NCBI GenBank assembly: GCA_944321635.1
Contig: CALULY010000014.1
Span: 1 to 64,000 of the forward strand
DNA length: 64,000 nucleotides
Reading direction: 5' to 3'
Source: an uncultured Bacteroidaceae bacterium
Lineage (GTDB): Bacteria; Bacteroidota; Bacteroidia; Bacteroidales; Bacteroidaceae
The notes under the pieces are model-generated. The model searched no databases. It was not told where the DNA came from and worked only from the letters and a program-made list of their open reading frames with translations. Shown here piece by piece: positions 1 through 64,000 of this stretch (positions within the stretch are counted from its first letter, which is position 1; each line of letters opens with the position of its first letter). Both the position numbers and the translations under genes were made by a program.

Positions 1-68
1 GTAGCTCAGTCGGTTAGAGCATCTGACTGTTAATCAGAGGGTCGTTGGTTCAAGTCCAACCTGAAGAG
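1..68 (+). tRNA. tRNA-Asn (GTT), 5' end cut by window
   Basis: The sequence is identical to the complete tRNA-Asn copy that follows. It lacks the first six bases because the window starts inside it. The anticodon loop CTGTTAA gives anticodon GTT, and the 3' acceptor strand CTGAAGA is at 61-67. It forms a tandem pair with the next copy across a 24-base spacer. Confidence 0.95.
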
Positions 69-92
69 CAAAAAACAATGCGTGCCAGACAT

Positions 93-166
93 TCTTCAGT
101 AGCTCAGTCGGTTAGAGCATCTGACTGTTAATCAGAGGGTCGTTGGTTCAAGTCCAACCTGAAGAG
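93..166 (+). tRNA. tRNA-Asn (GTT)
   Basis: A full cloverleaf can be drawn. The acceptor stem pairs TCTTCAG (93-99) with CTGAAGA (159-165), followed by discriminator G166. The anticodon stem is TCTGA/TCAGA with loop CTGTTAA, giving GTT. The T arm contains GGTTCAAGTCC. The CCA end is not encoded in full (only CA follows). It is the second copy of a tandem pair, probably co-transcribed, with an intrinsic terminator just downstream. Confidence 0.97.
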
Positions 167-173
167 CAGAGAA

Positions 174-210
174 ATCCTGCCAGCAATGCGCTTGGCAGGA
201 TGTTTTTTTT
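174..210 (+). terminator. Intrinsic terminator after tRNA-Asn pair
   Basis: A nine-base-pair stem (174-182 with 193-201, core ATCCTGCCA) is followed by a run of eight T at 203-210. This closes the tandem tRNA-Asn unit. Confidence 0.9.
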
Positions 211-246
211 ATCCCAATCGCCATTAAGGTAAGAAGATTTGGCTCT

Positions 247-1590
247 ATGTCCTTTAGCAATGACTTGACCCAGGGCGGGGTGATGCGCAAGATGTTGCTT
301 TTCGCGCTGCCCCTCATGCTTGGCAACATCCTCCAGCAATGCTACAACATTGCCGACACGTTCATCGTAGGGCGTTATGTCGGTGCGGGTGCGCTTGCGG
401 CGGTCGGTGCGGCCTACGCGCTGATGACGTTTGTAAACTCTATGCAGTTTGGCCTTTGCATGGGCAGCGGGGTGGTCTTTTCCATGCTCTTTGGAGCAGG
501 AAGGATGGAAGATTTACGCAAAGGGGTTTTCATCTCCTTTGTGATTGTAGCGGCGGTCACGGTTTTGATAAACGTCGTGCTGCTTGTCTTCATCGATCCT
601 GTGATGCATCTGTTGAATGTCCCTGATGACGTCTATGGCATGATGCGTGATTACCTGTGGATAGTCGCTTGGGGGATGTTCTTCACGTTCCTCTACAATT
701 ATTTTTGCGCTTTGCTTCGTTCTGTGGGTGATTCTGTCACGCCGCTGCTGGTCATAATCTTTTCGTCGGCAATGAACATAGGTCTTGACATAGCCTTTGT
801 TTGCTTCTTTGATTGGGGGGTGGCCGGGGCTGCGTGGGCCACGGTGATTTCGCAGGCTGCGTCTTCGCTTTTGTTGTTCCTCCATCTGTGTTTCAGGGAA
901 AGCCGTTTGTTGCCACGAGCAAAGGATATGCGCTTTGACCGTGCTTTGTCGGGACGGATATTGTCGTTCTCGTTGCTCACCTGCTTCCAACAGTCGATAA
1001 TGAACTTCGGGATATTGCTCGTGCAAGGTCTTGTCAACAGTTTCGGGGTGGTAGTGATGGCGGCGTTTTCGGCTGCTGTCAAGATTGACACGCTTGCCTA
1101 TGTGCCGGCTCAGGACTATGGCAACGCCTTTTCCACGTTCATAGCGCAGAATTTCGGGGCGCAGCGGTTTGACCGCGTTGCCGATGGCATCAGGAAGTCA
1201 TTGCTCGTCGTCGTGTCGTTTTGCCTGGCAGTCTCGGTGGTTGTCTTTTGCGGTGCGGAGTGGATGATGTCGTTGTTCGTTCCTTCGGGTGAATGGGCGG
1301 TAGTGCAGGCTGGAGCACAATACCTGCGCATCGAGGGGGCGTTTTATGTCGGCATAGGGTTGCTGTTCCTTTTCTACGGCTACTACCGTGCCATTGCCCG
1401 CCCAGGTTTCTCCGTGGTGCTGACAGTGGTGTCCCTCGGCACACGTGTGGTGCTGGCATACGCGCTTGCCTCCGTGCCATCTGTCGGAGTGCTCGGCATC
1501 TGGTGGTCGGTGCCTGTTGGTTGGCTGCTGGCGGACTTGCTTGGCTTTGCGTTTTACCGCCGTTTGTCGCCGGCCGGCATAGCCAAGTAG
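247..1590 (+). CDS. MATE family multidrug/Na+ efflux transporter
   Basis: This 447-residue integral membrane protein has about twelve hydrophobic segments. Its opening (LLFALPLMLGNILQQCYNIAD, then TFIVGRYVG) is characteristic of the NorM/DinF branch of the MATE family. Members export cationic drugs or metabolites across the inner membrane in exchange for Na+ or H+. The fold is two bundles of six helices, and a second-half match (SFSLLTCFQQSIMNFG) starts near residue 240. Its length is normal for the family. It stands alone between the tRNA-Asn terminator and a bidirectional terminator shared with efp. The substrate cannot be inferred. The ATG at 247 is the first in frame, and the next methionine (residue 13, also before the first helix) would also serve. 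Confidence 0.9.
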   Translation: MSFSNDLTQGGVMRKMLLFALPLMLGNILQQCYNIADTFIVGRYVGAGALAAVGAAYALMTFVNSMQFGLCMGSGVVFSMLFGAGRMEDLRKGVFISFVIVAAVTVLINVVLLVFIDPVMHLLNVPDDVYGMMRDYLWIVAWGMFFTFLYNYFCALLRSVGDSVTPLLVIIFSSAMNIGLDIAFVCFFDWGVAGAAWATVISQAASSLLLFLHLCFRESRLLPRAKDMRFDRALSGRILSFSLLTCFQQSIMNFGILLVQGLVNSFGVVVMAAFSAAVKIDTLAYVPAQDYGNAFSTFIAQNFGAQRFDRVADGIRKSLLVVVSFCLAVSVVVFCGAEWMMSLFVPSGEWAVVQAGAQYLRIEGAFYVGIGLLFLFYGYYRAIARPGFSVVLTVVSLGTRVVLAYALASVPSVGVLGIWWSVPVGWLLADLLGFAFYRRLSPAGIAK

Positions 1591-1612
1591 ACCGGCTGCA
1601 TCATGCCTGGTA

Positions 1613-1667
1613 GCAATAAAAATGCTGCCCGCCATCCTGTCGTGGTGGCGGGCAGCATCTGGTTTTA
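1613..1667. terminator. Bidirectional terminator between MATE gene and efp
   Basis: A perfect 13-bp stem (1622-1634 with 1646-1658, core GCTGCCCGCC) has an A-run on its left and GGTTTT on its right. It can stop transcription from both convergent genes. Confidence 0.85.
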
Positions 1668-1682
1668 TCAAGTCTTGTCCGT

Positions 1683-2249
1683 TCAGACTTTGACCCTGTT
1701 GACATAAGAGCCGTCGCGGGTGTCGACTTCGATAGTCTCTCCCTCGTTGATGAACAGGGGCACGCGCACGATTGCGCCGGTCTCAAGCGTGGCGGGCTTG
1801 GTCGCGTTGGTTGCAGTGTCTCCCTTGACGCCAGGCTCTGAGTAGGTGATCTTGAGTTGCACCTTGACCGGCAGGTCGGCAAAGAGGATGGTGTCGGTCG
1901 AAGCGTCAGAAACGACATCTACCACCATGCCTTCCTTGAGGAAGTCAACACCGTTGATGAGTGCCTTGTCGATGATTATGTCATCCCAAGTCTCCTGATT
2001 GAGGAAGTGGTAGTGGTCGCCCTCGTTGTAGGAGAACTGGTACGGGCGGCGTTCCACCCTCACATCTTCGAGGCGCTCGCCTATGTTGAAGCGGCGTTCA
2101 AGCACGCGGCCTGTCACGACATCTTTCAACTTGGTGCGCATGATGGTGTTGCCTTTTCCTGGTTTGACGTGCAAGAACTCGATGCAGAAGTACAATTTGC
2201 CGTCCAGACGGATGCAAGTCCCGTTTTTGATGTCTTGTGAATTTATCAT
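1683..2249 (-). CDS. efp: Elongation factor P
   Basis: EF-P binds between the P and E sites of stalled ribosomes and promotes peptide-bond formation at consecutive prolines. The 188-residue length and three beta-barrel domains are as expected: a KOW-like domain at residues 1-64, then two OB domains, with the C-terminal signature ETIEVDTRDGSYVNRVKV. The tip of the domain I loop reads KPGKG with Lys32 at the modification site, so a lysine rather than an arginine modification route is predicted. It is transcribed from its own promoter and divergent from rpmH, so two translation genes share one 200-bp control region. Confidence 0.97.
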   Translation of the reverse strand: MINSQDIKNGTCIRLDGKLYFCIEFLHVKPGKGNTIMRTKLKDVVTGRVLERRFNIGERLEDVRVERRPYQFSYNEGDHYHFLNQETWDDIIIDKALINGVDFLKEGMVVDVVSDASTDTILFADLPVKVQLKITYSEPGVKGDTATNATKPATLETGAIVRVPLFINEGETIEVDTRDGSYVNRVKV

Positions 2250-2311
2250 AAACAGTGGGTTATTGTTGATTATTTGTTATAGCTAAACAGCAGTCATTTC
2301 TGACACAGCCG

Positions 2312-2342
2312 CAAAGGTAATCCAATCGTACAAAAAGCACAA
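2312..2342 (-). promoter_or_regulatory. Promoter of efp
   Basis: Read on the minus strand there is a -33 TTG (complement at 2340-2342), a 20-bp spacer and a -7 box TACCTTTG (complement at 2312-2319). This matches the Bacteroides consensus. The transcript leader would be about 55 bases. Confidence 0.7.
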
Positions 2343-2369
2343 AAGAATGCTGCAAAAATGATGCTCGGG

Positions 2370-2400
2370 TTGTATGGTATTGAAAATAGACCTATCTTTG
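2370..2400 (+). promoter_or_regulatory. Promoter of rpmH
   Basis: TTG at 2370-2372, a 20-bp spacer and TATCTTTG at 2393-2400 fit the Bacteroides primary-sigma consensus. It lies back-to-back with the efp promoter and about 48 bases before the rpmH start codon. Confidence 0.75.
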
Positions 2401-2447
2401 CACCCAACTTGTTGTCGAGAGTAATAATATAAAACAATACAAGCGTT

Positions 2448-2609
2448 ATGAAAAGAACATATCAACCATCAAACCGCAAGAGGAAGAACAAACACGGCTT
2501 CCGTGAAAGAATGTCTACCGCCAACGGACGTCGCGTCTTGGCATCCCGCCGCGCAAAAGGCAGGAGGAAATTGACTGTTTCTGACGAATACGTGGGCGTT
2601 AAGAAATAA
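2448..2609 (+). CDS. rpmH: 50S ribosomal protein L34
   Basis: This 53-residue, very basic protein begins [18 protein letters not shown] and continues with [22 protein letters not shown], which is the L34 signature. L34 binds 23S rRNA in the large subunit. The gene is complete, has its own promoter, and is followed by a strong terminator. In many bacteria rpmH sits next to rnpA and dnaA, but here neither is present and the neighbours are efp and a minus-strand operon. Confidence 0.97.
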
Positions 2610-2633
2610 CGGTCGCCAGAGAAGCATAGAACG

Positions 2634-2663
2634 AGGCGTGGTGCGATGCACCGCGCCTTTTTT
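2634..2663 (+). terminator. Intrinsic terminator of rpmH
   Basis: An 11-bp stem (2634-2644 with 2648-2658, one G-T pair) with a three-base loop is followed by a T run to 2663. Confidence 0.88.
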
Positions 2664-2750
2664 GTTTACCGGCAGGCTGAATTCATCGAGCCCGCAAGCG
2701 TAAAATTTGCAAATAAACGATGCGGCGCAGGGGCTATAAAGGAACTGCCA

Positions 2751-2833
2751 AAAACATCGTATGTTCCCGCCCGGAACATCCTACCTTTTTGGCAAAATCA
2801 TTGTATGTTTCCACCAAAATCATCGTATGCAAA
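2751..2833. repeat. Family B array 1: four 22-bp units with CATnnnATG core
   Basis: CAT triplets occur at exactly 2755, 2777, 2799 and 2821. Three of them read CATCGTATG or CATTGTATG inside an A-rich/T-rich dyad of form AAAnCATnnnATGnTTT. The second unit (CATCCTACC) is decayed but keeps the phase. The array sits between the convergent ends of rpmH and the minus-strand lipoprotein operon. No ORF, tRNA or terminator explains it. Similar arrays are at 13653-13735 and 17394-17477. Confidence 0.85.
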
Positions 2834-2888
2834 TCGCGCCAGCATCCCTTGCCGCCGCGATCATGCCAGAAGCCCGTCCAGATTGCGT

Positions 2889-3536
2889 TCAGCGCGTGGC
2901 GAATGCATTGCGCACCCACCCGTCCTCGGTGTTGATGTAGATGGCGACAGAGTCCGTCGCCCCGTCGCGGAACTCGGCGAGTTGCAACGAGAGGTATGCG
3001 GTCTTGGTGTAGGCTGGATAGTCGCCCTCGTCATCATGGTGCAGCTTGACCATCGCGTTGGCAGTGCCTGCCTCCTTGCCGTCGTTGACAAAACGGAACT
3101 CGTGCTGCTTGTCCTTGGCCATGACTCCAAGCTCGATGTTCACAAAGTCGCCGCGTTTCCACACCTTGCGCACTTCCACGGGATCCGTTGAGAAGCCTCC
3201 CGCCACGCTGCTCGCGGGGATTGTCCTGGCGCAATATACGCTGGCGAGCGTGTAGATGTCTGCCGTCCCGTAGGTGCCTTGCGATGGCATCGTCAGCGGC
3301 AAGTAGTCTGTCACGACGCGATAATGCCCCTCTTGCCCCACACGTGTGTTTGTGTAGTCCTGGTTGACGGCGAATGTCGCCCCGTCATCCGTGATGAGTG
3401 TCTCGATGTTGCCGCCGGCACCTGCGCCCACGGTCGCAAATTCCCTCACCACGGATGGGTAGGTGTAGTCGTCTTCGTCTTTGCCGCACGCGGCCATGAG
3501 CATGGCTGCGGCCAATATTGGTGCAATGAGTCTCAT
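2889..3536 (-). CDS. NigD-like lipoprotein
   Basis: The 215-residue product has a lipoprotein signal peptide (MRLIAPILAAAMLMAACG, Cys17 predicted to be lipidated). It is then a beta-rich domain of the type seen in Bacteroidota NigD-like proteins, with a C-terminal strand pattern around LSLQLAEFRDGATDSV and a final aromatic segment. NigD was first seen in bacteriocin loci, but homologues are widespread envelope proteins of unknown biochemical role. The start chosen at 3536 is preceded by a 17-residue in-frame extension without signal character. Its ATG overlaps the stop of the upstream acyltransferase gene in an ATGA arrangement, so translation is probably coupled. It is the last gene of the ddl block. 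The family call rests on overall pattern only. Confidence 0.6.
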   Translation of the reverse strand: MRLIAPILAAAMLMAACGKDEDDYTYPSVVREFATVGAGAGGNIETLITDDGATFAVNQDYTNTRVGQEGHYRVVTDYLPLTMPSQGTYGTADIYTLASVYCARTIPASSVAGGFSTDPVEVRKVWKRGDFVNIELGVMAKDKQHEFRFVNDGKEAGTANAMVKLHHDDEGDYPAYTKTAYLSLQLAEFRDGATDSVAIYINTEDGWVRNAFATR

Positions 3537-4681
3537 TGAGCATTCAGTTTGTTGATGACCGGGTGCATATACATATTGAGGATGCAATGCTTTAGGAATG
3601 CCTCGTCTTTGTCGGGAATGCCGATCTTGTCAAGCTGCCCTTGCAGGTAGGCCTCAAACTTTTGGCGATCACTCTCGGTGTATTGGCCGGCGAACCGCCG
3701 CGAACCCTCAATCATGTCACACGCCACGTAGTTGCAGGGATAGATGACATAGTTGCGATGGATTTCCCTCGTCATCCATTCGGTTATCTCCTTGAACATC
3801 TCGGGTTTGCCCATCCCGTCGGGCAGTTGCGCCAGCATGGTGTTGAGCGGCGTTCCCGTGACATAACGGATGCGGCCTTTCTGCCCGCTTATGCCGATGG
3901 ACATATTCTGTATGTCGTCCTTGGCCTCTTTCTTGTAGGCGGGATTGTCGCGTTTCAGTTGCATCTCCTGCGCCTTGAGGTAGTCGCACGGGTCGAATTC
4001 GTAGGATATCGTGAGCGGCACGATGTCAAGCCTGGCCAGCGATGCCTTGATGTCGTGCCCGCCGCCAAGGGACAACATCTTGATGACGCTCTCCTGTGTC
4101 TCGTCGCTCGCGTCTTTTGCCCGCCCCTCACGTTGGGCGATCCAGATGGATTGGCGCTTGTCCTTGATGGTGTGGTGGATATATGCCGACAGTTCCATCG
4201 AGGCATTGAGCTGTTGGCGCATGGCCAATCCGCGCTTGACGATGAATGCTTTGTTGAGCCGCACGAAGTTGCGTATCCAAGGATATATGAGCAGATTGTC
4301 GCCGATTGCTATCTCAACGGTGTCGAGCCCCTGCTCAAGCAGTTTAATGGACAGGAGTGCAGAGTCGAGCACTATGTCCCTGTGGTTGGAAATGTAGATG
4401 TGTGCGGCATCTTTGTTGGGTATGGACGTGATGTCGAGTGCTACCTCGTCGGTGCACCTTTTGATGAGGTTGGTCACGATGGGGTAGCAGATGCGCTCCT
4501 GGAACTGCCGCACCGTGTCGCATGACTTCATGACGGCGGCGATTGTGGCGAATGGTATCCCCCCGCTGATTGCGGACACCGACCTCTGGAAATGCTCGTC
4601 CGCGACGAGTGCATCGACCGTTTGCTTCACTTCCGTGTTGTCAAAGGCCCGGATGTCATCGAAGTTTGTGGTTGCGTCCAT
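3533..4681 (-). CDS. PlsC/PlsB-like acyltransferase
   Basis: This 382-residue protein has the glycerolipid acyltransferase landmarks. The block SNHRDIVLDS has His100, but five residues rather than the classical four separate it from the following Asp, although Asp102 is also near. A second block, REGRAKDA, corresponds to the phosphate-binding EGxRS-like motif. The expected role is transfer of an acyl chain to glycerol phosphate, lysophosphatidate or a related acceptor at the inner face of the membrane. There is no signal peptide or clear transmembrane segment. It lies 13 bp downstream of ddl and overlaps the next lipoprotein gene by 4 bp, so it belongs to the envelope block. The acyl acceptor is not predictable. 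Confidence 0.75.
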   Translation of the reverse strand: MDATTNFDDIRAFDNTEVKQTVDALVADEHFQRSVSAISGGIPFATIAAVMKSCDTVRQFQERICYPIVTNLIKRCTDEVALDITSIPNKDAAHIYISNHRDIVLDSALLSIKLLEQGLDTVEIAIGDNLLIYPWIRNFVRLNKAFIVKRGLAMRQQLNASMELSAYIHHTIKDKRQSIWIAQREGRAKDASDETQESVIKMLSLGGGHDIKASLARLDIVPLTISYEFDPCDYLKAQEMQLKRDNPAYKKEAKDDIQNMSIGISGQKGRIRYVTGTPLNTMLAQLPDGMGKPEMFKEITEWMTREIHRNYVIYPCNYVACDMIEGSRRFAGQYTESDRQKFEAYLQGQLDKIGIPDKDEAFLKHCILNMYMHPVINKLNAQ

Positions 4682-4694
4682 GATTGTGGATGGT

Positions 4695-5675
4695 TTAGCG
4701 TTTGAGATTGTCCTCGATTATGTCAGACATCACGTCTTTGATGTCCAGACCTGCCGCCCTGACTTGTTGCGGGATGAAGCTCGTTTTGGTCATCCCTGGC
4801 GTGGTGTTTACTTCGAGCAGGTTGATTTTCTCGCCTTCTGTGACGATGTAGTCAACACGGACGATGCCCTTGCAGCCGAGTATGTCATAGATTGCCATCG
4901 TGAGTTTCTGCACGCGGCTTGCGAGGTCGTCGCTGATGCGGGCGGGAGTTATCTCCTCGACCTGTCCGTTGTATTTGGCATCATAGTCGAAGAATTCGTT
5001 CTTTGTGACCACTTCTGTCACAGGCAGCACGGTGGCCTTTCCCTTTGTGCGATAGCAGCCGCAAGTCAGTTCCATGCCAGGCATGAATGATTCCACGACG
5101 ACTTCATCTGACTCGTGGTGCGCCTTTTCGATGGCGGCTTGCAGTTCTTCTGCCTTTTTCACCTTGGTCACGCCGAAGCTTGACCCTCCGAGGTTAGGTT
5201 TGACGAAGCATGGCAGCCCGATGCGGTCTATTATGTCTTCGGTCGCGGCCGCCTGTCCTTTGCGTATGCACAAAGATTCGGCAATCCTCACCCCGAATGC
5301 TTGTAGGTAGTGGTTGCAGACAAATTTGTCATAGGTCATCGCGCTGGCAAGCACTCCACAGCATGAGTATGGGATGCCAAGCATCTCAAAGTAGCCTTGC
5401 AGCAGACCGTCCTCGCCAGGTGTCCCGTGGATGGTGATGTAAGCAAAGTCAAATTTGACCTTTTGCCCGGCGAGTGTGAAGCTGAAATCATTCTTGTCGA
5501 TGTCGGCTGCTTCCTGCCCGTCGATGATGACCTTCCAATCCGACTTGTGCATTTTGACTATGTAGGTGTCGTAGACATCGCGGTCAATGAATGAGTATAT
5601 GCCTTTTGCGCTCTCCATCGATACGCCGCACTCTGAGGTGTCTCCGCCGGCGACGATTGCTACCTTCCGTTTCAT
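4695..5675 (-). CDS. ddl: D-alanine--D-alanine ligase
   Basis: This 326-residue ATP-grasp enzyme makes the D-Ala-D-Ala dipeptide for peptidoglycan precursors in the cytoplasm. The N-terminal GGDTSECGVSMESA and the ITIHGTPGEDGLLQGYFE block match the Bacteroidota branch of Ddl. FVKPNLGGSSFGVTKV is the ATP-binding loop region, and LEVNTTPGMTKTSFIPQQ is the C-terminal metal and substrate motif. The start codon overlaps the rluD stop (ATGA), which implies coupling. The rluD-ddl-acyltransferase order is one I know from related genomes. Confidence 0.96.
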   Translation of the reverse strand: MKRKVAIVAGGDTSECGVSMESAKGIYSFIDRDVYDTYIVKMHKSDWKVIIDGQEAADIDKNDFSFTLAGQKVKFDFAYITIHGTPGEDGLLQGYFEMLGIPYSCCGVLASAMTYDKFVCNHYLQAFGVRIAESLCIRKGQAAATEDIIDRIGLPCFVKPNLGGSSFGVTKVKKAEELQAAIEKAHHESDEVVVESFMPGMELTCGCYRTKGKATVLPVTEVVTKNEFFDYDAKYNGQVEEITPARISDDLASRVQKLTMAIYDILGCKGIVRVDYIVTEGEKINLLEVNTTPGMTKTSFIPQQVRAAGLDIKDVMSDIIEDNLKR

Positions 5676-6772
5676 GTCGTTTCCCTGTTAGATGTGTAGT
5701 CCCTCCACTTGGCAAGCAGCAGCTCCATGTCTTCGGGCAACGGCGAGGTGAAAAACATCTCTTTGCCCGTGGTGGGGTGCGTGAACCCCAGGGTCATCGC
5801 ATGGAGTGCCTGCCTGGGACAGATGGAGAAACAGTTGTTGATGAATTGTTTGTACTTGTTGAATGTAGTCCCGCGCAGGATTTGGTCGCCCCCGTAGCGT
5901 ATGTCATTGAACAATGGATGCCCGATGTGTCTCATGTGGACACGGATTTGGTGCGTCCTGCCGGTTTCAAGGATGCACTCGACGAGGGTGACGTAACCGA
6001 ATTTTTCTATCGTTCGGTAGTGCGTTACGGCGTGTTTGCCTATTGCCGGGTCGCTTGAGACCGTCATCAGCATCCTTTCCCTCGGGTCTCTGGTGATGTT
6101 GCCAGTGATTGTCCCGTCGGCGGGATCTGGTGTCCCCCACACAAGGGCGCGGTACATCCGTTTGGTGGTCTTGTTGAAAAATTGCAGGCCTATGTTTGTC
6201 TTCGCCTCAGCTGTCTTGGCCACAACGAGCAGCCCCGAGGTGTCTTTGTCGATGCGGTGCACCAGACCGACTTGCGGGTCGTTGGGGTCGTAATCGGGAT
6301 CGTTCCTCAGATGCCACGCGATTGCATTGACCAGCGTCCCGTGGTAGTTGCCGCAGCCAGGATGCACGACCATGCCAGGAGCTTTGTTGACCACAATGAC
6401 TTGGTCGTCCTCATATACTATGTCAAGAGGTATGTCTTCAGGAACAATGTCATTGTCATATTTTGGCCGGTCAAGCATCAGAGTGATGGTTTCCCCGCCC
6501 TTTATCTTGTAGCTGCTTTTGACCGGTTTGCCGTCTGCGAAGATAAATCCTGCATCCGCCGCTTGTTGTATGCGGTTGCGTGATGAGTTGGTGAGCCTCT
6601 CGGCAAGGAATTTGTCAACTCTCATGGGCTTTTGCCCTGCATCGACTGTCACCTTGAAGTGCTCGTACAGTCCGTTGCCCCCGCCCTCGTCCTCTGGCGC
6701 GATGTCGAGGTCGTCCAGGTCATCCAGGTCCTGATAGTTGATGTCGTCCATTCCGCTACTCATCTGAACCAT
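5672..6772 (-). CDS. rluD: RluA/RluD family pseudouridine synthase
   Basis: This 366-residue enzyme has an acidic N-terminal tail (residues 1-33), an S4 RNA-binding domain (about 49-100) and a synthase domain. The catalytic motif HRIDKDTSGLLV starts at residue 172, with Asp175 as nucleophile. RluD modifies 23S rRNA helix 69 uridines, and other family members modify different sites, so RluD is the likely rather than certain assignment. Its start overlaps the PASTA gene by 13 bp and its stop overlaps ddl by 4 bp. Downstream methionines at residues 4 and 8 are possible alternative starts that would remove the overlap with the PASTA gene. Confidence 0.92.
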   Translation of the reverse strand: MVQMSSGMDDINYQDLDDLDDLDIAPEDEGGGNGLYEHFKVTVDAGQKPMRVDKFLAERLTNSSRNRIQQAADAGFIFADGKPVKSSYKIKGGETITLMLDRPKYDNDIVPEDIPLDIVYEDDQVIVVNKAPGMVVHPGCGNYHGTLVNAIAWHLRNDPDYDPNDPQVGLVHRIDKDTSGLLVVAKTAEAKTNIGLQFFNKTTKRMYRALVWGTPDPADGTITGNITRDPRERMLMTVSSDPAIGKHAVTHYRTIEKFGYVTLVECILETGRTHQIRVHMRHIGHPLFNDIRYGGDQILRGTTFNKYKQFINNCFSICPRQALHAMTLGFTHPTTGKEMFFTSPLPEDMELLLAKWRDYTSNRETT

Positions 6773-7401
6773 GAATTGTCGTCGAGTTCCGATGCCGCGT
6801 CTTCGATGTCGGTGGCTGTGAAGTCGTTTTCAAACGTCGTTGCCCCCTCACCCATTCCGGCGACAATCACAAGGGTAGCTCCCTCGGGGATGGAAGAATT
6901 GCGCTTCAGCTCCGTGCCGTTGAATTTGACACCTACCACCCAGTCTTGCGCGGCATCTGCCACAAACTCGGTCTCTCCCAACTTGAATCCTGCCGCCTTC
7001 AGACGTGCTTCGGCTTCGCGCAGGGAAGAGTTGTCGATTATGTCTGGCACTTTTATCAATGGCACCTTGTTGCTGCTGATGGTGAGGTAGATGGTGCGCC
7101 CCTCTTTGACCTTGCTTCCAGCGGCCGGGGTGTTTTGCAGCACACGGTAGGCTGGCATCCCCTTGATATAGCTTGAATCGGTGACGGTGAAAGCCAACCC
7201 CCTCGCACGCAGCACCTCCGAAGCCTCGTTCAGGGACATCCCGTAGAGGTCGGGCACTTCGACGCTGTGTCCGTGCCTTGTGTAGCTGTCGAGCCACTGG
7301 AATGTCACGACCAATGCCACAACGACAAAGGCAATCATCCCGATGATGTTCAGCCAGAAGAATTTGTTGCTTTTGAACGAAAAAAACTCTTTAACCGTCA
7401 T
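6760..7401 (-). CDS. Membrane-anchored PASTA-domain protein
   Basis: The 213-residue protein has a short cytoplasmic start, one transmembrane helix (about residues 15-37) and two extracytoplasmic PASTA repeats (about 47-113 and 115-183). The repeat openings are VEVPDLYGMSLNEA and IKVPDIIDNSSLREA. PASTA domains bind peptidoglycan or beta-lactams in Ser/Thr kinases and some penicillin-binding proteins. Here no kinase or transpeptidase domain is attached. It heads the rluD-ddl-acyltransferase block, which points to cell-wall related work in the periplasm. The partner is unknown. Confidence 0.88.
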   Translation of the reverse strand: MTVKEFFSFKSNKFFWLNIIGMIAFVVVALVVTFQWLDSYTRHGHSVEVPDLYGMSLNEASEVLRARGLAFTVTDSSYIKGMPAYRVLQNTPAAGSKVKEGRTIYLTISSNKVPLIKVPDIIDNSSLREAEARLKAAGFKLGETEFVADAAQDWVVGVKFNGTELKRNSSIPEGATLVIVAGMGEGATTFENDFTATDIEDAASELDDNSWFR

Positions 7402-7489
7402 CTTTCCCGTGTTGTTTGTTGTTCTTGTTGCGGAGGCTTGATGTCCCCGCGCCGCCTATTGGAGCCGTGGCGCGCGGCATCGTCATCCG

Positions 7490-8374
7490 TCAGTCCTTGT
7501 ATATCTCCTTTTTGCCAGCAAGCAGCGTGTTGCGCATCAACGAGACGATAGTCATAGGCCCGACCCCGCCCGGGACGGGAGTGATGTATGAACACTTGGG
7601 GGCAACTTCGTCAAACTTGACATCACCCTTCAACTTGAATCCTGATTTTGTCAACGTCGATGGCACGCGTGTAGTCCCCACGTCGATGATGACAGCACCG
7701 TCCTTAACCATGTCCGCCGTCACGAATTCCGGAGAGCCGAGTGCGGCGATGATGATGTCGGCGCGGCGGCATTCGTCGGCGATGTCCTTAGTGCGGCTGT
7801 GGCAGACGGTGACAGTGCAGTCGCCGGGATAGGCCTTGCGCATCATGAGTGCTGCCATAGGCTTGCCGACAATGTTGCTGCGGCCGAGGATGACGCACTT
7901 CTTGCCACGTGTCTCTATGTTGTAGCGCGAAATCAGTTCGATGATGCCGTTGGGGGTCGCCGAGATGTAGCATGGCAGTCCGATGGACATCCTCCCCACG
8001 TTGATAGGGTGGAAGCCGTCAACATCTTTCCTGTAATCGATTGCTTCGATCACTTTGTCCTCGGAGATATGTTTTGGCAAAGGCAATTGCACGATGAACC
8101 CGTCCACATCGTCGTCCTCATTGAGCTCTCGCACCTTGTCGAGCAGCTCCTGTTCGCTGACCGTGTCCTCAAAACGGACGAGCGTGGACTTGAAACCGCA
8201 CACCTCGCACGCCTTGACCTTGGCAGCCACGTAGGTCTCGCTTCCCCCATCGTGCCCGACGAGTATGGCTGCAAGGTGCGGCCGCTTGCCGCCTGCCGCG
8301 ATGATTTGTTTGACCTCTTCGGCTATCTCTTTCTTGATTTGCTCGGCTACCGCCTTTCCGTCTATGATTGTCAT
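7490..8374 (-). CDS. folD: Methylenetetrahydrofolate dehydrogenase/cyclohydrolase
   Basis: FolD interconverts 5,10-methylene-, methenyl- and 10-formyl-tetrahydrofolate in the cytoplasm. At 294 residues the protein is standard length. It carries the catalytic-lysine segment [13 protein letters not shown], the NADP-binding signature [14 protein letters not shown] and the C-terminal [10 protein letters not shown] motif. It starts 22 bp after ffh and is probably co-transcribed with it. The 88-bp gap to the PASTA gene has no clear terminator, so readthrough into the ddl block is possible. Confidence 0.96.
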
Positions 8375-8396
8375 CTTGTGCCTCCTGTCGTTTGGT

Positions 8397-9713
8397 TCAA
8401 CGTCTCATCATCATGCGTCCCATCTTGTTGCCGGTCATCATCTTCATCATCTTCCTGATGCCCTCGAATTGTTTGAGCAGCTTGTTGACTTCCTGGATGT
8501 TAGTCCCGCTGCCCTTGGCGATGCGCTGCTTGCGGCTGCCGTTGAGCAGTTCGGGATTGGTCCTTTCCTTGGGTGTCATCGACTGGATGATTGCCTCGAT
8601 GCTCTTGAATGCGTTGTCGTCTATGTCAATGTCCTTGATGGCTTTGCCCACGCCCGGGATCATGGAGGCAAGGTCTTTGAGGTTGCCCATCTTTTTTATC
8701 TGATGGATCTGGGCGAGGAAGTCGTTGAAGTCGAATTGGTTTTTCTGTATCTTCTGCTGGAGCTTCTTGGCTTCCCGCTCGTCGTATTGTTCCTCGACTT
8801 TCTTGACCAGTGATACGATGTCGCCCATGCCGAGTATGCGGCTCGCCATGCGGTCGGGATAGAAGATGTCGATTGCATCCAGCTTCTCGCCCGTACCGAC
8901 AAATTTGATGGGTTTGTTGACCACCGTCTTGATTGACAACGCCGCTCCGCCGCGTGTGTCGCCGTCGAGCTTGGTGAGCACCACGCCGTCAAAGTCGAGG
9001 CGGTCGTTGAATTCCTTTGCAGTGTTGACCGCATCCTGTCCCGTCATCGCATCGACGACAAACAGGGTCTCGTCAGGTTTGATGGTATCCTTGATGGCGG
9101 CAATCTCGTCCATCATCTCTTCGTCGATGGCCAGGCGGCCGGCGGTGTCGATGATGAGCAGGTCGAAGCCCTTTGATTTGGCCTCGGCGACGGCATGGCG
9201 GGCTATCTCGACCGGATCCTTGCTGTCAGGCTCGCTGTAGACCGGTACGCCGATCTGTTCGGCAAGCACCTTGAGCTGCTCTATCGCCGCCGGGCGGTAG
9301 ACGTCGCACGCCGCCAGCATGGGCTTGCGGTTGCGCTTTGTCTTGAGCATGAGGGCGAGTTTGCCGGTGAATGTCGTTTTGCCCGACCCCTGGAGTCCCG
9401 ACATGAGCACGGTGGTGAGGTCTGTGCGCAGGTTGACTTGCGCCGCCTCGCCTCCCATGAGCGTGGTCAGCTCGTCTTGCACTATCTTGACCATCAGCTG
9501 ACTGGGCTTGAGGGCGGTCAGCACGTTCTGCCCCAGGGCTTTGGCTTTCACCGTGTCGGTGAATGTCTTTGCAACCTTGTAGTTGACGTCGGCTTCGAGC
9601 AGTGCCTTCCTTACGTCCTTGAGCGTCTCGGCGACGTTGATCTCGGTGATCTTGCCCTCGCCTTTGAGTATTTTGAAAGACCGTTCCAGCCTTTCGCTTA
9701 GATTGTCAAACAT
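8397..9713 (-). CDS. ffh: Signal recognition particle protein Ffh
   Basis: This 438-residue GTPase of the SRP binds signal sequences and 4.5S RNA and targets nascent membrane proteins to FtsY. It shows the N domain, then the G domain with P-loop [20 protein letters not shown] and [10 protein letters not shown]. It ends with a methionine-rich M domain whose tail is very Met/Arg-rich ([20 protein letters not shown]). It is the first gene of the minus-strand block and has its own promoter. The 4.5S RNA gene is not recognisable in the window. Confidence 0.97.
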
Positions 9714-9755
9714 ATAGCGTCGTGATTGTCTTGTTTCCTAATCAGTCAAGTGCCG

Positions 9756-9787
9756 CAAAGATAGGAATAAAACGAAAAGTTGCCAAC
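9756..9787 (-). promoter_or_regulatory. Promoter of ffh
   Basis: On the minus strand a TTG (complement at 9785-9787) is followed by a 21-bp spacer and TATCTTTG (complement at 9756-9763). The leader to the ffh start codon is about 35 bases. The next 210 bases (9788-9997) hold nothing I can identify. Confidence 0.7.
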
Positions 9788-9997
9788 CGCCAACGTGTTA
9801 ACTCGCCCGTGCCTCATGGACGATGTGGCGGGACGCATATTATATATGGTATAGGCGACTTGCACCGCGTCGCCCGCTGTGCCTCGTCTTTGGACGGGGA
9901 ATCCGCATCGGATGCAAGGGACGTGGAGGGGCGCGACCAATCGTGTCCCTAAGGTTGATGCCCCGCCATTCAGATGGATGGGGTGAGTGATAATTCC

Positions 9998-10232
9998 GGT
10001 TTGGTCGGGCATGAATTTCACTTAGGTCTGGCCTAAAGTTCAATTCCCCCGTACATAAAGTATATTCAGAACTTTTGTTTATATATTCAAAACTTCTGTT
10101 TATATAAACAAAAGTTCTGTTTATATATTCAAAAGTTTTGTTTTAACTTTATGTACCGGGGAATTGAACTTTTGGTCTGACGTGTTGGGAGTTTGTGTCC
10201 GGCCTTATCCAATTTTCCCAAAGGATTCGTCC
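9998..10232. repeat. Family A composite palindromic array 1
   Basis: The centre (10061-10144) is four 21-bp units, each with a CARAAnTTYTG dyad joined by TTTATATA-type linkers. It is flanked by inverted arms of about 35 bp (TAAAGTTCAATTCCCC and GTACATAAAGT on the left, complements on the right). Outside these, on both sides and pointing inward, lie 21-22-bp units with the core GTCnGRCATAAASTT, two on the left and about three on the right. The middle of the palindrome is GTTTATATAAAC. It lies between divergent ffh and the B12 operon. Similar copies are at 22781-22993 and 36940-37166. Confidence 0.85.
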
Positions 10233-10311
10233 GGCTCGTCCCTTTGAGGCGCGGCTGCGGCACTTGAGCCTAAATCTGTGGCGGGCGTGGGGTCGGGACG
10301 AAACACTTTGC

Positions 10312-10319
10312 TATCTTTG
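10312..10319 (+). promoter_or_regulatory. -7 box of the cobalamin transport operon
   Basis: TATCTTTG fits the Bacteroides -7 consensus and lies immediately before the riboswitch aptamer, so transcription would start at or next to its first stem. No good -33 TTG is visible at the usual distance. Confidence 0.55.
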
Positions 10320-10321
10320 CA

Positions 10322-10504
10322 GCGTCGCAGTGGCTCGTTCCTGCCGGGGCGAGCCCAAGAGGGAATCCGGTGAGATGCCGGGACAGTGCCTGCTGCTGTG
10401 TTCCCCGACCGCGCACGCGGAATCCGACGCCACGATGGAGCCACTGGCCTGCTGGCCGGGAAGGCTGGCGGCGGAGGGGAGAGTCAGAAGACCTGCTGCG
10501 ACGC
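10322..10504 (+). promoter_or_regulatory. Cobalamin (B12) riboswitch
   Basis: The outer stem P1 pairs GCGTCGCAG (10322-10330) with CTGCGACGC (10496-10504). The conserved core GGTGAGATGCCGGGAC with CAGTGCC is present at about 10369-10388. The B12 box GTCAGAAGACCTGC is at 10483-10496. It precedes the btuF-like gene by 113 bases, so vitamin B12 should repress the importer. No U-rich terminator follows, which makes translational control more likely than attenuation. A long open frame crosses this region, but the start codon for the real gene lies after the aptamer. Confidence 0.93.
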
Positions 10505-10617
10505 ACATTGATTTGCGCTTGCGGGACACGGGCGGCAAACGGACTGCTCCCTACGGGGGCGATTCCCCTGCTTTCATCCTCTGGCTTGCGGCGCGTGACG
10601 ATTGGTTTACGGACTTT

Positions 10618-11772
10618 ATGGGCACATCACGCACAGCCATAGCGGCGGTCGCCGCCACCTTGCTTGCCACCCTTCCGACATTCCTCGCGGGATGCTCGGG
10701 GCGGGCGAGTCGCGGGGCGGACATTTTCACAGACACCATCTATGCCCCGGCATACGCCTCGGGGTTTGTCATCCTCGGATGCGACACCATGGCGAGCACA
10801 GTGTTGCGCGTCACTGACCCGTGGCAGGGCGCGCAGGGCGTGGTCATGGACTGCTTTGTGAGACGTGACGGCGAACTGCCTCCCGAGGGCTTCGACGGGC
10901 AGGTCGTCGAGGCGGGATGCGGGAGAGTGGTGTGTATGTCGTCATCCTACGTCGCCATGCTTGATTGCATCGGCGAGGTGCGGCGTGTGGCGGCGGTGTC
11001 GGGATTGGATTTCGTCAGCAATCCATACGTCGAGGCGCACAGGCAGGACATCACGGACGTCGGGGCTGAGCCTTCCGTCGAGATACTTGCGGCGTTGCGG
11101 CCCGGGGTGGTGATGCTTTACGGGGTCAACTCCGCGCAAACCGCGCTGACGGACAAATTGGAGGAGGCGGGTATACCATATATATATATGGGGGAATACA
11201 TCGAAAATTCACCTTTGGGCAAGGCCGAGTGGGTTGTCGCCGTGTCCGAGCTGCTCGATTGCCGTGACAAAGGCACAGCGGCATTCGCCCCGCTGCCTGC
11301 CAGATATGACAGCGTGAAGGCGTTGGTCGCCGGTCTGGGCGAGCGTCCCAAGGTGATGGTCAACGCTCCATGGGGTGACACATGGTATATGCCCTCGACA
11401 GCCAGCTATGTCGTGCGGCTAATCGAGGACGCGGGCGGCGAATACGTATACAAAGCCAACGCCACAAACGCCTCGTCCACCATAGGGATGGAGACCGCAC
11501 TCGCCTTGCTCGCGCAGTCGGATGTCTGGCTCGACGCGGGGAACGTGGGAAGCCTCGGCGGGCTGGTCACGGCCAATCCGGCATACGCATCCGTCCCACC
11601 CGTCACTGGCAAGCGGGTGTGGAATCCCGACCGCCGCACCAACGGGCGCGGGGCCAACGACTTTTGGGAGTCGGCAGTGGTCATGCCCGACGTGGTGCTG
11701 CGTGACTTGGTGGAAATCATGCACCCTGGCGCGACGGGCAGCGAACCTTACTTTTACAGACGACTGGAATGA
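10618..11772 (+). CDS. btuF: Cobalamin ABC transporter substrate-binding lipoprotein (BtuF-like)
   Basis: The 384-residue product begins with a lipoprotein signal peptide (LLATLPTFLAGCSG). It continues as a type III helical-backbone binding protein of the BtuF/FhuD group, with LVEVLAALRPGVVML-like and AGIPYIYMGEY strand-helix patterns. It would capture corrinoid delivered to the periplasm. The assignment to cobalamin rather than siderophore comes mainly from the B12 riboswitch upstream. The start at 10618 is chosen because the in-frame upstream codons lie in the riboswitch and lack signal character. The stop overlaps the permease start by 4 bp. Confidence 0.85.
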   Translation: MGTSRTAIAAVAATLLATLPTFLAGCSGRASRGADIFTDTIYAPAYASGFVILGCDTMASTVLRVTDPWQGAQGVVMDCFVRRDGELPPEGFDGQVVEAGCGRVVCMSSSYVAMLDCIGEVRRVAAVSGLDFVSNPYVEAHRQDITDVGAEPSVEILAALRPGVVMLYGVNSAQTALTDKLEEAGIPYIYMGEYIENSPLGKAEWVVAVSELLDCRDKGTAAFAPLPARYDSVKALVAGLGERPKVMVNAPWGDTWYMPSTASYVVRLIEDAGGEYVYKANATNASSTIGMETALALLAQSDVWLDAGNVGSLGGLVTANPAYASVPPVTGKRVWNPDRRTNGRGANDFWESAVVMPDVVLRDLVEIMHPGATGSEPYFYRRLE

Positions 11773-12806
11773 GCGCCACGGCACACCATGACATGACCCA
11801 CGGGGGCAGGCGTGGCGCGGTGGCATTCGCCGTGCTGGGCGTGCTGCTCGTCGTGCTGCTGGCCGTTGACCTGCTCACTGGCGACTCGGACTTGAGCCCC
11901 CGCGCTGTCATCGCCGCACTCTCGGAGCGGGATGGCGGCACGGGGCTGGCGTCGTCAATCATTGCCATCCGCTCGACACGCGCCGCCGTAGCCGTCATCG
12001 TCGGGGCTGCGCTCGCGGCGGGGGGCTTGCAGATGCAGACCGTGTTCCGCAATCCGCTGGCGGACCCCTACCTCCTCGGCATAAGCTCTGGGGCTTCGCT
12101 CGGCGCGGCCTTGATGATGCTGGGGCTGCCCCTGCTTGGCGCGCGGCTGCCGTCCACCGCTTTGTCTCTCGGCATTGCCGGGGCGGCGTGGATAGGCGCG
12201 GCGGTGGTGCTGCTTGCCGTCGGTGCTGTCAGCCGTTGGGTCAGGGACATACTCGGTGTGCTCATAATCGGAGTGATGTTTGGCTACGTCGCCAGTGCCG
12301 TGATACAGGTGCTCCAGTACCTCAGCTCCGCCGAGAGCCTCAAGCAATTCTCTCTCTGGTCGATGGGGGCGATAGGCAACGTCACCGCGCCAAAGGCGGC
12401 AGTCATGGCCGCCGTCGTAATCGCAGGCTTGCTGCTGTCGGTCATCTGCATCAAACCGTTGAACCTCCTGCTGCTCGGCGAGGATTATGCCCGGTCGATG
12501 GGTCTGGACGTGCGGCGGTCGAGGCTGCTCATCTTCACGTCCGTCACCCTGCTTGCCGGGACAGTCACGGCGTTTTGCGGACCGGTGGGTTTCATCGGGC
12601 TGGCCGTCCCGCACGTTGCCAGGATGATTTTCGCCAATGCCGACCACCGCGTCTTGCTGCCCGGCAGCATCCTGGTGGGCATGGACATGATGCTCGTGTG
12701 CGACATCCTTGCCAAGAACCTCGTGCTGCCTCTCAACAGCATAACGGCATTGATGGGCATACCGGTCATCATCTGGGTGGTCTTCAAGAACCTAAGGATC
12801 GTGTGA
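11769..12806 (+). CDS. btuC: Cobalamin ABC transporter permease (BtuC/FecCD family)
   Basis: This 345-residue inner-membrane permease has about ten transmembrane helices. The hallmark stretches are RSTRAAVAVIVGAALAAGG with LQMQTVFRNPLADPYLLG, then SGASLGAALMMLGLP and GFIGLAVPHVARM near the C-terminal coupling region. Two copies with the BtuD ATPase would form the translocation pore. It overlaps the btuF-like gene by 4 bp and is 1 bp from the ATPase gene, so the three are one operon under the riboswitch. Confidence 0.92.
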   Translation: MSATAHHDMTHGGRRGAVAFAVLGVLLVVLLAVDLLTGDSDLSPRAVIAALSERDGGTGLASSIIAIRSTRAAVAVIVGAALAAGGLQMQTVFRNPLADPYLLGISSGASLGAALMMLGLPLLGARLPSTALSLGIAGAAWIGAAVVLLAVGAVSRWVRDILGVLIIGVMFGYVASAVIQVLQYLSSAESLKQFSLWSMGAIGNVTAPKAAVMAAVVIAGLLLSVICIKPLNLLLLGEDYARSMGLDVRRSRLLIFTSVTLLAGTVTAFCGPVGFIGLAVPHVARMIFANADHRVLLPGSILVGMDMMLVCDILAKNLVLPLNSITALMGIPVIIWVVFKNLRIV

Positions 12807-12807
12807 T

Positions 12808-13575
12808 ATGATTGAACTGGACGACATCACCATAGGCCACGGCCGCGACATCCTGCTGCGCGGCGTGTCTTGCCGCATCGAGGCAGGCAAAGCCACCGCG
12901 CTGCTCGGCCGCAACGGGGCGGGCAAGAGCACTTTGCTGCGGGTGATGTCGGGCATGGCAAAGCCCATCGCGGGCCGTGTGTCTGTCGATGGCCGCGACA
13001 TCTCGGCGATGCGTCCACGCGAACTTGCCCGTGCCGTCAGCCTTGTCACGACCGAGAGGGTGAGGACACCCAACCTGTGCTGCCGGGACGTGGTGGCATT
13101 TGGCCGCGCGCCCTACACCAATTGGGTCGGGAGGATGAGTGATGACGACTATGCCATCGTCGAGCAGTCGCTCGCACTCGTCGGGATGTCGGCATACGCA
13201 CGTCGCACAATGGACACCATGTCTGATGGCGAGTGCCAACGCATAATGATTGCCCGTGCCTTGGCCCAGGACACACGGGTGATAATGTTGGACGAACCGA
13301 CCTCATTCCTCGACCTTCCCAATCGCTACGAACTGGTGTCGCTGCTCGCATCGACCGCCCATGAGAGGGGAAAGGCGGTGCTGTTCTCGACGCACGAACT
13401 GGACATCGCCCTGTCGTTGTGCGACACGGTGATGCTCATCGACAATCCCTCGCTGCTGTGCCTTCCCACCCGGGAGATGCTGGCCGAGCCACGTCTGGCG
13501 CGGGTGTTCGACACTCGGGGCTTTGACATGGGAGCCTACCTCCGCGCATTCGCCGAGCGTCGCAGGCGGTGGTGA
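12808..13575 (+). CDS. btuD: Cobalamin ABC transporter ATP-binding protein
   Basis: The 255-residue ATPase has Walker A GRNGAGKSTLLRV, the signature MSDGECQRIMIARALAQ, Walker B VIMLDEPTSFLD and the switch histidine in STHELDIAL. It powers the BtuC-type permease. The signature reads SDGE rather than the usual SGGQ, which is a tolerated variant in this family. It is the last gene of the operon, and a family B array follows 78 bases after its stop. Confidence 0.92.
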   Translation: MIELDDITIGHGRDILLRGVSCRIEAGKATALLGRNGAGKSTLLRVMSGMAKPIAGRVSVDGRDISAMRPRELARAVSLVTTERVRTPNLCCRDVVAFGRAPYTNWVGRMSDDDYAIVEQSLALVGMSAYARRTMDTMSDGECQRIMIARALAQDTRVIMLDEPTSFLDLPNRYELVSLLASTAHERGKAVLFSTHELDIALSLCDTVMLIDNPSLLCLPTREMLAEPRLARVFDTRGFDMGAYLRAFAERRRRW

Positions 13576-13652
13576 ATGCCGCCATTGCCACTGCCGGACG
13601 CATCGGGACGTGGTGCTGCTTGTCGCCTCTATGATGGTCCTTGACCCAGCCA

Positions 13653-13735
13653 GCAGCATACAATGATTTTGCGAAAAGCATACAATGATTTCTGGCATAG
13701 CATACAATGTTTCGCTCAAAACATACGATGATTTT
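13653..13735. repeat. Family B array 2: four 22-bp units
   Basis: CATACAATG or CATACGATG occurs at 13657, 13679, 13701 and 13722, so the steps are 22, 22 and 21 bp. The orientation is opposite to array 1. The units carry flanking A/T runs (ATTTTGCG, ATTTCTGG, TTTCGCTC). The array lies in the 361-base gap between btuD and the next gene. The rest of that gap has only an 8-bp inverted repeat (AGTAGTGA/TCACTGCT, about 13816-13843) and an AT-rich stretch that probably holds the next promoter. Confidence 0.87.
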
Positions 13736-13936
13736 GCATCCGGCAAAGTGCGGCACGATTAGGCACTGGCGATGGAGTGGCGGCGGGGATGCGGTCCAAA
13801 ACGGTTCACCATAAGTAGTGATTTTTGAAATGTCACTGCTACAATGCGACATTTTTTGACGTTTTGACCTCCTGCAATCGTTAAAGAAAGCTACATTTAC
13901 GGCAGCAAACATTAAAAACATCCAAACCAAATTGTT

Positions 13937-14908
13937 ATGAGAAACTTCCTCAACGGGCGTACGGCGGTGCTGTCCGCGCTGTTCACCCTCATGCCGTTTG
14001 CCACGGCATCGGCAGCCAACGAAGCTACGGGCTATGCAGTCCTCGGCGGCACACTGTTGTTTGCAATTCTTTTCGTCGTGATGGTGTTGCACATGGGCTA
14101 TGTCTTGTTCAAAGGCAAGAGTTATAAACAAGAGTTCACCGTAGACTACTTCCGTGAGAAACGCAGGCTGAAGATCGAGACACTCACCGCTGCCAAGGAA
14201 AAGGCAGAGCAGGATGCGCAGGACCCAAAGAACGCGGGCAAGGAGCAACCGGTCATCGTAATCCCCGAGACCGACCCTACTGATGAGGAGGTGGAACAAT
14301 GCTATGCGTTGCTCGAGGAGGCGTTTGACTGCTGGACGGTCATCAGCGGCGCGGGAGAGGAAGAACTCCGCACTCCCACTAAGATGAAACAAATCCGCAA
14401 ATCGAAGAAAGCCCTCGACAAGGTTATTGATCTCTGTCCCTACGAAGAGACTGTCATCAACCGGCTCAACGAGTTGTGCCACATAATAAATGTCTCCGAG
14501 GAGAGGAGTTTTAACGGATCGAAGATGCTCATCTGGATTTCTGTCATAGTGGGCGTAGTGGGAGCGTTTTTGACCAAGTCATGGGAGTTCCCGACATTTG
14601 TGGCCAGCGGGCTTGTGCTCTATTGGGTGGCGAGCCGCACACCGCAGTTTCTCATCGAGAAGCGTGCCGAACGCGGCGGGGGTAACATTTTCTCGGGTCT
14701 CATCGGCGGAGCTTTTGCAGCCGTGGCTACGGCCAAGACTTACAAGACTGTGACAAAGTGGAGTGACGGTACGACGACGACGGACTATGACAACTCCGAA
14801 ACGTGGATTTCCATCGTTATTGCCGTAGTGATATGTGTAGTGTTGGCGTGCCTGTTGTACTTCTGGGCGATGCTCAACTATCTGCGCAACTATGTATTCT
14901 ACTTCTGA
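13937..14908 (+). CDS. Membrane protein of unknown function
   Basis: I do not recognise a functional family. The 323-residue protein has an N-terminal signal-like helix (residues 10-27) and a second helix (about 33-55). A highly charged, probably cytoplasmic segment of about 120 residues (EKAEQDAQD, then many Lys/Glu) follows, then two helices near 195-235 and a last helix near 285-312. A conserved-looking stretch, RTPQFLIEKRAERGGGNIF with a glycine-rich GLIGGAFAAVATAK, lies between them. It is alone in its transcription unit and ends at a long stem-loop. Similar proteins are, to my knowledge, common hypothetical proteins in Bacteroidales. Confidence 0.85.
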   Translation: MRNFLNGRTAVLSALFTLMPFATASAANEATGYAVLGGTLLFAILFVVMVLHMGYVLFKGKSYKQEFTVDYFREKRRLKIETLTAAKEKAEQDAQDPKNAGKEQPVIVIPETDPTDEEVEQCYALLEEAFDCWTVISGAGEEELRTPTKMKQIRKSKKALDKVIDLCPYEETVINRLNELCHIINVSEERSFNGSKMLIWISVIVGVVGAFLTKSWEFPTFVASGLVLYWVASRTPQFLIEKRAERGGGNIFSGLIGGAFAAVATAKTYKTVTKWSDGTTTTDYDNSETWISIVIAVVICVVLACLLYFWAMLNYLRNYVFYF

Positions 14909-14930
14909 CCCGTCAGTTGTCATCTGATGA

Positions 14931-14970
14931 TTGAGGCGGCTGTACCTATGTCATGGTACAGCCGCCTCAA
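14931..14970. terminator. Stem-loop between convergent genes
   Basis: A perfect 15-bp stem (14931-14945 with 14956-14970, core GAGGCGGCTGTAC) has a 10-base loop. No T run follows on the plus strand, so termination efficiency is uncertain, but the position between two convergent genes fits a terminator. Confidence 0.65.
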
Positions 14971-15003
14971 TCCATTTGGCTCCCGTGGCCGTGATGCCGC
15001 GGC

Positions 15004-16284
15004 TCAGCCGCGCAATGCCTGATCGAGATCGTCGATTATGTCGCGCACATCCTCTATGCCCACAGACAGGCGTATGAGGTCTGGCGCCACTCCCGCCTCA
15101 CGCAGTTGCTCGTCTGACAGCTGGCGGTGGGTGTGGCTCGCCGGGTGGAGGACACAGGTCCTTGCGTCGGCCACGTGGGTGACGATGCTGATGAACTTGA
15201 GTCTGTCCATGAATGCGATGGCATCCTCACGGCTGCCTTTGAGACCGAATGCCACCACGCCGCACGTGCCGCCCGGCATATATTTCATAGCAAGGTCATG
15301 GTACTTGTCCCCTTCCAATCCGGGATAATCGACCCATGCCACGCTCTCGTTGTCCCTGAGCCACGAGGCGACACGCAGTGCATTGGAGCAGTGACGGGGC
15401 ATCCTCAGGTGCAAAGTCTCCAGACCCAGGTTGAGCAAGAATGCGTTCATCGGCGACTGGCAAGCACCCATGTCCCTCATCAGTTGCGCCGTAGCCTTGG
15501 TGATGAAGGCACGCCGGCCGAAAGCCTTGGTATAGGTCAGCCCGTGATAGGATGCGTCCGGGGTCGTCAGACCGGGATATTTGTCGGCTTGCGCTTCCCA
15601 ATCGAAGTTGCCGCTATCGACGATCGCGCCGCCAAGCGAAGTGGCGTGGCCGTCCATGTACTTTGTCGTCGAGTGCGTCACCAGGTCTGCGCCCCACTCG
15701 ATAGGGCGGCAATTGACCGGGGTCGCAAAGGTGTTGTCGATGATGAGCGGCACTCCGTGCGAATGGGCCAGACGTGCGAACTTCTCAATGTCGAGGACAT
15801 TCATCCCAGGGTTGGACAATGTTTCGCCAAAGACCGCACGTGTCGTCGGGCGGAAGGCACGGGCCAGCTCCTCCTCGGGGAGGTCTGGGTTGACAAATGT
15901 GACCTCGACGCCAAATTTGCGCAATGTCACGCCAAAGAGGTTGAATGTCCCTCCGTAGATGGTGGAAGAACAGACCAGGTGGCTCCCGGCCTCGCAGATG
16001 TTTATCACGGCATAGAGGTTTGCGGCCTGCCCCGACGAGAGCAGCATCGCCGCTTCTCCTCCCTCAAGTGCTGCTATCTTGGCGGCAACGGCATCGCACG
16101 TGGGGTTCTGGAGGCGTGAATAAAAGTAGCCCTCCGTCTCAAGGTCAAAGAGACGGGCCATGTCCTCGCTGGTGTCATATTTGAATGTAGTGCTTTGTAC
16201 GATAGGGACTATGCGCGGCTGGCCGGAACGTGGCTGCCATCCGCCTTGCACGCAGAGCGTGCCGATGCTCGGTTTCTTTTCCAT
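15004..16284 (-). CDS. metY: O-acetylhomoserine aminocarboxypropyltransferase (sulfhydrylase)
   Basis: This 426-residue PLP enzyme of the Cys/Met metabolism family makes homocysteine from O-acetylhomoserine and sulfide. Landmarks are the N-terminal TLCVQGGW with IVQSTTFKYDTSEDMARLF, the substrate motif YSRLQNPT and the PLP lysine in HSTTKYMDGHATSLGG. Its length of about 425 matches MetY/CysD rather than the 380-400 residues of MetB or MetC. It is monocistronic, with a -7 box TAACTTTG (complement 16310-16317) just upstream. Confidence 0.93.
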   Translation of the reverse strand: MEKKPSIGTLCVQGGWQPRSGQPRIVPIVQSTTFKYDTSEDMARLFDLETEGYFYSRLQNPTCDAVAAKIAALEGGEAAMLLSSGQAANLYAVINICEAGSHLVCSSTIYGGTFNLFGVTLRKFGVEVTFVNPDLPEEELARAFRPTTRAVFGETLSNPGMNVLDIEKFARLAHSHGVPLIIDNTFATPVNCRPIEWGADLVTHSTTKYMDGHATSLGGAIVDSGNFDWEAQADKYPGLTTPDASYHGLTYTKAFGRRAFITKATAQLMRDMGACQSPMNAFLLNLGLETLHLRMPRHCSNALRVASWLRDNESVAWVDYPGLEGDKYHDLAMKYMPGGTCGVVAFGLKGSREDAIAFMDRLKFISIVTHVADARTCVLHPASHTHRQLSDEQLREAGVAPDLIRLSVGIEDVRDIIDDLDQALRG

Positions 16285-16309
16285 TTGCTTCAGAATTAAA
16301 AAGAGGGGG

Positions 16310-16317
16310 CAAAGTTA
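16310..16317 (-). promoter_or_regulatory. -7 box of metY
   Basis: TAACTTTG on the minus strand fits the Bacteroides consensus, 26 bases before the start codon. No TTG is found at the expected distance. The remaining 220 bases up to the next gene show nothing else. Confidence 0.5.
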
Positions 16318-16537
16318 TCCATTAGCGGCATAAGCGGCCGTGCAGGAAATGTTTTTTAACCATGCACCGCGATGCACGATGTGCCGCCGATGCCACATTT
16401 GACAGGAAAAATGTCCCGATCGGAGGTTTTGTCCGCACGGATGGCACTTTTGGGCAGCCAATGTTTGACATCTTGCCTTTTTAGTCGTTTATTTGCCAGC
16501 AATAAGACTGGAAAACGATTTAAAAAACATAAATGTT

Positions 16538-17257
16538 ATGAGGAAAATCTTAGTGACTGCCGTCGCATTGCTCGCCGCCGTCGCGGCCGATGCGCAGGAT
16601 GCCGGGACGCGTGTCCCGGTGCAAAGGCCCTCCAAAGGCTCTGTCTCGACGGAAATACAGTTCAACCCGTTTGCGCAGGATGGCAAGACGTTCAGCATTG
16701 ACGGGATTAAAGCGCGGTTTTTCATCAGTGACCGCGACGCGTTGCGTGCCAAGATCGGGTTCGGGCTTGCGACCGACAAGGCCAGGACGGGCGCGGACGA
16801 GTCAGCTTACTCCAAGACCCGCAGCGGCGATGTCTCGATAGGTTTCGGCTACGAGCGTCACTTCCCGGTGGCAAAGAGGATTGATTTCTACGTCGGCGGG
16901 CAGTTTGAGTTCGCAAAACACTTCGCTTACAGCAAGGGGGAGGCGGCCAATTTCCATTATGAGGTGGAAGGCGCGGCCATCGGGGTCGCCGACGGCAGCA
17001 ATCCCTTTGCATCCCTCAACGGGGACAACCGCGCCTCGTCGTCGTTTGCAATCGCCGCATTGGGCGGCATGGACGTGTATGTCTACCGAGGGCTCTATTT
17101 GGGAACGGAACTCGGGTTTGACGTGACGGCGACGAAGTACGACAAGGTGAGGTTCAAGTCCAATGAATTCCCCGGAGTGGAAACCAAGGACACAGCAAAG
17201 AAGTTGAACATAGGCTTCTACATCGAGCCGACAATCCGCCTCGGCTACACGTTCTGA
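16538..17257 (+). CDS. Outer-membrane beta-barrel protein
   Basis: The 239-residue product has a signal peptide (MRKILVTAVALLAAVAADAQ). It then has alternating amphipathic strands with aromatic girdles (DVSIGFGYERHFPV, IDFYVGGQFEFAKHF, LYLGTELGFDVTAT) and ends on the aromatic residue Phe (LGYTF), all features of an eight-to-ten-strand barrel. Function is unknown, and it resembles general OmpA/OmpW-type porin-family barrels of Bacteroidota. The start at 16538 is the ATG that begins the signal peptide; the longer in-frame extension has no coding character. Confidence 0.85.
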   Translation: MRKILVTAVALLAAVAADAQDAGTRVPVQRPSKGSVSTEIQFNPFAQDGKTFSIDGIKARFFISDRDALRAKIGFGLATDKARTGADESAYSKTRSGDVSIGFGYERHFPVAKRIDFYVGGQFEFAKHFAYSKGEAANFHYEVEGAAIGVADGSNPFASLNGDNRASSSFAIAALGGMDVYVYRGLYLGTELGFDVTATKYDKVRFKSNEFPGVETKDTAKKLNIGFYIEPTIRLGYTF

Positions 17258-17393
17258 CCGACGGCAGTGTTGCATGACAAGGGCTGCCGCCCACGGTGCT
17301 GCGATGACAGGCCGGCGGGAGGCAGCCTCGTTTGTCCGTAAGCCCGCGAGACATGCTGCGGGGCGCGCGTGGTGGGATGCCATGCCAGTCGAA

Positions 17394-17477
17394 AAAACAT
17401 AGGATGATTTTGGCCGAAACATTGTATGCTTTGACCAAAAACATTGTATGCTTTTTGCAAAATCATCGTATGTTTTT
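17394..17477. repeat. Family B array 3: four 22-bp units
   Basis: CAT triplets at 17398, 17420, 17442 and 17464 are spaced exactly 22 bp. The units read CATAGGATG, CATTGTATG, CATTGTATG and CATCGTATG, each flanked by A-run and T-run. The array lies in the 359-base gap between the barrel gene and rpoN. The stretch before it (17258-17393) shows nothing. The stretch after it carries the rpoN -7 box TACATTTG at 17585-17592. Confidence 0.87.
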
Positions 17478-17584
17478 GTGTGCAGCAAGTCGAGCCTCAT
17501 CCAAAAACAAAACGTGCAACGGCCGGCGTAGGCTGCCGCCGCAAATAAAAGGTGCTTGGTGGCGGGCAATCGGAAACAATCTGT

Positions 17585-17592
17585 TACATTTG
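17585..17592 (+). promoter_or_regulatory. -7 box of rpoN
   Basis: TACATTTG fits the Bacteroides -7 consensus and lies 24 bases before the rpoN start codon. The nearest TTG upstream is too far away (26 bp), so the -33 element is unclear. Confidence 0.5.
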
Positions 17593-17616
17593 CGCATACT
17601 TATCCGCAACGGCCAG

Positions 17617-19086
17617 ATGAAACAAAACGCCACATTGTCCCAGAGGCAGACGCTCGCACAGACGCAGGCTCTCTCGCCGCAGCAACTGCTCACTGTCAAG
17701 TTGCTCGAATTGCCGGCACTCGAATTGGAGGAACGTGTCAAGACCGAGTTGCAAGACAACCCCGCCCTCGATGCTGTGGAGCCCGACACGGGACAGGACG
17801 AGTCATCGTTTGACGGTGATGACAACGGCGCGGATGGAGGAGCGGTGGACGAAGACATGTCGTTGGCAGACTACCGCACGGAGGAAGACACGCCCGACTA
17901 TGTCCTGCGTGCCAGTGCTGGCAATGCGCCGAGGCGGGCGGAAGACATCCCGTTTTCGGATGCGACATCCTTCTACGAGAACCTTGAGGCGCAACTTGGC
18001 GAACTCGACATCACCGACGACGAGCGGCGTGTCGCGCTCTACATCATCGGTTCGTTGGATGATGACGGCTTTTTGCGCAAGAGCCTTGAGACGATACTCG
18101 ACGAACTGGAGATCTATGGCGGCGTGCAGACCGACATGGCGGCAATCGAGTCCGCCCTCTCCGTCGTGCAAAGTCTCGACCCGGCCGGGTTGGGAGCACG
18201 CGATTTGCAGGAATGCCTGTTGCTCCAGATAGGGCGCAAGCACGACTCGCCTTTGAAGGAGGCTGAGGAAAGGATTGTCCGTGAGGCCTACGACGACTTT
18301 AGTAAAAAGAACTGGGATCGCATCCCATCGCGCCTGGGCATGGAACAACAGCTCTGTGCACAAGCACTTGACGAGATAAAGAAGCTGAACCCGCGCCCTG
18401 GCATAGCACTCGGCGAGAGCATAGACCGCAACAACCAGACCATCACTCCCGACTTCACCGTCGAGACGTGCGATGACGGGAGGCTGACGGTCAGTCTCAA
18501 CAACTATGATGTCCACGAGTTGAGGCTCAACAGGGACTTTGCCGCTATGCTCGCCACCCTTGGCGACAAGAGGCATAAGCTGACATCCGACCAGCGCAAC
18601 GCCTTGATGTTTGCCAAACAAAAGGTGGATGCAGCCCAAGGCTTCATAGATGCCGTCAACCAGCGTCGCACGACGTTGCTCGCCACGATGAATGCCATTG
18701 TCGATTGGCAACGGCAGTTCTTCGCGGACGGTGACGAGGCATCGCTGCGGCCTATGATACTCAAGGACATTGCCGACCGCACAGGGCTCGACATCTCTAC
18801 GGTGTCGCGGGTGAGCAACAGCAAGTGGGTGCAGACAGCCTACGGTGTTTTCCCGCTGAAGTTCTTTTTCAACGACGGCTATGTCACAAAGGACGGCGAC
18901 GAATTGTCAGTCCGTGAGATAAAATCCATCCTGCGCGAGTGCATCGACCATGAGGACAAGACGCGCCCGATGACAGACGAAAAGCTCGCTGCCATACTGA
19001 AAGAGAAAGGCTATCCCATAGCCCGCCGCACCGTTGCGAAATACCGCGAGCAGCTGGGCATCCCGACTTCCAAACTTAGGAAATGA
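17617..19086 (+). CDS. rpoN: RNA polymerase sigma-54 factor
   Basis: The 489-residue protein shows the RpoN layout. Region I is Gln/Leu-rich (LSQRQTLAQTQALSPQQLLTV). An acidic region II spans about residues 50-100, followed by a core-binding domain. A helix-turn-helix domain (ILKDIADRTGLDISTVSRV) precedes the C-terminal RpoN box ARRTVAKYREQLGIPTSKLRK. It directs transcription from -24/-12 promoters and needs an AAA+ activator, none of which is in this window. The ATG at 17617 is chosen because region I begins there; the frame stays open upstream through the family B array only by chance. Its stop overlaps the next gene by 4 bp. Confidence 0.96.
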   Translation: MKQNATLSQRQTLAQTQALSPQQLLTVKLLELPALELEERVKTELQDNPALDAVEPDTGQDESSFDGDDNGADGGAVDEDMSLADYRTEEDTPDYVLRASAGNAPRRAEDIPFSDATSFYENLEAQLGELDITDDERRVALYIIGSLDDDGFLRKSLETILDELEIYGGVQTDMAAIESALSVVQSLDPAGLGARDLQECLLLQIGRKHDSPLKEAEERIVREAYDDFSKKNWDRIPSRLGMEQQLCAQALDEIKKLNPRPGIALGESIDRNNQTITPDFTVETCDDGRLTVSLNNYDVHELRLNRDFAAMLATLGDKRHKLTSDQRNALMFAKQKVDAAQGFIDAVNQRRTTLLATMNAIVDWQRQFFADGDEASLRPMILKDIADRTGLDISTVSRVSNSKWVQTAYGVFPLKFFFNDGYVTKDGDELSVREIKSILRECIDHEDKTRPMTDEKLAAILKEKGYPIARRTVAKYREQLGIPTSKLRK

Positions 19087-19715
19087 GCATGGCAGGCACG
19101 ACATCCAAGACATTGCACGTGGGGGCAAGGGTCGTCTCGGCGCTGTTCAACCCGTTCTGGTTTGTCACCGTGATGTTCGTGCTGATGTTCACGCTGACCT
19201 ACTTGGCGATGCTGCCACTTTTCTACAAGATCTACGTGATTGCGGTCGTGCTGCTCTTCACCGTGTTGATACCGATGACCGCCATTTTCGTCCATGGCCG
19301 GCTGCTAAAGCTGCCAAAAGGCTACTTGAGCGAGAAGGAAAATCGATTAATCCCCTACGCTTTCACTCTGCTATCCTATTTTTTCGGATATTTGTTGATG
19401 CAGAGGATGCTTATCCCCTACTACATGACCATCCTGCTCCTCGTCGCCCTTGTCGCGATGCTTGTGTGCGCTTTGGTCAATGTGAAATGGAAAATCAGCG
19501 AACATCTGACGGCCGCAGGAGCGGCGACAGGGGTGGTGGCGTTCTACGGTTCGCTCTTCACCACCGAGGATGTCTGGTGGTTGTGTGCCATGATCCTCGT
19601 CTCGGGACTGCTCGGCACGGCGCGGATGGTGCTGGGGGAGCATTCGCTGCGGCAGGTGTTCTGGGGATGGGTCAACGGATTTGTGAGCTGCGTGATAGTG
19701 CTGTTTTGGTTTTGA
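19083..19715 (+). CDS. PAP2-like integral membrane protein
   Basis: The 210-residue protein has about six transmembrane helices. Two stretches recall the phosphatidic acid phosphatase (PAP2) active site: KWKISEHLTAAGAATG (motif 2-like, with His in place of the usual PSGH order) and ARMVLGEHSLRQVFWGWVNG. The second fits motif 3 (SRxxxGxHxxxDVxxG) except that the usual Asp is Gln. Motif 1 is not clear. It may be a lipid phosphatase relative or an inactive member. Its start overlaps the rpoN stop (ATGA), so it is translationally coupled to the sigma factor, but a functional link is unknown. Confidence 0.75.
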   Translation: MSMAGTTSKTLHVGARVVSALFNPFWFVTVMFVLMFTLTYLAMLPLFYKIYVIAVVLLFTVLIPMTAIFVHGRLLKLPKGYLSEKENRLIPYAFTLLSYFFGYLLMQRMLIPYYMTILLLVALVAMLVCALVNVKWKISEHLTAAGAATGVVAFYGSLFTTEDVWWLCAMILVSGLLGTARMVLGEHSLRQVFWGWVNGFVSCVIVLFWF

Positions 19716-19752
19716 CTACTTATACTAATTACATAACATTAAACTATTTATT

Positions 19753-20133
19753 ATGAACTGTCCGGAGAATTTGAAGTACACAAGCGAACACGAGTGGATA
19801 CGCTTGGAAGGTGACATCGCCTACGTCGGGATTACCGACTACGCACAAGACCAGTTGGGAGACATCGTGTTCGTCGATGTGACGACCGAGGGTGAGACTT
19901 TGGCAAAGAATGACACATTCGGGACCATCGAAGTGGTCAAGACCGTCTCAGACCTCTTCCTGCCTGTCGGAGGTGAGGTGCTGGAGCAAAACGAGGCACT
20001 CGCCGACGACCCGTCGCTGGTCAACACTGATCCTTACGGCAAGGGTTGGATCATCAAGATCAGACCCACCGACCTGGCTGAGATGGACTCGTTGCTCGAC
20101 GCGGCAGCCTACAAAGCATTGATTAACGCATAA
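19753..20133 (+). CDS. gcvH: Glycine cleavage system H protein
   Basis: The 126-residue lipoyl carrier shuttles the aminomethyl group between the P and T proteins. The lipoylation site lies in [11 protein letters not shown] with Lys63. The N-terminal [20 protein letters not shown] and [10 protein letters not shown] blocks are family signatures. The genes for P, T and L proteins are not nearby. It is followed by purE, and both feed one-carbon and purine metabolism, so the neighbourhood is sensible. Confidence 0.97.
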
Positions 20134-20147
20134 GAGAACTGCAATCG

Positions 20148-20181
20148 AGGCAGGGAGCGTCCAAGGGCGTTCCCTGCCTTG
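20148..20181 (+). terminator. Stem-loop after gcvH
   Basis: The 9-bp stem AGGCAGGGA/TCCCTGCCT (20148-20156 with 20171-20179) extends inward through GCG/CGT-type pairs. Only TTG follows, so it may attenuate rather than fully stop transcription into purE. Confidence 0.55.
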
Positions 20182-20211
20182 TCATTGGAGAAACAACAAA
20201 ACTAAGACAAC

Positions 20212-20718
20212 ATGACACCAATCGTAAGCATCATCATGGGCAGCACTTCCGACCTCCCGGTCATGGAGAAAGCTGCCGCATATCTGGACGAAATGCAGAT
20301 ACCATTCGAGATGAACGCCCTCTCCGCCCACCGCACACCCGAGGCGGTAGAGAAGTTCGCCCGTGAAGCCAAGGACCGTGGCATCAAAGTAATCATCGCA
20401 GCCGCAGGGATGGCCGCCCATCTCCCCGGCGTGATAGCAGCCATGACGCCCCTCCCTGTGATTGGAGTGCCCATAAAGTCAGGCATGGAAGGCCTCGACG
20501 CTCTGCTTGCCATCGTCCAGATGCCTCCCGGCATCCCAGTGGCGACGGTGGGCATCAACGCTGCACTCAATGCCGCAATCCTGGCATCGCAGATGCTCGC
20601 CCTGACGGACGGTGACATCGCACGCAAGGTCTCAGCCTACAAGGACGGGCTCAAGGCGAAAATCGAGAAAGCCAACGAAGACTTGGCCAAAGTCACCTAC
20701 ACCTACAAGACCAATTGA
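20212..20718 (+). CDS. purE: N5-carboxyaminoimidazole ribonucleotide mutase
   Basis: PurE class I converts N5-CAIR to CAIR in purine synthesis. The 168-residue length is standard. The signatures IIMGSTSDLPVMEKA, NALSAHRTPE (catalytic His) and IAAAGMAAHLPGVIA are all present. The purK partner is not adjacent. The stop codon is 38 bp before the ispG ATG and overlaps a possible TTG start for ispG, so the pair is probably co-transcribed. Confidence 0.96.
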   Translation: MTPIVSIIMGSTSDLPVMEKAAAYLDEMQIPFEMNALSAHRTPEAVEKFAREAKDRGIKVIIAAAGMAAHLPGVIAAMTPLPVIGVPIKSGMEGLDALLAIVQMPPGIPVATVGINAALNAAILASQMLALTDGDIARKVSAYKDGLKAKIEKANEDLAKVTYTYKTN

Positions 20719-20756
20719 CGGACGTGCCGCGCCCGTCACAGCAATCAATTGACGCA

Positions 20757-22601
20757 ATGCAAGACCTTTTCAACTACTCACGCCGCCAGTCATCGGTCGT
20801 CAATGTCGGCGCAACGCCCCTCGGCGGGGCATATCCAGTCAGGTTGCAATCGATGACCAACACCTCGACAATGGACACGGCGGCTTGCGTGGAGCAATCC
20901 AAGCGCATCATCGCCGCAGGGGGCGAATACGTCCGTCTGACCACCCAGGGCAAGAGGGAGGCCGAAAACCTCATGGCAATCAATGCCGCGTTGCGCGGCC
21001 AGGGGATAATGACCCCGCTCGTCGCCGACGTGCACTTCAATCCCGACGTTGCCGACGTGGCGGCACGCTATGCCGAGGCCGTCCGCATCAACCCCGGCAA
21101 CTACGTGGACCCGGCCCGCACGTTCAAGCATCTGGACTACACGGATGAAGAGTACGCCGCCGAGCTGCGCAGGCTGCATGACCGCTTCGTCGCCTTCCTT
21201 GACATCTGCAAGGAAAATCACACGGCGATACGCATAGGGGTCAACCACGGCTCGTTGTCCGACCGCATCATGTCCCGTTACGGCGACACTCCCGACGGCA
21301 TGGTCGAGAGTTGCATGGAGTTCCTCCGCATCTGCGTCGAGAGGCAGTTTGCCGATGTCGTCGTCTCCATCAAGGCATCCAACACTGTGCTTATGGTGTT
21401 GACAGTCCGCCGGCTTGTCGCCGCGATGGAGAGGGAGGGAATGTCCTTCCCCCTCCACCTTGGCGTGACCGAGGCAGGGGAGGGCGAGGACGGCCGCATC
21501 AAGTCGGCTCTCGGCATCGGGGCGTTGTTGTCGGACGGCTATGGTGACACCATCCGTGTGTCGTTGTCAGAGCCTCCAGAGGATGAGATACCAGTCGCTG
21601 CCAAGCTCCTTGCCTACGTCTCGTCGAGGGCGGGCAGCCTTTACATACCTGGCAAGCAGGCCGCCGCCTTCGACTATCTCGCCCCGGCGCGCCGGCAGAC
21701 CAAGGCGGTGGGCGACATAGGCGGAGGGAACGTCCCTGTCGTCGTGTCAGAGAACCTCTCGGGCAAACCCTATGACGGCGGGACATTGCTCCCAGATTAC
21801 ATATACGTCGGGCCATCGCTGCCGCAGCAACGCATCGAGGGAGTCAAGTACATCGTCGATTCGGCCAACTGGACGGGAGATGAAGGCACCTATCCCGCCT
21901 TCTCATTCAACCAACTGGGCGGCATCGAGGCGTGCGGGGCTGATGTCAAGTTCCTCTTCCTCCCCTACATGATTGTCGGTGACGAAGTGCTGGACCTGCT
22001 CAGGCGCGATGACAAGATCGTCGTCATCTCACAAAGCAACCATCCCAACCGTTTGGGCGAGCACCGTGCGCTCTGCCATTTGCTCATGGACGAGGGGATA
22101 GAGGCCCCAGTGGTCTTCTTCCAGCACTATGCCGAGAGCGACCTTGAGGATCTCCAGGTCAAAGCCTCCGCAGACATGGGCGCGTTGATTGTCGATGGAT
22201 TGTGCGACGGCATTTTCCTGTTCAACCAAGGCAGCATCCCGCACTCCGCCGTAGACTCGGTGGCATTCGGCATCCTCCAGGCGGGAAGGTTGCGGATGAC
22301 CCGCACCGAGTACATATCATGTCCCGGCTGCGGCCGCACCCTCTACGACCTTGAGTCGGCCATAGCCCGCGTCAAGGCCGCCACCTCCCACCTGCGGGGA
22401 CTGAAGATAGCCGTCATGGGCTGCATCGTCAACGGCCCGGGCGAGATGGCCGATGCCGACTACGGCTATGTCGGCGCGGGCAGGGGGCGTGTGAGCCTCT
22501 ACCGCCGCAAGGAGTGCGTGGCCAAGAATATCCCCGAGGACGAGGCCGTCGCCCGCCTCGTCGAGCTCATCAAGGCAAGTGGCGACTACCACGAGGCATG
22601 A
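20757..22601 (+). CDS. ispG: (E)-4-hydroxy-3-methylbut-2-enyl diphosphate synthase
   Basis: This [4Fe-4S] enzyme performs the penultimate step of the MEP isoprenoid pathway. The 614-residue protein is the long form known from Bacteroidota, chlamydiae and plants. It has a TIM barrel (VRLQSMTNTSTMDT start), a central insertion and a C-terminal cluster domain with the cysteines of SCPGCGRTLYDLE and GCIVNGPGEMADADYGYVG. The ATG at 20757 (MQDLFNYSRRQSS) is preferred because close homologues begin at this point. A TTG at 20715 that overlaps the purE stop would add 14 residues. Confidence 0.95.
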   Translation: MQDLFNYSRRQSSVVNVGATPLGGAYPVRLQSMTNTSTMDTAACVEQSKRIIAAGGEYVRLTTQGKREAENLMAINAALRGQGIMTPLVADVHFNPDVADVAARYAEAVRINPGNYVDPARTFKHLDYTDEEYAAELRRLHDRFVAFLDICKENHTAIRIGVNHGSLSDRIMSRYGDTPDGMVESCMEFLRICVERQFADVVVSIKASNTVLMVLTVRRLVAAMEREGMSFPLHLGVTEAGEGEDGRIKSALGIGALLSDGYGDTIRVSLSEPPEDEIPVAAKLLAYVSSRAGSLYIPGKQAAAFDYLAPARRQTKAVGDIGGGNVPVVVSENLSGKPYDGGTLLPDYIYVGPSLPQQRIEGVKYIVDSANWTGDEGTYPAFSFNQLGGIEACGADVKFLFLPYMIVGDEVLDLLRRDDKIVVISQSNHPNRLGEHRALCHLLMDEGIEAPVVFFQHYAESDLEDLQVKASADMGALIVDGLCDGIFLFNQGSIPHSAVDSVAFGILQAGRLRMTRTEYISCPGCGRTLYDLESAIARVKAATSHLRGLKIAVMGCIVNGPGEMADADYGYVGAGRGRVSLYRRKECVAKNIPEDEAVARLVELIKASGDYHEA

Positions 22602-22642
22602 CACGCCTGCGGCGTATGCCGTGACGGCGTGGACAGCACTGG

Positions 22643-22682
22643 GCCCGTGGCGTGCAGGCAGCACGTCGCGGGCTTTTCTTTT
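22643..22682 (+). terminator. Intrinsic terminator after ispG
   Basis: A 13-bp stem with two mismatches (GCCCG at 22643-22647 pairs with CGGGC at about 22669-22673) is followed by TTTTCTTTT. It closes the gcvH-purE-ispG unit. Confidence 0.7.
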
Positions 22683-22780
22683 GTCCCCTTCGCCTCTGGC
22701 GTATGCCCGTGCGGCCGCTTCGGGCGCGTGTCCCGTCCATTTCCCACGGGGATATGCCGCACTCGGCTTAGGGAAATCCG

Positions 22781-22993
22781 CGCGAAGTCAGACACAAACT
22801 TCGCTTAGGTCTGGCATAAAGTTCAATTCCCCCGTACATAAAGTATATTCAGAAGTTTTGTTTATATATTCAAAACTTCTGTTTATATAAACAAAAGTTC
22901 TGTTTATATATTCAAAAGTTTTGTTTTAACTTTATGTACGGGGAAATTGAACTTTATGCCAGACCTTATCCAACTTTAAGCCTGACCTCATCC
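22781..22993. repeat. Family A composite palindromic array 2
   Basis: This is the clearest copy. Four 21-bp units occupy 22844-22927, with cores CAGAAGTTTTG, CAAAACTTCTG, CAAAAGTTCTG and CAAAAGTTTTG. The arms AGGTCTGGCATAAAGTTC (left) and its complement ending at 22966 differ by almost nothing over about 38 bp. Further GTCnGRC-type units lie outside on both sides. The element sits in the 660-base gap between ispG and tRNA-Arg. Apart from it and the ispG terminator, that gap holds only a doubtful 51-codon frame on the minus strand and the tRNA promoter. Confidence 0.88.
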
Positions 22994-23121
22994 GGTTCGT
23001 CCTCTATCTCGGTCGGCTGGATCCAGGCGTGCCAACCGTATGGAAGCATGATGTGAGCCCATTCCTCATCCTTGGCTTCCGCTTGTGAAATACTGGCTAC
23101 TAGGGGGATGCATCCCATCAT
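22966..23121 (-). CDS. Possible small protein (51 residues), doubtful
   Basis: An open frame from ATG ATG (first ATG complement at 23119-23121) to TAA inside the right flank of the family A array encodes a soluble, acidic peptide with a centre AKDEEWAHIMLPYGWHAWI and end DEPDEVRLKVG. The Trp/Tyr/His-rich centre looks protein-like. However, the frame stays open far upstream, as GC-rich DNA often does, and the last residues are encoded by array DNA. The right flank of array 1 encodes a similar tail (DEPDESFGKIG), which may mean shared DNA rather than shared protein. No promoter was identified. Confidence 0.25.
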   Translation of the reverse strand: MMGCIPLVASISQAEAKDEEWAHIMLPYGWHAWIQPTEIEDEPDEVRLKVG

Positions 23122-23211
23122 TTGCCCCGGCAAATCAGGGGCGGCACGGGCGAAGGGCGCGGGATTGGCACCCGCAGTCGCACGTCGCCCGGCGCAAAAG
23201 CGGCGCGCGAT

Positions 23212-23242
23212 TTGGATAGTTCAAACCTTTGCATTACCTTTG
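23212..23242 (+). promoter_or_regulatory. Promoter of tRNA-Arg
   Basis: TTG at 23212-23214, a 20-bp spacer and TACCTTTG at 23235-23242 match the Bacteroides consensus, 20 bases before the tRNA. Confidence 0.75.
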
Positions 23243-23262
23243 CACCGCTCAAAAGGCAGGAG

Positions 23263-23333
23263 GTCCCATAGTTCAACAGGATAGAACAAGTCTCTCCTAA
23301 AGATTAGATTCGCGTTCGAGTCGCGATGGGACT
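23263..23333 (+). tRNA. tRNA-Arg (CCT)
   Basis: The acceptor stem pairs GTCCCAT (23263-23269) with ATGGGAC (23326-23332). The anticodon loop CTCCTAA gives CCT, for the AGG codon. The T arm contains GTTCGAGTC. It has a dedicated promoter and a downstream terminator, so it is a single-gene unit. Confidence 0.93.
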
Positions 23334-23371
23334 ACCTAAAAGTTACGGCGCTCGTCCGTGGAATGTGGAAC

Positions 23372-23416
23372 AGCGAAGGCTTTGCATCAAAACGGTGCAA
23401 GCCTTCGCTGCTTTTG
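23372..23416 (+). terminator. Terminator of tRNA-Arg
   Basis: A 14-bp stem with one bulged T (AGCGAAGGCTT at 23372 pairs with AAGCCTTCGCT ending at 23409) is followed by GCTTTTG. Confidence 0.8.
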
Positions 23417-23444
23417 TGCAGTGGCAATGATTGACGGATAGGAA

Positions 23445-23482
23445 AATCCCCGGCCAGGTCTGAGCCTGGCCGGGGATTCCTT
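23445..23482. terminator. Bidirectional terminator after the PCMD protein gene
   Basis: A perfect 14-bp stem AATCCCCGGCCAGG (23445-23458 with 23465-23478) has TTTT on the right and, read on the minus strand, ATTTTCC after the stem. It ends the minus-strand gene that stops at 23505. Confidence 0.82.
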
Positions 23483-23504
23483 TTGATAGGAGTGCGGTGC
23501 TGAT

Positions 23505-25787
23505 TTATTCCACGAGCACTTTCGTCGCCTGCTCCCCGACCTTGACAACATAGAATCCTGCCGGGACGTCGATTGCCGTCGTGCCGGCATTGACCTCTGT
23601 CAAGAGGACTGTGCGGCCTGTGAGGTCAAAGACCTTGACTGTGGATGCTTGCGGGACGGTCACGTGGATTGCCCCGTCTGATGCCGTAACCTTGGCATCG
23701 GCGGCCGTGACATCTGCAACTCCGCTTCCGCCGCCGAATGTGAGGACATAGCTGTGGCTGGTCTCGCCGTCAACGTCCGCGCCTCCCTGGTTGGTGACGG
23801 TGATGGTGACTGTGCCGGCTGCCGCGTCTGATGCCGTCTCGACTGTGGCGAACTGGCTCATGGCCGCAGGCTCGATGTCGTCGAGGACGGGCAGGGGAGT
23901 GTCGATGGTGTACTCGTATGTCTCGCTGTCAAAGCCGTCGAGCTCCTCCCCGCCGATTGCTATGCCGTCGAGGCGTGAGTGGAAGACGAGGCGCACATCA
24001 TCCGCCTCAAGCACGTTGCCCGCCTTGATGTCCGGGCGCGACCAGTATTCCGCGCTGGAGATGATCACGTTCATCTTGGTCGGGACTTCCTCCATGTTCT
24101 CCTTGACGTACTGGAGCGGGACGACCAGCTCTTGCCATTCCATCTGCTCGCCTGCTATCTCGTGGTCAACTGATGCGATGAGTTTGCCGTCGCCATCTGA
24201 TTCCACCATGCCGAGGACGGCGCGGTCCGCGTCGTTGACCGTTGTCCCGCCAGCGATTGTCGAGGTGAATGTGCCGTTCCAGAGGTATGCGATGACGTGG
24301 GCTTTCTCTGTCTTTTGCGCATCCTCCTCACCGAATGTGCGGCGGTAGGCGAGTGCCAGCGCGTCGGGACGGTAGCCGTAGGCCGTGCCTCCGAAGGTGC
24401 CGCCGTCGCATTTGCTCAAGTCGCTCATGTCAATGTACAACCACGGGTCGCCGTAGGTGAGGTAGGCGGGTGCGTTAGAACCCAAGACGGATATGCCCAC
24501 GAATTTATTGGTCATCACGGCGTAGGCATTGTCGTCATCGCCGCCGCGTGTGACAAGTTCCTCTTGGACTAACCCGAATTGATTTACGCTCGAACCCTGC
24601 CAACCTGTTGGTTCAACGCCCGGACGCAATGCCGGTGAGAGTGCCTTCTCGGCGGAGGTGAAGCTGTAGCCTGCCGTCTCGTCCCAAGACTCAAAGTCCC
24701 CGTTGTAGAGGTCTTGCCCCTCCGTCGTCGTGTTGTAGAGGAGTGTGTAGGTGTGGCTCTGCTTGCCGTCGGTGTCACTCCCGCCCTGGTTGGTGACAAC
24801 GATGGTCACAGTGGCGTTGGCCTCGTCCACATCGACCTCGGTGGTTGCAAACGGGCTGGCCGTGGTCGCCTCTACCTCATCGGCTGTCGGCAGGTCATAG
24901 CTCTGCACCTTGTATGTGTAGGTGTCGCCGTCGAATCCCTCGACCGATGTGCCGCCGACTTTGATGTCGGTGAGCTTGGAGTAGAAGACATAATCAACGT
25001 CATCCACCTCAAGGACATTGCCTGCCTTGATGTTGCCACGCGTCCAATAGTCCGCGCTGGACAGGACAATGTTCATCTTGGTCGGTGTCTCGCCGGCGTT
25101 TGCTTCCACATATTCGAGCGGGATGGTCACATCTTCCCATTCGGAGTATTCGCCGATGATCTCATAATCGACGGATGCTATCAGCTTGCCGTCGCCTGTC
25201 GCTGTGGTCTTGCCGAGGATTGCGCGGTCGGCATCCTGGACTTGTGTGTTGCTAGATATGGTGGAAGTGAATGTGCCGTTCCACAAATAGGCGATGATGT
25301 GCGCCTTTTCCGCCTTTCCGGTATCCTCTTCGCCGAATGTGCGTTTGAACGAAAGGCTCAGGGCGTCGGGCTTGAAACCGTATTCCATGCCCCCGAAAGT
25401 CCCTCCATCGCTGTCCTCGACAGGTAAGGTGGCATACACCCATGGATTGCCTAAGGTGATATAGCCCGGGGCATTGGACCCCATTGACCAGGATCCAATG
25501 GATACTCCTACAAAATCACTGGTGATGACGACGTGTGCGTCGTTGTCATTGCCGCCTTTGCTCACAAGTTCCTTGGTGACATCCATCTGGTTGACGCTCG
25601 AACCGTTCCACCCCTCGGGCTCGATGCCCGGGCGTTGTGCTGTGGTGAGTTGCCCGTTTGACGGGACATAGCTGCTCCCGGCCGCCTCTTTCCACGTTTC
25701 AAAATCGCCGTTGGCTACCTCCTGGGCAGTCACCACGGTCATGCTTGCGGACAATAGCCCGCACAGAGCGTAGATTTTTGTTCTCAT
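23505..25787 (-). CDS. Secreted tandem PCMD-like protein with T9SS-type C-terminal domain
   Basis: The 760-residue protein has a signal peptide (MRTKIYALCGLLSASMTVVTAQ). Two long repeats follow, about residues 23-350 and 355-680. Each starts NGDFE(T/S)W, then has RPG(I/V)EP-GW-GSSVNQ, DGGTFGG-YG-(K/R)PDAL, TFGEED, AYLWNGTFTST and GDGKLIASVD. The first half resembles the carbohydrate-metabolism (PCMD) domain of Bacteroidota. Each repeat ends in a beta-sandwich segment (VTNQGG, HTYTL/HSYVL). The last 75 residues (VKVFDLTGRTVLL, then GFYVVKVGEQATKVLVE) look like a T9SS type A sorting domain, so export to the cell surface or medium is predicted. Ligand unknown. The leader of about 115 bases has a repeated GTTAGTTTAGTT. 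Confidence 0.8.
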   Translation of the reverse strand: MRTKIYALCGLLSASMTVVTAQEVANGDFETWKEAAGSSYVPSNGQLTTAQRPGIEPEGWNGSSVNQMDVTKELVSKGGNDNDAHVVITSDFVGVSIGSWSMGSNAPGYITLGNPWVYATLPVEDSDGGTFGGMEYGFKPDALSLSFKRTFGEEDTGKAEKAHIIAYLWNGTFTSTISSNTQVQDADRAILGKTTATGDGKLIASVDYEIIGEYSEWEDVTIPLEYVEANAGETPTKMNIVLSSADYWTRGNIKAGNVLEVDDVDYVFYSKLTDIKVGGTSVEGFDGDTYTYKVQSYDLPTADEVEATTASPFATTEVDVDEANATVTIVVTNQGGSDTDGKQSHTYTLLYNTTTEGQDLYNGDFESWDETAGYSFTSAEKALSPALRPGVEPTGWQGSSVNQFGLVQEELVTRGGDDDNAYAVMTNKFVGISVLGSNAPAYLTYGDPWLYIDMSDLSKCDGGTFGGTAYGYRPDALALAYRRTFGEEDAQKTEKAHVIAYLWNGTFTSTIAGGTTVNDADRAVLGMVESDGDGKLIASVDHEIAGEQMEWQELVVPLQYVKENMEEVPTKMNVIISSAEYWSRPDIKAGNVLEADDVRLVFHSRLDGIAIGGEELDGFDSETYEYTIDTPLPVLDDIEPAAMSQFATVETASDAAAGTVTITVTNQGGADVDGETSHSYVLTFGGGSGVADVTAADAKVTASDGAIHVTVPQASTVKVFDLTGRTVLLTEVNAGTTAIDVPAGFYVVKVGEQATKVLVE

Positions 25788-25907
25788 ACTCTCTCGTTAG
25801 TTTAGTTAGTAAATTAAGTTTTCTCGTTGCGTCCCGTCAGCGGCGGACGCTCCCGCATGGTTAGTTTAGTTTCTCATTGCCGCCGTGCCGGTGACATGGC
25901 GACGCGG

Positions 25908-25915
25908 CAAAGGTA
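25908..25915 (-). promoter_or_regulatory. -7 box for the PCMD-like protein gene
   Basis: TACCTTTG on the minus strand, about 120 bases before the start codon. The 331-base gap up to tRNA-Pro also contains a 12-base direct repeat GTTAGTTTAGTT (25797-25808 and 25860-25871) within the leader. Bases 25930-26060 show nothing recognisable. Confidence 0.5.
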
Positions 25916-26065
25916 GGGATTAATCGCAGCATCGTTCCGCCGCCGTGACTAAAATGAATGAAACCATGCTAAAGGATGTGAATAGTAGGCGCGACACCGC
26001 TCTCTCGTGCGTGTTGCATCGTGCATCCGGTGGGCGTGTGCCGCACGATCAGACCAGTATAATAG

Positions 26066-26118
26066 GAAAAGGGACGCGCAGCGACCTGTGTAGGTCTGAC
26101 TGTCGTCCTTTTTCTTTT
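26066..26118. terminator. Terminator of tRNA-Pro
   Basis: A long imperfect hairpin with ends AAAAGGGACG and CGTCCTTTTT and inner pairs GACC/GGTC lies just downstream of the tRNA on the minus strand, with T runs on both strands. Confidence 0.75.
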
Positions 26119-26119
26119 G

Positions 26120-26194
26120 TCGGGGTGAAAGGATTCGAACCTTCGACCCCCTGCTCCCAAAGCAGGTGCGCTAACCGGACTGCGCTACACCCCG
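26120..26194 (-). tRNA. tRNA-Pro (TGG)
   Basis: Read on the minus strand, the acceptor CGGGGTG pairs with CACCCCG, followed by discriminator A. The anticodon stem CCTGC/GCAGG encloses TTTGGGA, giving anticodon TGG. The T arm is GGTTCGAATCC. It has its own promoter upstream. Confidence 0.96.
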
Positions 26195-26211
26195 TAGTGT
26201 TTAAGGTGCGG

Positions 26212-26241
26212 CAAAGGTAGGTGTTTTTCCTTAAGCGGCAA
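26212..26241 (-). promoter_or_regulatory. Promoter of tRNA-Pro
   Basis: On the minus strand, TTG (complement 26239-26241), a 19-bp spacer and TACCTTTG (complement 26212-26219) match the Bacteroides consensus, 17 bases from the tRNA. Confidence 0.72.
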
Positions 26242-26350
26242 AATGTTTTTGCCAAAAAGAGTGCAATGGCTTGTCTCGTGCCGAGTTGCCGCCATGTCTC
26301 GCCTGCAATGGAGCCCCGTGGAGACGGGATAAGTCGGCAGGGTAGGGAGG

Positions 26351-26447
26351 AAAGTCTGTTTTTAGCCTGCATCTATATGTTTTCAACTTAAAAACATATA
26401 GATGCAGGCTGCGTTTATGTATTTTTAGGTTGAAAATACAACTTTCC
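26351..26447. repeat. Family C array 1: four 21-bp units
   Basis: Four consecutive 21-bp units occupy 26358-26378, 26379-26399, 26400-26420 and 26421-26441. Most have the form TTTTyArsTTrAAAA or its degenerate relatives. The ends are an inverted pair AAAGT/ACTTT. Units 1-3 form a perfect 20-bp inverted repeat (26364-26383 with 26391-26410, 7-base loop, core GCCTGCATCTATATG). It lies in the 392-base gap between divergent tRNA-Pro and the sulfatase gene. The remaining sequence on either side has only the two promoters. Confidence 0.85.
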
Positions 26448-26560
26448 CGGCGTGCCAACAGATTTATGGATAGTGTAGTGGAAGGGAAGGGGCTCTGCGG
26501 CCGTCGCTGCCGGGCGTGGCGTTTGCGCGGTGGATGTTCGGCGTGGGAGATGTGTTTCGT

Positions 26561-26568
26561 TATCTTTG
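26561..26568 (+). promoter_or_regulatory. -7 box of the sulfatase gene
   Basis: TATCTTTG lies only 18 bases before the ATG at 26587, so the leader would be about a dozen bases, or about 24 if the second ATG is used. No TTG at the -33 position. Confidence 0.5.
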
Positions 26569-26586
26569 CGTCATTGATAGGACAAA

Positions 26587-28107
26587 ATGTTAGCAATCAT
26601 GCGCACAGCCAATCTGTTATCCGCCGCCCTGCTTGCCGCTTGTGGCGGTGCTGCCGTTGCCGGCACGAGACCAAATGTCGTTGTCATCTATGCCGACGAC
26701 CTCGGTTACGGCGACTTGTCGTGTTACGGGGCGCACCGTGTCGCGACTCCCAACGTGGACAATCTTGCGCGGCAAGGCACGCGGTTTGTCAATGCCCACG
26801 CTGCTGCGGCGACGAGCACGCCGTCACGCTTCTCGTTGCTTACGGGGATTTACGCTTTCCGTCAGGACGGCACGGGTGTGGCAAACGGTGACGCGGCGAT
26901 GATCATCCCGCCCGAGTGCTACACGTTGGCGGATATGTTCCGAGATGCAGGCTATGCCACGGCCGCCATCGGCAAATGGCATCTCGGCCTTGGCAGCGAG
27001 ACGGGGCGGCAGGATTGGAACAAGCCGCTCGATGCGACGCCAGCTGACATAGGTTTTGATTATTCCTACATCATGGCGGCAACGGCCGACCGGGTGCCAT
27101 GTGTGTTCATCGAGGACGGGATGGTTGCGCATCACGACGCGCGCCATCCGATAGAAGTGAGCTACACACGCCCCTTTGAGGGCGTGGAGACCTATCGTGA
27201 CGACCCGTCGCTTGCCTACAAGCAGCAGTCGAGCCACGGGCATGACATGGCTGTGGTCAATGGCATCGGGAGGATAGGTTACATGAAAGGCGGCGGGAGT
27301 GCGCTCTGGCGCGACGAGGACATTGCTGACAGCATCGCGGCGCACGCCGTGCGGTTCATCGAGAGGCAGGACGGGCGGCCGTTTTTCCTCTACCTCGCCA
27401 CCAATGACATCCATGTACCGAGGCAGCCGCATGAGAGGTTCAGGGGCAAATCGCCGATGGGGTTGCGCGGGGAGGCCATACTGCAATTTGATTGGACGGT
27501 GGGCCGTGTCCTGGAAGCCTTGGAGCTGACGGGACAGCTCGGCAACACACTGGTGATAGTGTCAAGTGACAACGGCCCGGTGGTAGATGACGGCTACCGC
27601 GACAAGGCTGGCGAACTCCTCGGGGATCACAAGCCGTGGGGCGGGATGAGGGGTGGCAAGTACAGCGCATTCGAGGCCGGCACGCGCGTCCCGTTGATTG
27701 TCTCGTGGCCTGGTGCGGTCGCGGCGGGTGAAGTGTCAGAGGCTCTTGTCTCGCAGGTTGACCTCTTCCGCTCGTTGGCTGCCATCATCGGCGGCACTGT
27801 GCCTGACGGTGCGGCTCGGGACAGTCGCGATCATTCCTCCGCCTTGCTCGGCATCGACCCCGAGGGGCGCGAGTGGGTGGTGGAGCAGGGCTATGCCCTC
27901 GCCGTGAGGACCGGTGAATGGAAGTATGTCGCGCCGAGCGACTATCCCGCCGTCGTGCCTTGGGGCGCGGATGTCGAGACGGGGTGCGACACGGTGCCGC
28001 AACTCTTCCGCATCGGCAACGAACATGACAACGTTGCCGGCAGATGTCCCGACGTGGCGCGCCGCTTGCAGGCTCTGCTCGATGCTGTCGTCGCGGGCGA
28101 TCGCTAA
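26587..28107 (+). CDS. Secreted sulfatase, serine-type active site
   Basis: The 506-residue protein has a signal peptide with a possible lipobox (LLAAC). A type I sulfatase fold follows: metal-binding VVVIYADDLGYGD (Asp37, Asp38), the modification motif STPSR with Ser77, GKWHLG, and SSDNGP with Asp and Asn ligands. Ser77 must be oxidised to formylglycine by an anaerobic sulfatase-maturing enzyme, which is not in this window. Substrates are probably sulfated host or dietary glycans; the specificity cannot be read. ATG 26587 is used, and ATG 26599 is an equal candidate. The stop codon overlaps that of the convergent HxlR gene. Confidence 0.92.
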   Translation: MLAIMRTANLLSAALLAACGGAAVAGTRPNVVVIYADDLGYGDLSCYGAHRVATPNVDNLARQGTRFVNAHAAAATSTPSRFSLLTGIYAFRQDGTGVANGDAAMIIPPECYTLADMFRDAGYATAAIGKWHLGLGSETGRQDWNKPLDATPADIGFDYSYIMAATADRVPCVFIEDGMVAHHDARHPIEVSYTRPFEGVETYRDDPSLAYKQQSSHGHDMAVVNGIGRIGYMKGGGSALWRDEDIADSIAAHAVRFIERQDGRPFFLYLATNDIHVPRQPHERFRGKSPMGLRGEAILQFDWTVGRVLEALELTGQLGNTLVIVSSDNGPVVDDGYRDKAGELLGDHKPWGGMRGGKYSAFEAGTRVPLIVSWPGAVAAGEVSEALVSQVDLFRSLAAIIGGTVPDGAARDSRDHSSALLGIDPEGREWVVEQGYALAVRTGEWKYVAPSDYPAVVPWGADVETGCDTVPQLFRIGNEHDNVAGRCPDVARRLQALLDAVVAGDR

Positions 28108-28484
28108 GACCTTTTGGCCGCAGCCGTGCGCCGGTCGTGCATGATGGCCTCGTTGTTTTCGTCCGCCCATGCGATCAATGCGTTGACGAGGGGCAGCAAT
28201 GAGCGTGGGCGGTCGGTGAGGGCGTACTCGACACGGGGCGGCACTTCGGGATAGACGGTGCGCGTCACGTAGCCGTCATCCTCCAGTGTGCGCAACGTGA
28301 CGGTGAGCATCTTTTGCGAAATGTCTGGGACAGCGCGTTGCAGTTGCTTGAAACGCATGGGACCTCCGCCCGCCTTGTCCAGCGTGTAGAGGACCAGGAG
28401 CGACCATTTGTCACTGATCCGAGCGAGAATGTTGCGTATCGGGCAGTCGGGGAACTGTGCGTCCTCGACAATCATCCTTTCCAT
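28104..28484 (-). CDS. HxlR-family transcriptional regulator
   Basis: The 126-residue winged-helix protein opens with FPDCPIRNILARISDKWSLLVLYTL, the HxlR signature. It includes Cys14, the position used for thiol redox sensing in YodB/HypR-type members. The recognition region is PDISQKMLTVTLRTLEDDGYV. It is transcribed away from the MBL-like gene 28721-29560 and is a candidate regulator of it. Its stop codon TAG overlaps the sulfatase TAA by two bases on the opposite strand. Confidence 0.92.
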   Translation of the reverse strand: MERMIVEDAQFPDCPIRNILARISDKWSLLVLYTLDKAGGGPMRFKQLQRAVPDISQKMLTVTLRTLEDDGYVTRTVYPEVPPRVEYALTDRPRSLLPLVNALIAWADENNEAIMHDRRTAAAKRS

Positions 28485-28513
28485 AGGCTTGTATGTTGCA
28501 ATGTTACGGGCTA

Positions 28514-28544
28514 CAAAAGTAAGCGGATATATTTTTTAGTGCAA
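28514..28544 (-). promoter_or_regulatory. Promoter of the HxlR gene
   Basis: On the minus strand, TTG (complement 28542-28544), a 20-bp spacer and TACTTTTG (complement 28514-28521). The leader is about 25 bases. Confidence 0.68.
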
Positions 28545-28649
28545 GCGAAATTTTTTCTACCATGCAACCTCCTGTGTCCCAATATTGGTTACTCTTGGGT
28601 AAGTATCTGACATCCAAGTGCCTAATTGCGTATGTCATTGCCGCTTGCG

Positions 28650-28669
28650 TCCTTTGCAGTGCAAAAGGA
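28650..28669. promoter_or_regulatory. Candidate HxlR operator
   Basis: An imperfect inverted repeat TCCTTTGC / GCAAAAGGA with a three-base centre lies 52 bases before the MBL-like gene and in the divergent region with the HxlR gene. Position and symmetry fit a dimeric regulator, but this is inference. Confidence 0.35.
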
Positions 28670-28720
28670 TGAAAGACACTTTTGGAAACTAATGTAGGAC
28701 TTAAAACAAAAGAAGGACTT

Positions 28721-29560
28721 ATGAAAAAACAAACATTGGCGACGCTGGGCATCACGTTGTCTGGTGCTGCGGCGCAGGAGAAGGGGCGCATGGAGGTCTA
28801 TGACTTCGACTCATTCAAGTTGCACGTCTACTACACCAACGATGCGTTGGGGGATGCCAGCTACATCGTCGAGGGCAGGGATGGCCTGGTCACGATGGAG
28901 CAGCCGTTGTTCAAGGACAATGTGGCAGAGTTTGACGCTTATCTTGCCCGCTTGGGCAAGGAGGTCGTGGCGCGTGTCACCGACTACCACGTCGGCGGGA
29001 CTGGCCATGATGAAGTCGTCATGCCCGCCGGAATGAAGCAGTTCACCGATGGCGATGTCTATGGCGGCATGATGCAGGGCTTTGCACAAGCATTCGGCGA
29101 TGCTATTGTCGGACTGCCTGACGGCAATGTCACGGAGGTCGATTTTGATTCCACGCAAGTTTATGCCGGTGTCACTTTTGATTTCCACCACGGGGCTGCG
29201 ACCGATTTCCCGGCGGCGATGATTGTCATCGGCGGCAAGGTTTGTTACACGCACTGGGCACCTGCAAAGGCACACGCCAATGCATTGCAACTTTCTTCGC
29301 CCGGGGCTGTCGATGCTGAGTTGCTCATGGCGGAGCAATCTCTTGCGACAAGTGCGGAATTGTTTGCCGGCGGTCATGGCGGCGCGGTCGGACGTGCGGA
29401 GGCTGAGGCTCATCTGTCCTATCTCAAGAGGTTGAAGTCGCTGCTTGCGGAGTGCAATGACGCGCAGTCGCTTGCGGCGGCGTTGCGTGAAGCCTATCCG
29501 GGCTTGCATGGTGAGGATGGGTTGGGTGCATTGTGCAAGGCTCTTTGCCCTGGGGAATGA
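28721..29560 (+). CDS. MBL-fold-like protein with degenerate metal site
   Basis: The 279-residue protein looks like a metallo-beta-lactamase fold hydrolase, with SYIVEGRDGLVTMEQPLFKDN near the N-terminus and THWAPAKAHANALQ and GGHGGAVGRAEAEAHL later. The zinc motif HxHxDH is absent; the corresponding place reads DYHVGGTGHDEV, keeping only two His and one Asp. It may bind one metal or none. The first helix (KKQTLATLGITLSGAAAQ) could be a weak signal peptide. The start is the ATG at 28721, since upstream codons lie in the regulatory region. Regulation by the divergent HxlR protein is likely. Confidence 0.65.
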   Translation: MKKQTLATLGITLSGAAAQEKGRMEVYDFDSFKLHVYYTNDALGDASYIVEGRDGLVTMEQPLFKDNVAEFDAYLARLGKEVVARVTDYHVGGTGHDEVVMPAGMKQFTDGDVYGGMMQGFAQAFGDAIVGLPDGNVTEVDFDSTQVYAGVTFDFHHGAATDFPAAMIVIGGKVCYTHWAPAKAHANALQLSSPGAVDAELLMAEQSLATSAELFAGGHGGAVGRAEAEAHLSYLKRLKSLLAECNDAQSLAAALREAYPGLHGEDGLGALCKALCPGE

Positions 29561-29579
29561 AAGTATGCATTAACTTTGT

Positions 29580-29609
29580 GTCCCGCCTGCATCCGATGGC
29601 GGGACATTT
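29580..29609 (+). terminator. Hairpin after the MBL-like gene
   Basis: An 8-bp stem GTCCCGCC (29580-29587 with 29598-29605) is followed by ATTTTAAT. A possible -7 box TAACTTTG (29571-29578) lies just before it, so the hairpin could instead form the leader of the next gene. Confidence 0.6.
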
Positions 29610-29627
29610 TAATATAAAGGTATTGTG

Positions 29628-30029
29628 ATGGACAAAGCATTCATGTTCCTGGACGGTCACAGGGATTTGGCATTCGCAACGGTAGAAAACGGCTTGCCCA
29701 AGCTGCGTGTCTTCCGCATAATGCGCATGGAGGGGCGGACATTGTGGTTTGCCACGTCGCCGAGAAAGGAAGTTTACCGCCAGTTGCAGGCCAATCCCCA
29801 TGTCGAGCTGCTTGCCATGTCGGGTGACACGTCTGTGCGTGCCAGCGGAAAGGCGGCGTTTGATGTGGCGGACGACGTTGCCCGCGAGATCTATGACACC
29901 AATCCCGTGTTGCCGAGGCTCTATGATGACTGGCGTGACTTGGCATATTTCAGTGTCACAGTAGGGGCTATCGACTACTATGACCTTGCGCCTGACCCTC
30001 CTGTGTTGGAGCATCGCAGTTGGGACTGA
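29628..30029 (+). CDS. Pyridoxamine-phosphate-oxidase-like flavin split-barrel protein
   Basis: The 133-residue protein has the FMN-binding split-barrel pattern: FLDGHRDLAFATVENGLPKLRVFRIM, then LWFATSPRKEVYRQLQANPHVELL and later VRASGKAAFDVAD. Such small members bind FMN or F420-like cofactors and often act as reductases or sequester flavin; the substrate here is unknown. ATG 29628 is used although a GTG lies one codon upstream. It follows the MBL-like gene and may belong to the same HxlR-controlled redox locus. Confidence 0.8.
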   Translation: MDKAFMFLDGHRDLAFATVENGLPKLRVFRIMRMEGRTLWFATSPRKEVYRQLQANPHVELLAMSGDTSVRASGKAAFDVADDVAREIYDTNPVLPRLYDDWRDLAYFSVTVGAIDYYDLAPDPPVLEHRSWD

Positions 30030-30052
30030 CTGTCATTTGGCTCCGATAAAAG

Positions 30053-30090
30053 GACGGCGGGGGATGGTGTGTCGCACCTCCCCCGCCGTC
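30053..30090. terminator. Bidirectional terminator between convergent genes
   Basis: A 12-bp GC-rich stem (GACGGCGGGGGA, 30053-30064 with 30079-30090) with inner GGTG/CACC lies between the convergent split-barrel and MORN genes. AAAA precedes it and TGTGCTTT follows. Confidence 0.75.
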
Positions 30091-30129
30091 TGTGCTTTGG
30101 CGTGTGTCTGCTGATGCTGTGATTTTGCT

Positions 30130-31281
30130 TCAGCCGACGAACAGTCCCATGCGGTATGTGCCGCGTCTTATCTCCTTGCCCTGCTCGTCGTAGACGATGA
30201 AATCGCCATTGCGCTTGCCATCCTTGAATGTCCCCTCGTAACGCTTGCCATCCTCGACCAGGACACCATTGCCGTCAAAACGTCCGTCCTTGAACCCTCC
30301 ACGGTACTTCGTGCCGTCCTGTTTGATGAGTGACCCCGTGCCGTCGGGTTGGTCGTTCTTCCAACTGCCGATGTACTTGTCACCATTCTCATCGACATAT
30401 TCCCCCTCGCCTTCGCGATGGTTGGCCCGCCATTGGCCGTCGTAGTAAGCCCCGTTTTCCCAGGTCATTACACCTTGGCCTTCGCATTTGCCCTCTTTGA
30501 AATAGCCCTCGTAGACGCGGCCGTCAACGTAGGAGTATTTCCCCTTGCCGGTGCGTTGCCCTGCGACGTACATACCCTCGTATTTGTCTCCGGACTTAAA
30601 GGTGTAGACCCCGTAACCGTCCTGCGCGTCGTTTTTCCAGTCCCCTGTGTAGGTGTCCCCGTTGAGGTAGTTGAACGTGCCTTTGCCGTCGCGTTTGTCA
30701 TCTTTGAATGTCCCGACGTATGTAGTGCCGTCTGCCCAGATGAACGTGCCTTGCCCGTTCTTTTTGTTGCCTTGCCACTCGCCCTCATAACTTGCCCCGT
30801 CGGCCCAGCGGTAGATGCCGTAACCCTGGCGTGCGTCCTCGACCCAGTTGCCAGTGTAGGTGTCGCCATTGTAGTAGTACATCGTGCCTTGACCATGCTG
30901 GTAATCGGCGTACCACATCCCGTCGTACCTGTTGTTGTTTGCGAAGTAATAGGTGCCGCTCCCGTGCTGGCGGTCGTCATACCAGTCCCCCTCGTAGCGT
31001 TCACCGTCGGTAAACTGGAAAATGCCATAGCCTTGCCGCTTGCCTTTGGCGTACTCGCCCTCGTAGGTGTCGCCGTTTTCGTAGACGGTCTTCCCCTTCC
31101 CGTCGGGTTTGTTGTGACGCAGCTCGCCGGTGTATTCGGAGCCGTCGCTGAAAGTGTAGTTGCCTATGCGTACTTGGGACGAGAACCATCCCTTTATGGT
31201 GGTGAATATGCCGTCGTTTTGTGCGGCGGCCGAGGTGCTTGCTATGATTGCCAACGCCAGGAGCGTGAGAGTTTTATTCAT
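30130..31281 (-). CDS. Secreted protein with 14 MORN repeats
   Basis: The 383-residue product has a signal peptide (MNKTLTLLALAIIASTSAAAQ) and a short linker. Fourteen consecutive MORN repeats follow, each about 23 residues and starting Y-x-G-x-(W/F/Y), for example YTGELRHNKPDGKGK and YEGEWQGNKKNGQGT. MORN sheets bind lipids or proteins; many Bacteroidota export such proteins to the periplasm, with no known activity. The C-terminus (GTYRMGLFVG) is a half repeat. The chosen start begins the signal peptide; an upstream in-frame ATG would add eight polar residues. A -7 box TAACTTTG (complement 31303-31310) lies 22 bases upstream. Confidence 0.92.
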   Translation of the reverse strand: MNKTLTLLALAIIASTSAAAQNDGIFTTIKGWFSSQVRIGNYTFSDGSEYTGELRHNKPDGKGKTVYENGDTYEGEYAKGKRQGYGIFQFTDGERYEGDWYDDRQHGSGTYYFANNNRYDGMWYADYQHGQGTMYYYNGDTYTGNWVEDARQGYGIYRWADGASYEGEWQGNKKNGQGTFIWADGTTYVGTFKDDKRDGKGTFNYLNGDTYTGDWKNDAQDGYGVYTFKSGDKYEGMYVAGQRTGKGKYSYVDGRVYEGYFKEGKCEGQGVMTWENGAYYDGQWRANHREGEGEYVDENGDKYIGSWKNDQPDGTGSLIKQDGTKYRGGFKDGRFDGNGVLVEDGKRYEGTFKDGKRNGDFIVYDEQGKEIRRGTYRMGLFVG

Positions 31282-31302
31282 TATGGTCGTGTGTTGTGCG
31301 TC

Positions 31303-31310
31303 CAAAGTTA
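31303..31310 (-). promoter_or_regulatory. -7 box of the MORN gene
   Basis: TAACTTTG on the minus strand fits the consensus and gives a leader of about 15 bases. No TTG at the -33 distance. Confidence 0.5.
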
Positions 31311-31404
31311 AGGAATTAATCCCTTTTCGCCGTAGCCGTGACGACTGGCGGCGCGGTGAAATAACCTAAATTAACGCAAGCCGCATGTGTGGCCCGGCGG
31401 CTTC

Positions 31405-32697
31405 TCACACGTTGCCTGCTATGGCGACTTTCAGTGAATCGGTGTCGTAGTAGCGGCGTGCGGTCTCGCGCAGGTCAGCAGCGGTAACAGTCCTGAGTGC
31501 CTCAATGGCTTTGGCGTAGTAGCTGTCGCCCAATCCGAGTTCAAGGAGGAATATCCTTGCGTCCGCCGCGTAGAGTTGTCCGTCAAAGCTGCGCATCAAC
31601 TCGCCCATAAGGTAGTTTTTGACCATCGCCAGCTCTTCATCTCCAGCGAGTTCCTCACGGAGGCGGGACATCTCGGCCTTGACCTCGTTGATGGTCTCGT
31701 CCACACATTTGCTGTTGACCTCCGAGCCTATCGTCAGGACAGTCTCGTCGGGAAAGGAGACAAGGTTTGACGAAATGCCGTAAGTGTAGCCTTTGTCCTC
31801 GCGGATGTTTTGCATGAGCCGGCTGCCGAAGTAGCCCCCGAACATCGTGGTCAATATATGCAGTTTGTAGTAGTCCTCGTTGTCGCGTCCCGGTACAAAC
31901 AGCCCCATGCGCAACGACACTTGGGATGCACCGGGCATTGAGTGCTTGCAGAATGAATTTTCTTGTGGTGAAGGTGCGCTGTGCAGGTGGTGCAATTGGG
32001 CTCTTGTCCCTTCCTTGGCGGTCGTCCCAAACAGTCTTGACACGGTGTCAACCGTCTTGTCATCGACTTTGCCAGATAGCAGTACGGACGTGTTCTGGGG
32101 GATATAGTAGGTGTCGTAGAATGTCCTCAGCATCGACGGTGTGAGTTCTTCGTAGTCGCTGGCGGAGGCATAGTGCGCAGCAGGGTGTGTCTCGCCGAAC
32201 ATCATTGCGCTCAGTAGTTTTTTGGCATGATAGGTGGGACGGGATTGCACGACCTTGAGGTTTTGCAGCCCTATTGATGTGCGGAGCTTCAATTCGTCTT
32301 CGTCGAATGATGGTTCTGACATTATCTCATGCAGGAGCGTCGCCATAGGCTCGAAGTACTTGCCCATCGTGTAAAGCGACGCATAAGAGTGGAGCAAAGA
32401 GCAGGAGAAGTCTGTCCATGCACCGTGGCTGTCGAGCAATTCGGCTATTTGCCGCGACGGTTTGCCCAGTGTGCCTTCCTGGAGCATCTTGTTGGTGTAG
32501 GAGGCTTGGAGCAACCTTTGCTGGTGCCACCTGCCGCCCCGCACCATCAGGTCAAGGCGCACCACGTCCTGTGGCGCGGTCTCCCCGCAGACATATAGCG
32601 TTGCCCCGTTGGGCAACACCTGACGTTCCACGTGCCCGGGGTCTATGTCAAAGAACCGCTCAATCCTTGGCGGCACGCTGCGGTCAGGATGCTGCAT
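31405..32697 (-). CDS. M16 peptidase homologue lacking the zinc motif
   Basis: The 430-residue protein has the two-lobed M16 (pitrilysin) layout. PNGATLYVCGE with VVRLDLMVRGGRWHQ opens the first lobe, and ITTMFGGYFGSRLMQNIREDKGYTYG in the second lobe is the conserved R...Y region. The HxxEH zinc site, expected in the first lobe, reads ASYTNKMLQEGT, so it cannot hold zinc. Such inactive members usually pair with a catalytic partner, as in mitochondrial processing peptidase. No active M16 gene is visible here. There is no signal peptide. It overlaps kdsB by 14 bp and is downstream in that operon. Confidence 0.85.
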   Translation of the reverse strand: MQHPDRSVPPRIERFFDIDPGHVERQVLPNGATLYVCGETAPQDVVRLDLMVRGGRWHQQRLLQASYTNKMLQEGTLGKPSRQIAELLDSHGAWTDFSCSLLHSYASLYTMGKYFEPMATLLHEIMSEPSFDEDELKLRTSIGLQNLKVVQSRPTYHAKKLLSAMMFGETHPAAHYASASDYEELTPSMLRTFYDTYYIPQNTSVLLSGKVDDKTVDTVSRLFGTTAKEGTRAQLHHLHSAPSPQENSFCKHSMPGASQVSLRMGLFVPGRDNEDYYKLHILTTMFGGYFGSRLMQNIREDKGYTYGISSNLVSFPDETVLTIGSEVNSKCVDETINEVKAEMSRLREELAGDEELAMVKNYLMGELMRSFDGQLYAADARIFLLELGLGDSYYAKAIEALRTVTAADLRETARRYYDTDSLKVAIAGNV

Positions 32698-33454
32698 CGG
32701 GATGCTCTTTTAGGAACCGCTCGGCACGTGCGAGGTCTTCGGGCGTGTCAATGCCTATCGTCTCGACTTGCGATACGCCTACCTTTATCTTATATCCGTT
32801 CTCAAGCCAGCGGAGTTGCTCCAACGACTCGGCCAGTTCGAGTGGTGATTGCGGCAACTCGGTTATTTCCCTCAAGACAGATGCGCGGTAGGCGTAAAGA
32901 CCAATGTGCTTGTAGTAGGTGTGTCCCGCCAGCCACTCGTCTTTGTCCTTGCCACGCAGGTAGGGGATTACCGACCTGCTGAAGTAGAGTGCGTTCATAT
33001 GCCTGTCAACAACGACCTTGGGCGAATTGGGGTTTTCAAGTGCCGCCCACCCGTCGGCGGGGGTGAAAGGTTTGACAAGCGTCGCTATGTCGGTACCGTC
33101 ATCGGCAAAGCATGAGAGCAACGCCTCGATTTGGGATTTGCGTATGAATGGTTCGTCGCCTTGTATGTTCACAACCACGTCAAACTCACCGCCGCACCGT
33201 TCCAAAGCCTCGCGGCAACGGTCGGTGCCACTCCTGTGATTTGGCGAAGTCATCACCACATTCCCCCCGAAAGACCTGACAGCCTCGGCTATGCGGTCGT
33301 CGTCCGTCGCCACCACCGTGCAGTCAAACAGGCCGCAGACCTGCTCGTAGACGCGGCGCACCACGGGTTTGCCGCCCAGCACCGCCAAGGGTTTGGCGGG
33401 AAATCGTGTGGAGGCATAGCGCGCGGGGATTATTCCGATAGTCTTCATCATCAA
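32684..33454 (-). CDS. kdsB: 3-deoxy-manno-octulosonate cytidylyltransferase
   Basis: KdsB activates Kdo as CMP-Kdo for lipid A core assembly in the cytoplasm. The 256-residue length and the opening IGIIPARYASTRFPAKPLA are diagnostic. VVNIQGDEPFI and HIGLYAYR are also conserved. The first three codons are all Met, and the third (MKTIGIIPARY) is the usual start in homologues. The gene is divergent from folK and overlaps the M16 gene downstream. Confidence 0.96.
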   Translation of the reverse strand: MMMKTIGIIPARYASTRFPAKPLAVLGGKPVVRRVYEQVCGLFDCTVVATDDDRIAEAVRSFGGNVVMTSPNHRSGTDRCREALERCGGEFDVVVNIQGDEPFIRKSQIEALLSCFADDGTDIATLVKPFTPADGWAALENPNSPKVVVDRHMNALYFSRSVIPYLRGKDKDEWLAGHTYYKHIGLYAYRASVLREITELPQSPLELAESLEQLRWLENGYKIKVGVSQVETIGIDTPEDLARAERFLKEHPDAAS

Positions 33455-33556
33455 TGCTTTTGTTCCTTTACATTATACAATGGTGATGACAAATATATTT
33501 GTTTCCCCCGAGATTATTCCATTAATTTGCCGCAATTGTGCTATGCAGCAGTCGTC

Positions 33557-33961
33557 ATGGGCAGGAACAAATACCTCATCATACTCGGTTCAAACACCGA
33601 AAGCCGCACCAATCTGGCAGTTGCCGAGGACGGGTTGCACCGTTGCTTCGGGGATTATGTCTGTGGCGAAACCGAGTTGACAGCCCCGGTAGGGATGCCC
33701 GGCAGTCCTGCATTCACCAACAAATGCATAGCCATAGTGAGCGACCGCCCAGTAGATGAGGTGAAACACATCTGCAAGTCCATCGAGACTGCCACCGGCA
33801 GGCGGCCTGATGACAAGTCGCATGGCATCGTACGCATAGACATTGACCTCGTTGCGGCCGGGGACACCGTGCTCAAACCCGACGACTACCGGCGCGACTA
33901 TGCACGGCGTTTCATCCCCGTCTACGAATCACTGCCAGTTGATGTCCCCGACGACGATTGA
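33557..33961 (+). CDS. folK: Short HPPK-like pyrophosphokinase
   Basis: The 134-residue protein resembles 6-hydroxymethyl-7,8-dihydropterin pyrophosphokinase. It has ILGSNTESRTNLAVAEDGL at the start, GSPAFTNKCIAI, then the catalytic block HGIVRIDIDLVAAGD carrying the two magnesium-binding Asp residues. It is shorter than the usual 155-165 residues, missing the C-terminal segment. The role would be in folate synthesis. The start at 33557 is chosen because the family motif follows at once. Its last 40 bases overlap the end of the convergent protease-like gene. Confidence 0.78.
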   Translation: MGRNKYLIILGSNTESRTNLAVAEDGLHRCFGDYVCGETELTAPVGMPGSPAFTNKCIAIVSDRPVDEVKHICKSIETATGRRPDDKSHGIVRIDIDLVAAGDTVLKPDDYRRDYARRFIPVYESLPVDVPDDD

Positions 33962-36609
33962 ACGGTGGTGGAGGATGCACTCTTCTCCACTTTGAGGAAC
34001 ATATCCTTGAAGTTGACAATCACGCAATCGCATTGTTCCACCAGACCAAGCCCGATGTTGCCATCGTTGCCGGAGGTCTGAGGGTCTTGCGCCGTCACAT
34101 CAACCTGCAAGTCTCTGAGCTCCACCGGAACACCGCCGACCTCGATTGTGAACGATGGCAGCACGAGCACCTCCCTTTCCCTCACCAAGTTGAAACTGCC
34201 CGACATCGACTTGCGCCGTGTGCCGGCGGCATCGAGTTGCTGCTGATGGAGCATATAATAGGAATGGTAAAGCCCCGCACCGGGATTGCCTGTGTCAAAG
34301 TGCAGGAGCATCCTCTCGCCGTCATGCGTCACCGCAAGCAGCAGTGTGTTGTTGTCGAGCAGCAGGTTGCGCCCCGTCGGCGGAAAAGGTGTGGCCTCGG
34401 CGGGGAAGACTATCTCCTTTTCCCTTGGGCAGATGCGCACCTCGTCCAGCAACCGCAGGAAGTCCACGCCGATTACGGCGTCGATGGCCGCCACGCTGTC
34501 CAATGCATTGGGAGGCGCAACGGTGATCAACGGGTTGCGGAACACTATGCCGCCGATGACAAGGCTGTCCACAGTGCCGATTTGCCCCGTGGCCGCGCCG
34601 TCCGTACCCGCGTTGATGGTGACGGGCACTCCCAGCATCCGCACCCCGGCCTCGCGGGCGAACTGCTCGGACATATAGGTGGAACCTGCCCCTGTGTCTA
34701 AGATGAACTGCCGCTTCTTGCCACCAATCTCGACGGGGATATAGATGAGACCGAAGTCCTTGTCCCGCCATCTTTCGTCTGTCGTCCTGACATGGTGCCG
34801 CGAGATCTCAAAGGGCACGGTCACATCACCCTGAGGCCGCTCAACTGTCTGAGCGGGCAAGTCCCTGAGTTTGTCGTAGAAATCACCCATTCCACTAAGT
34901 GCCGCCACAACACTCTCGTATCCCGCCTGCCCTTCCAACTGTTCTTCAAGGCTCCGGGTATGGTCGGCGGCTTTGGCATATTCCCCATTTTGCCCCTCGG
35001 CATTGCACATCAGCATAGCCATGTTGATGGCATTGGCCGCCCCCATCTCATCCTGGTGCTCGGCCAGCAGTGTGCCTATGGCGGCAAGTGCATCGTCGAG
35101 GCGGTTGAGGTAGTAGGCTGTCATCACCTCGGCCGTGAGCCGCAAGAAGTCTTGGCGTATGTCCCCGCCTATCTCGCCGAGTGCTTTGTCAAGGGCGATC
35201 CAGTCCTGCGAATTTATCAAGTTGCCCACCACCTTGTCGGCGTCGGCCTTTTGGCTGACTGCGAGGCTTGTGTCGTAGGCCGGCACCTTGTCCGGCCTGG
35301 CATCCGTCGCTTGCCCGTGCGGCATGAAGTCGATGAACATATCCTTGAGGTTGATCGTCACCGTCCCGTTGGCGGCACATTCCTTCACCCCGAACAGCCC
35401 CTGCGCCAACCATGAATCAGCATGGTCGATCTCGACAGGCACAGAGTCGGTCGTGAATGTCCTGTCCCCCACCTGGTACTCCAGACGCGGCAGCACCCTT
35501 GTCCTTGACATTCGCCACCCGCCAACGCCGGCAGTGCGCAACGAGTCGGCGACCCCGACGGAGTCCACATAATCCCTGTTGTCGGCATAGTAGTTGGCAT
35601 TGAGTGTCATGAACCCTGCTCCCGTGTCAAAGACCACATCGACCAGCCGCCCATGGGAAGTGATGCGCAGCTCAAGCCCGCCGGCATTGTTGAAACACAC
35701 GTTGCTTTGCTCAAATGGCATCGGTGTCAAACGCGCCGGGACGGTCAGCGTGCTGTCCTCGAAGTCCAGACGCACCTCCTGCATCCGTCTGATCAGCTGG
35801 ACGCCTATGACCGGTGGCATCTGCGCCAGCGCACTGTCTGCCTTGGGATGGCCAGTGTTGATGGGCACTATATAAAAAGGTACATCCCTGAACACCATCC
35901 CGCCGATCCGCACGCTGTCCGCAAAGGCGACACTGGCATCCTCAGGTCCATAGCCATTCACCGTCGCGCCCTTTATGTCGGTGCGCTGCAAGTTGAACAG
36001 CCCTGCCTGCGGCTCCGTGATGACATTCACCCCGGCCCCCGTGTCAAACCACAGGTCGGTAGCCGTGCCGTCGATGCTTCCGCTGAGGATTATTATCCCG
36101 TCTCCCTTGAACGGGACAACGGCATCCTCCGCCGGACGTTCAAACTTCACCTCCCCGCCAATCTCCGCACAGTGCCCGTAGTAGTCGCGGAAGAACGCCG
36201 CAGTGGCGTGTTCCCTGCTCGTCGTGTCGCCCGCCGCAGCCATGGCATCTGCATATTGCCCCATGAGCCCAGCCGCCATCCCAGGTTGTCCCGCGTTGTC
36301 GAGGGCGGTGGCGTAGAGGAACGTTAGCCCGTGCAACGAGCCTCCAAGCTCGTTTTGGTAGTTGTTCAGCAGCTCCGCCCCCGACTGCACCGCCGAATCC
36401 GTGCGGTTGCCGAAGTGGTCCGTCAGGAAGCGCACCGTAGCACCAAGCACAGGCGAGGCTATCTCCCCGCCGTGCTCGTAGTAGAAGTCACGCAACGAAT
36501 GCCAATCTTCGTTGTTCATAAGCGCGGCAGCCCTCTCATCCGCCGACTGTGGCATGGCAAGCAGCGGTGTCAACGCGAGGATGATGGTGGTGATGATGTT
36601 GTTTGACAT
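33922..36609 (-). CDS. Four-lobe retropepsin-like aspartyl protease homologue
   Basis: The 895-residue exported protein (signal peptide MSNNIITTIILALTPLLAMP) carries four active-site-like DTG motifs: LWFDTGAG (Asp189), VVFDTGAG (Asp328), FILDTGAG (Asp638) and LHFDTGNP (Asp772). It consists of two halves. Each half starts with a helical segment (NNEDWHSLRDF near 32, NSQDWIALDKAL near 466) and then has two retropepsin-type lobes about 135 residues apart, with the later hydrophobic-Gly motifs (PVIGVQLI, AVIGVDFL) present. Retropepsins act as dimers with one Asp from each chain, so each half could form one active site. Targets unknown; location is periplasm or surface. A -7 box TAAATTTG is at 36637-36644. 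Confidence 0.82.
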   Translation of the reverse strand: MSNNIITTIILALTPLLAMPQSADERAAALMNNEDWHSLRDFYYEHGGEIASPVLGATVRFLTDHFGNRTDSAVQSGAELLNNYQNELGGSLHGLTFLYATALDNAGQPGMAAGLMGQYADAMAAAGDTTSREHATAAFFRDYYGHCAEIGGEVKFERPAEDAVVPFKGDGIIILSGSIDGTATDLWFDTGAGVNVITEPQAGLFNLQRTDIKGATVNGYGPEDASVAFADSVRIGGMVFRDVPFYIVPINTGHPKADSALAQMPPVIGVQLIRRMQEVRLDFEDSTLTVPARLTPMPFEQSNVCFNNAGGLELRITSHGRLVDVVFDTGAGFMTLNANYYADNRDYVDSVGVADSLRTAGVGGWRMSRTRVLPRLEYQVGDRTFTTDSVPVEIDHADSWLAQGLFGVKECAANGTVTINLKDMFIDFMPHGQATDARPDKVPAYDTSLAVSQKADADKVVGNLINSQDWIALDKALGEIGGDIRQDFLRLTAEVMTAYYLNRLDDALAAIGTLLAEHQDEMGAANAINMAMLMCNAEGQNGEYAKAADHTRSLEEQLEGQAGYESVVAALSGMGDFYDKLRDLPAQTVERPQGDVTVPFEISRHHVRTTDERWRDKDFGLIYIPVEIGGKKRQFILDTGAGSTYMSEQFAREAGVRMLGVPVTINAGTDGAATGQIGTVDSLVIGGIVFRNPLITVAPPNALDSVAAIDAVIGVDFLRLLDEVRICPREKEIVFPAEATPFPPTGRNLLLDNNTLLLAVTHDGERMLLHFDTGNPGAGLYHSYYMLHQQQLDAAGTRRKSMSGSFNLVREREVLVLPSFTIEVGGVPVELRDLQVDVTAQDPQTSGNDGNIGLGLVEQCDCVIVNFKDMFLKVEKSASSTTVQSSSGTSTGSDS

Positions 36610-36636
36610 GATTTCGGGGTTTTATTGTGATAATGG

Positions 36637-36644
36637 CAAATTTA
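36637..36644 (-). promoter_or_regulatory. -7 box of the aspartyl protease-like gene
   Basis: TAAATTTG on the minus strand, 28 bases before the start codon. No -33 TTG is visible. The following 295 bases (36645-36939) show nothing recognisable. Confidence 0.45.
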
Positions 36645-36939
36645 TCATGTTTTTTCTTTCTCAGTCGCCCACGGGTGCATTTATTCCCTGCCATGATGGT
36701 TGTGTGGCAAGCCGCTTTTGATGAAAGGGTGGGATGTCCTCCGTCCGCGTCCCGCCTGCACGGTGGCCATGTGCCGGCGTGGCTGCTGCGGCGGGCAGGG
36801 ATGGTCGCAGGTGGCCACGCACATTTGCCAAGGATGCCGGAGGGTGGGGGCGTGATGCCCTGTATGTGAGGAGGCGCAAGATGCAGCGTCTCTACTGCTA
36901 TGTGCCTGTGTTCAGGGGAACTGGTCAGGAGGCAAATCT

Positions 36940-37166
36940 GATGGGGTCAGGCATAAACTTCGATTGGGTCTGACGTAAAGTTCATATCCCCCGTACATAA
37001 AGTATATTCAGAAGTTTTGTTTATATATTCAAAACTTTTGTTTATATATTCAAAAGTTCTGTTTATATAAACAAAACTTCTGAATGAACTTTGTGTCTGA
37101 CATCTTTGAAGTTTATGTCCGGCCTGATGCGACTTTACGTCTGACGTGGTGGAGGTTTATGTCCGG
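36940..37166. repeat. Family A composite array 3 (rearranged)
   Basis: Four 21-bp units at 37003-37023, 37024-37044, 37045-37065 and 37066-37086 carry cores CAGAAGTTTTG, CAAAACTTTTG, CAAAAGTTCTG and CAAAACTTCTG. The last unit is the reverse complement of the first. The left arm (TCCCCCGTACATAAAGT) is kept, but the matching right arm is lost. Instead the right side holds about four inward 21-23-bp units with core GTCnGACRTAAASTT. It lies in the 620-base gap between the divergent protease-like gene and topB. Bases 37167-37198 show nothing, and the topB -7 box follows. Confidence 0.85.
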
Positions 37167-37198
37167 TGCTGCCAGGTCAAGGGTCGGTGCAAAAGCGT

Positions 37199-37206
37199 TA
37201 TCTTTG
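37199..37206 (+). promoter_or_regulatory. -7 box of topB
   Basis: TATCTTTG, 23 bases before the topB start codon. The -33 element is not recognisable. Confidence 0.55.
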
Positions 37207-37229
37207 CCAGCCTAAATCCAGGAAGGCTG

Positions 37230-39224
37230 ATGATAGTTTGCATTGCTGAGAAACCGAGCGTGGCGCGTGACATTGCCCAGGTGCTCGGGGCGCGGGACAG
37301 GAGGGACGGTTACATCGAGGGCAACGGCTACTGCGTGACGTGGACTTTCGGCCACCTTTGCACGTTGAAGGAGCCGGCCGACTACCGTCCCGAGTGGCGG
37401 GCATGGTCGTTGTCGAGCTTGCCCATGATCCCGCCGCGCTTTGGGATAAAACTGATCGATGACAAGGGCGTCGAGCGTCAGTTCAAAGTCATCGAGTCGC
37501 TCATCGCCAAGGCCGACCTCGTGGTCAATTGCGGTGATGCCGGGCAGGAGGGAGAACTGATCCAGCGTTGGGTGATGCAGAAGGCCGGTTGCCGCTGCCC
37601 GGTGAAGCGGTTGTGGATCTCGTCGTTGACGGAGGAGGCCATATCCGAAGGTTTCAAGTCGCTCAAGGAGCAAGACGAGTTGCAGCCCCTGTACGAGGCT
37701 GGCCTTTCGCGCGCCATCGGCGACTGGATCCTGGGGCTCAATGCCACGCGGCTCTATACGCTCAAGTACGGCCAACGCCGGCAAATCCTCTCCATCGGGC
37801 GCGTCCAGACGCCGACGCTGGCACTCATCGTGCGGCGGGGGCGGGAGATCGAGCATTTTGTCCCCGAGCAGTCGTGGGAGTTGAAGACTGTCTACCGCGA
37901 GACCACCTTCACCTGTGAGCGGGGACGTTTCAAGACGCAGCAGGAAGCCCAGGCGGTGCTGGAGGAAATGTCCGGCAAGGATTTCACCGTCACCGCCGTG
38001 TCCAAGAAGAATGGCACGGAGGCACCGCCCCGCCTGTTTGACCTCACGTCGTTGCAGGTCGAGTGCAACAAGCGTTTCGCCTATTCAGCTGACGACACTC
38101 TCAAGACGATACAGTCGCTGTACGAGAAGAAACTGACGACATACCCGCGTGTTGACACGACATATCTCAGTGATGACATCTATCCCAAAGTCCCCCGCAT
38201 CCTCGATGGCTTGAAGCAGTATGCCGCGCTGACCGACCCGCTCAAGGGGAAGAAACTGCCTAAGACGAAGAAAGTCTTTGACAACTCCAAGGTGACAGAC
38301 CACCATGCCATCATCCCCACCGGGGTAGGCGGGCAGAACATGACGGAGATGGAGGCGCGGGTGTATGACCTCGTCGCGTGCCGCTTCATATCCGCCTTTT
38401 ACCCCGATTGCAAGTATGCCACCACGACGGTCAATGGCAAGGTCGGCGACAACGCATTCAAGGCGACGGGAAGGCAAATCCTCGACTCCGGATGGCGCGT
38501 CGTTTTCGCCAAGGACAAGGATGATGACAAGGAGGACGATGAGGAGAGGACGCTGCCGGCATTCACCGTAGGCGAGAGCGGGTCGCACGTCCCGCAGATA
38601 GGCGAGCGGTGGACGCAGCCGCCAAAGCCCTACACTGAGGCGACATTGTTGCGTGCCATGGAGACGGCGGGCAAGCTCGTCGATAGCGAGGAACTGCGCG
38701 AGGCCCTCAAAGACAACGGCATCGGCCGCCCGTCAACGCGTGCCGCCATCATCGAGACGCTGCTCAAACGCGGATATGTCCGCAAGGAACGCAAGAATCT
38801 GATAGCCACCCCGACCGGCATCCAACTGATTGACACCGTGCATGACGAGTTGCTCAAGTCGGCTGAGTTGACCGGCATCTGGGAAAACAAACTGCGCAAG
38901 ATCGAGCGTCGCCAGTACGACACACGCACTTTCCTCGATGAACTGAAGGCGATGGTCAGCCGTCTCGTCATCTCCGTCCTGTCCGACAACACGCACGGCA
39001 GGATGCCGGCAGCACCTGCGCCAGAAGCCAAACCCAAGTCCAAGCAGCCCCGCAAACCAAAAGCCAAGGCGCAGACGGCCGTAGTGCTGGAGGGCGCGAC
39101 CTGTCCCGTCTGCGGCAAAGGCACTGTCATCCGTGGCAAGACCGCCCTGGGTTGCTCGCGGTGGCGGGAGGGGTGCACGTTCCGGCATCCGATTCCCGGC
39201 GATGCTGCTGCCGGCGACAAGTGA
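37230..39224 (+). CDS. topB: DNA topoisomerase III (type IA)
   Basis: The 664-residue enzyme passes single strands through a transient break and decatenates DNA. The Toprim domain opens MIVCIAEKPSVARDIAQVLG, and CGDAGQEGELIQRWV carries the acidic metal site. The nucleophile Tyr is in TTYPRVDTTYLSDD. The C-terminal tail is Lys/Pro-rich, then a zinc-ribbon CPVCGKGTVIRGKTALGCSRW, a feature of chromosomal TopB. The start at 37230 is set by the Toprim start. It is followed by the porE-like gene after 73 bp. Confidence 0.95.
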   Translation: MIVCIAEKPSVARDIAQVLGARDRRDGYIEGNGYCVTWTFGHLCTLKEPADYRPEWRAWSLSSLPMIPPRFGIKLIDDKGVERQFKVIESLIAKADLVVNCGDAGQEGELIQRWVMQKAGCRCPVKRLWISSLTEEAISEGFKSLKEQDELQPLYEAGLSRAIGDWILGLNATRLYTLKYGQRRQILSIGRVQTPTLALIVRRGREIEHFVPEQSWELKTVYRETTFTCERGRFKTQQEAQAVLEEMSGKDFTVTAVSKKNGTEAPPRLFDLTSLQVECNKRFAYSADDTLKTIQSLYEKKLTTYPRVDTTYLSDDIYPKVPRILDGLKQYAALTDPLKGKKLPKTKKVFDNSKVTDHHAIIPTGVGGQNMTEMEARVYDLVACRFISAFYPDCKYATTTVNGKVGDNAFKATGRQILDSGWRVVFAKDKDDDKEDDEERTLPAFTVGESGSHVPQIGERWTQPPKPYTEATLLRAMETAGKLVDSEELREALKDNGIGRPSTRAAIIETLLKRGYVRKERKNLIATPTGIQLIDTVHDELLKSAELTGIWENKLRKIERRQYDTRTFLDELKAMVSRLVISVLSDNTHGRMPAAPAPEAKPKSKQPRKPKAKAQTAVVLEGATCPVCGKGTVIRGKTALGCSRWREGCTFRHPIPGDAAAGDK

Positions 39225-39297
39225 TTGCCGCCGCGCGGGTGGCCGCCCCGACGGGAGGATACAATAAAAGGGCGGGCGAGGCAGTTTATATAATGAT

Positions 39298-41283
39298 ATG
39301 TCAAACAACCTGCGCCGCAACATATTCACCGTCATCGCCGCCGTCCTGCTGACTTCGTGCGGGTTTGGCACGCTGCTCAAAAAGGGGGATGAGAGCTTCT
39401 CGCGCGGCGAATACAACGATGCCGCTGGCTACTACCGCCGCGCATACGCCAAAGTCAAGCCCAAAAAACGAGAGATGCGCGGAGAGATCGCCTGGAAGAT
39501 GGCGAACTGCTACCGCTACATCAATTTCGCGTCGCGGGCAAGGGGGGCATACATCAATGCGATACGCTACAAATACCCGGACTCGACCGCATACCTCTAC
39601 CAAGGACAAGTTGAGTTGAAGATGGGACGCTACAACGATGCCCGCAAGAGCTACGACACCTATCTCTCGCTCGATGCGGACAACGGCCTCGCTGCGGTCG
39701 GCCGTGAGTCGTGCGACCTGCTGCCCGAGTGGCGGGAGAACCCGACGCGGTACATAGTGCGCAAGGACAAACTGTTCAACGGGCGGCGTGCCGATTACAG
39801 TCCTGCATACGCCGGTGAGGACGTGGGCACGATCTACTTCACCTCGACACGCAACGAAGCGACCGGGACGGACATCAATCCCATCACTGGCATGAAGAGT
39901 GCAGACATCTTCATGGCAACCGTCGATGAGATGGGGCGGTGGCAAAAGCCCGTGCTTCTGGAGTCGGAGGTCAACAGCGAGTACGAGGACGGTGCTTGCT
40001 GCTTTAGTCCTGACGGCAAGACGATGTACTTCACGCGCTGCATCCTGAAGACCAACGGGCCGGCATTCGCCCAAATCTATTCTTCCCAGCGGACCGGGGC
40101 GAACTGGGGCGCACCCATGGCCTGTGAGCTGACCAAGGACAGCCTGTCGTCCTATGCCCATCCGGCAGTTGACCCCGAGGGACGTTACCTTTATTTCGCT
40201 TCCGATATGCTCGGAGGGTTCGGCGGCACGGACATTTGGCGAGCAGAGATCCTCCCCACGGGCTTTGGCCCTGTCGAGAACCTCGGCGAGGAAATCAACA
40301 CGGAGGGCATGGAGATGTTCCCGACATTCAACACCAAGGGCGAGCTCTACTTCTCTTCCGACGGGCATCCCGGGATGGGTGGCCTCGACATATTCAAGGC
40401 GGTGCAGGACAGCACCGGGCATTGGAGCATAGAAAATCTCAGGTCTCCGGTCAATTCTAACGCCGACGACTTCGGCATGACGTTTGAGTATGGCAAGCAG
40501 AAAGGCTATTTCTCGTCAAACCGCAACGACGCGCGGGGCTGGGATCACTTGTACACGTTTGAGTTGCCAGACTTCGGCTACAAATTCACGGGATGGGTCT
40601 ATGACCGCGATGCCTACGAGTTGCAGGATGCGGAGGTAATCATCGTCGGCAATGACGGGACTAATGAGAAGTACACTACCAAGCGCGACGGCTCGTTCAC
40701 TTGTGATTTGGATGTCAACACCGAGTATGTAATGCTTGCCACTTGCCGTGGCTACCTGAATTACAAGCAGCAGTTGAAAACCGATACGACCAAGGCTGAC
40801 ATACATTATGAGCTCGAGTTCCCGCTTGCCTCGATTACCCGTCCGGTGCGTATAGAGAACATCTTCTATGAGTTTGACAAGGCTACGCTTACCCCAGAAT
40901 CAACAGCGTCGTTGGATGAACTCATCAAGCTGCTCAATGACAACCCCAACGTGACGATAGAACTCAGTTCGCACTGCGACTACAAGGGCCGCGACGCTTA
41001 CAACGAGCGCCTCTCGCAACGTCGCGCGGAGTCTGTCGTCAACTATCTCATCGCGGGTGGCATAGCGTCCGACCGCCTTGAGGCCAAGGGCTATGGCGAG
41101 AGCAGTCCCGTCGTTGTCACCAAGCGTCTGGCCAAGGAGCACTCGTTCCTGCAACAGGACAGCACGCTCACCGAGGCCTATATCCTCAAGTTGGCACCAG
41201 ACCAACAGGAGATCTGCAACGCACTCAACCGTCGCACAGAGTTCAAGGTACTGCGCACGACCTATAACCTCTATGACGAATGA
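39298..41283 (+). CDS. porE: PorE-like T9SS lipoprotein (TPR, propeller, CRD, OmpA)
   Basis: The 661-residue lipoprotein (VIAAVLLTSCGFG, Cys21) has four parts. TPR-like helices lie at about 30-140. A beta-propeller of PD40/WD40 type spans about 155-470, with repeats such as FSPDGKTMYFTR, VDPEGRYLYFAS and FNTKGELYFSSDG. A carboxypeptidase-regulatory-like domain follows at about 480-560. The OmpA C-terminal peptidoglycan-binding domain is at about 575-645, with DYKGRDAYNERLSQRRAESVV. This order matches PorE of the Porphyromonas type IX secretion system, which anchors the T9SS to peptidoglycan. Nearby secreted proteins with sorting domains fit this. It is convergent with the regulator gene that follows. 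Confidence 0.85.
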   Translation: MSNNLRRNIFTVIAAVLLTSCGFGTLLKKGDESFSRGEYNDAAGYYRRAYAKVKPKKREMRGEIAWKMANCYRYINFASRARGAYINAIRYKYPDSTAYLYQGQVELKMGRYNDARKSYDTYLSLDADNGLAAVGRESCDLLPEWRENPTRYIVRKDKLFNGRRADYSPAYAGEDVGTIYFTSTRNEATGTDINPITGMKSADIFMATVDEMGRWQKPVLLESEVNSEYEDGACCFSPDGKTMYFTRCILKTNGPAFAQIYSSQRTGANWGAPMACELTKDSLSSYAHPAVDPEGRYLYFASDMLGGFGGTDIWRAEILPTGFGPVENLGEEINTEGMEMFPTFNTKGELYFSSDGHPGMGGLDIFKAVQDSTGHWSIENLRSPVNSNADDFGMTFEYGKQKGYFSSNRNDARGWDHLYTFELPDFGYKFTGWVYDRDAYELQDAEVIIVGNDGTNEKYTTKRDGSFTCDLDVNTEYVMLATCRGYLNYKQQLKTDTTKADIHYELEFPLASITRPVRIENIFYEFDKATLTPESTASLDELIKLLNDNPNVTIELSSHCDYKGRDAYNERLSQRRAESVVNYLIAGGIASDRLEAKGYGESSPVVVTKRLAKEHSFLQQDSTLTEAYILKLAPDQQEICNALNRRTEFKVLRTTYNLYDE

Positions 41284-41302
41284 TTGGAGCGTCCTGCCGT
41301 TC

Positions 41303-43054
41303 TCACGGCGTGCCTCCCTCGTGTGCCTCGCAGTTTGACAATGGGAGGTTGACGAGGAAATCGCTGACACTCGCTGCCTCTGGCAGGTTCATCCGCTTTT
41401 TCAGGCGATAGCGTGCCTGGATGACGGCTTTGGATTGCACGAGCAGCATCTGTGCAATCTGCTTGTTGCTCAGTCCGATGCGGATGTAGGCGCACAAACG
41501 CAGTTCGTTGTCGGTCAGACGGGGGTACATTTTCTTAAGCATGGAGAAAAATTGCGGGTGTACGCGCTCGAAGTGCAGCTTGAAAGTGTCCCAGCTCTCG
41601 TCGCCTTTGAGCGATGAAACGATTTCGGACTTTATGTCCCCGATGTCAACATGGAAGTTCTTGTGGATGTTTTCCATCTCCCTCAAAGCCTTTTTCAACG
41701 AGTCGTTTTTCTTCATGAGCAGGATGGCGTTGGCCGATAGTTCGCGGTTTTTGCTCTCGACCAGCTCTTTTTCTTGGCTTAGGCGTGCGATGTGTTCGTG
41801 GTCTTTCTGCATCTGCCGGCGTTGTTCTTCCTGCATCTTACGGCGCAGGACGTATATGATGTATATGGATGCCGTGAGCAGTACCAGCAGCGACAGACCT
41901 ATAATGAGCGAGGTGAGGACCCACGTCTTTTCCTTCTCTTTCTCCAGCAAGGAGGCTACGCGGTATTCTTCGATTTCCTGCTTCATGCCGACTGCACGAA
42001 GGTCTGCCAGCACGTTTTTGCCGCGTGCTTCCTCGTGACTGTCGTAATACAACCGTTGGAAGTGATAGGCACTGTCCCACCTGTGTTGCACCTCGTTGAC
42101 TTTGGCCAGTAGTTTGTAGACGCTCTCATCGACCCTTGCCGAGTTGAGGCCTGTTGCCGCTTGCCGCGCCTCGGCGACGCAGGCGGCTGCACTGTCTGCC
42201 TGTCCCGTGTTGACAAACGACCATCCACGATTGAGCAGCGATGTGATGTAGAGTTGCTTGTCACCTGTCTCCATTGCCAGGCGGTAGGCCGCATCAGAGT
42301 ATTTGATTAGGCTGTCTGGATCTGAGATGTAGGGCAGATAGGCTGTGAAGAACATCACGCGCAGCGGAGGTGACATCTGTTGTTGGTCGTATCTCGCCAT
42401 GCCGTTGAGCAATCTCAGAGCGTCCTTGGACTTGCCTGCCTTCTCGTAGATGTTGACCAGCAGCAATTCTGTGCTGATGTGGTGGTCGTCGAGATGCAAT
42501 GCTTTGAATAACGAGTCGGCATCCATTGCGTTTGACTCTGCATCCCTGCACTCGCCAAGCAGGAGGAAGATGTATGCTATATTATAATAGGTATAGGCGA
42601 GAAGGCGTGAGTCCCCCGCTTTGGAGAATGTTTTTCCTGCTGAAATGTAGAGTCGGTAGGCCTCGGGATAGTCCTCTTGCTTTGAGAGTACCACTGCTTT
42701 CTGCATATCAAGGCGCGCGAGGTCGTATTTGTCTCCGTCTTTTGCTATCCCAATGGCGGTGTCGAGCAATTTGCCTGCCTTGCCGAGTTCCATTGCCGGG
42801 TCAGCACAGACTGTCCAGTAGAGTGTCCTTGCCCTCATCACCTTGTTGCCTGGATTGATGCGTGAGATGGAATCCATCTGTGACACGATGGATGCAATGT
42901 CTACCCCTGACCTGTCACCTTGAGACCACTTTTCTGCCTGGAGTGTCAACCTGTCAAATTCTGGCGACACACCGCGCCACAGACAATCAGTGGAAGCCTG
43001 CACAGCAAAAACGTGCAGGAAAAGCGACATTATAAGCAACTTTATGCGTCCCAT
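41303..43054 (-). CDS. Membrane TPR regulator with LuxR-like HTH
   Basis: The 583-residue protein has an N-terminal signal or anchor. TPR-like helical repeats lie outside the cytoplasm (about 30-370, for example AYTYYNIAYIFLLLGE and SLLNRGWSFVNTGQADSAAA). One transmembrane helix (about 385-407, LIIGLSLLVLLTASIYIIYVL) follows, then a coiled coil rich in Gln/Glu/Lys. The C-terminal helix-turn-helix contains LTDNELRLCAYIRIGLSNKQIAQML. It is a one-component membrane regulator type common in Bacteroidota. It is divergent, 102 bases apart, from the four-gene secreted-protein operon and is the obvious candidate regulator of it. Confidence 0.85.
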   Translation of the reverse strand: MGRIKLLIMSLFLHVFAVQASTDCLWRGVSPEFDRLTLQAEKWSQGDRSGVDIASIVSQMDSISRINPGNKVMRARTLYWTVCADPAMELGKAGKLLDTAIGIAKDGDKYDLARLDMQKAVVLSKQEDYPEAYRLYISAGKTFSKAGDSRLLAYTYYNIAYIFLLLGECRDAESNAMDADSLFKALHLDDHHISTELLLVNIYEKAGKSKDALRLLNGMARYDQQQMSPPLRVMFFTAYLPYISDPDSLIKYSDAAYRLAMETGDKQLYITSLLNRGWSFVNTGQADSAAACVAEARQAATGLNSARVDESVYKLLAKVNEVQHRWDSAYHFQRLYYDSHEEARGKNVLADLRAVGMKQEIEEYRVASLLEKEKEKTWVLTSLIIGLSLLVLLTASIYIIYVLRRKMQEEQRRQMQKDHEHIARLSQEKELVESKNRELSANAILLMKKNDSLKKALREMENIHKNFHVDIGDIKSEIVSSLKGDESWDTFKLHFERVHPQFFSMLKKMYPRLTDNELRLCAYIRIGLSNKQIAQMLLVQSKAVIQARYRLKKRMNLPEAASVSDFLVNLPLSNCEAHEGGTP

Positions 43055-43070
43055 GATGCAAATCTATATA

Positions 43071-43092
43071 TTTGTAGATACTTTGTAGATGC
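43071..43092. promoter_or_regulatory. Candidate operator: two adjacent 11-bp direct repeats
   Basis: TTTGTAGATAC and TTTGTAGATGC (43071-43081 and 43082-43092) are back-to-back, one helical turn apart. An inverted relative GCAAATCTA is at 43058-43066. They lie in the 102-bp divergent region between the TPR/HTH regulator and the cargo operon, so they are a plausible binding site for the HTH protein. Confidence 0.45.
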
Positions 43093-43156
43093 AAACGTTA
43101 TATAAAATAGTTTTTGGCTGCATAAATTGCCGTCAAATTATTAATTGATTACTGCC

Positions 43157-46100
43157 ATGAGAAGATTAGTACAATTGACAACAGGCTTTGCATTCCTATG
43201 TTTATTAGGGAGTGCGAATGCGTATTCACAAAAGCAAGTGCCATACGAGATAGACTTCACTGCTGAAGACTGCTCGGAATGGACGGCATTGGACAACAGT
43301 GCATCGCCCGGGACTACATGGATGTTCAAAGAGAGAGGGATGAGCACTAATGGTGTTTATTATGATTGTGTTGTGCTTGGGACAGATTATAGCGGTTCTC
43401 CAAGCGATGACTATTGGATTTCGCCTGCGCTGTATCTGGAAGCCGGGGTTGACTACACTGTCGAAACCTTGATGAGCTGCGGCTTCACCCAACTTGGCTC
43501 GCAAATCGAGTTGAGCATAGGGACGGCAGTTGATGATGCATCAACATTCTCCAAAGTCGGTGATTTGCCAGTCGAAGAGGGTTACTACAACCTTGACGCT
43601 CCCAACATAGTCAAGGTAAGTGTCGAGCAAAGCGGCATTTATTATTTGGCATACCATGCGACAAGCCCGGCTTATAACTCTGAAACTTGCCTGCTGGATT
43701 TCAAGATAACAGGTGAGGGCGGTGGCGGCACAGACCCCGAAGAGCCTGTGACGGTGAATGCTCCATACAGCATTGACTTCTTGTCAAGCAATGAGGGTTG
43801 GACGCCTGCCGACAACAACAGTGATGGCAACACTTGGACTTATACTGCCGGCTTCGGGGTGACGATGAACACTGCGATAGGTGCGGCGCATAATGACGAT
43901 TACGTTTCTCCAGGGATCAACTTGACAGGGGGCAAGACCTATAAAGTCTCTACCAATGTGGCGGTGATGGCCTATCCTAATGAGATGAACAACGTGCAAT
44001 TGATGCAAGGACTTAATGGCGAAGCACTCACACACCTTGCCACACTCGACCTGCCAACGTTAGGAAACAATTTGGGGACAGCATTTTTTACTCCCGAAGA
44101 GAGTGGTGTTTACCATTTTGCATTCCGCAATCTCTCGGCTGCTGGTGGTACTAACTTGGGATTGTATGCCTTTGCAATCGAGGAAACCACTGCACAACCT
44201 GTCGTGGGAGAGGTTGTGCTTGAGAGCGACTTCTCTGGCAATGAGCCCTTGCAAGGCTGGCTCACAGACGATGCCAACGACGATGACAATTGCTGGGGCG
44301 TGATTGACGGGTTGCCGGGTGTGACCTACAATGGCAACACTGCTATTGGTGCAGCTGATGACTGGCTGATTAGCCCAGTGTTTAATGTTAGCGAGGGGAC
44401 TGATTATATAGTGGAATACACATTCACTCAGGCAGGGGCATTTGATGCCGACGTGATTACTGTCGCTTGTGGTAGCAAGCAAGATGCGTCAGCGATGACA
44501 GATGTCCTCAAAACGGAGACATATAATCTCGGAAGTGGCACCGAGGCGAGGTCGCTGAGGATGACTGCCGACAGGACAGGGACTATGCATATCGGTTTCC
44601 ACATCACGACCAGTGACATGAACGGTACGATGTCGCTCATCGAAGTCAAGGTCACGACTGCGGCAAAAGCTACCCCGATGCCTGTGACAGGGCTGGAAGT
44701 CACCTCGGACTATGCAAACAAGACTGTGACCCTCAGGTGGACGAACCCGTCGCTTGACACCAATCAGACTCCGATCAACGAGGCTTTCAACATAGACATC
44801 CTTGAAAACGGTTCACTCGTCCACACCGTTTCAGGTGCCGAGCCGGGTGAAGAGGAGAACTACGTGCACACTCCGGCCATCCCGTTCACTGGGGACGTGA
44901 CGTATGGAGTGCGAGCAGTGATCGGCAGCAATGCATCACAGACTGTCGAGCAAACCGTCAATCTTGACGATATGCAGGGTGACACTATCCTGGTGAAGCA
45001 ATTCGCGCTTGAGACGCAGGATGATTTTGACGGTTGGGTCATCGAAGACAAGAACGGAGGCAGCACATGGAACTATGAGACATGGAGCAAAACCATCGCA
45101 ATCCCGATGAGCAGCCGCACGAACAATGACTGGGCAATCACACCAGGTGCAGAGCTGGAGACGGGTGTGAGGTATCTGCTTGAATATGATATCAAGACCA
45201 CGATGAACTATGGCGCGGACTTGGATGTGACTATGGGCAATGCCCAGACAGCCCTATCGCAATCCACCGTCATCATGGAGTATGTAAATCTCAAGCAGAA
45301 CGGATTCGGCAGCTACGCATCGCCGCAATTCAGTGTGGAAGAGAGCGGGACATACTATTTCGGTTTCCATGCTGGCAATGTCGAGAATGGATTGTCAATC
45401 AAGAATGTAAGGTTGATGTACATCGGCGAGAACGAAGAATTGGTAGTGATAGCCGAGTTCCCTTACTCGCAAGACTTTGACGAGAACACCGAATTGCCAG
45501 AAGGTTGGCGTGTGGAGAGCGGAAATGAAAACTTCGGATTCCGGGTGGTCGATGTCAAAGATTGGCTTGGGCTGCCGGACTTTGATGCACACAGCACGCC
45601 GAATGCACTGCTTGCGAACTCAGGACTTATGGAGGCACGCGACGAAACAGTGTTCACCCCGATGTTTGATTTGGAAGCCGGCAAGCAGTACTCTGTATCG
45701 TTCTGGTTGCAAATGCCAGCCCAAAACAGCAGGACACAGACGCTGAAGGTCTATGCACTCGATGCTCCTGACAAATCGCTTGCAACGGGCGAGCCTGTCT
45801 TTGAACTCAATAATGCGGACATCCAAGACTGGCAAGAGCAGGAATTCACGTTCTCGGCAACAGGGAGTGAGGATGTGTGCTTCATGATCAGTGTCACTTG
45901 CCCTTTGAGCAACTCCGGACAAGTGGTAATTGACGACTTCGAGGTTGCCGAGTACGTCCCGGAAGTCAATCCCGCCGCACCTGTCAATCTCAGGGGAGGG
46001 GCTACCTGGCCGTCAACCCTGCTCTTGAACTGGAATTATCCGACCGAAGACGTGGAAGGAAACCCACTTGACGAGAATGTCATGGTGACAATCAAGTTCT

Positions 46101-47485
46101 ATGACCAATATGGATACCTCGGAGAACAGACTGGAAAGCCAGGAAGTTTTGGCAACGTGTCTTATGACTACGGATATGGCAACCCGGAATTCGCCGGCCA
46201 ACTCATAATAAAAGGTGAGGCATTCGTCGGAGAACTTGAGGGACACTCATCAAGTTGCGTTGTCACTGTCACGAGCTTGAAGGAAGGCTTGCTGCACGAG
46301 AAAGCTTTTGACTCAAACGATACCGCAGTTGATGATTGGGCAATCGTTGACGGTGATGGCGACAAGGCGACTTGGACAAGCGTAGGTGACACTATCTTCA
46401 CGACGACGGGCAGCGATGAGTGGCTCTTCACTCCGGCAATGCTGTTGGAGGAGGGCAAGAGCTATTATGCATCATGCCAGATAGAGACCGGCCAGGGCCT
46501 GTCTGCCGATGTCGAGTTTGCTCTGGCAAACGAGCCACAAGCAGATGCGGAGCTTGAAAGCCTGATTGAATACGAAGGTTTGGAACTCTCCAACTATTCC
46601 GAGATTGAACTTGGCAGGACATTCACAGCAGGAAGCGGGGATACATATCTGGCCATACACGCTTCATGCCCGGATGGCAAAGTGTCTATAAAGAACTTCA
46701 AAGTCTTCCGCGTCTTTGCCAAGAACGAGCCGGAACCAGTGCCTTACGTGCAAGATTTCGAGGACAGGGAAAACGTGGAGGACATAACAGGCATGACTAA
46801 CAAATGGGGCAGGCTGACATCCTCGTCTGCATTGTTCTCAGTCACGACCATGCCTGAAGGAACAATGGATGCACACTCGGGCGAGTATGCGGCAGTCGCG
46901 GCAGAATTCTCAATGTCAGGTCGCATAGAGACGCTCTACACTCCGTTGTTTGACTTGGAAGAAGGTGGGATCTATGAGATCAACTACTGGTTGTATATGC
47001 CGGGCAATGCCGGAAGGAACACATACGGCAATGTCCTCATCTCACCCACACAGTCGGATGAAGGCGAGCAATTGCCTGTCGTGGCAGTCATGGGCGAGCC
47101 TCTGGGTGAATGGACCAAGATGAATTTCACCTACACGCATGAGATGGAAAACACTCCGTTGTGCTTCTGGTTCTATTTCGTTGCCGAAGAGGCCAATGCC
47201 GGCATTATTGCCATAGATGATTTCAGCATAGAGAAAATTGGGCAAAATGGCATTGCTCAGAGTGGAGCTGATGCGGCGGCAGCATACTATGTCGGCAGCA
47301 CACAGACATTGGTCACTGGAGATGCTTGCGAGGGCGTGGCAATATTTGACGTCCAAGGCCGCATGGTCGCAAGGCAAAACGTGTCAGATGGCACGACAGA
47401 CCTCTCGTGGTTGGAGCAAGGCATCTATGTCATAGTGCTCGATCTTGGCGACAAGGGTACTCAGACCATCAAGATAGTTAAGTGA
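43157..47485 (+). CDS. Large secreted adhesin-like protein, T9SS cargo
   Basis: The 1,442-residue protein has a signal peptide (MRRLVQLTTGFAFLCLLGSANAYS). About seven beta-sandwich modules of cleaved-adhesin type follow. Each opens with an FxxxF/W motif such as YSIDFLSSNEGWTPAD, FSGNEPLQGWLTDD, FPYSQDFDENTELPEGW or VPYVQDFEDRENVED, and each has a later DDYWISP/DWLISPVF-type block. At least two fibronectin type III-like modules lie between (TLRWTNPS, LLLNWNYP). The end (VAIFDVQGRMVAR, GIYVIVLDLGDKGTQTIKIVK) is a T9SS type A sorting domain. Its codon use is less GC-rich than the housekeeping genes around it. It is first of four consecutive cargo genes. The ATG at 43157 precedes the signal peptide. 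Confidence 0.85.
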   Translation: MRRLVQLTTGFAFLCLLGSANAYSQKQVPYEIDFTAEDCSEWTALDNSASPGTTWMFKERGMSTNGVYYDCVVLGTDYSGSPSDDYWISPALYLEAGVDYTVETLMSCGFTQLGSQIELSIGTAVDDASTFSKVGDLPVEEGYYNLDAPNIVKVSVEQSGIYYLAYHATSPAYNSETCLLDFKITGEGGGGTDPEEPVTVNAPYSIDFLSSNEGWTPADNNSDGNTWTYTAGFGVTMNTAIGAAHNDDYVSPGINLTGGKTYKVSTNVAVMAYPNEMNNVQLMQGLNGEALTHLATLDLPTLGNNLGTAFFTPEESGVYHFAFRNLSAAGGTNLGLYAFAIEETTAQPVVGEVVLESDFSGNEPLQGWLTDDANDDDNCWGVIDGLPGVTYNGNTAIGAADDWLISPVFNVSEGTDYIVEYTFTQAGAFDADVITVACGSKQDASAMTDVLKTETYNLGSGTEARSLRMTADRTGTMHIGFHITTSDMNGTMSLIEVKVTTAAKATPMPVTGLEVTSDYANKTVTLRWTNPSLDTNQTPINEAFNIDILENGSLVHTVSGAEPGEEENYVHTPAIPFTGDVTYGVRAVIGSNASQTVEQTVNLDDMQGDTILVKQFALETQDDFDGWVIEDKNGGSTWNYETWSKTIAIPMSSRTNNDWAITPGAELETGVRYLLEYDIKTTMNYGADLDVTMGNAQTALSQSTVIMEYVNLKQNGFGSYASPQFSVEESGTYYFGFHAGNVENGLSIKNVRLMYIGENEELVVIAEFPYSQDFDENTELPEGWRVESGNENFGFRVVDVKDWLGLPDFDAHSTPNALLANSGLMEARDETVFTPMFDLEAGKQYSVSFWLQMPAQNSRTQTLKVYALDAPDKSLATGEPVFELNNADIQDWQEQEFTFSATGSEDVCFMISVTCPLSNSGQVVIDDFEVAEYVPEVNPAAPVNLRGGATWPSTLLLNWNYPTEDVEGNPLDENVMVTIKFYDQYGYLGEQTGKPGSFGNVSYDYGYGNPEFAGQLIIKGEAFVGELEGHSSSCVVTVTSLKEGLLHEKAFDSNDTAVDDWAIVDGDGDKATWTSVGDTIFTTTGSDEWLFTPAMLLEEGKSYYASCQIETGQGLSADVEFALANEPQADAELESLIEYEGLELSNYSEIELGRTFTAGSGDTYLAIHASCPDGKVSIKNFKVFRVFAKNEPEPVPYVQDFEDRENVEDITGMTNKWGRLTSSSALFSVTTMPEGTMDAHSGEYAAVAAEFSMSGRIETLYTPLFDLEEGGIYEINYWLYMPGNAGRNTYGNVLISPTQSDEGEQLPVVAVMGEPLGEWTKMNFTYTHEMENTPLCFWFYFVAEEANAGIIAIDDFSIEKIGQNGIAQSGADAAAAYYVGSTQTLVTGDACEGVAIFDVQGRMVARQNVSDGTTDLSWLEQGIYVIVLDLGDKGTQTIKIVK

Positions 47486-47547
47486 TGACAACAACCGCCT
47501 GCCTCGTGGTTAGCTGCGGGGCGGGCTTTACAAAAAACAATAAGAAG

Positions 47548-49746
47548 ATGAAGACGAAATCATACTATGCAAGCTTTGCTTTCATGCTAAGTTTTGCGGC
47601 ATTGCCTGCTATGTTATCGGCCCAAACATACGAACGTATCGGAATGGAGGGGGTCAAATTGCTCGGCACCGTCACTTATGGCGACGCTGGGGTAGGGGCT
47701 TTTGCCAATGTGGGCCTATTTGAATTCCCGTATGAGTCAAAATACGTCCCAGCCACAAGCGAGACACCATTGATAAGTGGCGATTTTGCCGGCGGCAGCA
47801 CCTACCATGACGGCAAGATCTATTGCAACTCTTTCAACGACGAGACCAACATCCAGGCCGTAAAGCCTGTGTGGAAAATCTATGACGCAGAGACCTACGA
47901 GCTTTTGTATGAACGCGAGTTGAACGACAATTGCGAGAACACGACGAGTACATTGGCCTACGACCCGACTACGGACAAGATTTATGGCTATGTGGTCGAT
48001 TACACCGACACACACTTCGTTGAGATCGACCCCGAAACCGGGGAGATGAAGCGCATAGGGGGCGCGCTCGACCGCAATTATGACTTCCCCTGTTTGGCCT
48101 GCAACAGTGCAGGACAGCTTTATGCCGTTACGCTTTACAGTAATTATGCCACCGGTGAGAGTGATTTGCAGCTTTCCAAGGTCAGGAAGAGCGACGGGCG
48201 TTTCGTCAAGGTCGGGACTATCAGTTGCGACAACCTGATGGGTGAGGATTATCTCGTCTACACAAACTATGACCAAGCGTTGTTCTTTGACAATTCGAGC
48301 GGCGATCTGTTCTGGTTTATGAGCAGTTCAAGTACGGTACTCAACGGCATTTACACCCCGTTGTTCAAACTCAACACGTTGAATGCCCATGCAACCCTTG
48401 TCAGCTACATAGGCCAGGAGCATCACATCAGTGGAGCATACTTCTTGGAACCTGACATGGATGTGCCAGCAGTGATTGAAGACTTCGAGTTCAACGCTGC
48501 AGCGGACGGGGCAAACGAGGGTACATTTGCTGTCACCATGCCATCTGTGACCTATGGCGGCACGTCTTTGGACGGGGCTTCCTTGGGTTTGCGCATCGAG
48601 GATGGGGATGCCGTGTTGCTTGACACCGAGGCAAAGGCCGGGGAAAAGTATGTTTCCGGCAATGTCGAGCTTGCTGATGGCTTCCACACGCTTACTGTCA
48701 CCGTCACCAATGAGGCTGGCAGCAGCCCGGCTGTGAAGAGAGAGGTCTATGTCGGCTATGACACGCCTGTTGCACCGCACAACGTTGTCCTGACGCATGA
48801 TGGCCTGACCACTACATTGACGTGGGAACCGCCGACAGAGGGAGTGAACGGCCGTCCGGTAAACAGTGATAACTTCACTTACACCGTTGTCCGCTATCCT
48901 AATGAGGTGACAGTTGCCGAGGAACTCACCGAGTGCAGTTTCACAGAGACGCACCCTGCCGAGATGACGCGCTACATTTACACCGTCAGGGCGGTCGATG
49001 GAGAGAGAGTGGGTGAGTTCAGCTACTCTAATTCCCTGATACTTGGCGAACCGCTCCGCCCGCCTTATGGTGGAATATTTGGAGGCCCGGAGGATTTCTT
49101 CAATTACTACACCATCATTGATGCCAACAATGACGCGTTTTCGTGGACTTATGACGCAAGCACGGCCAGCGCGGTTTACGTTTACAGCCCTTACTCGCAG
49201 GCGGATGACTGGATCATCGCGCCTCCTATAATCTATGACGCGGCCACGACCTACGAACTGACGTTCAAAGCCTACTCGTCTCTTGTCGGTTATCCCGAGG
49301 CGATGGAAGTCAGATTTGGCAGGGAAAGGACACCTGAAGCGATGACCCATCAACTTTTGGACATTCCCGAAGTCCCGACAGTCGATGAGGACAATCCTGT
49401 GCAAGAATACAAGACCGAGTTCATGACAGACGAAGAAGGCATTTATTACTATGGTTTGCACGCCGTGTCCCCTAAATTCTGCGAATATCTCTATGTCTTT
49501 GACATAAAGGTCTATGAGAAGGGAACGGATGGTGTGGATGCTTTGACCCAGACACCAGATGTCATTGTCGTGGCATCCGACGGCCGTTTGTGTGTGGGCA
49601 ATCCCCAGTGCCTTGACGTGCAAGTCTATGACGCACGGGGCATTATGGTCCACCGCTCATCGTCAGGCAATCTGGATTTGGGTCTTGACAGAGGCCTTTA
49701 CATGGTAAGGGCAAACGGCAAGGTCTATAAAGCCATGGTTCGTTGA
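47548..49746 (+). CDS. Secreted propeller/FN3/adhesin-module protein, T9SS cargo
   Basis: The 732-residue protein starts with a signal peptide (MKTKSYYASFAFMLSFAALPAMLSAQ). A propeller-like beta region lies at about 30-320 (GSTYHDGKIYCNSFND, TLAYDPTTDKIYGYVVD). An FN3 module (PVAPHNVVLTHDGLTTTLTWEPP) follows. A cleaved-adhesin-like module (YYTIIDANNDAFSWTYD, ADDWIIAPPI) precedes a T9SS C-terminal domain (VQVYDARGIMVHRS, GLYMVRANGKVYKAMVR). The ATG at 47548 begins the signal peptide; the frame is open further upstream without coding character. It lies 62 bp after the adhesin gene and 20 bp before the subtilase. Function unknown. Confidence 0.8.
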   Translation: MKTKSYYASFAFMLSFAALPAMLSAQTYERIGMEGVKLLGTVTYGDAGVGAFANVGLFEFPYESKYVPATSETPLISGDFAGGSTYHDGKIYCNSFNDETNIQAVKPVWKIYDAETYELLYERELNDNCENTTSTLAYDPTTDKIYGYVVDYTDTHFVEIDPETGEMKRIGGALDRNYDFPCLACNSAGQLYAVTLYSNYATGESDLQLSKVRKSDGRFVKVGTISCDNLMGEDYLVYTNYDQALFFDNSSGDLFWFMSSSSTVLNGIYTPLFKLNTLNAHATLVSYIGQEHHISGAYFLEPDMDVPAVIEDFEFNAAADGANEGTFAVTMPSVTYGGTSLDGASLGLRIEDGDAVLLDTEAKAGEKYVSGNVELADGFHTLTVTVTNEAGSSPAVKREVYVGYDTPVAPHNVVLTHDGLTTTLTWEPPTEGVNGRPVNSDNFTYTVVRYPNEVTVAEELTECSFTETHPAEMTRYIYTVRAVDGERVGEFSYSNSLILGEPLRPPYGGIFGGPEDFFNYYTIIDANNDAFSWTYDASTASAVYVYSPYSQADDWIIAPPIIYDAATTYELTFKAYSSLVGYPEAMEVRFGRERTPEAMTHQLLDIPEVPTVDEDNPVQEYKTEFMTDEEGIYYYGLHAVSPKFCEYLYVFDIKVYEKGTDGVDALTQTPDVIVVASDGRLCVGNPQCLDVQVYDARGIMVHRSSSGNLDLGLDRGLYMVRANGKVYKAMVR

Positions 49747-49766
49747 ACATCGTTGTTAAAATAGAT

Positions 49767-51959
49767 ATGGAAATGAAGAAATTGCCATTATTACTGCTGT
49801 TGACAGCCTTTGCCCTCACCCCAGCGTGGGGGCAAAGCAAGATGTCTCCTCTGTTGAGGCAGACATTGCGTAAAGCAGAAGCCAACTCGTGTTGCCAGGA
49901 CACGGTCTTTCCTGTGGTGAAAAAAGTGAAAGAGGGAAAAACATATATCTCTGCTTTCATCAAATTCAATGACGATTCAGCCATAGACAGCCTCACGGCT
50001 CTTGGGGCGGTAGTCAGGACACGCACAGCCTCGTTTGCTACGGTTTATTTGCCTATTGACAAGGCAGAAGAAATATCGGAGTTGCCAAACGTGGACTATG
50101 TTGAGATGGGCTCGCCGGTGAATGTTCGGATGGATGAAGCCAAAAAAGCCACCAATGCAGACGACGTTCTCAGCGGCAACGGGCTGCCACAGGCCTTTGA
50201 TGCCGACGGGGTAGTTGTGGGGGTGATAGACAATGGGTTTGAATTCGGGCATCCAGACTTCTATGACAAGGCGAAAACCGAGCTGCGCATCAGACGTGTC
50301 TGGAATCAGAACCTTGAGGGCAACTCTCCTGAGGGGTTTGGTTACGGCACTGAGTACACCACAGCCGATGAAATCCTTGCAACCGAGATAGATGACACTT
50401 CGACCGGCCATGGCACTCATGTGACCGGCATCATCGCCGGGGCGGATGATACGGACGGACATGACTATGCCGGACTGGCTCAAGGAGCGGACATCGTGCT
50501 TGTGGGGATGAGCGAAGGCAATATGTTGTACGGTGACAACACGACAGTGCTTGATGGCATCAAGTACATCTATGATTATGCCGATGAGCAAGGCAAGCCC
50601 TGTGTTGTCAACATGAGCCTTGGCTCGTTCCTGGGGCCGCGTGACGGCACATCAGCCTTTGACCAGATGTGTGACGAACTCCAAGGCCCAGGTCGTCTGT
50701 TGGTCGGCTCTCTCGGCAATGATGGCGGTACGACTTGTCACACCTCCATTACGTTTGATGGTGAGGACAGTGACACGCTCAAGACATTGTTCAAATTCGC
50801 ATACACCTATATGCCTGCTTCTTACACCGAGATTTGGGGCCGCGAAGGTATGGACATAACCTTTATCCCCGTGTCAGTAGACATGGCGACAGGCAAGATA
50901 GATGAATGTCTCGATCCGTTTACTATCTCTCCGGGTGGTACGGGCGGCGAGGCTGAATACTCGTTTGAGGGCATCGAAGGGGCATTGGCAGTAGCGTCGG
51001 AAATAAATCCGTTGAACAACAAGCCACATATCACCCTTTTTGCATCGTTCTATTACAGCAGCGACCGCTATCTCGGTTTCATGGTGACATCGACAAAGCC
51101 GGGGACAGTCCATGTGTGGGCGGACAATGTTTACAGCTCCTTTGATAATTATGGCGTAGAAGGTTTCACAGCCGGGGATGACACCTACACTCCAGGCGAG
51201 ATCGGCGGCACAGGCAAGCGCATAATCTCTGTTGGCGGCTATGTCACCCGTGACCACTATGAGGAATATGGCATTTACCACCCGTCAGGTGAGGAGCTTG
51301 GAGCTTTGGCCTCGTTCACCAGCAAAGGCCCCACCGCCGATGGCCGGTTGAAGCCAGAGGTGTGTGCCCCGTCATCCTACATCGTGTCGTCCATATCACG
51401 ATACTCCACGACCACACCAAGGGCACAAAAAGTGACTTGGGACGGTCAATCCTACTACTACGGTTTCATGCAAGGCACGTCAATGGCTGCCCCGTTTGTG
51501 ACTGGGGCGATGGCTTTGTGGTTGCAGGCTTGCCCTGAACTCACGCCAGAGAAAGCCAAAGAAGTCTTGCAATCAACCTCCATCAACGACAGCTTCACCG
51601 GCGACGTGAGGGAAAACGGAGATTATGCCTGGGGATATGGCAAGATAGACGTGCTCGGCGGCATAAAGGAGTGCATCAAGTCGTCTGGCATAGAGGAAAC
51701 CGGGACGTTGTTGGAATCACCATTCATAGTCCTTGGCGATGGCAATGCGGTCTCGGTGATGTTTACCCGTGACTTGGAAGATGCGACATTGGCCGTTGTC
51801 TCAATCGACGGGCGGACAATCTCGTCAGATGCACATCGCAGCTATGCCGCAGGTGAAGAGTTGCGGCTCGATGCAGGCAACTATGCTCCCGGGGTTTACC
51901 TCGTCAACCTCGTTTCGTCAGATGGTGTACGCCACACTGAGAAGATAATCATTGACTAA
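49767..51959 (+). CDS. Subtilisin-like serine protease (S8), T9SS cargo
   Basis: The 730-residue protein has a signal peptide (MKKLPLLLLLTAFALTPAWGQ), an N-terminal prodomain-like region and an S8 catalytic domain. Asp155 is in VVVGVIDNGFEFGHPDF, His215 in STGHGTHVTGIIAG and Ser572 in MQGTSMAAPFVTGAMAL. The 357-residue gap between His and Ser is longer than in subtilisin and must contain an inserted domain. The end (LAVVSIDGRTISSD, GVYLVNLVSSDGVRHTEKIIID) fits a T9SS sorting domain. ATG 49767 and ATG 49773 are equally good. It may process the neighbouring secreted proteins or degrade external protein; the target is not known. Confidence 0.88.
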   Translation: MEMKKLPLLLLLTAFALTPAWGQSKMSPLLRQTLRKAEANSCCQDTVFPVVKKVKEGKTYISAFIKFNDDSAIDSLTALGAVVRTRTASFATVYLPIDKAEEISELPNVDYVEMGSPVNVRMDEAKKATNADDVLSGNGLPQAFDADGVVVGVIDNGFEFGHPDFYDKAKTELRIRRVWNQNLEGNSPEGFGYGTEYTTADEILATEIDDTSTGHGTHVTGIIAGADDTDGHDYAGLAQGADIVLVGMSEGNMLYGDNTTVLDGIKYIYDYADEQGKPCVVNMSLGSFLGPRDGTSAFDQMCDELQGPGRLLVGSLGNDGGTTCHTSITFDGEDSDTLKTLFKFAYTYMPASYTEIWGREGMDITFIPVSVDMATGKIDECLDPFTISPGGTGGEAEYSFEGIEGALAVASEINPLNNKPHITLFASFYYSSDRYLGFMVTSTKPGTVHVWADNVYSSFDNYGVEGFTAGDDTYTPGEIGGTGKRIISVGGYVTRDHYEEYGIYHPSGEELGALASFTSKGPTADGRLKPEVCAPSSYIVSSISRYSTTTPRAQKVTWDGQSYYYGFMQGTSMAAPFVTGAMALWLQACPELTPEKAKEVLQSTSINDSFTGDVRENGDYAWGYGKIDVLGGIKECIKSSGIEETGTLLESPFIVLGDGNAVSVMFTRDLEDATLAVVSIDGRTISSDAHRSYAAGEELRLDAGNYAPGVYLVNLVSSDGVRHTEKIIID

Positions 51960-51975
51960 CAACAGACAAAACTAT

Positions 51976-53115
51976 ATGAAACAACTACTCACACTCGCGG
52001 CATCATTGGCCGCTACGGCCATGGCATTCGCCCAAGATGCAGCGACAATCCCGACAAGGGACGAGATGGTGGGCGATTTCATCATCCTCAATACGAAAAT
52101 CTATGAAGAAGTGCCGAGCATATCGGATATGCGTCCGTTGACAATCACCGACGAAGGCGGCTCGCTAAGCATAGCCAACATCTTTTGGCCAGGTTGCTTT
52201 GATGTCCCAGCCGACTATGATGAGACTACCGGCGAATTGTCAATCGAGTCTGGCGTGATGTTATACCACGTCGAGAACATCGTCATCTACCTTTACCAGT
52301 GGAACGACGCTCAAGAGGAGGTCAACCCGCGTCCCATCACTTACAAATATGCAGGCAATGGCGAATGGCGCACTGACGCCACCATCATGCTCATGTCAGG
52401 TTATGAAGATGGCGAACTGTCACCCAGCTACTTTGCCCAAGGGTCGCAGATTGTCAGGGCTAATGCAACGACGACCAATGTCTCTTATGCAGCCAGCGGT
52501 CTCACACGTTACGACGAGTCGCGTCCGAGTCTCGTGCGGATAGAAGACCCCGTGATCACCATTTACAACTTCCTCCAAGCCGACCAGTACGGTTATGGTT
52601 GTATGGCACAGGGCGTGATTGACAACACCCGTTCAAATGCCATCTTCGTGACATCTGTCGTGGGGCAGACCAATGACGGGACTTACCGCATTTTGGCAGG
52701 ATGTGAACTCAATGATGACGGGAATTTCCCAACAGGCATCAGTCATCCTGGTGAAAAATATGAGAGCTACACCTACGCAGCAGTTGACCTTGAGAACGGC
52801 ACGATAGACTTTGAACCTATGGCCATCTGGGGCAGCACCTACGATGCAACGACGGGAGCGGTCGAGATCAATACCAATTCTGTCTTTGAAACCGTTGCAA
52901 TGGCAAGTGTCACATACGATCCGAGCAAGACGGACGCACCATCCGCGATCAAGACCGTTGTCGATGATGAGGCTTGCACCGAGGCTGTGCGCACTGATTA
53001 CTACCGCATCGATGGCACGATGGTCGTGCAGCCCAGGGATGGGGAACTCGTCATCAAACGCACATTGTACAAGGACGGCAATGCCAAGACTGAGAAGATG
53101 ATTTGGCGCGACTGA
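51976..53115 (+). CDS. Small secreted protein, probable T9SS cargo
   Basis: The 379-residue protein has a signal peptide (MKQLLTLAASLAATAMAFAQ) and then a beta-rich body of no family I recognise. Tyr/Thr-rich strands such as VENIVIYLYQWNDAQEEV and GTYRILAGCELNDDGNFPTG are typical. The C-terminus (YYRIDGTMVVQPRDGELVIKR with a final KMIWRD) looks like a shortened sorting domain. It starts 16 bp after the subtilase and is the last gene of the four-gene unit, followed by a terminator. Confidence 0.72.
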   Translation: MKQLLTLAASLAATAMAFAQDAATIPTRDEMVGDFIILNTKIYEEVPSISDMRPLTITDEGGSLSIANIFWPGCFDVPADYDETTGELSIESGVMLYHVENIVIYLYQWNDAQEEVNPRPITYKYAGNGEWRTDATIMLMSGYEDGELSPSYFAQGSQIVRANATTTNVSYAASGLTRYDESRPSLVRIEDPVITIYNFLQADQYGYGCMAQGVIDNTRSNAIFVTSVVGQTNDGTYRILAGCELNDDGNFPTGISHPGEKYESYTYAAVDLENGTIDFEPMAIWGSTYDATTGAVEINTNSVFETVAMASVTYDPSKTDAPSAIKTVVDDEACTEAVRTDYYRIDGTMVVQPRDGELVIKRTLYKDGNAKTEKMIWRD

Positions 53116-53138
53116 TTGTTGCCTACTGCGCTATCCTG

Positions 53139-53178
53139 TTTGGGCGGGGCACAGATGTGCTTCGCCCAAATTTCTTTT
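53139..53178 (+). terminator. Terminator of the secreted-protein operon
   Basis: The stem TTTGGGCG (53139-53146) pairs with CGCCCAAA (53163-53170), with further inner pairs, followed by TTTCTTTTG. The 190 bases between here and asnS hold no gene. Confidence 0.75.
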
Positions 53179-53307
53179 GCCACGTATGGTTTGAGGTATG
53201 TGCCGCTGTCATCATTATTGACATGAGACAAAAAACACCAGATGTTTTGTGAGCTAATGCGCTATGTAGGCAGGGATATTTGGAGATTGCGCTCAGCACA
53301 TCGCATG

Positions 53308-53337
53308 AAAGAGGGGCGACCATCGGTCGCCCCTCTT
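53308..53337. terminator. Terminator of the asnS operon
   Basis: An 11-bp GC-rich stem GAGGGGCGACC (53311-53321 with 53325-53335) with a three-base loop lies just past the asnS stop. It can act from both sides. Confidence 0.72.
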
Positions 53338-53368
53338 CTCGTGTCAAATGATTCCTGTGATGATGCGG

Positions 53369-54775
53369 TCAGAACTCCGCGTTCCTCGGCGTGCGCGGGA
53401 ACGGGATGACATCCCTGATGTTGGCCATGCCGGTGACGAAGAGCAGCAGGCGCTCAAAGCCGAGGCCGAAACCCGAGTGCGGGCAGGTGCCGAAGCGGCG
53501 TGTGTCGAGGTACCACCACATATCCTTCATCGGGATGCCCAGTTCCTTGATGCGTGTGAGCAGTTTGTCATAGTCGGCTTCACGCTCCGACCCACCGATG
53601 ATCTCGCCGATTTTCGGGAAAAGCACATCCATGGCGCGGACTGTTTTGCCGTCCTCGTTCTGCTTCATGTAGAATGCTTTTATCTCCTTCGGGTAGTCTG
53701 TCAGGATGACTGGACGTTTGAAGTGGTCTTCGACGAGGAACCTCTCATGCTCTGATGCCAAGTCCATGCCCCAGTAGACAGGGAACTCAAACTTGTGGCC
53801 GGCTGCGACAGCCTGCTCAAGTATCTCCACTCCGTCGGTGTATTTCAGGCGCACGAAGTCACCTTCCAGCACGCTTTCGAGGCGGGCGATGAGCCCCTTG
53901 TCAAACATGTCGTTGAGGAACTGCACGTCGTCGCGGCAGTTGTCCAATGCCCACCGCACGCAATGCTTGATGAATTCCTCGGCAAGGTCCATGTTGTCGT
54001 ATATGTCGTTGAAAGCCACTTCCGGCTCGATCATCCAGAACTCTGCAAGGTGTCGAGGAGTGTTTGAATTTTCCGCCCTGAACGTCGGGCCGAAAGTGTA
54101 TATCGCGCCGAGTGCCGTGGCAGCCAGTTCGCCTTCGAGCTGGCCGGATACGGTGAGGCTTGTCGGTTTCCCGAAAAAGTCGTTGTCATAATCGACCGCG
54201 CCGTCCCCGTCCTTGCGTGGCACGTTTGCGAGATCCATCGTCGTGACTTGGAACATCTGTCCTGCCCCCTCGCAGTCCGATGCCGTGATGATGGGGGTGT
54301 GGAAGTAGTAGAAGCCACGGTCATGGAAAAACTTGTGGATGGCGATGGCCATGTTGTGACGGATGCGGAACACTGCGCCGAAAGTGTTGGTCCTGGGACG
54401 GAGGTGTGCGACCTCGCGCAGGAATTCGAGCGAATGCCCTTTCTTTTGCAACGGGTATTCGTTGCCGCACAGCCCGAGTATCTCGATCTCGCTGGCTTGC
54501 AACTCGACTTTTTGTCCGCTGCCTACCGATGCGGCAAGCTCCCCGTTGACGCTGATGCACGCCCCTGTCGTGATCTGGCGCAGCATCTCGTCGTCAAATT
54601 TTGCCACGTCAACGACGACTTGCACGTTGTTTATGGTCGAACCGTCGTTGAGTGCGATGAACGCGACTTGCTTGCTGCCGCGTTTTGTCCTGACCCAACC
54701 CTTGACGTTGACCGTTGTTCCGAAATCCTCACGCTTCAAGAGGTCGGATATCCTTGTTCTGGCTATTCTTTCCAT
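53369..54775 (-). CDS. asnS: Asparaginyl-tRNA synthetase
   Basis: The 468-residue class IIb synthetase charges tRNA-Asn directly, so the window encodes both the enzyme and two of its substrate tRNAs. The N-terminal OB anticodon-binding domain is about 1-110 ([24 protein letters not shown]). The catalytic domain has motif 2 ([26 protein letters not shown]) and motif 3 ([21 protein letters not shown]). It is the third gene of purB-rluB-asnS. Confidence 0.96.
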
Positions 54776-54824
54776 ATAGATTGCTTGTTGGTTTGGTCGT
54801 TAGTTTTTTGTCTTTGCTCTTTGC

Positions 54825-55988
54825 TCAGAATGCGCCCATACGGAGCATATTGACTTCCTGCTCTGTGAGGAAACGCCAGTCGCCGCGCTTGACACCTTTT
54901 TTTGTGAGCCCTGCAAACATCGTGCGGTCGAGTTTTTTGACCTTGTAGCCCAGGGATTCAAAGATGCGGCGCACGATGCGGTTCTTGCCGGAGTGGATCT
55001 CGATGCCGACTTTCGCCTTGTCGTCAGGGTCGATATAGGCTATGTCGTCGGCTTTTATCTCACCATCTTCGAGCATGATGCCGTTCATGATCTTGTTCAT
55101 GTCGTCCTTTGTGACATTTTTGTCGAGTGTCACGGCGTAGACTTTCTTTTTCAGGTATTTTGGGTGCGTCAATTTTGATGCCATCTCTCCGTCGTTGGTG
55201 AGCAGGATCACACCTGTGGTGTTGCGGTCAAGCCTTCCGACGGGATAAACCCTCTCTGAGCAAGCTCCCTTGATGCAATCGAGCACCGTGTTCCTCTCTT
55301 GTGGGTCGTCGGAAGTGGTGACGCAATCCTTGGGTTTGTTCAACAAGATGTAGACTTTCTTCTCCATCTTGACCGGTTGGTCATGGAATTTCACCTCGTC
55401 GCTCCGCAAGACCTTCGTGCCAAGTTCGGTGACGACTTTGCCATTTACGGTGACGACGCCGGCAGTGATGTACTCATCGGCCTCGCGGCGGGAACATATC
55501 CCGGCGTTGGCGAGGAATTTATTCAAGCGCACGGGGGCTTTCGGGTCGAAATTCGCCTCCTTGTATGCGAGTTGTTTCTTCCTGCTGTATTTGGCATTGG
55601 GGTCATAGTCGTTTGTGCGCTGACGGTAGGGCTTGCGCTCGTAGCCGTCCCGGTCGTAGCCACGCCTCTCGCCGCCGCGTTGATAGTCGTCACGCTGGTG
55701 GCTGCGCCTGTAATTGAATGACTGCTCGTCGTCATCGCGGCGACGGTTGTAACCCTCGCTGCGGTTGTACCCTCCTCTGTCTGTCCGCCTCTCGCGCCAG
55801 CCGCCTTGACCGTCCCGGTCCCTGCCTGTCCTGTCTCCCGACGGGCGGCGGTTGCCGTAGCGTGGACGTTGCTCGTACCTGTCGTCCTGGCTGTCGCCGC
55901 GCCTCTCATAGCGCGGGCGTTGCACGTTGCTGTCCTCACGGGAGATTCTCCCCCATGGGCTGTCCTTTCTGTTCTCTCTGTCGTTCAT
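54825..55988 (-). CDS. rluB: RsuA/RluB-family pseudouridine synthase with long Arg-rich tail
   Basis: The 387-residue protein has a 145-residue N-terminal tail, very rich in Arg, Asp, Gly and Tyr and surely disordered (many RRDDD, RRGYDRDGY-type runs). An S4 domain follows (about 152-200, VRLNKFLANAGICSRREAD), then a synthase domain with catalytic GRLDRNTTGVILLTNDG. The modification is 23S rRNA U2605-type in the RluB branch, the best guess here. Such tails are known in other Bacteroidota members and may help RNA binding. It lies between purB and asnS in one operon. Confidence 0.9.
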   Translation of the reverse strand: MNDRENRKDSPWGRISREDSNVQRPRYERRGDSQDDRYEQRPRYGNRRPSGDRTGRDRDGQGGWRERRTDRGGYNRSEGYNRRRDDDEQSFNYRRSHQRDDYQRGGERRGYDRDGYERKPYRQRTNDYDPNAKYSRKKQLAYKEANFDPKAPVRLNKFLANAGICSRREADEYITAGVVTVNGKVVTELGTKVLRSDEVKFHDQPVKMEKKVYILLNKPKDCVTTSDDPQERNTVLDCIKGACSERVYPVGRLDRNTTGVILLTNDGEMASKLTHPKYLKKKVYAVTLDKNVTKDDMNKIMNGIMLEDGEIKADDIAYIDPDDKAKVGIEIHSGKNRIVRRIFESLGYKVKKLDRTMFAGLTKKGVKRGDWRFLTEQEVNMLRMGAF

Positions 55989-56040
55989 AACTAAGTTGTT
56001 TGTGTGTTGGGTAAAGGTCTCACGACCTTTGATGTTTTTG

Positions 56041-57390
56041 TCAAATGCCTGTGTAGTTGCGTGGCGTGATGGCGAGCAATTCCTCTTTCAGCTCTTGGCT
56101 CACGTCGAGGTTGTTTATGAAGTCGGCTATGGACTCATGCGTTATCGCGTTGTTGGTGCGCGTCAACGCCTTGAGGGCTTCGTATGGGTTGTGGTATCCC
56201 TCACGGCGCAGGACGGTCTGGATGGCTTCTGCCACGACGCTCCAACAGTTGTCTATGTCACGGTCGATGGCCGTCCTGTTGATGATGAGTTTGCCAAGGC
56301 CCTTGATGGTGCTTTGCAGCGCGATGACAAAGTGCCCGAAAGGCACGCCGACATTGCGCAGCACTGTCGAGTCGGTCAGATCACGTTGCAGCCGCGACAC
56401 GGGCAACTTGGATGACAAATGACCCAGCACGGCGTTGGCTACCCCGAGATTGCCCTCGGAATTCTCGAAATCGATGGGATTGACCTTGTGCGGCATGGCA
56501 CTGGAGCCCACTTCGCCCGCTTTTATCTTTTGTTTGAAGTATTCCATCGAGATGTATTGCCAGAAATCCCTGTCCATGTCGATGATGATGGTGTTGATGC
56601 GGCGCATGGCATCAAACACAGCCCCCAGGTTGTCATAGTTGGAGATCTGCGTCGTGAATTGTTCACGCTCCAGCCCCAGCTTGTCGGCGACGAAACGGTT
56701 GGCGAATGCCCTCCAGTCAGTCTGTGGGTAGGCGACCTTGTGTGCGTTGAAGTTGCCGGTCGCACCGCCGAACTTGGCCGTGATGGGGATTGCCCGCAGC
56801 AGTTCAAGCTGCCTCTCGATGCGGTAGACAAAGACCATCACCTCCTTGCCCAGCCTGGTGGGCGAGGCGGGTTGCCCGTGAGTGCGGGCGAGCATTGGGA
56901 CTTCCGCCCACTCCTCGGCATAGCGGCGCAGGATGCCCAGCATCTCATCGAGTTGGGGATAGTAGATGTCGTCGAGAGCTTCCTTGATGGACAGTGGCAC
57001 CGACGTGTTGTTGATGTCCTGCGACGTTAGACCAAAGTGGATGAACTCCTTGTAACGGTCGAGACCTTCGCCGATGGCGTCAAAACGTTCCTTGATGAAG
57101 TATTCGATGGCCTTGACATCGTGGTTTGTCACGCCTTCTATCTCCTTGACACGCCGGGCGTCGGCTTCGCTGAGATTAAGGTAGATGTTCCTCAACTCGG
57201 GGAACAAAGCCTTGGGAAACGAGGCCAGCTGCGGCAATGGCAGTTCGCAAAGAGCGATGAAGTACTCGATTTCGACCCGTGTCCTGTACCGTATCAGCGC
57301 ATACTCTGAAAAATATGCGTCGAGCCTCTCGGTCTTGTTCCTGTAACGTCCGTCTATCGGCGAGATTGCCGTCAATGTGTCAAGCTGCAT
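56041..57390 (-). CDS. purB: Adenylosuccinate lyase
   Basis: The 449-residue enzyme of the fumarase/aspartase superfamily acts twice in purine synthesis. The signature loop GEVGSSAMPHKVNPIDFEN carries the catalytic Ser. ISPIDGRYRNKT opens the protein, and LARTHGQPASPTRLGKE is the His-containing block. The length and the ISPIDGRY start match the longer PurB type. It is the first gene of the purB-rluB-asnS unit. A -7 box TAATTTTG (complement 57417-57424) lies just upstream. Confidence 0.96.
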   Translation of the reverse strand: MQLDTLTAISPIDGRYRNKTERLDAYFSEYALIRYRTRVEIEYFIALCELPLPQLASFPKALFPELRNIYLNLSEADARRVKEIEGVTNHDVKAIEYFIKERFDAIGEGLDRYKEFIHFGLTSQDINNTSVPLSIKEALDDIYYPQLDEMLGILRRYAEEWAEVPMLARTHGQPASPTRLGKEVMVFVYRIERQLELLRAIPITAKFGGATGNFNAHKVAYPQTDWRAFANRFVADKLGLEREQFTTQISNYDNLGAVFDAMRRINTIIIDMDRDFWQYISMEYFKQKIKAGEVGSSAMPHKVNPIDFENSEGNLGVANAVLGHLSSKLPVSRLQRDLTDSTVLRNVGVPFGHFVIALQSTIKGLGKLIINRTAIDRDIDNCWSVVAEAIQTVLRREGYHNPYEALKALTRTNNAITHESIADFINNLDVSQELKEELLAITPRNYTGI

Positions 57391-57416
57391 AGTCTGTTGT
57401 CTTTTTTGTCAGGCTG

Positions 57417-57424
57417 CAAAATTA
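57417..57424 (-). promoter_or_regulatory. -7 box of purB
   Basis: TAATTTTG on the minus strand, 26 bases before the purB start codon. No clear -33 element. Confidence 0.45.
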
Positions 57425-57529
57425 CTCAATTATCCTTGATTGCCCACTAACACGCGTGCGTTAAATTAGCCTGCGTGCTTGAGTGCGCCATGCCGGTGCA
57501 TGGACGGCGGACTGGCGGGGTGGGGGAGA

Positions 57530-57627
57530 AAAGTTTGTTTTTAGGTTAAGTTTATGTATTTGCAGGTTAAGTCTATATGTTTTTAGATTGAAAATATATA
57601 GATTCAAGTTAAAAATAGACTTTTCGT
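57530..57627. repeat. Family C array 2: four 21-bp units
   Basis: Four consecutive 21-bp units occupy 57537-57557, 57558-57578, 57579-57599 and 57600-57620. Each contains AGGTTAAG, AGATTGAAA or AAGTTAAAAA in the same register. The outer ends form an inverted pair GAAAAGT/ACTTTTC, as in array 1 (GGAAAGT/ACTTTCC). The element occupies the 438-base gap between divergent purB and the DUF4199-like gene. The rest of that gap holds the two promoters and no recognisable feature. Confidence 0.83.
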
Positions 57628-57767
57628 GCCGCCTTCCCTGTTTTGCGGTTGATGGTGCGGAGGCAGACCGCTTGCTTTCGGCATCGCTGACGCCGTCGCT
57701 CATGTTTTTGCCTTGGGCAGGCTGCTGCGTGACGTTGCGCGACGGTGACAAACCTGCTGTTTGCCGC

Positions 57768-57797
57768 TTGTTTTGCGCACGGGTTGCACTATCTTTG
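57768..57797 (+). promoter_or_regulatory. Promoter of the DUF4199-like gene
   Basis: TTG at 57768-57770, a 19-bp spacer and TATCTTTG at 57790-57797. The leader is about 25 bases. Confidence 0.7.
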
Positions 57798-57828
57798 CAC
57801 CCTGCATGACAACCAAAACGTTAGACTG

Positions 57829-58383
57829 ATGAACGATAATGGCACGGCGCAAGGCAGTTCGCCTGTCAACCTGATGCGGCTGGCAGGCAGGTTGGGGCTA
57901 GCTATGGGCGCTTACTATGTGGTCAGGCTCGCTTTTTTCCCCTCCTACATAGGGATGGGCACGCTTGGTCTGTTCTATGTGGCCATGCTTGTCGCCGCCC
58001 CATTTGTGTGCGGGCTCATGGTCAAACGTGCCAGGGACAAGCACCTTGGCGGCGTGATGACTTTTTGGCAAGGGTTCAACCTCTCGTTCCTCGTGATGCT
58101 TTTTGGCGGTCTTGTCGAAGCCCTCGCCCAGTATTTTTACTACCGATACATCGACCAGGGGCGTCTCGCCGGCGGTCTTGAGCGCAGCATCTCCGTGCTG
58201 GAGGACAACGGGCTCGGTGGAGAACTGCTCTCGCAGGCGCGGGCAATGGCCGACAACATCGCGGCCATGTCGCCGATAGATTTGGCGGTAGGCAACTTTG
58301 TGGACGGGATTTTTTGGATATTAATCATAGCATTGCTCATCGGTCTCGTCTTGAAGCGCAACGCGCCAAGGCGGATGGTTTAA
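57829..58383 (+). CDS. DUF4199-like membrane protein
   Basis: The 184-residue protein has four hydrophobic helices (near 20-35, 42-58, 75-97 and 155-175) and a GGVMTFWQGFNLSFLVMLFGGL segment typical of DUF4199 proteins, which often sit beside a glycosyltransferase in Bacteroidota, as here. Function is unknown. ATG 57829 is preferred over an upstream in-frame start because it follows the promoter directly. It is first in an apparent six-gene unit ending at apbE. Confidence 0.78.
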   Translation: MNDNGTAQGSSPVNLMRLAGRLGLAMGAYYVVRLAFFPSYIGMGTLGLFYVAMLVAAPFVCGLMVKRARDKHLGGVMTFWQGFNLSFLVMLFGGLVEALAQYFYYRYIDQGRLAGGLERSISVLEDNGLGGELLSQARAMADNIAAMSPIDLAVGNFVDGIFWILIIALLIGLVLKRNAPRRMV

Positions 58384-58396
58384 AAAAACGACGGAC

Positions 58397-59347
58397 ATGG
58401 ACATTTCAGTAGTCATACCTTTATATAATGAGGAGGAGTCAATCCCCGAGTTGTTCGCCTGGATAGAGCGCGTGATGCAGCAGCATGGCTTCAGTCACGA
58501 GGTTATCTTTGTCGATGACGGCAGTACAGACGGCTCTTGGGATGCCATCGTGCGGCTCGCCGGGCAGTCTGAAAATGTCAAGGCGGTCAAGTTCCGCCGC
58601 AATTACGGGAAGTCCCCGGCCCTGTACACCGGCTTCCTGAAAGCGGAAGGCGACGTCGTGATAACGATGGATGCCGACCTCCAGGACAGTCCCGATGAGA
58701 TTCCCGGGTTGTACGACATGATTGTCAAGGACGGGTATGACCTTGTTTCGGGCTGGAAGAAGAAGCGTTACGACCCGTTGTCAAAGACCATCCCGACAAA
58801 GCTGTTCAACGCGACGGCCCGCAAGGTCTCGGGCATCAAGAACTTGCACGACTTCAATTGCGGCCTTAAGGCCTATCGCCGGGACGTTGTGAAGCACATC
58901 GAGGTCTATGGCGAGATGCACCGTTACATCCCATATCTGGCCAAGAACGCAGGATTCACCAAGATCGGTGAGAAGGTGGTGCACCACCAGGCGCGGAAGT
59001 ACGGGAAGACCAAGTTCGGACTTGACAGGTTTGTCAACGGTTATCTCGACCTCATCACGTTGTGGTTCCTGTCAAAGTTTGGCGTGAAACCGATGCATTT
59101 CTTCGGATTGCTCGGCACGTTGATGTTCATCGTCGGTTTTGTCGCTGTCATCATCGTCGGTGTGAGCAAGTTGTGGGCAATGCACCACGGGATGCCTTAC
59201 AGGCTTGTGACCGATTCGCCCTATTTCTACTTGGCATTGACCACGATGTTGCTCGGCACACAGTTTTTCCTCACTGGATTTGTGGGCGAACTCATCGCGC
59301 GCAACTCCGCCGAGCGCAACAATTACCAGATAGAGAAAGAGATCTGA
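58397..59347 (+). CDS. Family 2 glycosyltransferase, DPM1/GtrB-like
   Basis: The 316-residue protein has a GT-A domain (SVVIPLYNEEESIPEL at the start, FVDDGSTDGSW, and metal motif MDADLQDSP). Two C-terminal transmembrane helices lie near 232-258 and 276-300. This is the polyprenyl-phosphate sugar transferase layout, which loads glucose, mannose or a related sugar onto undecaprenyl phosphate for use outside the membrane. The sugar is not predictable. Its TGA shares one base with the next ATG. Confidence 0.92.
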   Translation: MDISVVIPLYNEEESIPELFAWIERVMQQHGFSHEVIFVDDGSTDGSWDAIVRLAGQSENVKAVKFRRNYGKSPALYTGFLKAEGDVVITMDADLQDSPDEIPGLYDMIVKDGYDLVSGWKKKRYDPLSKTIPTKLFNATARKVSGIKNLHDFNCGLKAYRRDVVKHIEVYGEMHRYIPYLAKNAGFTKIGEKVVHHQARKYGKTKFGLDRFVNGYLDLITLWFLSKFGVKPMHFFGLLGTLMFIVGFVAVIIVGVSKLWAMHHGMPYRLVTDSPYFYLALTTMLLGTQFFLTGFVGELIARNSAERNNYQIEKEI

Positions 59348-59898
59348 TGAAAGCACGTCTCATCCCCTTGTTCGCCATCCTGGCAGTCGTCGCGACCGCC
59401 GCAATCAGCGGTTGCAACGACACCGATTGCCCGATGGGCAGTGCCAACGAGCTCAAGATACGCTTCCTTTCTGTCGCCGACACCAGCAATTTCGTTGTCG
59501 ATTCGCTGACGGTGACGGCTCAAGGGACTGACTCGGTGTTGCTCAACAAGGAGAGTGATGCCTACTATGTCACCTTGCCGCTCAACAGCACGCAGAGGGT
59601 GACGACCTACAACTTCGGATTCACCATGCTGCGGCGTGACACCACGACGGTGACGGCACAGCTGCCCGACGGGACGACGGAGCAACGTGACACCGTGATT
59701 GTCACACCTGTCCGTTTTGACGACCAGGTGGAAGTGCAATACACGGCAGAACAAAAGTTCACTTCCATGGATTGCGGCCTCATCTTTTCATACGTGCTGG
59801 AGACGGGAAGGCACTCCACCAATTTCATAAAGAGCATGGGCATCGTCAATGCCGTAATAAGCGAGGAGAATGAAGAAAATATCTATATGTTTTTTTAG
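59347..59898 (+). CDS. DUF6452-like lipoprotein
   Basis: The 183-residue product has a lipoprotein signal (AVVATAAISGC, Cys23) and then a compact beta-rich domain. It has Cys pairs (CNDTDCPMG near the N-terminus, MDCGLIFSY near the C-terminus) and TLPLNSTQRVTTYNF in the middle. This layout and the next gene match a pair often annotated DUF6452-DUF6048 in Bacteroidales. Function unknown. It overlaps the previous gene by 1 bp and the next by 29 bp, so translation is coupled. Confidence 0.72.
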   Translation: MKARLIPLFAILAVVATAAISGCNDTDCPMGSANELKIRFLSVADTSNFVVDSLTVTAQGTDSVLLNKESDAYYVTLPLNSTQRVTTYNFGFTMLRRDTTTVTAQLPDGTTEQRDTVIVTPVRFDDQVEVQYTAEQKFTSMDCGLIFSYVLETGRHSTNFIKSMGIVNAVISEENEENIYMFF

Positions 59899-60556
59899 CC
59901 TCATCCTCGCGCTCCTCCCGATGAATGCACGTGGTGGCAATGACGAGGGTGAAGCAGAGGAAAAAGCTCCCCTTTACGGCGGGACATACGTCGCTCTCGA
60001 TGTTTTCAACCCTGTGAGCCACTTCCTTGGCACGAGGTTCGTCCAAGGGGAAGCGGCTGTGGATGTGAACATCAGGAACATGATTTTCCCTGTCTTCGAA
60101 TTCGGTTACGGAGGAGTCAGTTACGACAACGGCGAAGGGTTGTACTACAAGTCCTCCGCCCCCTTTTTCCGCTTGGGGGTGAATTATAACACGATGGCGA
60201 AAAAACTGCGTGAAAATCACTTTTACATCGGGGCACGCTATGGTTTTTCCGCATTCAAGTATGACATCAGGTCCAATGGCCTGAGCGATCCCATCTGGCC
60301 TGCGCCCATAACATACGACCGCCTCGGGCAGAAAACATTCGGGCAATGGATAGAATTGGTCGCCGGCATCCGTGTCCAGATCAAAAACAACTTCATGATG
60401 GGTTGGTCGGTGCGGCTCAAAAGGATGGTCGGCAACGTCAGCAACGGTGACAATGAGGCGTGGTACATCCCGGGCTACGGTTACAACGGCATGACGGCCT
60501 ACGGGGCGACGTACAGCCTGATCTACAAATTTGATGCGGGCAAGAGGGCGAAATGA
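59870..60556 (+). CDS. DUF6048-like outer-membrane barrel
   Basis: The 228-residue protein has a signal peptide (MKKISICFFSLILALLPMNARGG) and beta-barrel strands (GTYVALDVFNPVSHFLG, NHFYIGARYGFSAFKYD, NNFMMGWSVRLKRM, ATYSLIYKFDAG). It is likely an outer-membrane protein acting with the preceding lipoprotein. Function unknown. The stop overlaps mntP by 4 bp. Confidence 0.75.
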   Translation: MKKISICFFSLILALLPMNARGGNDEGEAEEKAPLYGGTYVALDVFNPVSHFLGTRFVQGEAAVDVNIRNMIFPVFEFGYGGVSYDNGEGLYYKSSAPFFRLGVNYNTMAKKLRENHFYIGARYGFSAFKYDIRSNGLSDPIWPAPITYDRLGQKTFGQWIELVAGIRVQIKNNFMMGWSVRLKRMVGNVSNGDNEAWYIPGYGYNGMTAYGATYSLIYKFDAGKRAK

Positions 60557-61134
60557 CTGAACTTGAAATCTGGATGATAGCCCTCGGGCTGGCAATGGAC
60601 TGCTTCACCGTGTCGATCACGGGCGGCATAGCGTTGAAATGCACGCGGTGGGGGGTGACGTTGCGCACGGCGTTCCTTTTCGGATTGTTCCAGGCCGCGA
60701 TGCCCGTCATCGGATGGGGATGTGCGCGGTGGTTGGCCGATTACATAGGTGACTATGACCATTGGATAGCTTTCGTCCTGTTGCTTTTTCTCGGGGCGAA
60801 GATGATTTACGGCTCGTTCGCCGCCAAGGAAGGCGATGGGTGCGCCTTCAATCCATGCGACAACAAGACGGTCTTGCTGATGGCTCTGGCGACGAGCATC
60901 GATGCACTCGCTGTCGGGGTCTCTTTCGCCTTTATCTACGGGGATAGCTTTGTGAGCATAGCATGGCCTGTGGCGGTCATCGGATTCGTCTCATTCGTCA
61001 TGTCGGCCGTCGGGTTTGTGGGAGGGGCGTGGTTCTCGCGGCTTTCACGTTTCAAGCCAGAGGTGGTCGGTGGCATAATCCTCATCGCCATCGGCACTAA
61101 AATACTGATAGAACACATCACACAAGGAGTATGA
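60553..61134 (+). CDS. mntP: MntP-type manganese efflux pump
   Basis: The 193-residue protein has six transmembrane helices in two inverted halves. The conserved Asp-containing motifs are GLAMDCFTVSITGG in the first half and LATSIDALAVGVSFAF in the second. The MntP family exports Mn2+. The middle loop (EGDGCAFNPCDNK) is cysteine-bearing and may be a metal-sensing or structural site. It overlaps the genes before and after by 4 bp each. Confidence 0.93.
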   Translation: MTELEIWMIALGLAMDCFTVSITGGIALKCTRWGVTLRTAFLFGLFQAAMPVIGWGCARWLADYIGDYDHWIAFVLLLFLGAKMIYGSFAAKEGDGCAFNPCDNKTVLLMALATSIDALAVGVSFAFIYGDSFVSIAWPVAVIGFVSFVMSAVGFVGGAWFSRLSRFKPEVVGGIILIAIGTKILIEHITQGV

Positions 61135-62177
61135 CACAAGACAGCACCGCGCGTGGCGGCAGAAAAGGTTGGAGGAGGCTGGCCAATGCCCTGTTTCTCC
61201 TCGCGCTAATCATAGGGACGGCACTCATCATCAGGCGGCACAGCACTGTCTGGCAAGAGGACAGGGGGACGGCTTTCGGCACTGTCTACACGATAAAGTA
61301 TAAGTCCGCAGACAACTACAAGGCTGGCATTGAGGAACAACTACGTCGTGTCGATGCCTCTTTGTCCATGTTCAACCCGCAGTCGGTCCTGTCCCGCATC
61401 AACCGGGGTGAGGATGTCGAGCCGGACTCGATGTTTCTCACCGTCTTTGCACGGGGCATGGAGGTCGCTGCCAACACGGGCGGGCTCTATGACATAACGG
61501 TGGCACCGCTGTGCAATGCCTGGGGATTCGGGTTCAAGCAGGGTGTTGAGGTCACGTCGTCGGTGATTGACAGCTTGCTGCAATTTGTGGGCTATGGCAA
61601 AGTGTCGTTGCGTGACGGTCGCATCGTCAAAGCCGACCCGCGTTGCCAATTGGATTGCAGCTCGATAGCCAAGGGTTTCGGGTGTGATGCCGTCGCTTCG
61701 TTCTTACGCCAGCAAGGCGTGCAGGACTTCATGGTGGAGATTGGAGGCGAAGTGATGGCCGGGGGCAAAAACAACGATGGCCAAGCGTGGCGCATCGGGA
61801 TAAACAAACCTGTCGATGACACCCTCGGAATCAACCGTGACATACAGGCGGTCGTCCGCATAGAGAACTCAGGCGTGGCGACATCGGGCAACTACCGCAA
61901 CTTCTATGTCAAGGATGGCAAACGCTACTCGCACACCATCAACCCGCTGACAGGCTACCCCGTCACACACGGTTTGCTCTCGGCAACCGTCATTGCGGAC
62001 GATTGCATGACGGCGGATGCCTACGCCACGGCGTTCATGGCGATGGGACTTGAGACCGCGATGCTCCATGCCGACACCGCGAGGGCAGTCAAGGCGGCCT
62101 ACTTCATCTCGGACGACGGGCACGGAGGATACAAAGTAGACATGACGAGGGACATGGGGTTGTTTTTGGAGGAGTGA
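61131..62177 (+). CDS. apbE: FAD:protein FMN transferase ApbE
   Basis: The 348-residue protein has an N-terminal membrane anchor (about 18-37) and an extracytoplasmic ApbE domain. The motifs are LDCSSIAKGFGCDAVASFL, FMVEIGGEVMAGG, and YSHTINPLTGYPV near the C-terminus. ApbE attaches FMN covalently to threonine of exported flavoproteins such as the Nqr and Rnf subunits. A lipoprotein Cys is not evident. It is the last gene of the unit and is followed by a terminator. Confidence 0.93.
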   Translation: MTQDSTARGGRKGWRRLANALFLLALIIGTALIIRRHSTVWQEDRGTAFGTVYTIKYKSADNYKAGIEEQLRRVDASLSMFNPQSVLSRINRGEDVEPDSMFLTVFARGMEVAANTGGLYDITVAPLCNAWGFGFKQGVEVTSSVIDSLLQFVGYGKVSLRDGRIVKADPRCQLDCSSIAKGFGCDAVASFLRQQGVQDFMVEIGGEVMAGGKNNDGQAWRIGINKPVDDTLGINRDIQAVVRIENSGVATSGNYRNFYVKDGKRYSHTINPLTGYPVTHGLLSATVIADDCMTADAYATAFMAMGLETAMLHADTARAVKAAYFISDDGHGGYKVDMTRDMGLFLEE

Positions 62178-62230
62178 GTGTGCGGCATACATCATAGCAA
62201 GATGCGATAATAGCATACAACTATAAAGTC

Positions 62231-62276
62231 AAATCCTGGCGGTGTCATGCGTCTCATCGCCAGGATTTATTTTCTT
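62231..62276 (+). terminator. Terminator after apbE
   Basis: An 11-bp stem AAATCCTGGCG (62231-62241 with 62258-62268) is followed by ATTTTCTT. Confidence 0.82.
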
Positions 62277-62393
62277 GGTATACTTCCCACGTGCAATGCA
62301 CAATATTCCTGCATGTATTTTGCTTGGGCTGTAAAATTACATACATTTGTTTCAATTGATACCAAATTGCCATAATATTAAAGGACAGACAGC

Positions 62394-63311
62394 ATGAGAC
62401 ACGCATCTTCACTAATGGTTGCTGTTGTCATGACAGCAGTTGCCTTATTCTCATACGGAGTGCCATTTTTCGCGCAAAAGAGCACAACCACGCCATATAG
62501 GATGTCTGACGAGTTAATGATAGAGTGTGATGAGCTGGGAACCTCTCTTAGCGGGTCAGCATACAAGGATTACACGTTCAGCATTAACACCTCGTTGGAA
62601 TTTGTGACTTGCTTATGGCAGTACGTCCTCCCGATCCGTGAAGGAGTGACTGAAGAAGTGGCCTCCTCCACCTCGGGTACATCGTTTACTATCCCTGCAC
62701 TTAACGAAGACAACGAATACGATTGCTCAACATCAGCAGAGTTACATGGCGTAATCAGCTTTGTCGGTTGGACAGCTGACGGTGTTGTACACACAGCAAG
62801 ATGTGACATCACTCTCGACATGAAACCACATATCACGCAAGCTAATATCGTCAGCATCACACCATGCTCTTATGACGAGACCTGGTACGATGTTGTGATT
62901 GAGGCGTATTACATTGGAAGCCACTACGTACATATGTACCTCGAATCAGAGTACACCCCTATGATGACTGCCAAGTTTTCCGATAATCATGACTATACGA
63001 GCGTCACGTTCACAGATGTGGACTCATACGGATATGCCAAGATACACATCGAGGTGGAAAACGACTATGGCAGCGACAAGACCGTACTTAAGATACCGGG
63101 CATGATGAGTGATTGCCAATATGAGTCATTGACATTAGAGAAACTGCTGGCTGATGGGAGCTGCACCATAGACGCGTACGGCATCGACGGCACTCACATC
63201 GGCAAGGTAGGAAGCATGGGAGAGCTGGACAATCTGGATGAAGAACTTGTGATATTGAGAGTTTATCATGGCAACACCCTCATCAAGACTATCAAGCACC
63301 CATGCAGGTGA
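62394..63311 (+). CDS. Secreted protein of unknown function
   Basis: The 305-residue protein has a signal peptide (ASSLMVAVVMTAVALFSYG) and a beta-rich body with no family I recognise. Two or three Ig-like sandwiches are plausible (TFSINTSLEFVTCLWQY, ARCDITLDMKPHITQANIV, YAKIHIEVENDYGSDKTVLKI). The C-terminus (AYGIDGTHIGKVGSM, ELVILRVYHGNTLIKTIKH) recalls the T9SS-type tail of the cargo proteins. The gene is visibly more AT-rich and uses codons more evenly than the neighbouring housekeeping genes, which fits a fast-evolving surface protein or recent acquisition. Confidence 0.75.
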   Translation: MRHASSLMVAVVMTAVALFSYGVPFFAQKSTTTPYRMSDELMIECDELGTSLSGSAYKDYTFSINTSLEFVTCLWQYVLPIREGVTEEVASSTSGTSFTIPALNEDNEYDCSTSAELHGVISFVGWTADGVVHTARCDITLDMKPHITQANIVSITPCSYDETWYDVVIEAYYIGSHYVHMYLESEYTPMMTAKFSDNHDYTSVTFTDVDSYGYAKIHIEVENDYGSDKTVLKIPGMMSDCQYESLTLEKLLADGSCTIDAYGIDGTHIGKVGSMGELDNLDEELVILRVYHGNTLIKTIKHPCR

Positions 63312-63408
63312 AGTTCACATAAGTTGACTGCCGCGAGACAGAATGACTGATTTGCGCAGGACGTGAAACTAAAAAACTTATGCAGCCTGCTCCGCATCTG
63401 TCTTTAAC

Positions 63409-63416
63409 TATATTTG
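63409..63416 (+). promoter_or_regulatory. -7 box of the AAA ATPase gene
   Basis: TATATTTG lies 27 bases before the ATG at 63443. No -33 TTG is visible. Confidence 0.5.
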
Positions 63417-63442
63417 CAACGTCAGCAACAAATGCAAAAGTC

Positions 63443-64000
63443 ATGGCAAACGACACATTCTACATCAAGAGCATAGCGATCGACAACATCTTCGGGTGCA
63501 AGGACATCGATTGGCGATTGTTTGAGGACGTGAATATCCTCGGAGGCATCAACGGCAGCGGCAAATCAACGATAATAAGCGCGGTCTACCAGCTCATCAC
63601 GTCCGGTTTCATGGACGAGAGGCAGGCGCGCCTCATCGACGGCGTGCGGCTCGGCTTCGGCAACGGAGCAGTGCTGTGCTGGGAGAAGCAGCGTGCGACG
63701 CTCAAGACCTACGCGCCAGATGCGGATTACCGTTACAAGGTGGACACGACGCGGACTGACGAGGACGGGTACTTCATCGTGCAACGCTCGCGTTTCACCG
63801 ACAGTGACGGCCGCCACCTCCCCATAGGGACGCTCGCCGGGACGATGCGCATCGACATCATCAGTGCGTTTGACCAGATGCGCCTCCGCAACGACATCTC
63901 GGAGGCACTCGGCGACACGGGCTTGCAGACCAACCTGGACTTGATGCTCTACCGTGAGATAAACCGCAGGAACCAGTTGCTCGTGAGTTCCATCCGCTTC
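63443..64000 (+). CDS. AAA-type ATPase, 3' end beyond window
   Basis: The frame is open from ATG 63443 to the window end (186 residues). The N-terminal half is a RecF/SMC-like ATPase domain. IKSIAIDNIFGCKDIDWRL is followed by Walker A GGINGSGKSTIISAVYQLIT, and a lid region is rich in Arg and Asp. Walker B lies beyond the window. Proteins of this kind are OLD-like nucleases, anti-phage ATPases and DNA-repair factors, and none can be chosen from this fragment. It follows a gene of unknown function and may begin an accessory locus. Confidence 0.85.
   Translation, partial: MANDTFYIKSIAIDNIFGCKDIDWRLFEDVNILGGINGSGKSTIISAVYQLITSGFMDERQARLIDGVRLGFGNGAVLCWEKQRATLKTYAPDADYRYKVDTTRTDEDGYFIVQRSRFTDSDGRHLPIGTLAGTMRIDIISAFDQMRLRNDISEALGDTGLQTNLDLMLYREINRRNQLLVSSIRF

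Follow-up and report, generated by a model that had tools for sequence, protein, structure and literature searches.

The window, the whole 64,000-nt stretch of DNA analysed here, carries four consecutive genes for putative surface proteins with a regulator gene pointing away from them, and the question it raises is whether that regulator governs its neighbours. ORF listing, gene-end reading and family scans confirmed the ORFs and strands of the initial annotation: cargo genes 1 (43157..47485), 2 (47548..49746) and 3 (49767..51959) and gene 4 (51976..53115) on the plus strand, the regulator (41303..43054) on the minus strand, and porE (39298..41283) on the plus strand beyond it. With ATG starts at 43157, 47548, 49767 and 51976, the gaps within the four-gene operon were exactly the 62, 20 and 16 bp annotated, and a strong, terminator-like hairpin of 15 pairs (53138..53171, plus strand) 3′ of gene 4 closed the operon. 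Our reading, judged from sequence features and their conservation, is that a dedicated one-component transmembrane activator probably controls a self-contained surface-protein (T9SS cargo) operon. We disregarded a sigma70-type promoter scan, since promoters of this phylum are of a different type.

Cargo status was predicted from signal peptides and C-terminal domains (CTDs). The signal peptides were confirmed in all four co-oriented genes. The annotated T9SS CTDs fared less evenly: gene 1 passed TIGR04183 (T9SS type A; 26.8 bits, cut-off 23), gene 3 was borderline (19.8 bits in one scan and 24.3 in another, same cut-off), the tail of gene 2 matched only the CTD profile built in this analysis, which gives it fair support, and in gene 4 no CTD was recognised (5.4 bits in profile scoring) and no known family was matched in Pfam/NCBIfam scans. 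Export of the four-gene set via the T9SS is predicted, and its designation as a T9SS cargo operon is partly supported. The genome encoded T9SS machinery, SprA/Sov (2936 bits) and PorE, and a TIGR04183 search of it returned 43 places at E ≤ 0.1, 27 of them above the cut-off. One additional T9SS CTD protein was encoded at window positions 23505-25787, outside the four-gene operon. At another locus, L049, two neighbouring T9SS genes shared an identical C-terminal stretch (G000 C12:12763-12951 and C12:14783-14971), which suggests recent duplication.

The domain content of the cargo largely agreed with the initial annotation. Adhesin-like gene 1 contained five choice-of-anchor-J stretches within its choice-of-anchor-J/Cleaved-Adhesin-like repeats. 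Gene 2 had an N-terminal beta-rich region followed by Ig-like, FN3 and choice-of-anchor-J domains and a CTD-like end, and its predicted structure (pLDDT 47) was too poor to judge the proposed propeller fold. Gene 3 encoded an S8 subtilase-like peptidase with a recognisable subtilase domain and, by inspection, the D, H and S motifs. The proposal that protease and adhesin form the core of the module did not hold across the family, as few protease-like members occurred among the cargo of related regulators; the cargo adjoining these was mostly choice-of-anchor-J, Cleaved_Adhesin or Omp28-like.

The regulator, characterised from its ORF, domain scans and an AlphaFold model with topology taken from sequence, possessed the annotated signal peptide, TPRs, single transmembrane segment (TM) and C-terminal HTH. 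The TPR domain, predicted to be periplasmic, spanned residues ~31-322, the TM ~379-403 and the GerE/LuxR-like HTH ~472-568, with a long helix between TM and HTH. The GerE Pfam score was 19.2 bits for the window regulator (cut-off 23.5), and GerE was matched in 34/43 relatives at E ≤ 0.01. The AlphaFold model, made with the 43 relatives, had a mean pLDDT of 86.5 and consisted of a TPR solenoid, a continuous helix carrying the TM and a helical C-terminal domain. The solved folds closest to the TPR domain were TPR proteins, LGN first and then Rap and NprR. No histidine kinase or receiver domain was among the regulator's Pfam/NCBIfam matches, which sets it apart from hybrid two-component systems. 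It belonged neither to the BT3442 family (NF053779; 21.2 bits, cut-off 940) nor to DUF6377 (PF19904; 17.7 bits, cut-off 36.7), both of which gave weak matches over its TM-HTH part, with scores well short of the curated cut-offs. The TPR protein BT_3442 is encoded in a putative operon together with the MACPF protein (PMC2954219). A profile of the regulator architecture found no second full-length match in its own genome.

Nearest orthologs separated the regulator-cargo pair from porE. The regulator was 88-89% identical in genome G003, which kept the gene order of regulator and all four operon genes, gene 4 included, and 58-59% identical in G001, which kept the regulator and three operon genes before its contig ended. 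The relatives belonged to Candidatus Avibacteroides, to Barnesiella and to further Bacteroidales, and many of them were MAGs. The PorE-like gene call was sound (NF052230; 987 bits, cut-off 600), but its membership of the module was rejected: porE is tail-to-tail with the regulator, was kept in G003 only and is missing beside the 58% identical G001 ortholog, and is therefore an incidental neighbour.

To place this pairing in the order Bacteroidales, we found regulators by profile, fetched their surroundings, called genes mechanically and scored CTDs with a profile trained on the TIGR04183 hits of the window's own genome and then iterated. Most genomes behind the linkage and operator evidence were MAGs. 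An order-wide sample of 66 regulators was independent and played no part in forming the operator rule described below. For 30/66 of these regulators, a CTD gene lay divergently or immediately downstream, compared with a background of 6/154 (4%) at the same loci, and ~45% of regulators in the sample were without a CTD neighbour. NCBIfam recognised TIGR04183 in 44 of 49 neighbouring cargo proteins, a preselected set. A quick FastTree phylogeny, with local support only and long branches flagged, placed the window regulator inside a branch of 22, 19 of them cargo-divergent. On these sequence comparisons, the regulator-cargo link is real and not incidental neighbourhood. Two other arrangements were seen in the survey: a conserved CTD gene pair (~630 and ~1550 aa) directly downstream of the regulator (L123, L125, L131, L133, L143, L151), and tandem regulators (~580 + ~537 aa) preceded by a ~273 aa gene (L162, L164, L222, L239, L251).

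The intergenic region held a candidate operator, a 21-bp, 11-bp-period direct repeat (ATTTGTAGATACTTTGTAGAT, 43070..43090, plus strand) kept in the 58% ortholog. A block of ~35 bp around it was near identical in G001, and much of the remaining intergenic region had diverged. Of 29 cargo-divergent loci, 19 had an analogous repeat at the equivalent position and 10 showed none under the pattern used. Period 11 was exceptional upstream of cargo-divergent regulators, with a mean best score of 8.42 of 10 versus 6.2-6.9 for other periods (6-22); this upstream excess was not found at cargo-downstream loci. Since visual inspection of the discovery and GTDB loci had first suggested the repeat rule, the order-wide set served as the clean test: the repeat was present at 5/10 divergent versus 2/56 other regulators (p = 5e-4). 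The corresponding figures were 11/14 and 3/53 for the loci from which the rule had largely come. Recognition-helix residues varied with the half-site, IQ/II/IV occurring with T[CA]TACA, NT with TAGACA/TGTACA, and KK/RK/KQ with GGGACA or TGGACA. Similar helices went with similar operators even after TPR similarity was accounted for (partial Mantel r = 0.31, p = 0.0004, n = 18), a control that removes shared ancestry only partly. Further repeats were seen near related regulators. Upstream of 8984 in L067 there were 12-bp-period repeats with GGGG[GT]ACAA on both strands, and 8/13 Chitinophaga-type loci (L161, L163, L165-L168, L170, L171) had an 11-bp, TGTAGAGGT-like repeat immediately past the regulator stop, ahead of a SusC-like gene.

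The repeat also stood at a fixed distance from a promoter element. The best box resembling the published -7 consensus TAnnTTTG (PMC7366714) on the cargo strand started 53-55 nt from the operator start in 18/19 repeat-bearing divergent loci, and shuffling of the downstream region reached the observed column mean of the box in 0/2000 trials. The order-wide loci fitted this spacing in 4/5 cases. In the window, the predicted cargo -7 element (TAAATTGC, 43123..43130, plus strand) lay 53 nt from the operator start and was weak, agreeing at 4/6 TAnnTTTG positions, and for this reason a strict composite scan missed it. On the other strand, the predicted regulator -7 box (TAGATTTG, 43059..43066) was 4 nt before the regulator ATG. 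In 13/19 listed loci, 4 nt separated the end of a full TAnnTTTG from the start codon of the regulator, and in one more locus 5 nt did so, which predicts leaderless regulator mRNAs; in B. thetaiotaomicron, 5′ UTRs <10 nt make up ~3.7% (PMC7366714). The composite element of repeat and box was found ≤400 bp from 33/137 regulators, non-divergent loci included, versus 0-5/137 for ten control geometries, and some non-divergent or cargo-downstream loci carried it before the cargo gene. The composite pattern matched the window's genome once, at the regulator-cargo intergenic region. A looser pattern, TANNNTTG, applied to ten genomes, was dropped as main evidence: it missed the window's own site, and although 4/5 of its hits in G057 adjoined family regulators, in other genomes most did not.

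Together these features suggest a new element of the locus, a predicted switch site at fixed promoter distance that would give each such operon a private on-switch. The signal peptide and TM imply that the TPR domain faces the periplasm, with the one TM crossing the inner membrane and the HTH in the cytoplasm. Conservation and helix/half-site covariation point to the direct repeat at 43070-43090 as the HTH's binding site. Cargo transcription is predicted to start near 43135, a few nt downstream of the -7 box, and the mRNA would run from there to the terminator at 53138-53171. The operator's midpoint would then fall near -55 at the cargo promoter, where activators typically bind, and it is from this position that activation, rather than repression, of the cargo is read. 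Autorepression of the regulator is expected, as the predicted operator also covers the -33 region of the promoter that drives the regulator gene. Our leading guess for the signal is a periplasmic peptide or protein ligand, given that peptide-binding TPR proteins are its nearest matches among solved folds.

The same dedicated regulator and operator could instead keep the cargo repressed until the signal arrives. We consider this unlikely: an operator between divergent promoters is compatible with either sign and one half-site is close to the cargo -33 region, but the distance from the end of the site to the -7 box is ~32 nt and constant in 18/19 loci, the site lies upstream of the -33 region, and the -33 matches were poor by eye, as expected of an activator-dependent promoter. 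Far less probable is that global T9SS control of the PorXY-SigP type chiefly governs the cargo operon, with the adjacent regulator acting elsewhere. In P. gingivalis, PorXY-SigP does control the genes for T9SS components (PMC7712824); however, linkage of regulator and cargo recurs across genera, and the location of the genome's only composite site, beside the operon, argues against this account as well as against a regulator of a distant locus only, the refuting case named in the initial annotation.

That the neighbours are unrelated and the repeat is AT-rich noise is barely credible. Related TPR-HTH regulators at other loci do adjoin SusCD-like or unrelated genes, but the period-11 excess, linkage, fixed spacing and control geometries all speak against chance, which the geometry statistics already disfavoured, as does the ~35 bp repeat block preserved in G001 amid diverged intergenic sequence. 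Activation by a dedicated regulator remains our preferred reading. The annotated picture of a self-contained operon with its own divergent regulator survives in its linkage, conserved repeat and single site, and gives way on porE and on the protease-adhesin core.

PUL regulators of Bacteroidota, such as SusR and the hybrid two-component systems (HTCS), are membrane-spanning sensor-regulators encoded beside the surface operon they control. The regulator described here is likewise encoded next to its predicted target surface operon, and in its Chitinophaga relatives an 11-bp repeat lies between the regulator and a neighbouring SusC-like gene. Unlike SusR/HTCS, it has a TPR sensor, shows no kinase or receiver among its Pfam/NCBIfam matches, and has T9SS cargo as its predicted target. 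The PorXY-SigP pathway and PorA of P. gingivalis likewise concern how transcription is regulated around the T9SS; PorA, a CTD protein, is itself a surface cargo and acts on the signal (PMC7712824). Whereas PorXY-SigP controls secretion machinery genes, the predicted target here is one cargo operon. The TPR domain resembles those of RRNPP sensors (Rap, NprR) by profile and fold, although eukaryotic LGN outscores both and the resemblance may be generic TPR similarity. RRNPP sensors are cytoplasmic and bind a re-imported peptide, whereas this TPR domain is predicted to lie in the periplasm, with a TM linking it to the HTH; the predicted location argues against RRNPP membership. We found no description of such a regulator class in the literature searched, largely that outside subscription journals.

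T9SS cargo genes are scattered, and their known control mainly concerns the machinery. A wider reading, which we offer tentatively and ourselves doubt, is a Bacteroidota class of private T9SS-cargo regulators, each recognising its own operator variant by way of its recognition helix and using its periplasmic TPR domain to monitor the export status of its cargo or a peptide derived from that cargo. If this were true, transcription of cargo would follow its secretion, and the class would stand parallel to the PUL regulators. The rule of repeat, 53-nt spacing and helix code predicts the cargo operon that each regulator serves across many uncultured Bacteroidales, and may also offer a route to co-expressed surface proteins without expression data.
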